From positions 1 to 36,177 of the forward strand of contig CAMTMC010000028.1 in NCBI GenBank assembly GCA_947073515.1: 36,177 nucleotides of DNA. Reading direction: 5' to 3'. The notes below the pieces were generated by a model that made no database searches, was not told where the DNA came from, and saw nothing but the letters and a program-made list of their open reading frames with translations. Numbering within the stretch: position 1 is the first letter of the stretch; the number at the start of each line of letters is the position of its first letter. The position numbers and the translations under genes are program-made. This DNA comes from an uncultured bacterium (GTDB taxonomy: Bacteria > Bacillota > Clostridia > Oscillospirales > Oscillospiraceae). This document shows positions 1 through 36,177 of the stretch, piece by piece.

Positions 1-119
1 CGCTTGAGATCGACGGCCGTCCCCCGGCCCTCCTCATAGATGGAGCCGCAGGCCATCTGCCCCCCGACGTGCCCCTGCCACCGCCGCTAAGTAGTAAAAG
101 AGTACTGAAGCATATAGAG
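1..119. other. left edge, no gene assigned
   Basis: No frame here can be assigned with confidence. Because a forward-facing hairpin terminator follows at 120-150, a plus-strand gene may end in the first 40 bases: one forward frame stops at 37-39 and another at 5-7. One minus-strand frame is open from about 89 to the edge but shows no recognisable motif. Nothing further is claimed. Confidence 0.3.
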
Positions 120-150
120 CGCCCGGAAGCAACCGCTTCCGGGCGTTTGA
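120..150 (+). terminator. Rho-independent terminator
   Basis: An 11-bp perfect stem (arms 120-130 and 135-145, loop AACC) is followed by a short TTT run. It probably ends a plus-strand transcript entering from the left edge. The reverse direction has no U-run. Confidence 0.6.
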
Positions 151-373
151 GCTGTCAAAGGCATTCCGTTCCCGCCAGCTTTGTGGCGAAGCCCAAGCTC
201 TGACCGCTCTCCAGATGATACTATGTGAATTGTCCGTATTTTCAGATGGAACGCGTCAGCAGTACCGCGCGGCCGTCCGGATCATATCCGCACCTCATGT
301 TTTTCCCGTACCTGTCCATACTAAGAGAAGAATTTCACATTCCGACAACTTTGTATGGGAGGACCGCGAACAG

Positions 374-2404
374 ATGAGCAGATCCATCACGGCGGAGGGG
401 AACCGCCTGCGATACGAAAAATCCCCCTACCTTCTCCAGCACGCCCAGGACCCGGTAGACTGGTGGAGCTGGTGCCCCGGGGCCTTCCGGGAGGCGAAGA
501 AGGAGGATAAGCCCATCCTCCTGTCCATCGGCTACTCCACCTGCCACTGGTGCCACGTCATGGGACGGGAGACGTTCCGGGACCGGGAGACGGCGGAGAC
601 GCTCAACCGGGAATTTCTCTGCATCAAGGTGGACCGGGAGGAGCGGCCCGACGTCGACGGGGTGTATATGGCGGCCTGCCAGGCCCTCACCGGGTCCGGC
701 GGCTGGCCCCTGACCATCCTCATGACGCCGGAGCAGGAGCCTTTCTGGGCGGGGACCTATCTGCCCCCCAGGGGCCGGGACGGCAGGCTGGGACTGCTGG
801 AGCTGGCGGACGAAGTCTCCCGGCTGTGGCGTTCGGACCGCCGGCGGCTGCTGGAGCTGGGCCAGGAGGTCACCCGGCGCATCGCCGGCCGACCCGTCGC
901 CGCCCGAACACCGGACGAGGCCCTGCTCCGGCGGGCGGCGGAGGAGCTGGGCCGGCGGTTCGACCGGGACGACGGCGGCTTCGGAACCGCGCCCAAGTTC
1001 CCGGCGGCCTATGAGCTGCTCTTCCTGTTGGAGTACGCCCGGCGGACGGGGGACGCCGGGGCCCGGGATATGGCGGAGGTCACCCTGACCCAAATGGCCC
1101 GGGGCGGTATTTTCGACCAGGTGGGCGGCGGTTTCTGCCGTTACAGCGTGGATGGGAGCTGGCGGACGCCTCACTTCGAGAAAATGCTGTATGACAATGC
1201 CCTGCTGGCCTATGCCTATCTGGAGGCCTACGCCCAGACGGGCCGGCCCTGCTATCGGGAGACGGCCTGCCGGACGCTGGACTACGCCATCGGGGAGCTG
1301 GGCCTGCCCGGCGGCGGCTTCGCCTGCGGCCAGGACGCCGACAGCGGCGGAGAGGAGGGGGCCTTCTACTTCCTGAGCCGGTCCGACGTGGAGGAGGCCC
1401 TGGGCGCGGGGGAAGCCCAGGAACTGTGCCAGCGGCTGTCCATCGGCGAGGGGCCCAGCATCCCCAACCTCCTCTCTGACCGGGGCTGGGCGGACTTTTA
1501 CGCAGAGCACGAGGCCCGGCTGTGCCGGCTGGCGGCCTTCCGGCGGCGCCGGCGGCGGCTCCACCGGGACGATAAGGTCCTCACCGCCTGGAATGCCATG
1601 ATGATCGCCGCCCTGGCCAAGGCGTCCCGGGTTCTGGGGGAGGAGCGGTACCTGGCCGCCGCCCGGAGCGCCCGGCTGTTTCTCAAGACCCGGCTGACCC
1701 AGCCGGACGGCCGCCTGTGGCTGCGCTGGCGGGACCGGGAGCCGGCCCTGGAGGGCCAGCTGGACGATTACGCGTTCTACTGCTGGGCCCTGGCGGAGCT
1801 CTACGAAGCGGATTTTTCCGCTTCCTGCCTCCGGGAGGCGGCGGAGCTGGCGGACCGCATGGCGCCGCTGTTCCGGGACGAATCCGGCGGCGGGCTTTAC
1901 CGCACCGCCGCAGAGGGCGAGCGTCTGATCGTCCGGCAGAAAGACGCCTTCGATGCTGGGATTCCCTCCGGCGCAGGGGCGGCGGGGCTGGCGCTGGCGA
2001 AGCTGGCCCGACTCACCGGCCAGGAGCGGTTCCGGCGCATGGCTGGGGAGCAGCTGGCCTGGCTGGCGGGCGCAGCACAGGACTATCCGGCGGGCTGCTG
2101 CTTCGCCCTGCTGGCGGTGATGGAGGAGCTGTATCCCCGCCGGGAGCTGGTGTACGTGTCCGGGAAAACCCCGCCCCGATGGCTGGCGGGCGTGGGGGAG
2201 GCCTACCGGCTGGCGGTATTGGCCAAGACACCGGAAAACGAGCGGGCGCTGGCGAATCTCTCCCCCCATTCGGCGGGATACCCGGTCCCCAAGGATGGAG
2301 AGCGGTTCTACCTCTGCCGGGAGGGTGCCTGCCTGCCGCCGGCGGAGAGCCTGGAACGGCTGCGGGAGCTGCTCCAGGAGGAGGCCGTGGGCTCCCGGCG
2401 GTGA
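374..2404 (+). CDS. thioredoxin domain-containing protein, YyaL/DUF255 (SPATA20-like) family
   Basis: A 676-residue protein of the YyaL/SPATA20 family: an N-terminal thioredoxin-like DUF255 domain followed by an alpha/alpha-barrel related to six-hairpin glycosidases and N-acyl-glucosamine epimerases. The start reads [12 protein letters not shown] and then the family hallmark [23 protein letters not shown] redox-type motif lies near residues 57-60 (STCHWCHVM). The length matches the usual 620-690 residues. The ATG at 374 was chosen because GGGAGGA lies about 11 bases upstream and family similarity begins there; the open frame reaches back to 215 without homologous sequence. The cellular role of the family is unsettled (redox or sugar-modifying functions have been suggested). 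It is followed by a repeat and an unrelated racemase, so it is probably monocistronic. Confidence 0.9.
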
Positions 2405-2423
2405 CGCGGCTGTCATAAATAAC

Positions 2424-2515
2424 TTAGAAGCTGTACCAATAGGCGCCGGCACGCATCTTGACGGAAAATTTTTCTCGCCAATCTGCATACCGTCACCTAT
2501 TGGTACAGTTCTTAA
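2424..2515. repeat. imperfect inverted-repeat element, about 90 bp
   Basis: Arms CTGTACCAATAGG (2431-2443) and CCTATTGGTACAG (2496-2508) are perfect complements. The pairing continues outward with a few G-U or mismatched pairs to about 2424 and 2515. It sits between two unrelated genes, like a small non-autonomous (MITE-like) element or dispersed intergenic palindrome. The interior block GCATCTTGACGG...TTTCTC resembles part of the element at 13631-13796. Confidence 0.55.
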
Positions 2516-2592
2516 ATGTCAGCCGCCCGGGGCGGGGGGCTTGCGCCCTCCGCCCCCCTGTGATACACTACGGGCAAAGGAGGACGAGGCTG

Positions 2593-3291
2593 ATGCAGAA
2601 AAAAACTATTGGCATCATCGGCGGCATGGGTCCTCTGGCCGCCGCCGATCTGTTTGAAAAAATTATTTTCCATACCAAAGCGTCCTGCGACCAGGACCAC
2701 CTGCGGACGCTGATCGACAGCAACTGCGGCATACCGGACCGGACCGAGGCCATCCTCCACGGTGGCGCGGACCCCGTGCCGGAGCTGACCGCCAGCGCGA
2801 GGGGCCTGGAACGCCAGGGGGCGGAGCTGCTGCTGATGGCCTGCAACACCGCCCATTGCTACTATGAGGCGGTGCAGTCCGCCGTCTCCGTGCCGGTGCT
2901 GCACATGATCCGCCTGACCGCCCGGGCGCTGGAGGAGCGGGGCGTAAAGACCGCCGGCCTGCTGGCTACCGACGGCACCGTGGAGACGGGCATCTACCAG
3001 CGGTGCTTCGCCGGCACCGGCGTCCGGCTGCTGCTGCCGGACCGGGCGGGCCAGCGTGAGCTGATGGACCTGGTCTATCAGGGCGTCAAGGCGGGCCGGC
3101 GGGACTACGACGCCGGGGGCGCTATCCGCGCTATGGAGGATCTGCTCCGCCGGGGGGCGGAGACGCTGATCCTGGGCTGTACGGAGCTGCCCCTGGCCAT
3201 AACGCAGTACGGCATCCGCCTGCCGGCGACGGACCCCACTCTGGAGCTGGCGCTGGCGGCCATCCGGCAGGCCGGAGCGGAGGCGGTGTAA
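2593..3291 (+). CDS. aspartate/glutamate racemase family protein
   Basis: A 232-residue, cofactor-independent Asp/Glu/hydantoin racemase-family protein. The two catalytic cysteines are visible as MACNTAH (Cys84) and LGCTELPL (Cys196), the arrangement of aspartate racemase, and the N-terminus has the typical IGIIGGMGP loop. It would interconvert L- and D-aspartate or L- and D-glutamate in the cytoplasm for peptidoglycan or D-amino-acid metabolism; the substrate cannot be read from sequence. The ATG at 2593 is preceded by AAAGGAGG (2576-2583). The frame is open back to 2458, but that part crosses the inverted repeat and is not coding. No racemase partner genes are adjacent. Confidence 0.88.
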   Translation: MQKKTIGIIGGMGPLAAADLFEKIIFHTKASCDQDHLRTLIDSNCGIPDRTEAILHGGADPVPELTASARGLERQGAELLLMACNTAHCYYEAVQSAVSVPVLHMIRLTARALEERGVKTAGLLATDGTVETGIYQRCFAGTGVRLLLPDRAGQRELMDLVYQGVKAGRRDYDAGGAIRAMEDLLRRGAETLILGCTELPLAITQYGIRLPATDPTLELALAAIRQAGAEAV

Positions 3292-3909
3292 GCGCTCCGG
3301 TTTCCTGACGGGAAAGACGGGGAAATGGCGGCAATATGCAAACCATGTCGTTATGTCAACAAAAACCAGGGCCGGAAACCGTGGAAACTGCCCTTTCAGG
3401 GTTTTCCCCAGGCTGTTGAAAACCTATCCGACCCATTGGGGCAAGGAACCGTGCCGGTGTGGAAAACTCTGTGGAAAATGTTTAAAACTTTCCGTACTTA
3501 AAATTACCATTGAATTTATGTAAACTAAAATGCGGGCCCGCATACGGCAAATCGCCCGGAAAGAGGCGAGCCGCTCTGTACAATTAGGAGAAAACGTTGA
3601 ATGCGCCGTACAAAAAATCTGCGGCGGCCGGGCCAGTTTTGTAGGAACCGATTGAGAAATGACGGGAAATGTTTTGCCTCTGCAAGTCCAATTGCAAAAA
3701 TACGCGGCGTAATCAAACAAATGATCAGCAGGAGAGAATGATACGTATTGGTATCATTCTCCCCTGATTGCCGCCGGTTTACCGGTTTTGGGGGAAAACA
3801 CGCCCCGTTCTTCGGGACCGTCTGCCTTCAGAGGCGGGGACGGCCCCCGGATTGCAAATGTGCGGGGACGTATCGGCGAAAAAATTTCCTTCTGCAGGCA
3901 AAGTTTTTC
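3292..3909. other. gene-free stretch with DnaA-box-like and palindromic sites
   Basis: About 620 bases with no supported gene. Two copies of TGTGGAAAA (3458-3466 and 3470-3478) are the complement of TTTTCCACA, one base from the DnaA-box consensus, and an AT-rich block follows at about 3479-3530. A dyad occupies 3731-3764. The open frames here are short and have no ribosome sites worth reporting. Confidence 0.4.
3731..3764. promoter_or_regulatory. palindrome, possible operator
   Basis: A dyad with arms GAGAATGATAC (3734-3744) and GTATCATTCTC (3751-3761) is perfect over 11 bp and extends to 14 bp with one mismatch; the 6-base loop is GTATTG. No U-run follows, so a terminator is unlikely. The AATGAT/ATCATT half sites recall Fur/PerR-type operators, but the spacing does not match a classical box. 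The nearest downstream genes are tRNA-Arg and rubrerythrin. Confidence 0.35.
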
Positions 3910-3938
3910 TTTACAAAAGCGGTTTTTTCTGCTATACT
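3910..3938 (+). promoter_or_regulatory. sigma-A promoter of tRNA-Arg
   Basis: TTTACA (3910-3915), a 17-bp spacer and TATACT (3933-3938). Transcription would start near 3945, about 55 bases before the mature tRNA. Confidence 0.75.
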
Positions 3939-3999
3939 GGATAAGCATTGCGGGGTGCGGTTCTTTTCCGCTTCTGCCTCCCAGTGTAGTATTGAATAC

Positions 4000-4076
4000 G
4001 CGCCCGTAGCTCAGTTGGATAGAGTGACAGACTCCGACTCTGTAGGCCACTGGTTCGAATCCAGCCGGGCGTACCA
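4000..4076 (+). tRNA. tRNA-Arg (anticodon CCG)
   Basis: A complete cloverleaf. The acceptor stem is GCGCCCG (4000-4006) with CGGGCGT (4066-4072), the first pair being G-U. The D arm is GCTC/GAGT and the anticodon stem ACAGA/TCTGT encloses CTCCGAC, giving anticodon CCG, which reads CGG. The T arm carries TTCGAAT with one mismatched pair at its base. The discriminator is A and CCA is encoded (4074-4076). CGG is a frequent Arg codon in this GC-rich genome. Confidence 0.95.
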
Positions 4077-4078
4077 TG

Positions 4079-4113
4079 ATCCCCTAAAAATGTATGTTTT
4101 TAGGGGATTTTCC
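4079..4113 (+). terminator. Rho-independent terminator after tRNA-Arg
   Basis: A stem of about 11-12 bp (ATCCCCTAAAAA with TTTTTAGGGGAT) with a short loop is followed by TTTCCCTATTT. It ends the tRNA transcript. Only about 24 bases separate it from the rubrerythrin ribosome site, so it may also act as an attenuator for that gene. Confidence 0.75.
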
Positions 4114-4151
4114 CTATTTAAACAAAAATGACGCATAAGGAGGAATTAACC

Positions 4152-4688
4152 ATGTCCAAATACGCCGGAACGCAGACAGAGAAAAACCTGGAGGCCGCCT
4201 TTGCCGGAGAGTCCCAGGCCCGGAACAAGTATACCTATTTCGCCTCCAAGGCCAAGAAGGAGGGCTTTGAGCAGATCGCCGCGCTGTTCCTCAAGACCGC
4301 CGACAACGAGAAAGAGCACGCGAAAATGTGGTTCAAGGAGCTGGAGGGGATCGGCTCCACCGCCGAGAACCTTGCCGCCGCCGCCTCCGGCGAGAATTTC
4401 GAGTGGACCGACATGTACGCCGGCTTCGCCGAAACCGCCGAGAAGGAGGGCTTCCTGGAGCTGGCTGCCAAATTCCGCATGGTGGCGGAGATTGAGAAGC
4501 ATCATGAGGAGCGGTACCGGGCCCTGCTGAAGAATGTGGAGGCCCAGGAGGTCTTCCAGAAAAGCGAGGTCAAGGTCTGGGAGTGCCGGAACTGCGGCCA
4601 TATCGTGGTGGGCGCTGCGGCCCCGGAAATCTGCCCCGTCTGCGCCCATCCTCAGGCTTACTTTGAGGTCCGCGCGGAGAACTATTAA
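4152..4688 (+). CDS. rbr: rubrerythrin
   Basis: A 178-residue rubrerythrin, a cytoplasmic non-haem di-iron peroxidase that removes hydrogen peroxide in anaerobes. The four-helix ferritin-like domain carries the metal ligands in [21 protein letters not shown] and [10 protein letters not shown]. The C-terminal rubredoxin-like domain has the two cysteine pairs of its Fe(SCys)4 site, ECRNCGH and CPVC. The ATG at 4152 follows AAGGAGGAATT; the frame begins 8 codons earlier but without a ribosome site. No separate promoter is evident between the tRNA terminator and the gene, so it may depend on readthrough from the tRNA promoter. A strong hairpin follows. Confidence 0.95.
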
Positions 4689-4705
4689 GATACATAGCGC
4701 GAAAA

Positions 4706-4739
4706 GGCGCGGCCAGGATCCCCTGGCCGCGCCCTCTTT
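4706..4739 (+). terminator. Rho-independent terminator, rubrerythrin
   Basis: A perfect 12-bp GC-rich stem (arms 4706-4717 and 4722-4733) with a 4-base loop, followed by CTCTTTG. It lies between the convergent rubrerythrin and rpiB genes and may serve both. Confidence 0.7.
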
Positions 4740-4776
4740 GTTCAGATGTACCAGTGGTACCGGGCGGACATGTCCC

Positions 4777-5217
4777 TCAGCGGTTTTCCACCGCCGCGAT
4801 CTTGTCGATCCGCCGCTGATGCCGTCCGCCCTCGAATTCCCAGGATAGGAACGCCTCCACGATCTGCCGGGCCATCAAGGGCCCCACACAGCCCGCGCCC
4901 AGCCCCAGCATGTTGGCGTCGTTGTGCCGCCGGGTCATCTGCGCGCTCCACGGCTCGCTGCACAACGCGCAGCGGACGCCCTTTACCTTGTTGGCGGTAA
5001 TGGACGCGCCGATGCCGGTGGTGCAGATGACGATGCCGCGGTCACACTTCCCCTCGGCCACCGCCCGGGCGGCGGGCTCGCAGAAGTCGGCGTAGTCGCA
5101 GCTGTCGTGCCCCTGGCAGCCGAAGTCCACTACCTCGTGGCCCAGACCGGCGAGCCACTGGCGCAGGTCCTCCTTCAGATCAAAGCCGCCGTGGTCGGAC
5201 GCAATGGAAATCTTCAT
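4777..5217 (-). CDS. rpiB: ribose-5-phosphate isomerase B (RpiB/LacAB family)
   Basis: A 146-residue sugar-phosphate isomerase of the RpiB/LacAB family, which interconverts ribose 5-phosphate and ribulose 5-phosphate in the pentose-phosphate pathway. Visible landmarks are IASDHGGFDLK at the N-terminus, the catalytic-cysteine loop VICTTGIGAS (Cys65; most relatives have CGTGIG, so one Gly is Thr here), MTRRHNDANML (His98) and the C-terminal EFEGGRHQRRIDKI. It lies 25 bases downstream of dnaJ with its own GGAGGAG ribosome site, so it probably forms the distal end of the heat-shock operon. A specialised sugar such as allose 6-phosphate cannot be excluded. Confidence 0.9.
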   Translation of the reverse strand: MKISIASDHGGFDLKEDLRQWLAGLGHEVVDFGCQGHDSCDYADFCEPAARAVAEGKCDRGIVICTTGIGASITANKVKGVRCALCSEPWSAQMTRRHNDANMLGLGAGCVGPLMARQIVEAFLSWEFEGGRHQRRIDKIAAVENR

Positions 5218-5242
5218 ATCGTTTCTCCTCCCTCTTCACACA

Positions 5243-6385
5243 TTATTTTTTGAATTTGTCGAACCAGCTTTTCCGTTCCTTGTAATTGTGCTCCTTCAGG
5301 GTTTCGCTGAACTTCCGCAGGGCCTCCTTCTGCTCCCGGCTGAGGCCCCGGGGCGTCTCTATGTGGACGGTGACGAACTGGTCGCCCCGGCCCCGGCCGT
5401 TGACGTTGGGAATGCCCTTGCCCTTGAGGCGGAAGGTGGACCCGGTCTGGGTCCCCTCCGGCAGGGTGTAGGACACCTTGCCGTCGATGGTGGGAATCTC
5501 CAGGTCCCCGCCCAGCACCGCCTGGGTGAAGGTAATGGGCGCGTCGCAGTACACATCGGACCCGTCCCGGCGGAAAAGCTGGTGGGGCTGGACGGATACC
5601 ACAATCTGAAGATCTCCGGCGGGCCCGCCGTTCTTTCCGGCGTTGCCCTGGCCCCGGAGGGAAATGATCTGCCCGTTGTCGATGCCGGCGGGGATGGAAA
5701 CCTTCACCGTCTTCCGCTTGCGGATCTGCCCCGTGCCGCCGCAGCTCTTACAGGGGGAGGAGATGGTCTTGCCCTTGCCGCCGCACCGGGGGCAGGGACC
5801 GGTGGTGGCGAATACGCCCATGGGGGTCTGCCGCCGCTGCTGGACGGCGCCAGAGCCGCCGCAGTTGGAGCAGGTTTCCGGGCTGGTGCCCGGGGCCGCG
5901 CCGGAGCCCTTGCAATCCGGGCACTGCTCCACACGCTCCAGGGTGACCTCCTTCTCGCAGCCGAAGGCTGCCTCCTCGAAGGCGATGGTCAGCCCTGTGC
6001 GCAGGCTCTCCCCCCGCTGGGGGCCGGTGCGGGACCGCGCCCCGCCGAAGCCGCCGCCGAAGAAGCTGCCGAAGATGTCCCCCAGGTCCCCGAAGTCGAA
6101 GCCGCCGTCAAACCCGCCGCCGAAGCCGCCGCCCTGCTGGGCCGCGTAGTTGGGGTCCACCCCGGCAAAGCCGAACTGGTCGTACCGGGAACGCTTGTCG
6201 CTGTTGCTGAGGATCTCATATGCCTCGTTGATCTCCTTGAACCGGGCCTCGGCGGCCTGGTCGCCGGGGTGCAGGTCCGGGTGGTTCTCCTTGGCCAGCT
6301 TCCGGTAGGCCTTCTTGATATCCGCATCCGCGGCGGTCTTGGATACGCCAAGGACCTCGTAGTAGTCCCGTTTGTTTTCTGCCAT
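5243..6385 (-). CDS. dnaJ: molecular chaperone DnaJ (Hsp40)
   Basis: A 380-residue type I DnaJ, the co-chaperone that delivers unfolded clients to DnaK and stimulates its ATPase. It has an N-terminal J domain with HPD at residues 35-37, a Gly/Phe-rich linker, four CxxCxGxG zinc motifs (CPDCKGSG, CSNCGGSG, CPRCGGKG, CKSCGGTG), and the C-terminal substrate-binding domains. Length is normal. It lies about 77 bases after dnaK, with a hairpin in the gap, and just ahead of rpiB, in the hrcA operon. Confidence 0.97.
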   Translation of the reverse strand: MAENKRDYYEVLGVSKTAADADIKKAYRKLAKENHPDLHPGDQAAEARFKEINEAYEILSNSDKRSRYDQFGFAGVDPNYAAQQGGGFGGGFDGGFDFGDLGDIFGSFFGGGFGGARSRTGPQRGESLRTGLTIAFEEAAFGCEKEVTLERVEQCPDCKGSGAAPGTSPETCSNCGGSGAVQQRRQTPMGVFATTGPCPRCGGKGKTISSPCKSCGGTGQIRKRKTVKVSIPAGIDNGQIISLRGQGNAGKNGGPAGDLQIVVSVQPHQLFRRDGSDVYCDAPITFTQAVLGGDLEIPTIDGKVSYTLPEGTQTGSTFRLKGKGIPNVNGRGRGDQFVTVHIETPRGLSREQKEALRKFSETLKEHNYKERKSWFDKFKK

Positions 6386-6416
6386 AGCCTCTCACATCCA
6401 ATCATCACAAAACACT

Positions 6417-6451
6417 CCAAATGGGGCGGGGAGCACTCCCCGTCCCATTGG
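6417..6451 (-). promoter_or_regulatory. intercistronic hairpin between dnaK and dnaJ
   Basis: A hairpin of about 13 bp, with core CGGGGAG/CTCCCCG plus ATGGG/CCCAT and a tight loop, lies in the 77-base gap. On the minus strand it is followed by GTGTTTTGTG, a poor U-run, so partial termination, RNA processing or 3'-end protection of dnaK mRNA is more likely than full termination. Confidence 0.5.
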
Positions 6452-6462
6452 AATCTGTTGGT

Positions 6463-8313
<1,851 letters not shown>

Positions 8314-8355
8314 AGTATTTTCCTCCTGATATATCAAAGATTGGTATTAACAGTG

Positions 8356-8460
8356 TTAATGCAGGAACACGACTCCCACGCCGAACAGGGCAGACAGCCA
8401 GACCAACATTCCGGCGCTGAGTATCAGCGTAAACTTGACATTTTTACTCCTCATACACAT
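8356..8460 (-). CDS. 34-residue single-pass membrane microprotein
   Basis: This short frame lies in the 244-base grpE-dnaK gap. On the minus strand an ATG at 8460 follows AAAAGGAGG with 10 bases spacing, and the frame ends with TAA at 8356-8358. The product starts MCMRSKNVKFTL and continues as about 22 mostly hydrophobic residues (ILSAGMLVWLSALFGVGVVF), ending Leu-His. A positively charged N-terminus followed by one hydrophobic helix predicts a single membrane span with the N-terminus inside. No family is recognised. It ends about 40 bases before the dnaK start and would be co-transcribed and heat-induced with the operon. A second in-frame ATG two codons in is further from the ribosome site. 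Confidence 0.6.
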   Translation of the reverse strand: MCMRSKNVKFTLILSAGMLVWLSALFGVGVVFLH

Positions 8461-8557
8461 ATTAGTCTGGCCTCCTTTTGCCCTCAATGGGCATATACGA
8501 CGGTGAGGGTCCTGCGGGGGCGCGTGTGATGCCCCCGGGCATTTATTCAGCGGTTTC

Positions 8558-9121
8558 TTAATTGGCCACCTTTACCATGGAGAACCGGATGACCTTCTCC
8601 CCCAGCGTAAAGCCGGCCTGGAAGACCTCGGCGATGGTGTTCTCGCCAAAATTCCCGTCGTCCACGTGCATCACGGCGTTATGGAGGTTGGGGTCAAAGG
8701 GCTCGCCCAGGGCGGGGATCTCAGTGACGCCCAGCTTGGCGAAGACGTCCTTCAGCTGGGCCATAATCATCTCCACGCCCTTTTTATAGGCCTCGTCGGC
8801 GGTCTCCTGCTTCAAGGCCCGCTCCAGGTTGTCGTAGACCGGCAGGAAGGCCGTGACGGTGTCCGACTTGGCCTCGCCCCACAGGGACTCCTTCTCCTTG
8901 GCGGTGCGCTTGCGGTAATTATCGTACTCGGCGGCCAGCCGCAGGAAGCGGTCATTGAGCTGGACCAGGGCCTCGCCGGCGGGCTCCTCCTGAGCCTCGC
9001 TGGCCGGAATCTCAGGGATCTCGGGCGCCTCGCCGCTCCCGGCGGCCAGCTCCTCCTCTAAAATCTCGTTCTCAGGGCTGTCCTGGATGGGGGCGGCCCC
9101 TTGTTCTTTCTTTTTACTCAC
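8558..9121 (-). CDS. grpE: nucleotide exchange factor GrpE
   Basis: A GrpE of about 187 residues, which exchanges ADP for ATP on DnaK. The N-terminus is acidic and disordered (rich in Glu, Ala and Pro). A long coiled-coil helix follows (LNDRFLRLAAEYDNYRKRTA), then the C-terminal beta-rich head with VGVTEIPALGEPFDPNLHNAV-like family sequence and GFTLGEKVIRFSMVKV at the end. GTG at 9121 was chosen because GAAGGAG lies about 10 bases upstream; the frame also opens at a TTG (9139) that overlaps this ribosome site. It lies between hrcA and the microprotein/dnaK. Confidence 0.95.
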   Translation of the reverse strand: MSKKKEQGAAPIQDSPENEILEEELAAGSGEAPEIPEIPASEAQEEPAGEALVQLNDRFLRLAAEYDNYRKRTAKEKESLWGEAKSDTVTAFLPVYDNLERALKQETADEAYKKGVEMIMAQLKDVFAKLGVTEIPALGEPFDPNLHNAVMHVDDGNFGENTIAEVFQAGFTLGEKVIRFSMVKVAN

Positions 9122-9165
9122 GATACCGTGCTCCTTCAATCATGATGAAACCCGTGTTCCGGGGG

Positions 9166-10224
9166 TTAATCCTCCTCCGGCTCGCCGGGGGGAGGGAGTT
9201 CTTTTCCAAACATCCGGGTAAGGCTGTCAGCGAAGTAGGACAGCCGGGCGGTGACCTTGGCGTAGTCCATCCGGGTGGGGCCCACCACGCCGATGACCCC
9301 TCGCATGTTGTCCCCGATATCGTAGCTGGCCATGACCACGCTGGTGTCCTTCAGGGCGTCATTCACGTTCTCCGGCCCGATGAGGATGTTCACGTTCTGG
9401 CCGCTGTCCAGGGCCACTGGCAGGCGGGAGGCGTCCCGTTCCTCGCTGAGGTAGTTCATCAGGGGCTTGGCCTTGTCCAGGCTGTGGTACTCCGGGTGCT
9501 CCAGCAGATGGGTGATGCCGGCGGTGCGCATCTTCTGCCGGCTCTGGTCGGCCAGCACCTCCATGGCGAACTCCACCACCAGGGCGATGAGCTCAAAGGC
9601 CCCCGGGGCGGTGTGGGTCTCCATTTTGTCCAGGGCCTCCGCCATCTCCCCCTGGGACAGGCCCACAAAGGAGCTGTTCAGCACCGCGGACAGCATCTGT
9701 AGCTGGGGGTCGGACAGCTCGCCGGGCATATGGATCAGCTTGTTTTTCACCACGCTGTTGTCCGTCATCACCACGGCGATGAAGGCGTTTTCCTCCACCA
9801 TCAGCAGGTCGAACCGCTTCACGGTCACTTGCTCCTTGGCGGAGGCCAGGGTGAAGACCGGGTAGTCGCTGATCTGGGAGAGCACCTTGCCCGCCCGGTC
9901 GATGACCCGGTCCAGCTCCTCCATTTTCAGGTTCAGGGCGTCGTTGATGCGCTGGGTCTCCTGAAGGGTGAGCTGCTGGCGGTCCATGAGCTCGTTGACA
10001 TACAGCCGGTATCCGGCGGCGGAGGGGATCCGGCCGGCGGAGGTGTGGGGCTGCTCCAGATAGCCCAGGTCAGTCAGGTCGGCCATTTCGTTGCGGATGG
10101 TGGCGGTGGAAACATCCAGGCCGGCCAGCTGGGACACGGCCTTGGAGCCCACCGGCTCGGCGGTGGCGATATAGGTCTCCACAATCGCCCGGAGAATCCG
10201 TTTCTTTCGGTCAGACAGGGACAC
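9166..10224 (-). CDS. hrcA: heat-inducible transcriptional repressor HrcA
   Basis: HrcA, about 352 residues, represses class I heat-shock genes by binding CIRCE; its folding depends on GroE or DnaK, which links repression to chaperone load. An N-terminal winged helix (SDRKKRILRAIVETYI, EPVGSK, ATIRNEMADL, LEQPHTSAGRIPS) is followed by a GAF-like domain ending IGVVGPTRMDY. The start is uncertain. The frame opens at a GTG (10260) that lies inside the CIRCE operator, and two more GTG codons lie at 10233 and 10224. The GTG at 10224 gives the family-like start MSLSDRKK and has AAAGGG upstream, so it is preferred. It is the first gene of the operon. Confidence 0.93.
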   Translation of the reverse strand: MSLSDRKKRILRAIVETYIATAEPVGSKAVSQLAGLDVSTATIRNEMADLTDLGYLEQPHTSAGRIPSAAGYRLYVNELMDRQQLTLQETQRINDALNLKMEELDRVIDRAGKVLSQISDYPVFTLASAKEQVTVKRFDLLMVEENAFIAVVMTDNSVVKNKLIHMPGELSDPQLQMLSAVLNSSFVGLSQGEMAEALDKMETHTAPGAFELIALVVEFAMEVLADQSRQKMRTAGITHLLEHPEYHSLDKAKPLMNYLSEERDASRLPVALDSGQNVNILIGPENVNDALKDTSVVMASYDIGDNMRGVIGVVGPTRMDYAKVTARLSYFADSLTRMFGKELPPPGEPEED

Positions 10225-10253
10225 AGCACTCACCGCCCTTTGTTGTTCTGGAT

Positions 10254-10280
10254 CTAGCACTCAATGTCCATGAGTGCTAA
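10254..10280 (-). promoter_or_regulatory. CIRCE operator
   Basis: Arms TAGCACTC (10255-10262) and GAGTGCTA (10272-10279) with a 9-base spacer. It matches TTAGCACTC-N9-GAGTGCTAA except for the first base. It overlaps the expected transcription start of hrcA, as expected for autorepression. No other copy was noticed in the window. Confidence 0.97.
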
Positions 10281-10284
10281 AGAT

Positions 10285-10313
10285 AATGTACCACTCCCCC
10301 CCGGAATTGTCAA
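10285..10313 (-). promoter_or_regulatory. sigma-A promoter of the hrcA operon
   Basis: On the minus strand, TTGACA (10313-10308), a 17-bp spacer and TACATT (10290-10285). The start site falls within CIRCE. The spacer is unusually G-rich. Confidence 0.85.
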
Positions 10314-10344
10314 TAGCTACTTTATGAATTTATTGAAAACAAAC

Positions 10345-10380
10345 CAGCCCCGGCTATTCTTCGCAGAACAGCCGGGGTTG
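10345..10380 (-). terminator. terminator-like hairpin shielding the hrcA promoter
   Basis: A 15-base stem with one G-U pair and one mismatch (arms 10345-10359 and 10366-10380) and a 6-base loop. On the minus strand it is followed by GGTTTGTTTT, so it would stop leftward transcription before the hrcA promoter. Confidence 0.55.
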
Positions 10381-10408
10381 TGCTAATCCTAAGCTGTCCG
10401 TATTACAC

Positions 10409-10466
10409 TATAATACAATATAATACAATTTAAACATTGACAATCTGAAGTTCCATTGTCTATCAT
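10409..10466 (+). promoter_or_regulatory. promoter and putative operator of the RHH gene
   Basis: A tandem 10-bp repeat, TATAATACAA twice (10409-10428), is followed by TTGACA (10437-10442), an 18-bp spacer and TATCAT (10461-10466). The -35 is embedded in an inverted repeat, ATTGACAAT (10436-10444) and ATTGTCTAT (10455-10463), that matches at 8 of 9 positions. Such repeats are typical binding sites of ribbon-helix-helix autorepressors; binding here is inferred. Confidence 0.45.
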
Positions 10467-10486
10467 TTTAGGTGAGGTGATCCTAG

Positions 10487-10639
10487 ATGGACAGTAAGAA
10501 AAGAGCGTATAGCACATTCCTGGAGCATGAAACAGCGGAGAAAATCAAGTCCTACGCTGAAGAGGATTTTAGATCATTCTCTAGTATGGTCAAATGGATT
10601 TTAAAACGGTACATTGAGGAGCGGGAACAAGAAAAATAA
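10487..10639 (+). CDS. 50-residue ribbon-helix-helix (Arc/CopG-like) protein
   Basis: Starts MDSKKRAYSTFLEHE at 10487 after GAGGTGATCC and stops at TAA 10637-10639. The pattern is that of the ribbon-helix-helix fold: a short basic strand (KRAYSTFL), then helix A (HETAEKIKSYAEE), a turn containing FRSFSSMV, and helix B (KWILKRYIEEREQEK). Such proteins dimerise and bind DNA with the paired strands; many are antitoxins or autorepressors. No toxin gene follows: a bidirectional terminator begins at the stop codon, so it is a lone regulator here. The gene is AT-richer than the surrounding heat-shock operon. Confidence 0.7.
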   Translation: MDSKKRAYSTFLEHETAEKIKSYAEEDFRSFSSMVKWILKRYIEEREQEK

Positions 10640-10669
10640 CCGTCTGCCTCAAGGCAGACGGTTATTTTT
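10638..10669. terminator. bidirectional terminator
   Basis: Arms AACCGTCTGCCT and AGGCAGACGGTT nearly abut (2-base centre), with a T-run after in the plus direction (ATTTTTTT) and an A-run before it. It ends both the RHH gene and the convergent MATE gene, whose stop codon lies at its edge. Confidence 0.85.
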
Positions 10670-12046
10670 TTAAGCTCTTGTCAGGTCCCGCACCCACTTG
10701 CCGGACCGCAGGCGCAGCACACCCAGGCACATCTTGACGGTGCTCTCCACCAGGAAGGCCTGGTATACCCAGAACACCGGCGTCCTCAGGATAATGCCGC
10801 AGAAAAAGGCGTAGGGGATGGCAACAATCCACAGAGGAGTGGTGTCGATGAGGGTGGCGGCCTTCACATCCCCACCCCCCCGGAGCACACCCACGATATT
10901 CACGCTATTGAAGCTGCGCATGGGCATGATGACGGCCATGGAGCCGATCATCATTGTGGCCACCGAGGCGGCGCCGGCGGACAGCTTGAACAGGGGGAAG
11001 ATATACCGGGGGGCCAGCACCAGGGCGAAGGCCCACAGGATGCCGGACAGCGCCAGCCCGCAGGCCACCGCCAGGGTATCCATGGCCAGGCCCATGCTCT
11101 TGACCATCTCCGGCCGGCCGGCGCCGATCTCCCGGCCGATGACAATAGCGGCGGTGGCCGCCAGGCCGAAGACGAACACGGTGACCAGCTTCTCCACGTT
11201 GCCGGCCACGGTGTAGGCGGCCAGGATCTCGGTGCTGCCCTCCATATGGCCCATAATGGTGGGGAAGACGGAGGTGCCCAGGCCCCAGAAGGTCTCGTTG
11301 CACACCACCAGCCCGCCGTACCGCAGGAACCGGACAAACATCTTCCGGCCCGGCTGGAGGAACAGGTCCACCCGCACCTGGAAGAACCGGTTGAAGATCA
11401 TGTGGCCCACCACGATGACCACCTCCAGCGACCGGGCCACCAGGGTGGCCAGCGCGGCCCCCCGGACCCCCAGGGCGGGGGCCCCCAGGTTGCCGAAGAT
11501 GAACACCCAGTTGAGGAAGGTGTTGGCCGTCATGGAGGTGGCCAGGATGTACATGCCCAGCTTGGGCCGCTCCATGCTCCGGTAGGCAGCCACATACATC
11601 ATGGTGAAGGCGTTGCACACGTTGGACAGCGCCGCCAGCCCGCCGTACTGGGCGGCCAGGGTGACCACATCCCGCTGGTTCCCGAACAGGCTGAGGAACT
11701 CCATGGGGAACAGCAGCAGGATGGCGGCGAACAGGGAGGTGACAGACAGCACCACCCACAAAGCCACGCCGATCACCCGATTGATGGACTCCCGGTCCCC
11801 CTTCCCCCAGTACTGGCTGATGAGGACGGAGGCCCCGCTCTGGACGCCGAAGATGAACAGCTGGATGACAAACATGGGGATGTTGGCCAGGGTCACCGCC
11901 GCCATAGGCACCTCGCCCAGCATGCCCACCATAAAGGTGTCCGCCATGCTCAGGCAGCTGGTGATCAGGTTTTGTAGGACAATGGGGGTGGCCAGAACCA
12001 CCACCTGGCGGTAAAAGCCAGGCTTCTGCTTCATGTGGGCAAACAC
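10670..12046 (-). CDS. MATE family efflux transporter
   Basis: A 458-residue MATE (multidrug and toxic compound extrusion) cation-coupled exporter with about 12 hydrophobic segments. The start region (KQKPGFYRQVVVLATPIVL, then SMADTFMVGMLGE) is the conserved MATE N-terminus with the D in TM1-2, and the same type of motif recurs in the second half. The GTG start at 12046 follows AAAGGAG about 8 bases away; an ATG four codons in is possible. It lies 47 bases downstream of the cysteine desulfurase gene on the same strand, so they are probably co-transcribed. Substrate unknown. Confidence 0.92.
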   Translation of the reverse strand: MFAHMKQKPGFYRQVVVLATPIVLQNLITSCLSMADTFMVGMLGEVPMAAVTLANIPMFVIQLFIFGVQSGASVLISQYWGKGDRESINRVIGVALWVVLSVTSLFAAILLLFPMEFLSLFGNQRDVVTLAAQYGGLAALSNVCNAFTMMYVAAYRSMERPKLGMYILATSMTANTFLNWVFIFGNLGAPALGVRGAALATLVARSLEVVIVVGHMIFNRFFQVRVDLFLQPGRKMFVRFLRYGGLVVCNETFWGLGTSVFPTIMGHMEGSTEILAAYTVAGNVEKLVTVFVFGLAATAAIVIGREIGAGRPEMVKSMGLAMDTLAVACGLALSGILWAFALVLAPRYIFPLFKLSAGAASVATMMIGSMAVIMPMRSFNSVNIVGVLRGGGDVKAATLIDTTPLWIVAIPYAFFCGIILRTPVFWVYQAFLVESTVKMCLGVLRLRSGKWVRDLTRA

Positions 12047-12093
12047 AAAAAAACTCCTTTACAATCTGGATCAAAAAGCCAGGGGCCGGCGGC

Positions 12094-13233
12094 TCAGGAC
12101 AAGCTGGTAAACAGCGCCCCGGCGGCCTCCTTCAGGCCGAGGATCAGGGCGTCCGCATCCTCCCGGGTGGTGTCGTAGGAGAGGCTGACCCGCAGCGCGC
12201 CGTCCCGCTCCCCCTTGGGCAGGTTCAGGGCGGCGAACACGTGGCTGGGCTTCCCCTTGTGGCAGGCGGAGCCGGAGGACAGGCAGATCCCCCGGTCTCC
12301 CAGCAGGCGGACCACCACCTCGCTCTTGTAGCCGGGCAGGGTGACGGGCAGGATGTGGGGCGCGCCGTCCTCCACCAGCACCTTGGCCCGGGGGACCTCC
12401 TCCCCCAGGCGGCGGATCAGGTAGTCCTTTAATTGGGCCATACGGGCCAGGTCGGCCTCCATGGAGGCCCGCCCCAGCTTCGCCGCGGCGGCGAAGGCGG
12501 CGATCTGGCCGGTGGCCTCAGTACCGGAGCGCAGGCCGCCCTCCTGGCCGCCTCCCCGGAGGAGGGGCGGGAATTTCAGGCCCTTTCGGATGTACAAAGC
12601 GCCCACCCCCTTGGGGGCGTGGATTTTGTGGCCGCTGACGGACAGCAGGTCCACCCCCAGCTCCCTCGGGGTGAAGGGCACCTTCAAAAAGCCCTGGATG
12701 GCGTCGCAGTGGATCAGGGCGGGACAGCCGGCGGCCCTCACGGACTGAACCGCTTCCCGGACCGGGAGGATGGAGCCCACCTCGTTGTTTACCAGCATCA
12801 TAGACACCAGGACGGTGTCCGGCCGGAGGGCGTCCGCCACCTGCCGGGGGGAGATCCGCCCCTGGCTGTCCGGCTGGAGGCGGGTCACCTCGTACCCCTG
12901 GGCCTCCAGGGCCTTGCAGGGCTCCAGCACGGCGGCGTGCTCAATGGCGGTGGTGAGGATGTGCTTCCCCTTCCGGCGGTTGGCCTCCAACGACCCGTAG
13001 ACGGCCCAGTTGTCGCTCTCGGTGCCGCAAGAGGTGAAATATAACTCCTCCGGCTGGCAGCCCAGGGCGGCGGACACGTCAGCCCGCCAACCCCTCACCC
13101 GGGCGGCGGCCTCCCTGCCGAAGGAATATACCGAGGACGGGTTGCCCCAGCCGGCCGTCATGGCCTCCAGCGCCGCCCGCGCGGCCTCCGGCCGTACCTG
13201 TGTGGTGGCGGCGTTGTCAAAGTAGTGGAACAT
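12094..13233 (-). CDS. cysteine desulfurase (NifS/IscS family)
   Basis: A 379-residue PLP-dependent class V aminotransferase-fold enzyme that removes sulfur from L-cysteine as a persulfide for Fe-S clusters, thiolation or other cofactors. Visible features are FDNAATT at the N-terminus, TESDNWA, IEHAAV (His99), CDAIQ (Asp177 contacting PLP), SGHKIHAPKG with the PLP lysine at 203, and SSGSACHKGK with the sulfur-accepting Cys324 on a NifS-type loop. The ATG at 13233 follows an AAGGAGGGACGGAGG region. No iscU or thiI lies next to it, so its acceptor is unknown. Confidence 0.93.
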   Translation of the reverse strand: MFHYFDNAATTQVRPEAARAALEAMTAGWGNPSSVYSFGREAAARVRGWRADVSAALGCQPEELYFTSCGTESDNWAVYGSLEANRRKGKHILTTAIEHAAVLEPCKALEAQGYEVTRLQPDSQGRISPRQVADALRPDTVLVSMMLVNNEVGSILPVREAVQSVRAAGCPALIHCDAIQGFLKVPFTPRELGVDLLSVSGHKIHAPKGVGALYIRKGLKFPPLLRGGGQEGGLRSGTEATGQIAAFAAAAKLGRASMEADLARMAQLKDYLIRRLGEEVPRAKVLVEDGAPHILPVTLPGYKSEVVVRLLGDRGICLSSGSACHKGKPSHVFAALNLPKGERDGALRVSLSYDTTREDADALILGLKEAAGALFTSLS

Positions 13234-13272
13234 CCTCCGTCCCTCCTTGTCCCGGAAAATTCAGCAACGGTT

Positions 13273-13301
13273 ATTTTATGCCCTGGCCGATGGAAAGTCA
13301 A
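13273..13301 (-). promoter_or_regulatory. sigma-A promoter of the cysteine desulfurase
   Basis: On the minus strand, TTGACT (13301-13296), a 17-bp spacer and TAAAAT (13278-13273), giving a leader of about 35 bases. Confidence 0.7.
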
Positions 13302-13456
13302 GGCATATCGCTGTTGATTTACTATCGTGTTCACTGATTTGCTGGAAGCAAAACAGTGGCGCTGGATACGCAAGCGAAGGAATGATCGCTCGCTTATCCT
13401 AGACCACTCTCCTCCAAATAAAGTATCTGATCAGCCAGTGTGAATACAATGTACGC

Positions 13457-13504
13457 TGAAAAGATTTATTCCCGGGTTTCCCCCACCTTCGGCGGGGGAA
13501 ACCC
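13457..13504. repeat. dispersed palindromic repeat, copy 1
   Basis: The 16-base flank TGAAAAGATTTATTCC (13457-13472) is followed by a hairpin with arms GGGTTTCCCCC (13474-13484) and GGGGGAAACCC (13494-13504) around ACCTTCGGC. The same flank in the same orientation, with a longer hairpin of related sequence, occurs at 26101-26153. REP-like element, or the end of an IS200/IS605-type element. Confidence 0.7.
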
Positions 13505-13568
13505 TAATAAAGACTCCGTGATCTGGATACTCCCAATTTTTTGCATCTGTCCGGTCCACTGTTCCCCG

Positions 13569-13597
13569 TTGACAGTGCGTCAGGCGGTTCGTATAAT
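13569..13597 (+). promoter_or_regulatory. perfect-consensus sigma-A promoter
   Basis: TTGACA (13569-13574), 17 bp, TATAAT (13592-13597). Transcription from about 13604 would give a 5' leader of about 225 bases ahead of the sigma-54 activator gene, containing the inverted-repeat element at 13631-13796. Confidence 0.8.
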
Positions 13598-13630
13598 CAA
13601 GGAAGTACTGGTTAAATCGACGTGCGCGGA

Positions 13631-13796
13631 TTTAAGGAACCACTGATTCAATCCCCGCAGGCATCTTCACGCCATTAATTCTCCCTGGATTACGTCAGAA
13701 AATCTTGAAGTCTGACAGATTTCCGGCATTTTTCTCCCTTCCCAGATAAAATTTCTGGCACAAATCTGCGCACGTTGATTTAAGTGGTTCCTTAAA
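13631..13796. repeat. inverted-repeat element in the activator leader
   Basis: Perfect 14-bp terminal arms TTTAAGGAACCACT (13631-13644) and AGTGGTTCCTTAAA (13783-13796) enclose about 138 bases with smaller internal complementary stretches. No coding potential is visible. It could be a MITE-like insertion or a structured leader. Its interior shares GCATCTT-ACG and TTTCTCCC-type segments with the element at 2424-2515. Confidence 0.5.
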
Positions 13797-13830
13797 GTCA
13801 GCCTTGAAAGAACGGGATGGAAACAGCGTT

Positions 13831-15798
13831 ATGGAGCAGAAAACAATTGTTGTCGTGACAGACCGCCTTCGGATTGCGAAAAAAATTGAGGAGGACCTCC
13901 ATCAGGTTTTGACAGACCATGTGCGCACGGTAGCTTTGACGCTGGACGAGGCGGACCAGATGCTGGAACTCAAGGGGGACTTGTTTCTATTCCCCCTGGG
14001 CAACCGTATCGAACGGGTGAAGAGCAAAATCCGGAATCCGGACGATATTCTGGTGGTCACCAGAACATTTAAGGAAAAGGAACTGGTCAAGATTTTGGAG
14101 ATCCCCCAGAACACCAAGGTCTTGATTGTAAACGACAACTACGAGAACACCTTACAGACAGTATCTCTGTTGTATGACCTGAAGATCGAAAATATTAAAA
14201 TGGTCCCCTACAAGGAAGACGAGTATGATATGACCATCAATCTGGCTATCACGCCGGGGGAACCTGGGAAAGTACCCTCCCACATCGCCAAAATTATTGA
14301 CATCGGGGATCGCTGCCTGGATCTGTCCACCTTTCTAAAAATCATATACCGCCTGGGCATTGTGGACAATGACGTCTCTACCAGGCTGCTGAATTACAGC
14401 GCCCAGCTCATCAATACCAACGAAGGAATTACCCGCAGCTATAAAGAGACAGTAATCCGCAACATTCAGCTGGAGCGGATGCTGGATATGACGGATCAGG
14501 GCGTAGTCATGACTTTGAAGGACGGGAAAATTATTCTGTGCAACAACAAATTTAAACAGTTGGTGTCATGCCCTGTGGCTGAAGGGGAAACCTGTCTTCA
14601 GGACATCTTTGATGACAGTATTTTGGAGACCATCAAACGACAGGAGAAGAAGGGGTTGTTGGTTAAAATCAATGGCCGGGATATTCTGCTGACTCAGAAT
14701 AAAATCGTGTACCAGCGGGATATTTATCAGAACATCTACTTCTTCAAGGACATGACCTACATCAAGTCTTTGGAGGAGACCGTCTCTGGCCGGATGAATA
14801 CCCAGGGGTTTGTGGCGAAATATACCGTAGACGACATCGTCTATCAGTCCACCGCCATGGAGAAGTGCCTGCGGCTGGCTAAAATCTACGCCAACACGGA
14901 AAAGACGATTCTCATCACCGGACAGAGCGGAACCGGCAAAGAGCTGCTGGCCCAGTCAGTTCACAACCTCAGCGAGCGGCGTCTCCAGCCTTTTGTCGCG
15001 ATTAACTGCGCAGCGGTGCCCGCCAATCTGCTGGAAAGCGAGCTGTTCGGCTATGAGCAGGGGGCCTTTACCGGCGCCTCCCGGGGCGGTAAATCTGGCC
15101 TATTTGAGTATGCCAACAACGGGACCATCTTTTTAGACGAGATCGGCGACATGCCCTATGAACTGCAGTCCCGGCTGCTCCGGGTCATCCAAGAACGGCA
15201 GATCATGCGGGTAGGCGGCGGCCAGATTAAAAACGTCAATGTCCGCATCATATGCGCCACAAACCACGACCTTTTGGCCGAGGTGGGGCAGGGCCGTTTC
15301 CGGGAGGACCTCTATTATCGAATCAGCGTCCTGCCCATCCGCATCCCGCCGCTGCATCAGCGCAAAGATGATATTCTGCCCATTTTCCGCAGCTATCTGC
15401 CCGACGGAGGCTATGCTCTCACCCCCCAGGAAGAAGCCGTCCTTCTGGCCTACGACTGGCCCGGAAACGTCCGGGAACTGCACAACGCCGCCGAGTACTA
15501 TATGCTGATGCGTGGCACAGAAGAGAGTCTCCCCCAGTACATCCTGGAAAAAACCGGCCCACCGCAGAACGATGAGGAGATCCAGATCTTGCTCCATGAG
15601 ATTCACCGGGCCTGGGAAACCGACGGTGGAATTGGCCGGGAGGCACTGCACACCCGCCTCTGCCAGGCGCACGGCCGGGAGATCAGCGTTTACCGACTGC
15701 GGTTACTGCTGAATCAGCTGCAAAATCAGGGCCGCGTTGAGATACGGCGGGGTCGCCGGGGGATTATTCCCGGCAGGGCTTTTCGGGAGGAAAAATAA
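13831..15798 (+). CDS. sigma-54-dependent transcriptional activator with PrpR-like sensor region
   Basis: A 655-residue bacterial enhancer-binding protein. The first 200 residues form a two-lobed sensor resembling the PrpR N-terminal receptor domain (inferred from layout), followed by a PAS-like segment at about 215-320. The AAA+ domain has Walker A GQSGTGKE (about 364-371), the sigma-54 contact loop GAFTGA (411-416) and Walker B GTIFLDEIGD. The C-terminus is not the usual Fis-type helix-turn-helix: it reads more like a winged helix (ISVYRLRLLLNQLQNQGRVEI). ATG 13831 was chosen although its ribosome site is weak (GGGATGGA, somewhat far); the frame opens at a TTG 27 bases upstream. A terminator, then a -24/-12 promoter and the peptide operon follow, so it probably activates that operon. 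Confidence 0.9.
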   Translation: MEQKTIVVVTDRLRIAKKIEEDLHQVLTDHVRTVALTLDEADQMLELKGDLFLFPLGNRIERVKSKIRNPDDILVVTRTFKEKELVKILEIPQNTKVLIVNDNYENTLQTVSLLYDLKIENIKMVPYKEDEYDMTINLAITPGEPGKVPSHIAKIIDIGDRCLDLSTFLKIIYRLGIVDNDVSTRLLNYSAQLINTNEGITRSYKETVIRNIQLERMLDMTDQGVVMTLKDGKIILCNNKFKQLVSCPVAEGETCLQDIFDDSILETIKRQEKKGLLVKINGRDILLTQNKIVYQRDIYQNIYFFKDMTYIKSLEETVSGRMNTQGFVAKYTVDDIVYQSTAMEKCLRLAKIYANTEKTILITGQSGTGKELLAQSVHNLSERRLQPFVAINCAAVPANLLESELFGYEQGAFTGASRGGKSGLFEYANNGTIFLDEIGDMPYELQSRLLRVIQERQIMRVGGGQIKNVNVRIICATNHDLLAEVGQGRFREDLYYRISVLPIRIPPLHQRKDDILPIFRSYLPDGGYALTPQEEAVLLAYDWPGNVRELHNAAEYYMLMRGTEESLPQYILEKTGPPQNDEEIQILLHEIHRAWETDGGIGREALHTRLCQAHGREISVYRLRLLLNQLQNQGRVEIRRGRRGIIPGRAFREEK

Positions 15799-15841
15799 TG
15801 GCCGAATAATTGGATGAATATATTAAATTGGTCGAATGAGA
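15799..15841 (+). promoter_or_regulatory. possible activator-binding direct repeats
   Basis: TGGCCGAAT (15799-15807) recurs as TTGGTCGAAT about 30 bases further on, roughly three helical turns, 110-150 bases upstream of the -24/-12 promoter. This is a typical distance for enhancer sites, but only one base-imperfect repeat pair is seen, so this is a weak inference. Confidence 0.25.
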
Positions 15842-15878
15842 TGGGTCTCAGCTTGGGACCCATCTTACATTTTTCTCA
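15839..15878 (+). terminator. Rho-independent terminator of the activator gene
   Basis: Arms AGATGGGTC (15839-15847) and GACCCATCT (15857-15865) with a 9-base loop, followed by TACATTTTTCTC. Confidence 0.75.
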
Positions 15879-15950
15879 ATTTTGGACTTATTTCCCCCAG
15901 TTCCCTCCTGTTTAGAGAACAAAAACCTCGCTATCCTCCGGCGTAAAACT

Positions 15951-15966
15951 TGGCATCACTTTTGCT
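15951..15966 (+). promoter_or_regulatory. sigma-54 (-24/-12) promoter of the peptide operon
   Basis: TGGCATCACTTTTGCT: the invariant GG and GC are 12 bases apart as required, and TTGC is exact. It lies 37 bases before the first gene, downstream of a sigma-54 activator. Confidence 0.85.
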
Positions 15967-16002
15967 TACTAAATAAATGAAAACACAGAAAGGAGGGATC
16001 CT

Positions 16003-16746
16003 ATGTACCAGCCGATTATCGGCATATTGAGTGACACCATGCGGCACCACTCCCCCATATTCGGCGACATACCAAAACATTATGTCAACGAAAAATACGT
16101 CACCGCCGTGGAAAAAAACGGAGGAATATCTGTAATCCTGCCAATGTATGGGGATAATGAGAAATTGCGGGCTGCGGCGTCCTTGTGTGACGGCCTGCTG
16201 CTGCCTGGAGGTGAGGATGTGGATCCGGCCCTATATGGAGAGGGCCCCCACCGGTGCCTGGGAGAGATTCATCCCGGTTATGACCGCTTCGCCATGGCGG
16301 CGCTGCAGCTGGCAGAGGAATTCCAGCTGCCCTGCTTGGGAATCTGCAAAGGGATGCAGATTATGTCCGTATACTCCGGCGGCTGCCTGTATCAGGACAT
16401 GTACTCCCAGATCAAGGGAGATGTGCTGCTCCACTGTCAACAGGGACGTCGGGATTACCCGGTACATCAGGTCAAACTCAATCCAGACAGCCGGCTGCGT
16501 CAGATTCTCGGTCAGGAGGTGGTGGAGGTCAATAGCATGCACCACCAAAGCATCCGAACCCCGGGGAATCGGTTAAAGGTGACCGCCTGGGCCGATGACG
16601 GGATCGTGGAGGCCCTGGAGGATTCGGAGGGGCTGTGGATCGGTGTCCAGTGGCATCCGGAGGAGCTGGTGGAGACTTCCGGGATTATGAACCGGCTGTT
16701 CGCAGACCTCACCGCCCGGGCATCTGAGAGGAGGAGCAAGAAATGA
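16003..16746 (+). CDS. gamma-glutamyl-gamma-aminobutyrate hydrolase family protein (peptidase C26)
   Basis: A 247-residue class I glutamine-amidotransferase-like hydrolase of the C26/PuuD family, which cleaves gamma-glutamyl amide bonds. The nucleophile elbow is LGICKGMQ (Cys115; most relatives have GICRGMQ), and the His/Glu pair is in QWHPEE (His218, Glu220). LLPGGEDVDP is the oxyanion-side loop of the family. The ATG at 16003 follows AAAGGAGGGATC. It is the first gene after the -24/-12 promoter and overlaps the next gene by 4 bases. With a peptide importer and peptidases downstream, it probably hydrolyses imported gamma-glutamyl compounds; the exact substrate is unknown. Confidence 0.88.
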   Translation: MYQPIIGILSDTMRHHSPIFGDIPKHYVNEKYVTAVEKNGGISVILPMYGDNEKLRAAASLCDGLLLPGGEDVDPALYGEGPHRCLGEIHPGYDRFAMAALQLAEEFQLPCLGICKGMQIMSVYSGGCLYQDMYSQIKGDVLLHCQQGRRDYPVHQVKLNPDSRLRQILGQEVVEVNSMHHQSIRTPGNRLKVTAWADDGIVEALEDSEGLWIGVQWHPEELVETSGIMNRLFADLTARASERRSKK

Positions 16747-17912
16747 TGACCGCATTAGTAGGAGGCACTGTACAGACTATCACCCACGGTATCCTGGAGG
16801 AGGGCACCGTGTTGGCGGAAAACGGTAAAATCCTTGCTGTAGGCAAAAATTTGGACATCCCCTCCGAAGCCCAGGTGATCCACACTCACGGCTGTTGGGT
16901 GATGCCCGGCCTGATCGACTGCCACACCCATCTCTGCCTGATGAGCGAGCCCAAAACCATGCCCTCCCTTCAGTCGGAGACCAACGAAAAGAGCGGCCCT
17001 ATCACTCCTTATCTCCGAGCCTCCGATGCGCTGAACCCCTTTGACTACGCGGTGAACAAGGTTCGAGAGGCCGGTTTTACCACTGTCTACACCGGCCCCG
17101 GCTCCTGCAATCTCATCGGAGGAATGGGGATCAGCTGCAAGCTGCGGGGAAACACCGCCGACGAGATGATGATTCCCGGAAGCGAACAGATGAAATTTGC
17201 CCTGGGAGAGAATCCCAAACGCATCTACGGCATGGAGGGCAAGTCCCCTGTGACGCGGATGGGATCCGCTGGCTTAATCCGTAAGGCGCTGTTTGAGGCC
17301 AAGCGGTACTCCGATGCCCTGTTTCACAGCGAACAGGGCACAGGCGTGCCGCCCCCCTTCGACTACAGCCTACACCATCTGGTGCCGGTGGTCCGGGGGG
17401 AGATGAAGGTACGCATCCACTGCCACCGGGCGGACGATATCGCCACCGCCCTGCGGTTAGTGGACGAATTCCATCTGAAATATTCCATTGAACATGCTAC
17501 GGACGGTATCCGGATCAAGGAGGTTCTCGGCGTTCGAAAGGCCACCTGTGTGGTGGGCCCCCTCCTGCTGGAACCCAACAAGGAGGAGACCAGAACCATC
17601 TGCCTGGAGACCGCCGGCGTGCTGGACAAGGCCGGATGCAAGATCTGCCTGATGGCGGATACCGCCTCCCGCACGGCGTGGCTGCCAGTGGAAATCGGCC
17701 TGTTGCTGCGCCGGGGGCTGTCGGAAGAGACTGCCTTCCGGGCTGTAACCATCAACGCCGCGGAAAATTTGGAGCTGGATCACCGGCTCGGTTCACTGGA
17801 GGCGGGCAAAGACGCGGATATCGCCGTCTTTGACGGGCATCCCTTCTCCAACCTGTCCCTGTGCCGTTTGACCATGATTGAGGGTACCATCTACCACAAT
17901 ACGCTTTCGTAA
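16743..17912 (+). CDS. amidohydrolase family protein (imidazolonepropionase/dipeptidase-like)
   Basis: A 389-residue metal-dependent amidohydrolase with the TIM-barrel plus beta-sandwich pattern. Metal and catalytic residues can be seen as DCHTH (His61, His63), RIHCHRADD (His226, His228), SIEHATDG (His251) and MADTAS (Asp306). The C-terminal NLELDHRLGSLEAGKDADIAVFDG closes the sandwich. Relatives include imidazolonepropionase-like hydrolases and prolidase-type dipeptidases. The start overlaps the stop of the C26 gene (ATGATGA), implying translational coupling. In this operon a cyclic-amide or dipeptide substrate is likely, by inference. Confidence 0.85.
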   Translation: MMTALVGGTVQTITHGILEEGTVLAENGKILAVGKNLDIPSEAQVIHTHGCWVMPGLIDCHTHLCLMSEPKTMPSLQSETNEKSGPITPYLRASDALNPFDYAVNKVREAGFTTVYTGPGSCNLIGGMGISCKLRGNTADEMMIPGSEQMKFALGENPKRIYGMEGKSPVTRMGSAGLIRKALFEAKRYSDALFHSEQGTGVPPPFDYSLHHLVPVVRGEMKVRIHCHRADDIATALRLVDEFHLKYSIEHATDGIRIKEVLGVRKATCVVGPLLLEPNKEETRTICLETAGVLDKAGCKICLMADTASRTAWLPVEIGLLLRRGLSEETAFRAVTINAAENLELDHRLGSLEAGKDADIAVFDGHPFSNLSLCRLTMIEGTIYHNTLS

Positions 17913-17927
17913 AGAGGAGGAAAAAAC

Positions 17928-19583
17928 ATGAAAAAGTTTACAAGAATCCTGTCCTTGCTGCTGACAGCCTGTCTGTTGGCCAGCTGTGCCCCCCAAGCAC
18001 CCTCCAGCTCTTCCGGTTCTCCCAATTCTTCCAAGCCCTCCGGCGCCCAAAGCGGTGAGCCCGCCGGGAAGGAGGAAAAGGTGATGACCATCGGGACCCA
18101 GTACAGCATCGCTACTCTGAACCCCCTGAAGGCCACCGCCGACGGAGACCGCTATGTGCTGTGCAACATCTACGAGTCCCTGGTGGAGTACGACTCCGCT
18201 GGCAAGTTCGTCCCGGGATTTGCCCAGTCCTGGGAGACCGAGGACGACCACACCTGGGTCTTCCACTTGAAGGACAACTCCTATTGGCAGACCGGCAATG
18301 ATCTGTTTAAGGATGAGAAGGTTCCGGTCACTGCCAATGACGTCAAGCAGATCTTTGAGATGACCATGGACGAGGCCAACGAGTCCGCCCAGCGGGTGGC
18401 AGTCTCCTCCAATCTGGAGTCTATTGAGGTCGTAGACGACACCACCATTAAATTCATCACCAAGACCCCCGACGCCTACTTCTTATCCACCCTGGCCAAC
18501 GTCTACCTCTTCCCGCCCAAGGCCATTGAAACGGGCTTTGACCTGACCAAATTCCCCGTGGGTTCCGGCCCCTACAAGTTTGTCAAATACGCCACCGATG
18601 ACGAGGTCGTTCTGGAGAAGAACGCCGACTTCGCCATTGAGCCCGGCCTGGACGAGGTAGTCTTCAAGATTATCCCGGACAAATCCGTCCTGGCGATCTC
18701 CCTCCAGAATAATGAGATCGACCTCGCTACCACCGTCATGCCCAACGACCTGGCCTCTGTGCTGGCCAAAGAGGACCTGACCGTAGTGGCCAACGCCTCC
18801 GGCTGGTACCGCTATATGGGCTTCAACTTTGACAACGAGCTGTTCCAGGATCCTGATATCCGCCGGGCTGTCTGTATGGCTATTGACGTGGATTCCGCCA
18901 TCGCCGCCACCTTCCGGAATGACGCCAACGTGGACATCGCTGTTCGGGCCTACGGTCCTATTCCGCTGGAGTTTGTGGGCGCGGATGAGGAGGCCTGGAA
19001 AAAGGTCACCCCCGCCTATGACCCCGAGGGTGCGAAAGCCCTCATCGAGTCCAAGGGCTACACCCTGAACGCCAACGGCATCTACGAAAAGGACGGCCAG
19101 GAGCTGACCTTCACGCTGAAGAGCGCCAACTACGACCCCAATATGAAATTCGGGATCATCGTCTCCACTGAGCTGAAGAAAATCGGCATCAACTGCGTAT
19201 CCCAGCCGACCGAGTGGGCCACGCTGCTGTCCGACCTGAAAGCGGGCAACAAGGAGGCCTTCATCATGGGCGGCGGGAGCACCCTGACCGGAATGAACTC
19301 CCTGTTCCACTCCGTGAAGTCCAAGGGAGGTTCCCATGCGCTGAATTATGTAAATTTGGAGTTGGATGTCAAGCTGGACCAGGCCTTCGCCACCATGGAC
19401 GAGACCGCCCGGGCCGCCCTGCTCTCCGAGGCCTCCTGCATAGCTATGGAGGACTGCGCGGAGCTGCCCCTGTTCTTCGAGTACGCCCAGTGGGGTATGA
19501 ACAAACGGGTGCAGGACTTTGAGCAGACACCCGCCCTGTACTTCTCCCTGACCAACAGTCAGAGGAATATTACGGTCAAATAA
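17928..19583 (+). CDS. ABC transporter substrate-binding lipoprotein, family 5
   Basis: A 551-residue peptide/nickel-type extracellular solute-binding protein (SBP_bac_5). The signal peptide is basic MKKFTRI followed by a hydrophobic core and lipobox LLASC with the lipidated Cys20; a Ser/Pro-rich tether follows. The mature part shows the family pattern (SIATLNPLKATADGDRYVLCN, then FVPGFAQSWE and WVFHLKDN, and later DPDIRRAVCMAID). It is anchored outside the membrane and gives peptides to the two permeases downstream. The ribosome site is AAGAGGAGGAAAA. A strong hairpin follows, before the first permease. Confidence 0.93.
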   Translation: MKKFTRILSLLLTACLLASCAPQAPSSSSGSPNSSKPSGAQSGEPAGKEEKVMTIGTQYSIATLNPLKATADGDRYVLCNIYESLVEYDSAGKFVPGFAQSWETEDDHTWVFHLKDNSYWQTGNDLFKDEKVPVTANDVKQIFEMTMDEANESAQRVAVSSNLESIEVVDDTTIKFITKTPDAYFLSTLANVYLFPPKAIETGFDLTKFPVGSGPYKFVKYATDDEVVLEKNADFAIEPGLDEVVFKIIPDKSVLAISLQNNEIDLATTVMPNDLASVLAKEDLTVVANASGWYRYMGFNFDNELFQDPDIRRAVCMAIDVDSAIAATFRNDANVDIAVRAYGPIPLEFVGADEEAWKKVTPAYDPEGAKALIESKGYTLNANGIYEKDGQELTFTLKSANYDPNMKFGIIVSTELKKIGINCVSQPTEWATLLSDLKAGNKEAFIMGGGSTLTGMNSLFHSVKSKGGSHALNYVNLELDVKLDQAFATMDETARAALLSEASCIAMEDCAELPLFFEYAQWGMNKRVQDFEQTPALYFSLTNSQRNITVK

Positions 19584-19601
19584 CCTCTCCCCAAAAACGA
19601 T

Positions 19602-19632
19602 GAGTCCCGGCCGGCCCGGCCGGCCGGGACTC
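19602..19632 (+). promoter_or_regulatory. GC-rich hairpin after the binding-protein gene
   Basis: A perfect 14-bp stem, GAGTCCCGGCCGGC with GCCGGCCGGGACTC, and a 3-base loop; no U-run. It stands between the substrate-binding protein and permease genes, where such hairpins commonly protect the upstream mRNA or limit readthrough so that binding protein exceeds permease. Confidence 0.7.
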
Positions 19633-19658
19633 TGATCAACGCCTGGAAGGGAACAAAT

Positions 19659-20624
19659 ATGCGGACATATATTATAAAACGGCTGCTTCAGGCAATCCCC
19701 ACCCTGCTGGTCATCTCGTTCCTGATTTTCTCGCTGCTCTATATCACACCCGGTGATCCGGTCCTGATCATGCTGGGCACCAGCGACAACCAGACCATGA
19801 CCGAGGAGGAGTATCAGGCCGCCAAGCACGATATGGGACTGGACCGCCCGATGCTGGCCCGCTACGGGGAGTTTTTGACTGGCGCTCTCCGCGGCGATCT
19901 GGGTAAGTCCTACATCACTGATGAGGATGTATTTGACACCATCGTCAGCAAGATGCCCGCCACGCTGATCCTGACGCTGGCCGCCATACTCATTGCGCTG
20001 ATGATCTCCATTCCACTGGGAATTCTGGCCGCCATCCGCCACAACAGCATTTGGGACACGTTGGCTACATTCCTAGCCACCATAGGCACCTCTCTGCCTA
20101 AATTCTGGTTTGGACTGGTGCTGATCATCTTCTTCTCGCAAAATCTGCACTGGCTGCCTAGTCAGGGCATCGCTTACCCCCTGGAAGATGGGTGGCTGGC
20201 CTTTTTCCGACACCTGATCCTGCCCGCCGCCTCCCTATCCCTGGGCCTGGCGGCAACCCAGACCCGTATGATCCGCTCCAGCATGTTGGATGTCCTAGGA
20301 CAAGACTATGTGCGCTTTGCCAGGAGCAAGGGACTGAAAGAACGGGCTGTGATTATTGGCCACGCCATGAAAAACGCCATGATCCCGGTGGTTACGGTCA
20401 TCGGAAGTGAATTCGGATCCCTGCTGGGTGGCGCCGTGGTCACAGAGACCATCTTCTCCTGGCCGGGAATCGGCCGACTGGCTATGAATTCCATCAACAA
20501 ACGGGACTACCCCATGATCCAGGGCAACACCTTGGTGATGTGCGCTATTTTCCTCACGATCAACCTACTGGTAGATATCGTCTGCGCATGGCTCAACCCC
20601 AAGATCCGCCTGGATAAGCAGTAA
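19659..20624 (+). CDS. peptide ABC transporter permease, DppB/OppB type
   Basis: A 321-residue inner-membrane permease. Six hydrophobic segments are visible; the first follows MRTYIIKRLLQAIPTLLVIS, the typical DppB/OppB N-terminus. The cytoplasmic EAA loop that docks on the ATPases is GLKERAVIIGHAMKNAMIP. It forms the channel with the next gene's product. The preceding ribosome site is GGAAGGGAAC. It is followed 15 bases later by the partner permease. Confidence 0.94.
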   Translation: MRTYIIKRLLQAIPTLLVISFLIFSLLYITPGDPVLIMLGTSDNQTMTEEEYQAAKHDMGLDRPMLARYGEFLTGALRGDLGKSYITDEDVFDTIVSKMPATLILTLAAILIALMISIPLGILAAIRHNSIWDTLATFLATIGTSLPKFWFGLVLIIFFSQNLHWLPSQGIAYPLEDGWLAFFRHLILPAASLSLGLAATQTRMIRSSMLDVLGQDYVRFARSKGLKERAVIIGHAMKNAMIPVVTVIGSEFGSLLGGAVVTETIFSWPGIGRLAMNSINKRDYPMIQGNTLVMCAIFLTINLLVDIVCAWLNPKIRLDKQ

Positions 20625-20639
20625 GGAGGTGCTTTGAGT

Positions 20640-21524
20640 ATGGCAAAAGAAACGCGATCCAAGGAGCAGGTCAAAGCTACATCCTATTGGCAGGATATCA
20701 GCCGGCAATTCCGCAAAAATAAGCTGGCCCTGGTGGGACTGGTGCTGTTGCTGACTATTATTATTTTGTGTGCGGGAGCTCCCCTATTCACCTCCTACGA
20801 CCCGGTCACCGATATGGAACTGATGGATATGCTTCTGCCCCCCGGGACACAGGGGCACATTCTGGGCACCGACGACTGTGGCCGGGATGTATGGAGCCGG
20901 CTGCTGTACGGAGGACGTACCTCTATGCTCACCGGCTTGGTGGTGGCCCTGCTGGCCAGCGCCGTCGGAATCCTGGTGGGATGCGTCAGCGGCTATTTCG
21001 GCGGACTCATTGACAACCTCTTGATGCGGGTCACAGACATTATGATGTCCTTCCCTTTTCTGGTCATCGCCATCGCCCTAATGGCGGTTCTCGGATCCAG
21101 CCAGAAAAATGTGATCATCGCACTGGCTATCGTCAGCTGGCCCCAGTTTGCCCGGCTGACCCGCAGTCAAGTGCTCTTTGTAAAGGAGCAGGAGTATGTA
21201 GAGGCCGCTCAGGTGGCCGGCTTCGGCAGCTGCCGTATCATTTTCTGCCACATTCTGCCCAACTGCATGGGCCCTCTGGTGATTCAAACCACCCTGTCGG
21301 TGGGAGGCGCCATTCTGTCGGCGGCCAGCCTGAACTTCCTGGGCCTAGGCGGTGACGCCACCCTGCCCGACTGGGGCGTGATGCTCAACCAGGGACGAAG
21401 CTACATGCAGAACTACCCCTATTTAACCACCATCCCCGGGATCGCCATCTCCTTGACCGTGCTGGCGGTCAACTGGATCGGCGACGGTATCCGGGATGCT
21501 TTTGACCCCAAACTGAGAGCCTAA
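20640..21524 (+). CDS. peptide ABC transporter permease, DppC/OppC type
   Basis: A 294-residue DppC/OppC permease. A cytoplasmic N-terminus with WQDISRQFRKNKLALVGL precedes the first membrane span, the external loop has HILGTDDCGRDVWSRLLYGGR, which is the DppC hallmark, and the EAA loop is AAQVAGFGSCRIIFCHILPN. The ATG at 20640 was chosen over a TTG at 20634 because AAGGAGGT (20623-20630) is better spaced from it. It ends 11 bases before the next gene. Confidence 0.94.
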   Translation: MAKETRSKEQVKATSYWQDISRQFRKNKLALVGLVLLLTIIILCAGAPLFTSYDPVTDMELMDMLLPPGTQGHILGTDDCGRDVWSRLLYGGRTSMLTGLVVALLASAVGILVGCVSGYFGGLIDNLLMRVTDIMMSFPFLVIAIALMAVLGSSQKNVIIALAIVSWPQFARLTRSQVLFVKEQEYVEAAQVAGFGSCRIIFCHILPNCMGPLVIQTTLSVGGAILSAASLNFLGLGGDATLPDWGVMLNQGRSYMQNYPYLTTIPGIAISLTVLAVNWIGDGIRDAFDPKLRA

Positions 21525-21535
21525 GAGGGAGCACC

Positions 21536-22531
21536 ATGGAAAAACAAGATGTATTGCTGAATGTTCAAAATCTTCGCACCTGGTTCAACACCCCCGAAGG
21601 TGTGGTCAAATCGGTGAACGGCGTCTCCTTCCACGTGGACCGTGGGGAGACCCTGGCCCTGGTAGGGGAATCCGGCTGCGGTAAAACTGTGACAACTCTG
21701 TCGCTGATGAAGCTCCTGGGCAAGAACAGCGTGGTCACCGCTGATGAACTTACCTTGAATGGCCGGGACATTCGAGCCCTCTCCAAGGAGGAGGCCCGAA
21801 AAATCCGCGGCAAAGAGATCTCCATGATCTTTCAGGAGCCTATGACCTCTCTGAATCCCGTCTATCGCATCCAGCGGCAGCTGGGTGAGATGCTGCGGAT
21901 TCACAATCCAGGGATCTCTCGGACGGAGGTACACCGGCGCTCTGTGGATATTCTGCGGAAGGTTGGAGTCCCCAATCCGGATGAGCGGCTGAAGGTCTTT
22001 CCCCACCAGCTGTCCGGCGGGCTGCGCCAGCGGGTGATGATTGCCATCGCCCTGGCCAGCAATCCCGCCATGGTGATCGCGGACGAACCCACCACCGCCC
22101 TGGATGTCACCATCCAGGCTCAGGTCATTGATTTGCTGAAGGAGCTGCAGCGGGATTTCAACACCTCCATCCTACTCATTACCCACGATTTCGGTGTAGT
22201 CTCCCAGTTGGCCAACCGGGTGGCGGTCATGTACGCTGGCAAGATCGTGGAGGAGGGCCCCCTGAAGGACGTGATTGAGCGTCCCCTGCACCCGTATACC
22301 GAGCTGCTGATCCTCTCCATCCCTGGCATCAAGGTAAAGAAAGGCGGGCGGCTACGCACCATTGAGGGACAGGTCCCCAACCCTCTCTATTTCCCAGAGG
22401 GCTGCCGCTTCCACCCCAGATGCCCCAGTGCCTGTGACCGGTGCCACCGGGAGGAGCCGCCCCAGATCACCATTGGAGGACAGACTGTAAGCTGCTGGCT
22501 GCGCGCGGAGGAGGGACAGTATGACACATGA
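21536..22531 (+). CDS. peptide ABC transporter ATP-binding protein, DppD/OppD type
   Basis: A 331-residue ATPase subunit with Walker [11 protein letters not shown], signature LSGGLRQRV, Walker [13 protein letters not shown] and the H-loop LLITHDFGV. The C-terminal oligopeptide-transporter extension ([17 protein letters not shown]) carries cysteines that in some homologues bind an Fe-S cluster. Its end overlaps the next gene by 11 bases. Confidence 0.95.
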
Positions 22532-23489
22532 TCCACTCATTGATATTCAGGACCTTCAGGTTCACTTTCCCATCAAGGGCGGCCTGCTGCGCCGCACCGC
22601 CGGGGTGGTCAAAGCGGTTGACCATGTGAGCTTTCAGATTGACAAAAATGAGACGGTGGGCCTGGTGGGCGAGTCCGGCTGCGGGAAATCCACTGTGGGC
22701 CGGGCGATTGTCCGGCTGAACGAGGCCACCGGCGGAAAAATTCTGTACCAGGATCAAGACATTCTCTCCCTGCGGGGGGAGGCTCTGCGCAAGCTGCGCC
22801 ACAATTTGCAGATTGTCTTTCAAGACCCCTACTCCTCCCTAAACCCCCGCTACACCGTGAAGCGGTTGATTGCCGAGGTGCTCACTGTTCAGAAGGGTTA
22901 CAGCACTTCGGAGGCCTATAAGCGGGTGGGCGAACTGCTGGAGCGGGTGGGCCTGAATCCCATCTACGCCGAGCGGTACCCCCACGAGTTCTCCGGCGGA
23001 CAGCGGCAGCGCGTTGCCATCGCCAAGGCCCTGGCCCTGGAGCCGGAGTTTATCGTCTGCGACGAGGCGGTCTCCGCGCTGGATGTCTCTATCCAGTCCC
23101 AGATTATCAACCTGCTCACCGACCTGAAAGAGAAGTACGGTATTGCTTACCTGTTTATCTCCCACGCCTTGAATGTGATCGAGCACATCAGTGACCGAGT
23201 GGTGGTGATGTACCTGGGCTCCGTGATGGAACTGTCTGAGACAGAGGAGCTTTTCCTCCACCCGCTGCACCCCTACACCAGGGCGCTGATCTCCGCCATT
23301 CCCATGCTGTCCGGACGGGAACAGCGGGAGCGGATCGTTCTGAAGGGCGATGTGCCCAGCGCCGCGAATGTGCCCCCCGGTTGCCGGTTCCACACCCGCT
23401 GTCCCTATGCCTGCGACCGCTGCCGTACGGAACAGCCTGCCATGCGCCAGGCCGCGCCTGGCCATTATGTGGCCTGCCATCAGGTTTAG
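22521..23489 (+). CDS. peptide ABC transporter ATP-binding protein, DppF/OppF type
   Basis: A 322-residue second ATPase with Walker A GESGCGKST, signature FSGGQRQRVAIAKAL, Walker B VCDEAVSALDVS and H-loop LFISHALNV. The C-terminal PPGCRFHTRCPYACDRC cysteine-rich tail is as in the DppD subunit. The start overlaps dppD and follows GGAGGAGGGACAGT. It is followed 9 bases later by the M3 peptidase. Confidence 0.95.
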   Translation: MTHDPLIDIQDLQVHFPIKGGLLRRTAGVVKAVDHVSFQIDKNETVGLVGESGCGKSTVGRAIVRLNEATGGKILYQDQDILSLRGEALRKLRHNLQIVFQDPYSSLNPRYTVKRLIAEVLTVQKGYSTSEAYKRVGELLERVGLNPIYAERYPHEFSGGQRQRVAIAKALALEPEFIVCDEAVSALDVSIQSQIINLLTDLKEKYGIAYLFISHALNVIEHISDRVVVMYLGSVMELSETEELFLHPLHPYTRALISAIPMLSGREQRERIVLKGDVPSAANVPPGCRFHTRCPYACDRCRTEQPAMRQAAPGHYVACHQV

Positions 23490-23498
23490 CGGAGGGTT

Positions 23499-25172
23499 AT
23501 GATGAAACAGCAATGGAATTTGGACAGCCTCTATCAGGGGTTCAACGCCCCCCAGTTCATCGCGGACAGCGCCGCAATACTGCGCCTGTCCCGAGAACTA
23601 CGGAGGTGCGTGGGTCTGCCTGATCCGGCCCGCCTCCAGGAGACCATCTGGACTTGGCTGGAGAAACTGGAGGCCTTTGAGGGTCTCTACCAAAAACTGT
23701 TCTCCTATACCTCCTTTCGGTTCAGTGCCGACACCAGCGACGGGGAGGCCTCCCGCAACTTGAGCCGCTTTCAGGAGATCGACAATACCACCGTTGAGGC
23801 CCGGGCGGCCTTCCGTGCCCTCCTATGCCAGGCAGAGGCCCGCCGCCTGGTGGAGAACGGCGTGTTTGGCGAATACACCTACTATCTACAGGATCTGATC
23901 CGCCAGCAGCTGCACGCCCTGCCCCCCAAGGAGGAGGAACTCTTTGCTGCCCTGGAACTCACGGGCTCCAAGGCCTGGGCCAGCTTCCACGCAAAGGCCT
24001 CCTCCGTCCAGGGGGCGGAACGGGAAATCGCCCAAATTTCTGCCGCCGCTTTGAATTCCATCAAGGGGGAAGTCCTGACCTCCTGCCGTTTCCGGGGAAA
24101 TACTTCCCCCCTGCGGGAGGCGTTGGATCGGTACCACTTCGATCCCCGCATCCTGGAAAACCAGCTGGCGGCGGTAGAGCGGTATCTGCCCGCCCTGCGC
24201 CAATACTTCCAGATCAAGGCCCAGGCACTGAACTGTCCCAACGGCCTGCCTTACGACGCTCGTGAGACGCTGATTACCGGGACCGGCGGAGACCTTCCCT
24301 TCGAAACCGCTAAAGATCTGATTCTGGACGCCTTCCAGGCGTTCAGCCCCGAAATGGGCCGCTTTGGCCGGGACTTCTTCGCGAAGGGCTGGATTGACTG
24401 GTCAGACAGTCCCTTTAAGGAGACTGGTGCCAGCTGTGACGCCGTCTGGTTGAATCAAGAGAGCCGTCTACGGCTGCGGTACCAGAACTCCGTGGCCAGC
24501 GCAAACAGTCTAGCCCATGAGCTGGGGCACGGATACCATTTCCAGCAGCTATTCGGGCAGAAGATTCTCAACTGCCGCTACGACCTGCCGGCGACAGAGA
24601 CCGCCTCCAAGTTCTCGGAGCAGCTGTTTCAATGGCAGCTGCGTACCGCTCTGCCAGAACGGGACCGGCTCTTTTGCGAGGAGTTCAGCCTGTCCGCCTT
24701 AATCAATACCATTGTGGACATCTTTGCCCGGTTCCACTTTGAGCAGGATCTGTTTACGGCCCGGCAGAACGGGGAGCTGTCTGTGGAGGAACTGGACGCC
24801 CTCATGACCCAGGCCCAGCGGAGAAGCTACGGGGATGTCCTGGACCCTCAGCAACAGAACGTCAGATCCTGGGCAGTAAAGCCCCACTACTACAGCGCAA
24901 AGCGCAGTTTTTACAACTTTCCATACCAGTTTGGCGCACTGATGTCCGTCTATATGGCAGAGATGTGGAAGGAGAATCCGGCCGCTTTTGTTCCTGCCTA
25001 TGACCGCTTCTTGGCCTCTACCGGAAAATACAGCGTGCTGGATCTATGCAAGATCCTGGGCGCTGATCTGTTGGACCCTGCCTTTTTTGATACCATCCTC
25101 CAACATTTGGTTCTGCGGCTGGAGCGGTTTCAAAAGCAGATACAGGCTTGTGAGGGGCTTCATCAGGGCTGA
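23499..25172 (+). CDS. M3 family oligoendopeptidase
   Basis: A 557-residue zinc metallopeptidase of the oligopeptidase F type, which cleaves short peptides in the cytoplasm. The zinc site is the HELGH motif in SLAHELGHGYHF (His340 and His344), with a further Glu in PATETASKFSEQL. The length is close to the usual 560-600. It begins MMKQQW after GGAGGGTT; a second ATG one codon on is equally possible. As the last gene of the operon it gives a clear use for imported oligopeptides. It converges on the Spo0A-C-like gene 34 bases beyond; no terminator stands out in that gap. Confidence 0.93.
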   Translation: MMKQQWNLDSLYQGFNAPQFIADSAAILRLSRELRRCVGLPDPARLQETIWTWLEKLEAFEGLYQKLFSYTSFRFSADTSDGEASRNLSRFQEIDNTTVEARAAFRALLCQAEARRLVENGVFGEYTYYLQDLIRQQLHALPPKEEELFAALELTGSKAWASFHAKASSVQGAEREIAQISAAALNSIKGEVLTSCRFRGNTSPLREALDRYHFDPRILENQLAAVERYLPALRQYFQIKAQALNCPNGLPYDARETLITGTGGDLPFETAKDLILDAFQAFSPEMGRFGRDFFAKGWIDWSDSPFKETGASCDAVWLNQESRLRLRYQNSVASANSLAHELGHGYHFQQLFGQKILNCRYDLPATETASKFSEQLFQWQLRTALPERDRLFCEEFSLSALINTIVDIFARFHFEQDLFTARQNGELSVEELDALMTQAQRRSYGDVLDPQQQNVRSWAVKPHYYSAKRSFYNFPYQFGALMSVYMAEMWKENPAAFVPAYDRFLASTGKYSVLDLCKILGADLLDPAFFDTILQHLVLRLERFQKQIQACEGLHQG

Positions 25173-25205
25173 ACCCACAGAAGCATACCGTCAGAACAGC
25201 TCATG

Positions 25206-25622
25206 TCATCCCAAAAGAAGGTTGGCATCGCGTTCTCCTTTGTGGAGCGCCGCCGCCTCTCCCAGTCCGTAAACTGGCGGAGGCCCGGTATCCAGTGAGG
25301 AGGCCAGGATCGCCAGCATCTGGGCGTTTTGGGGCTTCCGCTCCAGGCGCCTGTGCGCCAATTTTTCCAGCAAAGGCCGGCCATTCCGCCAGATGATACG
25401 GCCCACAGTCCGGATGTTCCGCTCCACAGCTTTCCAGTTGGTCCCATACTGCTTCGCCACTTCCGGGTACAGCCATTTCGTCACCAGCAGAAGGCTGTCC
25501 GGCCGCTTCACACACAGTGATACCGCATAGGCTGTGTGAAAAAAGCCGGTATAGTTCGCAGTTACGCCAAGGCTGTACAGCAAGTCATATATATCCGTCA
25601 TATAAATCCCGTTATCCATCAT
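25206..25622 (-). CDS. stand-alone Spo0A C-terminal-like DNA-binding protein, cassette 1
   Basis: A 138-residue protein whose first 90 residues resemble the DNA-binding domain of Spo0A: LYSLGVTANYTGFFHT, then VTKWLYPEVAKQYGTNWKAV and ERNIRTVGRIIW, and a late RKPQNAQMLAILA like the KPTNSEF end of Spo0A. There is no receiver domain, so no phosphorylation control. ATG 25622 overlaps the end of the upstream XRE gene (ATGATGGATAA), with GGTGGGGCGG as ribosome site; a second ATG is next to it. The C-terminal 40 residues after the Spo0A-like part have no recognised match. About half of the domain is identical to the protein at 34333-34668. Function beyond DNA binding is unknown. Confidence 0.7.
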   Translation of the reverse strand: MMDNGIYMTDIYDLLYSLGVTANYTGFFHTAYAVSLCVKRPDSLLLVTKWLYPEVAKQYGTNWKAVERNIRTVGRIIWRNGRPLLEKLAHRRLERKPQNAQMLAILASSLDTGPPPVYGLGEAAALHKGERDANLLLG

Positions 25623-25932
25623 TCCGCCCCACCTTATCCGACGCTGTTTCCTGCATCTCCCTGTCCCGAGCATAGGCGGCGTCGATTTCGATCCAAAATT
25701 CAGCCGCTTCTTCTTCGCTGAACTCCAAGGCCTTAATCAGCCGGAACATTGTGGATGGCAGTGGAAGATGCTCATGGCACTCCATTTGCTGGATACAGTT
25801 TCGGGTCACTCCTGCCTTTGCGGCTAAAGCAGTTTGAGACAGCTTCATCCCCTTCCTTCTGCAAACTATTTTTTCTTCCAGGTATTTGCTTACATTAGGG
25901 AAGTCTCTACATGCACTTCTTGATTTCGACAT
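25612..25932 (-). CDS. XRE-family helix-turn-helix regulator, cassette 1
   Basis: A protein of 106 residues with a Cro/CI-type helix-turn-helix (MKLSQTALAAKAGVTRNC, residues about 29-46) and an acidic C-terminus (EFSEEEAAEFWIEID). The ATG at 25932 was chosen since AGGAGG lies 8 bases upstream; a GTG nine bases further up overlaps that ribosome site. It overlaps the following Spo0A-C-like gene by 11 bases, so the two are translated together. The same gene order occurs at 34333-34967. Confidence 0.78.
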   Translation of the reverse strand: MSKSRSACRDFPNVSKYLEEKIVCRRKGMKLSQTALAAKAGVTRNCIQQMECHEHLPLPSTMFRLIKALEFSEEEAAEFWIEIDAAYARDREMQETASDKVGRNDG

Positions 25933-26051
25933 TTTTGCCACCTCCTATTAGAAGGATATCGAATTTGTCAGTTTTTGTCTGCCAATTCCTGTTGGCATTG
26001 TAAAAAATGTCGAGATACTTTGAAGATAACCCCGTCTTGGATACAAAAAAT

Positions 26052-26088
26052 AACAGCGCCAAGAGGATTGAATCCTCTTGGCGCTGTT
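26052..26088 (-). terminator. strong terminator, end of the lyase/BCCT operon
   Basis: A perfect stem of about 17 bp (arms beginning AACAGCGCCAAGAGGAT) with a minimal loop, followed on the minus strand by ATTTTTTGT. It ends the leftward transcript of the ergothionase-like operon and shields the XRE cassette. Confidence 0.85.
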
Positions 26089-26100
26089 GATAGTGGACGA

Positions 26101-26153
26101 TGAAAAGATTTATTCCTGGGGGTTCCCCCGCCTCCGGCGGGGGAACCCCCAGG
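26101..26153. repeat. dispersed palindromic repeat, copy 2
   Basis: The flank TGAAAAGATTTATTCC (26101-26116) matches copy 1 at 13457 exactly. It runs into a perfect 18-bp hairpin (arms 26115-26132 and 26136-26153, loop TCC). The right edge of the hairpin coincides with the point where the adjacent membrane gene loses its coding character. Confidence 0.75.
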
Positions 26154-26345
26154 AGACGGACAGGGCAGGCAGGACAGCAGGATGGCCTTCACCGGATGAA
26201 CATCGGTAAAGCAGATAGGGCCGAAGAACATGACGAACAGCGCCACCATCATCACCAGCAGGGTGATCTTCTCCCGCCGGTTATTGGGGGGTGTGAGGAA
26301 AATTTTCTTCAGGTCGATCTCCACCCTGGTGATTTCTTTTTTCAT
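26154..26345 (-). pseudogene. truncated membrane protein gene
   Basis: About 64 codons from ATG 26345, one base after the lyase stop, read a charged N-terminus (MKKEITRVEIDLKKIF) and a clear membrane span (EKITLLVMMVALFVMFFGPI) before the sequence runs into the palindrome at 26153. The frame continues open to 25968, but through the hairpin and the terminator, giving a Gly/Pro/Arg-rich tail that is not protein-like. The 3' part was therefore probably lost and replaced. The start of a multi-span transporter is the simplest reading. The family is not recognised. Confidence 0.55.
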
Positions 26346-26346
26346 A

Positions 26347-27875
26347 TCAGCTCAACGCTCCTGTCACTTGTTCAGCCACCCGGATCAGCCCGCCCGAGTG
26401 GATAAAGTCCTTCAGGTACTCAATATAGGGGTGGAGCAGCATATCCTTCTCCATTACCGGCACGGTCTTGCCGATCTCAGCCAGCACCGCCGCCGTGGCC
26501 GGTGCCCGGCTCACATCCGGATCCACAAACTGCTGCACCCCATACACGCTGAGCAGCTCGATGGCCAGCATGTACTCCAGCTTCTCCGCCATGGGCCCCG
26601 CCTTCTTGCAGGCGTTGTAGCCCATGGCCACGTAGTCCTCCTGGTTGCCGCAGGTGGGGGTGTTGTCGATGGTGGAGGGGGTGGCCAGCATCCGCATCTC
26701 GTTGAGCAGGCCGGCCTGCACGTACTGAGGGATCATCAGCCCGGAGTTGAGCCCCGGGTTCTTGATGCAGAAGTAGGGGTAGCCGGACAGGGAGCCGTCC
26801 ACAATGCGGTTGTTGCGCCGCTCGGACATTTTGGCCAGCCCCACGGCGGCGATACAGGCGCTGTCCATCTCCATGCCCACATAGGCCGAGTCGGCGTTAC
26901 AGGCGGAGATCACATCCTCGTTCCCCTTCTCCGGCCAGATGATGGGGTTGTCGCAGCAGGAGTTCATCTCAATCTCGATGGTCTTCTTCGCGTCCTCCAG
27001 GGCCTTTCGGGCCGCGCCGTGGAGCTGGGGGATGCACCGCAGGGAGAGGGCGTCCTGCACCCGCCCTCATACTTCTTCATAATGCCCGAGCCCTTCAGGA
27101 TCCGGCGGACATTTTCCGAGGCGTTGAGCTGGTCGGGGTGGGACCGGACGGCCATCACCCGGGGATCGAAGGCGTTAATGACCCCCTTCATGGCCTCCAG
27201 GGACATAGCGCCCACAATATCGGCGGACTTTGCGGCGTTGAGCATGTCATACAGGGCCAGGGCCGCCATAGCGGTGGCGGAGGTGGTGCCAGAGACCAGG
27301 GCCAGCCCCTCCTTGGAGCTGAGGGTCATGGGCTCCAGTCCGGCCCGCTTCAGGGCCTCGGCCCCCTCCAGCAGCTCGCCCTTGTAGTAGGCTTTGCCCT
27401 TGCCCAGCAGCACCAGGGCCATGTGGGCCTCGGGGGAGAGATAGCCCACGCTGCCGTCCCCAGGGGCGTAGGGGGTCAGGCCGGCGTTGAGGAAGTCCCG
27501 GTACCGCTCCAGCACCGCCATCCGTACACCGCTGTACCCCTGGCCGATGTTCTGCAATACCATAAGCATGATGCCCCGCGCCCGCTCCACGCTCAGGGGC
27601 TCTCCCACCGAGACGGAGTGGGACAGGATGATGTTCTCCTGGAGCTGGGCGGTGGACTCCTTGTCGATGGCCTTGGTACACAGGGCGTCGAAGCCGGTGG
27701 TGACGCCGTACATCACCCGCTCCTCCTCAACCCACCGCTCCACCAGGGCCCGGGAGCGGCTGACACGCTCTGTGTACGCCGGGGAAAACTCCACCTTCCG
27801 CCCGAACCGGGCCACAGAGACGAAATCATCTAACGTGATGGGTTCGCCCAGTACAAGTGTTTTCATCTCTTCCAT
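26347..27875 (-). pseudogene. MIO-less histidine ammonia-lyase homologue (ergothionase-like), frameshifted
   Basis: Two minus-strand frames together encode about 509 residues of the aromatic amino acid lyase fold. The first starts MEEMKTLVLGEPITL at 27875 after GAGGTG, and has the catalytic-Tyr loop MYGVTTGFDAL. Where HutH/PAL enzymes have GSVGASGDLAPL-AH, this protein reads GSVGYLSPEAH: the Ala-Ser-Gly triad that forms the MIO cofactor is absent and the loop is about 3 residues shorter. Ergothionase, which eliminates trimethylamine from ergothioneine, is a known member of this fold that works without MIO. After KYEGG (about 27060) the frame shifts by one base; the second frame resumes as QDALSLRCIPQLHGA, the usual family sequence. 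A single missing base (GGC-CGG-GTG to GGCGGGTG) explains it. It follows a BCCT transporter gene by 16 bases. The ergothionase assignment is an inference from the loop and context. Confidence 0.75.
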
Positions 27876-27891
27876 CTTTAAAACACCTCGT

Positions 27892-29469
27892 TTACGCCTC
27901 AATCTGATCCGCGCTGTCCACGATATCCTTTTTGGTCTCCGGGTCAAAGAAGAACACCTTAAAGGCCGCCGCCACCTGGAAAATGAATACAACCAGCACC
28001 ACAAAGCCGCCGCAGGCCGCCAGGTACTTCACGCCGTCCACGCCCTGGGCGCCGCCGCCGAAGGCCACCATAACGCAGGCGATCACGCCGATGGACACGC
28101 CCCAGACGATCTTCTGCCAGATGGCGGGCTCCTCGTCGTGGCGGGCCCCCTTGGTGCACAGGGCGGCGATGGTGGTGGACATGGTGTCCGCCGTGGTGGA
28201 GAAGGCGGCGATGAGGGCCAGGATGATCACCGGAATGATAATCATGCCCAGAGGGACATGCTTCAGGAACTCCCACAGGCCGGTGGTGGCGCCGCCGCTC
28301 TGAATGGCGGCGATGATGTCCGCGCTGCCGCTCTTCTGCCACTCCAGGGCGGTGGAGCCCCACACGGAGAACCACACATAGCCGAAGGAGGCGGGCAGGA
28401 TCCAGTTGACGATCAGGAACTGGCGCACAGTGCGGCCGTAGGCGATGATGGCGAAGAAGATGCCCATCAAGGGGGCGTAGGCGATCCAGATGGCCCAGTC
28501 ATACATGGTCCACCAGGTGACCAGGGCGGAGCCGCCCACGGTGTAGGGGTCAAAGCCCTACATCCAGAACCGGTCCAGCCAGTAGCCCAGGCCCACGTTG
28601 GCCATATTCAGGATGTAGATGGTGGGGCCGATGATGAACAGCAGGACCAGCAGCACGTGGAAGATCTTGGAGGTCAGGCCGGCCAGCCATTTGATGCCCT
28701 TGTCGATGCCGGTGACCGAGGCGATGGTAAAGGTGATGGTAATGATGGCGGTCAGGGCCATCCACACAATGGGGCCCTGCTCCACGCCATAGGCGGAGTA
28801 GAGGCCGGAGCCGATCAGGGCCAGCCCGGCGCCCAGGGAGGAGGCCAGGCCCAGGGCGATGGCCAGCACGGACAGCACATCCACCAGCACCACCCAGATG
28901 CCCTGGGTCACCTTCTCCCCGAAGATGGGGGTGAGGGAGGCGGATACGGAGAATTGTTTTTTGCGATTGAAATACATATAGGCGATAAGCAGGCCGGACA
29001 GGGCATACATGGCGTAGGGGATGAAGGTCCAATTGTAGAAGCAGCGGCCCATGGCGAACAGCTCCGCCTCCTGGGTCAGGGGGGTGATGCCATAGCCGTC
29101 CAGCTCGCCGTAGATGTTGCCGTAGTAGATGAGGACCTCGTTCACGCCATAGGTAATCAGGCCGGTGGCGATACCGCCGGTAAGGGTCATGGCGAACCAG
29201 GAGCCGAAGGAGTGCTTGGCCTTGGCCTGCGGCCCGCCAAAGCGGATCTTGCCTGCCTTGGTGAACAGCAGCAGGGCGGCCAGCAGCAGGGTAACCATGG
29301 CCACAATCTGGTACAGCCAGCCAAAGGTACTCAGCGACCAGTCAAACATCGTGTAGGTGACATTGGTCAGCCAGGCGTTGTTGACAATGCCCAGCAGAGC
29401 CGCGCCGCCGACGACAACAAAGCAGGGGATGAATACGTCCCAACGGATCGGCTTGTTCTCATGTTTCAT
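27892..29469 (-). pseudogene. BCCT (betaine/carnitine/choline) transporter with an in-frame TAG
   Basis: About 525 codons of a BCCT-family sodium- or proton-coupled betaine transporter, about 12 membrane spans. The start MKHENKPIRWDVFIP at 29469 has GGAGAG upstream. Family signature: WWTMYDWAIWIAYAPLMGIF and YGRTVRQFL after the stop, matching the BCCT motif of CaiT/BetP. A TAG at 28558-28560 interrupts the frame between RFWM and GFDPYTV with no shift, so one base change separates it from an intact gene. First gene of the operon, upstream of the MIO-less lyase; ergothioneine is itself a betaine, which suits this family. Regulated by a -24/-12 promoter and the divergent activator. Confidence 0.85.
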
Positions 29470-29502
29470 GTTTCTCTCCGTATGCGGCGGGTGGGCCGCA
29501 TA
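29466..29502 (-). promoter_or_regulatory. leader mini-frame and hairpin before the BCCT gene
   Basis: On the minus strand, AAAGGAAAGGAGAGT is followed by ATG (29501) and an 11-residue Arg-rich frame, MRPTRRIRRET, whose TGA overlaps the BCCT start (ATGA). An 8-bp stem, TATGCGGC/GCCGCATA (29481-29502), with a 6-base loop, holds the mini-frame's start codon. Translational coupling or leader-peptide control is possible; expression is not shown. Confidence 0.4.
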
Positions 29503-29534
29503 CTCTCCTTTCCTTTTACTCTGCCATAAGATAC

Positions 29535-29552
29535 AAGCAAATCTGGAGCCAA
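29535..29552 (-). promoter_or_regulatory. sigma-54 (-24/-12) promoter of the BCCT/lyase operon
   Basis: Minus strand TTGGCTCCAGATTTGCTT: GG and GC are 12 bases apart, with TTGGC and TTGCT matching the consensus. The start would fall near 29526, about 57 bases before the BCCT start. Confidence 0.8.
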
Positions 29553-29656
29553 CCGGAGGAAACCAATCAAATTCATCCTTCTTGCACAAAAGCCGAAGTT
29601 TTAATTTATGCACTATCCCAATGTTTTGAGCGGACAGCCCGATTGTGCGGGTGCGG

Positions 29657-29697
29657 TTTGCGGCGCCAATATGCAAAATTTATTTGCGTATCGCAAA
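29657..29697. promoter_or_regulatory. probable activator-binding palindromes
   Basis: TTTGCG-TAT-CGCAAA (29683-29697) is a perfect 6-bp dyad, and TTTGCGG (29657) faces GCAAA (29673-29677) as a second, looser pair. They lie about 110-160 bases upstream of the -24/-12 promoter, in the gap between divergent activator and operon, as enhancer sites of sigma-54 activators do. Confidence 0.5.
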
Positions 29698-29714
29698 AAT
29701 TTTATGCGCTCCTT

Positions 29715-29743
29715 TTGACACAGTACCCGGCGCGATTTACAAT
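29715..29743 (+). promoter_or_regulatory. sigma-A promoter of the divergent activator
   Basis: TTGACA (29715-29720), 17 bp, TACAAT (29738-29743), 35 bases before the activator start. Confidence 0.8.
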
Positions 29744-29778
29744 TAAAAAAAGAATTGGGGAAGAGAGGGGGACCGTGT

Positions 29779-31428
29779 ATGCTCTATGACATTCTGTTTA
29801 CCCCGGACGGAGAGGGCCGCTTTCTTGGGGCGGCCTGGGGCAGCAGAGAGGCGGAGGAGCTGTACCGGGACTTGTTTGAGGAGTGGGCCGCCCGCCGCCG
29901 CCGGGTGGACACCGCTTTCGACCTGCCCGAGGGGGCGGACAGCGGGGAGCTGGTCTGGGAGGAGGACACCTTTTATTTTCAGCTCCTCCCCGCTCCAGAG
30001 GGGAAGCGGTGGCTGCTGTTGAAGCGGGAGGACAACCAGGCCTATCTTCTGCGCCGGGCCCTGGACCAGATTGCCGACGGGGTGCAGATCTATGACAAAA
30101 ATGCCTGCGCTGTCTACTTCAACAGGGCCAGCCGGGAGATCTCCCACATCCCCGGCGGGGTGAGTGTGGAGGGGCGGCACCTTCTCGACCTGTACAACTT
30201 GGACGAGACGGTCAGCACTACCATGACCGCCCTCCAGACCCAGGCCCCGGTTCTGGACCGGGTGGGCCGCTTCCGGGTCAATGACTTCAGCGCGGAGCCC
30301 ATCGCCTCGGCCAACACCTCCTATCCCATCTTCCGGGAGGGGGAACTGCTGGGGGCGGTGGTTTTTGAGCAGACTGCGGAGCTGGTGGAAAAAAACCTGA
30401 AGAAGATGGAGGCCACCCGGCGGGCGCTGGCCAACTTCCCCAAGGGGCCGCCCAAGATCAGCTTTTCCGGCTACACCTTCGACAATGTGATCGGCGGCTG
30501 CCTCAAGCTGCGGGAGGCCGTGGCCCTGGCGAAGCGGGTCTCCTCCCAGGAGAGCCCCGTCCTACTGGTGGGCGAGACGGGGACAGGCAAGGAAATTTTC
30601 GCCCAGAGCATCCACCGGGCCAGCCGCCGCCGGGGCGGGAAGTTCCTGGCCATCAACTGCGCCGCCGTCCCGGAGACCCTCATTGAGAGCCTTTTGTTCG
30701 GTACCCGGAAGGGCAGTTTTACCGGTAGCGAGGACAAGGCGGGCTATTTTGAGGAGGCCAGCGGCGGCACGCTCTTTTTGGACGAGCTGAACTCCATGAG
30801 CCTGGCGATGCAGTCCAAAATCCTGCGGGTCCTCCAGGAGAAGACCTTCCGCCGGGTAGGGGGCAGCCAGGATATTCGGTTGGATGTGCGAGTGATCTCC
30901 TCCTGTAACGAGGATCCCTTCAAGGCCATCTCAGAAAACACCTTCCGCCGGGATCTGTTTTACCGCCTGTCCACGGTGATGATTGAACTGCCTCCACTCC
31001 GGGATCACCTGGAGGACCTGGAGGAGCTGATCCGTTACCACCTGGAGGCCACCGCCTACCAATTTGTTCACGCGGTCACCCGGATCGAGCCGGAGGTTTA
31101 CAAGATCCTCCGGGCCTACCACTGGCCGGGCAACGTGCGGGAGCTGTTCCATGTGCTGGACTACGCCCAGAATGTCACAGACTCCCAAATTATGGAGGTC
31201 CGGCACCTGCCTCCCTACCTGCTGAAGCGCCAGGATGATCCAGCGGCCTTCCCTGCCATCAACTTCTCCCAAAAGGATCTCCAGGGACTGATGGATGACT
31301 ACGAGCGGGAGATCCTTGTCCAGGCCCTGGAGTACTGCGGCTATAACATCTCTCAGACCGCCAAAACGCTGGGGATCCTCCGTCAGAGCTTGCAATACAG
31401 AATCCGGAAATATGGATTGATTTTTTAA
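29779..31428 (+). CDS. sigma-54-dependent activator, PAS-AAA+-Fis (RocR-like)
   Basis: A 549-residue enhancer-binding protein. After an unassigned N-terminal 90 residues comes a PAS domain (about 95-215: QIADGVQIYDKNACAVYFNRA), then the AAA+ domain with Walker A GETGTGKE (265-272), sigma-54 contact loop GSFTGS (312-317, instead of GAFTGA; the key Phe-Thr pair is kept), Walker B GGTLFLDEL and the arginine-finger region. The C-terminal Fis-type helix-turn-helix is intact (EYCGYNISQTAKTLGILRQS, about 519-538). ATG 29779 follows GAGAGGGGG; the frame opens at a TTG eight codons earlier. It is divergent from, and presumably controls, the BCCT/lyase operon, probably in response to its substrate. Confidence 0.92.
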   Translation: MLYDILFTPDGEGRFLGAAWGSREAEELYRDLFEEWAARRRRVDTAFDLPEGADSGELVWEEDTFYFQLLPAPEGKRWLLLKREDNQAYLLRRALDQIADGVQIYDKNACAVYFNRASREISHIPGGVSVEGRHLLDLYNLDETVSTTMTALQTQAPVLDRVGRFRVNDFSAEPIASANTSYPIFREGELLGAVVFEQTAELVEKNLKKMEATRRALANFPKGPPKISFSGYTFDNVIGGCLKLREAVALAKRVSSQESPVLLVGETGTGKEIFAQSIHRASRRRGGKFLAINCAAVPETLIESLLFGTRKGSFTGSEDKAGYFEEASGGTLFLDELNSMSLAMQSKILRVLQEKTFRRVGGSQDIRLDVRVISSCNEDPFKAISENTFRRDLFYRLSTVMIELPPLRDHLEDLEELIRYHLEATAYQFVHAVTRIEPEVYKILRAYHWPGNVRELFHVLDYAQNVTDSQIMEVRHLPPYLLKRQDDPAAFPAINFSQKDLQGLMDDYEREILVQALEYCGYNISQTAKTLGILRQSLQYRIRKYGLIF

Positions 31429-31525
31429 ATCGCTCCACGGAGGAGAGGGACGAGCCGCTCTACGGGCGGCCAATCGTAGGAGGATAAAGACGATCAGATT
31501 AAAATGATAACACCGGGGCTAAACA

Positions 31526-31570
31526 AAAACCCAGGCATCTGTTCCACATGGGGACAGACGCCTGGGTTTT
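31526..31570. terminator. bidirectional terminator
   Basis: Arms AAAACCCAGGC (31526-31536) and GCCTGGGTTTT (31560-31570) with further pairing inside (ATCTGTTCC with GGGACAGAC). A-run and T-run flank the stem, so it serves both the activator and the convergent surface-protein gene. Confidence 0.85.
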
Positions 31571-31591
31571 ATGTTAGAGGGTCGCAGGGTT

Positions 31592-34165
31592 TTACGCCTT
31601 TTCCTCCAGGTTTTCTATGAACCTTTGGAGCATTTGCGCCACCTGCCCCCGGGTAGCCTGACTCTGGGGGCTGATCCGCCCGCCGCCGTTACCGCTCAAA
31701 ATGCCGTTCCCCGAGGCCCAGCGCATGGCGTCCAGGGCAAAAGCGCTGATCTCGTCCCCGTCGCTGAACGCCAGCTCCCCGCTGGCGGGGGGACTGCCGG
31801 CGTACCGCCAGAACATCAGGGCCAGCTGCTCCCGGGTGATGGGGTCGTCGGGGCCAAATGTCCCGTCGCTGTATCCGCCCACGATCCCCTGGCTGGCGGC
31901 CCAACGTATGGCCTCGGTATACCACCCGTCACCGGCCACATCGGAGAAGTCCATAAGGTAATCCACAGCGGGCCCCCCCTCCTTGGCAAAGAGGATCTGG
32001 GCCAGCTGGGCCCGGGACAAGGTATCGTCCGCTCCGAACCGGCCATCGCTGTACCCGCCCATCAGGCCCCGCTCCTGAACGAACCGTACCGCCTCGTAAT
32101 ACCAGGCGTTTTCGGACACATCGGTGAAGGGATTGTCCCAGCGTGTCTCAATGGGCTTATAGGTCACCTTGATTTTCACCCGCCCACTGGGCTGGGTGAA
32201 GGTATAGGTGCCGTCCCGGCGGCTTTTAATCTCCACCCGCTTGCCGTTCCAGCTGGTAACGGTGATCTTGTCCACCTCATAGCCCCCGTCTGGCTTAGGG
32301 GTAATGGTTACGGTGTCGCCCTGTTTCGGGCTGGAGGGAGAAACGCTCACCGCGCCGCCTTGGTCGGGCTGACTCACCTCCGGCCGGAAGGTGGGCGGCT
32401 CATAGGACGAGGCGTCGTCATAATCGTCGTAATCGTCATAATCATCCCGACCGCCGCCTGTGGCCGGGTTCAGTACATAGCCGCACGCAGTACAGGTCTG
32501 GGGCCGGCTGGCGGTCGCCCCCGGGCCGGGGATATGGGCCTCCGTCTCCGTATGTCCGTTGTCCCGACGGCAGGTACGGGTGTGGGTCTTGTGGCCGTCA
32601 GCGGCCCAGCGGCCCCAGTCATGGCCCAGGGCAGGGATGGCCTCCGTCCGGGTCTCGCCACATTCGCAGGTGTAAGTAAGTACGCCGTCCTCCGTGCAGG
32701 TGGCCGGCTGTGTGACAACGCCGCTGTCCCAGACGTGGTCAGGTTCATCCGGGCCGGGCCTCAAGCTGTCGTAGTGGATGGTCATGTTCATCACAGCCGC
32801 TCCGGTGTCCCCCAATTTTTGAACGCTATCCCACTGCTCCTGGCTGCCGCCAAAGTAGATATCCGTCACGCCGGAGGATGAAAACGCGGCGAACCCAATC
32901 TGTGTCACGCTGCTGGGAATCCAGACCGACTTCAGCCTGCCACAGGAGGCAAACGTCCGCTCCCCGATGCTCGTTACGCCCTCCGGGACAGTCAGACTGG
33001 AGAGACCGATACAGCTTGTAAAGGTACCATTACCCAGCTTATCCGCCTTTTTCGGGAGAGTGGCTTCCGTCAGCTTCCAGCAGCCGGAGAACAAATCGTC
33101 CCCCAGCGTGACAGGATAGCTGCTGGGGGCGAACTCGGCCCGGGTCAGCCCGGTACACTGGAAAAACGCCCCGTCCCCTACCGCTTCCACACTGGCGGGC
33201 AGGGCGATGGACCGGAGGGCTGTACAGCCCTGGAAGGCGCTCCCGCCGATGCTCTCCACCCCCTCTGGAATGGCCACGGAGATCAGATTGGGACACATGC
33301 GGAAGGCGCTGTCCCCGATAGACTTTACGCTGGCGGGAATGGTCGCGCCGATCACTTTGCTGTTCTGAAAAGCACCGGAGCCCACATGGGTCACACCATC
33401 TTCAATTACAATATTCAGAATCTGGTCATTGAACCGGCTCCATGGATACTCCCCATCCGGCATAGCCCCATTGCCGGAGAGGGTAAGCGTCCCCGACCGG
33501 GTCAGTGTCCAGGCAATCGGGCCAACACTGCCCGCCCCATCCTCAATGGGATCATCGGTGGAAGGGTCGTCCGGGTCGTAGCCCTCCGGATAGCGGGTGA
33601 TATACTGATATGAGGCCTCCACCTCGCTCTTGCTCATGGTACGGCCCCAGTGGACTTTACCGCCGCTTCCATTTACGCTGTAGTTGCCCTCCGCAATCTC
33701 GACGCCCGCACCGCTCACCTGGGTGACGATCACCGTGTGGGCGCCGCCGTTTACCCGCAGAATATCCCCAACCTTTACGTCAGAGAATTGGAAATTGCCG
33801 TTCATATACATTCTTGCGGGCAGCGCGCCAAAGGCCGCGTCGCTGAGCTCATAGGCGAAGGCGACACAGCCCGCTCCGATGGCGGCAATCCCTCCTTGGG
33901 TTCCACCGTTCCAACGGTACTCATGGGTCTCATTCGTCCAGGGCGCGCCCTCCTGATAGCGCTCCTTGTCCTTCAAAGCTATCATGGCCTCATAGGCCTC
34001 CTGCTGGGTAGGGACCTTCACATCGGCGCGCGGGGCCGGATTGCGGGTCAAAATCTCTGCGGCGTCCCTTTGCGGCAGGACAGGTTCCTGCCGCGCGTAC
34101 GCAAACGGCGTGGCGGACAGACACAGGCACAGTGCTAAAGCAGTCGAAAAAGCTCGCTTTTTCAA
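31592..34165 (-). CDS. secreted surface protein: cysteine-peptidase-like domain, BspA-type LRRs, SLH repeats
   Basis: About 857 residues. A signal peptide (KKRAFSTALALCLCLSATPFAYA) leads to a papain/CHAP-like region with a plausible triad: GAGCVAFAY (Cys100), GGAHTVIV (His143) and AEGNYS (Asn161). Residues about 215-480 are BspA-type (LRR_5) repeats such as GVESIGGSAFQGCTALRSIA. Next come CxxC-bearing ATCTEDGVLTYTCECGE repeats, a linker with repeated Asp-Asp-Tyr, a beta-rich GDTVTITPKPDGGYEV domain, and three C-terminal SLH repeats that would bind the cell wall. Start: TTG 34165 follows GGGGGA by 8 bases and yields the cleanest signal peptide; an ATG at 34180 lacks a ribosome site. A strong sigma-A promoter precedes it. 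Likely a wall-anchored adhesin or peptidoglycan/protein-processing enzyme. Confidence 0.85.
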   Translation of the reverse strand: MKKRAFSTALALCLCLSATPFAYARQEPVLPQRDAAEILTRNPAPRADVKVPTQQEAYEAMIALKDKERYQEGAPWTNETHEYRWNGGTQGGIAAIGAGCVAFAYELSDAAFGALPARMYMNGNFQFSDVKVGDILRVNGGAHTVIVTQVSGAGVEIAEGNYSVNGSGGKVHWGRTMSKSEVEASYQYITRYPEGYDPDDPSTDDPIEDGAGSVGPIAWTLTRSGTLTLSGNGAMPDGEYPWSRFNDQILNIVIEDGVTHVGSGAFQNSKVIGATIPASVKSIGDSAFRMCPNLISVAIPEGVESIGGSAFQGCTALRSIALPASVEAVGDGAFFQCTGLTRAEFAPSSYPVTLGDDLFSGCWKLTEATLPKKADKLGNGTFTSCIGLSSLTVPEGVTSIGERTFASCGRLKSVWIPSSVTQIGFAAFSSSGVTDIYFGGSQEQWDSVQKLGDTGAAVMNMTIHYDSLRPGPDEPDHVWDSGVVTQPATCTEDGVLTYTCECGETRTEAIPALGHDWGRWAADGHKTHTRTCRRDNGHTETEAHIPGPGATASRPQTCTACGYVLNPATGGGRDDYDDYDDYDDASSYEPPTFRPEVSQPDQGGAVSVSPSSPKQGDTVTITPKPDGGYEVDKITVTSWNGKRVEIKSRRDGTYTFTQPSGRVKIKVTYKPIETRWDNPFTDVSENAWYYEAVRFVQERGLMGGYSDGRFGADDTLSRAQLAQILFAKEGGPAVDYLMDFSDVAGDGWYTEAIRWAASQGIVGGYSDGTFGPDDPITREQLALMFWRYAGSPPASGELAFSDGDEISAFALDAMRWASGNGILSGNGGGRISPQSQATRGQVAQMLQRFIENLEEKA

Positions 34166-34228
34166 GGCATTTTCCCCCATTGATTCAGTTTTAACAGAAA
34201 ATTGAAGTAACCATCTGTATCCTGCCTG

Positions 34229-34257
34229 AGTATACCACATGAGGTTTTTTGTGTCAA
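34229..34257 (-). promoter_or_regulatory. sigma-A promoter of the surface protein
   Basis: Minus strand TTGACA (34257-34252), 17 bp, TATACT (34234-34229). Confidence 0.85.
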
Positions 34258-34289
34258 TTTCAGTAATTGCCATACAAGCGTCAAATGAA

Positions 34290-34324
34290 GAACTGCCAGC
34301 TCTAGATAAGAGGTCTGGCAGTTC
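34290..34324 (-). terminator. terminator of cassette 2
   Basis: Arms GAACTGCCAG (34290-34299) and CTGGCAGTTC (34315-34324) around 15 bases, followed on the minus strand by TTCATTTG. It lies right after the Spo0A-C-like gene. Confidence 0.6.
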
Positions 34325-34332
34325 GAGGCAGA

Positions 34333-34668
34333 TTAAGATTGATCGAATTGCAGGTAGAAGATGAGGAGCGAAATAAATTGAGCGGTAGCAGGTTTGGCAT
34401 CCATCTGGCAACTGGATAATTGCTGGAGACCCAAAGGGTTTCGCCTCCAAATAATATCAATAGCAGAGCGGATATTACGGTCAACCGCTTTCCAGTTGGT
34501 TCCCCGCTGTTTGGCAACTTGAGGATAGAGACATTTGGTAACCATGGTCAGGGATTGGGGGTTGCGGATCGCAATTTCAACAGCGGATACAGTATAGTAA
34601 AATCCGGTGTAGTTCCCGGATAAGCCAAGGTTGTACAAGAGGCGGGTCAGTTTCTCATTCATGCTCAC
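34333..34668 (-). CDS. stand-alone Spo0A C-terminal-like DNA-binding protein, cassette 2
   Basis: A 111-residue protein consisting almost only of a Spo0A-type DNA-binding domain: LYNLGLSGNYTGFYYT, VTKCLYPQVAKQRGTNWKAV, DRNIRSAIDIIW, and a terminal KPATAQFISLL block. It is about half identical to the cassette 1 protein at 25206-25622 and lacks that protein's extra tail. Its GTG start (34668) overlaps the XRE stop (GTGTGA); an ATG two codons on is also possible and no strong ribosome site is visible, so coupling to the XRE gene is likely. No receiver domain. Confidence 0.72.
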   Translation of the reverse strand: MSMNEKLTRLLYNLGLSGNYTGFYYTVSAVEIAIRNPQSLTMVTKCLYPQVAKQRGTNWKAVDRNIRSAIDIIWRRNPLGLQQLSSCQMDAKPATAQFISLLIFYLQFDQS

Positions 34669-34967
34669 ACACTTTCTGGCGGAAGTTTGTTGTCGGACGG
34701 TTTAGTAGGCAGATCGTCTTTAGAAAACAAGTCAGCGACCTCGCATTTAAACAGATCTTTCATAATAAGGAGCATCTTTTGGGTTGGACTATGCTCTCCT
34801 GCCTCATACCTCTGCACAGTATGGGGGTCACAGCCAAGCGCCCTGGTGACATCTTCTTGTGAAACACCAGCTTTGACTCGTTCACGTTGGATAGGGTTCT
34901 CAGGATGTGCGCCGCCTACTTTTGCTTTGAATTCCTTTTTTTCATGATATGTCCCTCCTGTAAACAA
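34665..34967 (-). CDS. XRE-family helix-turn-helix regulator, cassette 2 (start region shifted)
   Basis: An XRE regulator of about 93-100 residues: helix-turn-helix RERVKAGVSQEDVTRALGCD, then HTVQRYEAGEHSP. The only well-placed start, ATG 34945 after AGGAGGGACATATC, is out of frame: it is followed by seven A residues and leads to a stop after nine codons. One extra A would join it to the XRE frame (MKKKEFKAKVGG). As read, the frame is open only from a TTG at 34967 that precedes the ribosome site. Either a 1-base lesion, a slippage-controlled start or a sequence error. Pairs with the following Spo0A-C-like gene. Confidence 0.65.
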   Translation of the reverse strand: MFTGGTYHEKKEFKAKVGGAHPENPIQRERVKAGVSQEDVTRALGCDPHTVQRYEAGEHSPTQKMLLIMKDLFKCEVADLFSKDDLPTKPSDNKLPPESV

Positions 34968-34987
34968 TTTTGGGGTATGTCCTCGGA

Positions 34988-35719
34988 TTAAATTTTACAG
35001 GAAAAACCGATAAAAGCCCACGACATTAAAGTCGGGTGTGAAAAAAAGCAGAAATTTGTCGTTTTGCACAACTGTGGATACCAAAAAAACGAACCTGCAT
35101 TGCGCGGGTCCATTTCCACATTACCTATGAAGTAGCATACAATCATATGGCATAGGATCATGTGTCCATCCTCAATCCTCTCATAGCTGGACAGGGGGAT
35201 CACCAGCCCCGCCTGAACAAACTCATTGATGCCCTCCAGGATGGCCTGATGCAGTTTGTCCTCATCCATGCGGGGCGAGCCGTGGCGGTATTTCGTGCCG
35301 AACTCCAGACGGGAGACACACCGCCAGACAATGCGCTTTTTGCCGTTCCTGGCCCATGTGCATCACTTATAGGGCGTACCGCACTCTCCGCACACCAGCA
35401 GCTCGGACAGGGTGTATTTGGCGGAGTATTTGCCCTGCTCGGTCTTACCCGTTTTCCGCATCACCTTCCGCTGGCTGCTCCTCCTGGCCATCTCCTCCCG
35501 CACCTGATAAAACATGGCCTTTTGGACGATGGCGGGGGATCCGTTCCACATAGACCATGGGGCGGCCCCCTGGTTCTTCTTGATCGTCTCGCTGATGCAG
35601 TCGGGGGTATAGGTCTTTTGCAGCAGGGTGTCGCCAATATAACGCTCATTGGTCAGGATATTGCGTATCACCTGATACGTCCAGCCCTGGATGCCGTGGG
35701 AGGTGGGGACACCGTCTGC
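34988..35719 (-). pseudogene. large serine recombinase fragment
   Basis: A remnant of the C-terminal half of a TnpX/Int-type large serine recombinase. From the right: GVPTSHGIQGWTYQVIRNI and LTNERYIGDTLLQKTY (recombinase domain), then SELLVCGECGTPYK, half of the zinc ribbon, then a TGA (35363-35365) exactly where a basic residue would be, then CTWARNGKKRIVWRC, the other half, and MDEDKLHQAILEGINEF. The catalytic N-terminal serine domain is missing and the last 40 codons toward 34988 match nothing. It is inactive. Confidence 0.8.
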
Positions 35720-36002
35720 TTACAGCTCCCTTCCCAATTTTTGATAATTCAGTCCGTGGGAGGTCTGGCTGCCCCGGTTCTCCGATGTGTTGTAGCTGTC
35801 GATGGTTTCCCGGCCCAGCGCATCGGAGATTTCCTTGGCGTTCTTCCCCCGCCCACTCAAAAATAAAGTACAGTCGCAGTTGTCGCTGATGGTGTCGGCG
35901 GCGTCCTTGTAGATGGATTTTAACTGTGATTGACTTTGCAAAATAATAGAAGCCGAGATTTCCCGGCTTCGGATGGTGGCGATCAGCTTGTCAAAGTTGG
36001 GT
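35720..36002 (-). pseudogene. VirD4/TraG coupling-protein fragment
   Basis: About 93 codons without a start, ending in TAA at 35720-35722. The sequence NFDKLIATIRSREISASII, QSQSQLKSIYKDAADTI, then ETIDSYNTSENRGSQTSHGL and NYQKLGREL is characteristic of the type IV secretion coupling protein of Tn916/Tn1549-like conjugative elements, near its C-terminal ATPase core. It joins, in the same reading frame, the recombinase fragment after the TAA. A scar of a lost integrative conjugative element. Confidence 0.85.
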
Positions 36003-36068
36003 GAGTGTAATTATAGGATTTCCGTTCAAGAGCATTCCTCAAAACTCACACAAACAAAAGCATAACAA

Positions 36069-36105
36069 AAGACCGTCGACAAAAATCGACGGTCTTTCTG
36101 TTGGT
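36069..36105. terminator. hairpin terminator at right edge
   Basis: An 11-bp perfect stem, AAGACCGTCGA with TCGACGGTCTT, loop CAAAAA. A T-run of moderate quality follows in either direction (minus: TTTTGTTATGC). The 70 bases beyond it, to the window end, hold no gene that can be supported. Confidence 0.6.
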
Positions 36106-36177
36106 CCCCCGACCGATTTCAAATCCGAACTTTTAATCTCATCAAAAGTGACCCGTTCTGAGCCTTCCTTGTAGTTG

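Follow-up and report, generated by a model that had tools for sequence, protein, structure and literature searches.

Which compound is imported, sensed and cleaved by the products of a small locus in the window (the whole stretch of 36,177 nucleotides that was analysed) is the question raised by positions 26,347 to 31,428, where a lyase gene, a transporter gene and a divergent regulator gene stand together. The first-pass annotation had read these genes as a sigma-54-controlled unit for the use of ergothioneine, with a lyase that lacks the tripeptide from which the MIO group of histidine ammonia-lyases is formed. Each part of that reading was followed up by domain, motif and tree analysis and by comparison with related loci.

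Gene content and sigma-54 control

The following features were placed at or beside the locus.

25968..26345, minus strand: remnant of a gene for a small (~85 aa) membrane-type protein, which follows the lyase in relatives
26347..27866, minus strand: MIO-less HutH/PAL-fold lyase, broken (N-terminal piece 27063-27866, C-terminal piece 26347-27060)
27423..27455, minus strand: GSVGYLSPEAH, the site of the MIO-forming Ala-Ser-Gly in HutH, three residues shorter
27895..29469, minus strand: BCCT-family transporter, PF02028 on two pieces at 217.9 and 135.4 bits (cut-off 27)
29536..29551, minus strand: sigma-54 type -24/-12 promoter TGGCTCCAGATTTGCT, 10/12 consensus positions
29779..31428, plus strand: divergent PAS / AAA+ / Fis-type sigma-54-dependent activator, open frame

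The three genes, encoding a MIO-less HutH/PAL-fold lyase, a BCCT transporter and a divergent sigma-54 activator, are real. Both lyase pieces match PF00221 (Lyase_aromatic; 307.9 and 208 bits), and the motifs YGVTTGF, GSVGYLSPEAH and EIEMNSCCDNP are all read from the minus strand inside 26347-27866, although a frame break near 27,060 splits the gene, with in-frame stops and two separate matches. Relative to MIO-bearing HutH there is a three-residue deletion at the MIO site, which is the same in 46/46 rows of an aligned group picked by the GSVGYL motif, its rows being 39-100% identical and coming from many genomes. Motifs, Pfam and alignment thus bear out the earlier description of a lyase with HutH/PAL motifs and without the MIO tripeptide. 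The BCCT gene, interrupted by an in-frame TAG at 28558-28560, lies directly upstream of the lyase on the same strand, as had been proposed. The intact BCCT orthologue of locus L041 has the trimethylamine transporter 8ZW8 (205.8 bits) and BetP (197.6 bits) as its nearest PDB entries, and the glycine-betaine equivalog NF047988, scored on the two broken window pieces only, gave 192.5 and 108.6 bits (cut-off 650).

The activator has PF00158 (208.2 bits) and PF02954 above cut-off and PF00989 (PAS) just below, and the predicted divergent activator of PAS type was confirmed by PF00158 and the Fis-type helix-turn-helix. The element TGGCTCCAGATTTGCT sits ~80 bp upstream of the BCCT gene, ahead of the BCCT-lyase operon, and most orthologous loci have a comparable element at about the same position. 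Across 35 intergenic regions (those of the window and of the 34 loci with a divergent activator among 53 GSVGYL loci), the best -24/-12 match reached at least 10/12 in 32, against a mean of 0.45/35 after letter shuffling; the scores below 10 were those of L049 (8), L051 (9) and L084 (9). Together with an rpoN gene in the window genome, this recurrence supports the sigma-54 control first proposed. Elsewhere in the window, 13804-20624 of the plus strand holds a second sigma-54 activator (PF00158, 664 aa), then a peptidase C26, an amidohydrolase, a family-5 solute-binding protein and an ABC permease, which is perhaps a second sigma-54-controlled nutrient operon.

Conservation across relatives

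A scan of the genome collection, covering the best 80 of 96 relatives, gave 53 loci of the GSVGYL type (L039-L091), to which all counts in this paragraph refer unless another set is named. The search for the three-gene order recovered lyase, BCCT and activator together in 32/53, with the BCCT cluster in 38/53, the activator orthologue cluster in 37/53, the cluster of the small ~85-aa gene in 24/53 and a gene reading as sigma-54 in 14/53 (PF04552 confirmed there in two genomes). Contig ends truncate some loci, so these counts are lower bounds. By tblastn with one BCCT, 39/53 GSVGYL loci were matched versus 0/27 comparison HutH-type loci (L092-L118, the MIO motif being visible in 23/27). At the 11 loci closest to the window, identity was 88-94% to the N-terminal piece and 95-98% to the C-terminal piece, and the lyase frame was open in 11/11, that of L084 being cut by a contig end. 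Membrane-type proteins of 84-87 aa without a Pfam match are encoded downstream of the lyase, for example at L041 9535-9786 and L087 9582-9842. For the broader idea of betaine uptake, MIO-less cleavage and a sigma-54 switch there is more support than was available at the first reading.

Among the best 80 of 96 relatives, the named hosts belong for the most part to gut Oscillospiraceae and Lachnospiraceae, in which intact lyases are frequent; Flintibacter muris (L046), Blautia An81 (L057) and Pseudoflavonifractor (L040) are examples with intact orthologues. The close relatives with a genus name are Pseudoflavonifractor, Flintibacter and Lawsonibacter, beside which the earlier term 'gut Clostridium' is a loose label. 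Other hosts are Acidaminococcus, a record named Fusobacterium naviforme, and spirochaete and deltaproteobacterial genomes. Within the family of the window genome the GSVGYL type is uncommon, occurring in 3/250 genomes drawn, the window genome included. Three GSVGYL genes are present in one Pseudoflavonifractor genome, and at four loci (L062, L070, L077, L078) there is a sodium:solute symporter, BCCT being absent from the stretch. In C. symbiosum the frames of the operon are open, and there are two ergothionase-side lyases as well, one of them ~3 kb beyond the operon with its own BCCT.

Some neighbourhoods combine several lyases. At 7902-16392 of L061, A. massiliensis has in a row a GSVGYL lyase, a three-subunit molybdenum hydroxylase (whose large subunit has kin in L089), a lyase 80% identical to ergothionase 6S7J and a BCCT transporter. 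Tandem MIO-less lyases with differing loop motifs occur in Blautia (L057 7944-11081) and Acidaminococcus (L062 790-5508), an arrangement that suggests substrate diversification.

Placement of the lyase relative to ergothionase

For the lyase tree, 142 rows were thinned to 81, with the window pieces entered as two rows. Treponema denticola ergothionase (6S7J) and the window lyase fall in separate starred clades. The branch parting MIO-bearing rows from all MIO-less rows has a support of 85 and is unstarred, and is compatible with either one or two losses of MIO. 6S7J shares residues R57, W61, E142, G143 and D144 with the three sequences nearest to it in the tree; at R57, W61 and E142-G-D of 6S7J the window lyase has Thr, Ala, Tyr and two gaps. 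Maurer 2019 is said to name four essential catalytic residues of ergothionase. Membership in the ergothionase group was rejected on the separate clade and the missing R57, W61 and E142-G-D, the lack of MIO being the one trait that fits. The first interpretation stands in part: uptake of a betaine, cleavage without MIO and a sigma-54 switch gained support, and the identification as ergothionase failed in the tree and residue comparisons. Judged on sequence, the window lyase is a member of a second MIO-less clade, here called GSVGYL, that is related to but distinct from known ergothionase. On the ergothionase side of the tree there are also plasmid lyases with other loops, GSIGAADLAPLAH and GSVGQADMTLLSH, in Rhizobium (L036 5974-7479) and Sinorhizobium (L037 5926-7566), the former having OpuAC-like and HutC-like neighbours.

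Active-site positions

The HAL positions Tyr53, His83, Gln277, Arg283 and Glu414, the last four of which we take to contact the imidazole and the carboxylate, are kept in GSVGYL lyases (46-row alignment), His83 in 45/46 and Glu414 in 46/46 rows. Other positions have changed, with smaller residues in place of Tyr280 and Phe329: Tyr280 is Leu in 40/46, Phe329 is Ala, Pro or Cys in 39/46, His330 is Asp in 45/46 and Leu149 is Glu in 45/46 rows, and Asn195 is kept in 16/46 and replaced by Ser in 29/46. The window lyase itself has Ser for Asn195, Leu for Tyr280, Ala for Phe329 and Asp for His330. Taken together, the kept and changed residues would fit an imidazole-bearing amino acid whose bulky, cationic group can leave by itself, as trimethylammonium does. 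By sequence and by predicted fold (VIA-align) the nearest PDB entry is 7TQR. The intact L041 orthologue scores 503.9 bits against the hutH equivalog TIGR01225, below its cut-off of 539.15; the window pieces were scored against it singly. Loop 57-67 of the model has low confidence, so active-site geometry is not argued from it.

Urocanate-pathway neighbours and plasmid relatives

Among the best 80 of 96 relatives, hut genes stand beside 6/53 GSVGYL loci (L061, L063, L065, L069, L082, L089), and at the other 47/53, the 11 closest to the window included, no hut gene was found within the stretch examined. The stretches of L069, L082 and L089 contain no lyase besides the GSVGYL one, which in L082 is itself broken; the L069 and L089 genomes have more lyases elsewhere, a MIO-bearing one among them in that of L089. 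The hut genes at L061, L063 and L065 are also served by a MIO-bearing HutH, and at the Acidaminococcus loci such a HutH adjoins hutU. Four of the HutU proteins, from L065, L069, L089 and Klebsiella L184, were scored, and all lie above the urocanate hydratase cut-off of 375 (429-1016 bits) and below the thiourocanate hydratase cut-off of 930 (293-691 bits). HutI (L069, L184), FtcD (L069) and HutG (L184) exceed their own cut-offs. A urocanase is present in 20/22 tested genomes with this lyase type and was unmatched in two, those of the window and of L040, the operon frames of L040 being open. An MttB gene adjoins L088 and L089; as proof of a methylated substrate it was dropped as non-specific, being also near 2/27 comparison loci.

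Klebsiella plasmid CP110561.1 combines the hut pathway, an OpuAC/ProV-type glycine-betaine ABC transporter and a GSVGYL lyase at L184 5189-18531, with annotated hutU, hutI, hutG, hutF-type, hutC and hutD genes, and that lyase occupies the only lyase place in the record. At least 80% of the core of this cluster is covered in 163 plasmid records. On two Rhizobium plasmids a GSVGYL lyase likewise follows an OpuAC/ProV-type transporter, and on a Burkholderia plasmid one adjoins a hutC-like gene. The Klebsiella lyase is ~40% identical and forms a long branch that falls outside the 46-row clade when the tree is left unconstrained; a single clade of the two is allowed (p 0.534) and not demonstrated.

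State of the operon in the window genome

We read the window operon, from its sequence, as a recently broken, decayed copy that is probably inactive in this genome. Besides the two interrupted genes, the small downstream gene is a remnant, DNA homology to 8/8 close loci stopping at 26,145-26,147. Decay, if real, would be recent, since, of 123 columns without variation in 27 orthologues, the lyase pieces deviate in only one (G63 to D). The same near-intactness would also suit assembly errors in the lyase and BCCT genes of an operon that works in this strain, a reading we hold to be unlikely, against which stand the occurrence of two breaks and of a third, truncated gene in a single operon and the lack of a urocanase match in the window genome (94.4% complete), whose one other lyase has the MIO motif.

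Proposed function and alternatives

On balance we lean slightly towards the locus being a decayed sigma-54-switched betaine-utilisation operon whose lyase would be a hercynine trimethylamine-lyase, yielding urocanate and trimethylamine. Gene order, promoter, missing MIO tripeptide, separate clade, HAL-like positions and broken genes are read from the sequence; substrate, product, inducer and transport direction are proposed from them. In intact relatives, presence of the substrate would lead the PAS-sensor/AAA+ activator to open the -24/-12 promoter. A trimethylammonium amino acid, with hercynine (N,N,N-trimethylhistidine) as the likeliest candidate, would enter through the BCCT, and the lyase would eliminate trimethylamine from it, leaving urocanate. 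Since trimethylamine, unlike ammonia, is a good leaving group as it stands, the enzyme would do without MIO. The HAL-like active-site positions, with the hut and betaine-importer neighbourhoods, make this reaction the best single guess. For part of the GSVGYL clade the neighbourhoods point the same way, betaine importers of two kinds, BCCT and OpuAC/ProV-type ABC, standing by these lyases. Against it count the 47/53 loci (best 80 of 96) without a hut gene, the urocanase missing in 2/22 genomes, the presence of the operon in C. symbiosum, the MIO-bearing HutH at L061, L063 and L065, the retention of Asn195 in 16/46 rows, the long branch of the ~40% identical Klebsiella lyase and the non-specificity of MttB neighbours.

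Cleavage of another betaine or methylated histidine (S-methyl-ergothioneine, or the betaines of tyrosine, phenylalanine or tryptophan), with paralogues splitting a range of such compounds, appears unlikely. It would account for the tandem paralogues with differing motifs in Blautia and Acidaminococcus, the three genes in one Pseudoflavonifractor genome and the four loci with a sodium:solute symporter and without BCCT in the stretch; however, the conservation of His83 and Glu414 argues for imidazole, and some loci are linked to hut genes. That the clade also splits ergothioneine, into thiourocanate and trimethylamine, and so is ergothionase after all, we regard as improbable. The shared absence of MIO, the nearby BCCT (as at ergothionase-side genes), the A. 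massiliensis row holding both lyase kinds with a BCCT, and the operon in C. symbiosum all speak for it, and the GSVGYL and ergothionase-type enzymes share company, so that substrate overlap is possible. PMC13405746, citing Zhou 2025, reports that C. symbiosum degrades ergothioneine. Set against these are the clade apart from 6S7J with none of R57, W61 or E142-G-D, the genomes that carry both lyase types and the urocanate type of all four tested HutU proteins, neighbouring or plasmid-borne.

The hut clusters whose stretch has only the GSVGYL lyase could also be served by a histidine ammonia-lyase that lacks MIO and takes histidine itself as substrate. This is very improbable, given that MIO is regarded as essential for ammonia release, that Tyr280 is lost in 40/46 rows, that the importers are of betaine type and that several genomes also retain a MIO-bearing HutH. 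Returning to hercynine, the wider proposal that the GSVGYL clade is a second, undescribed MIO-less PAL-fold family of trimethylamine-lyases, comprising hercynine lyases of gut Oscillospiraceae, Lachnospiraceae, Acidaminococcus and the Fusobacterium naviforme record, plus hut-linked ones on Klebsiella plasmids, is tentative and close to evenly balanced. No paper on a hercynine lyase was recognised by titles and abstract openings in the open PMC literature, outside which most subscription papers lie.

Implications and comparison with known systems

Hercynine is named as a main ergothioneine metabolite in human volunteers in PMC7653990. Through a hercynine lyase, a dietary betaine would be connected with trimethylamine and urocanate; this would, if true, constitute an unrecognised gut route to trimethylamine and, via urocanate, to products of the histidine pathway. 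The enzyme would also be a second PAL-fold form that dispenses with MIO when the leaving group is trimethylamine. As some public records (e.g. H1, H66) label such genes histidine ammonia-lyase, an annotation-only survey of trimethylamine-lyases could miss or misname them. The operon's own switch and importer make the substrate question directly testable.

Among known systems, the ergothionase of Treponema denticola (6S7J/6S7Q) shares the PAL/HutH fold and the missing MIO tripeptide, and its kin also stand near BCCT genes (L061, L087), as GSVGYL lyases do. It differs in its loop, SSIGE-GDITTLSH as against GSVGY---L, and in having Arg57, Trp61 and Glu142 where the GSVGYL lyase has Thr, Ala and Tyr. 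HutH (Pseudomonas putida 1B8F; Thermoplasma acidophilum 7TQR) shares the positions of Tyr53, His83, Gln277, Arg283 and Glu414, whereas its Ala-Ser-Gly MIO precursor is missing from the window lyase, which also differs by the four substitutions at Asn195, Tyr280, Phe329 and His330. Like the BCCT transporters 8ZW8 and BetP, the window transporter has the whole family domain. The PrdR-type sigma-54 activators are the best NCBIfam match of the window activator and share its PAS-AAA+-Fis layout, but at 348.6 bits it falls far below the PrdR cut-off of 795.
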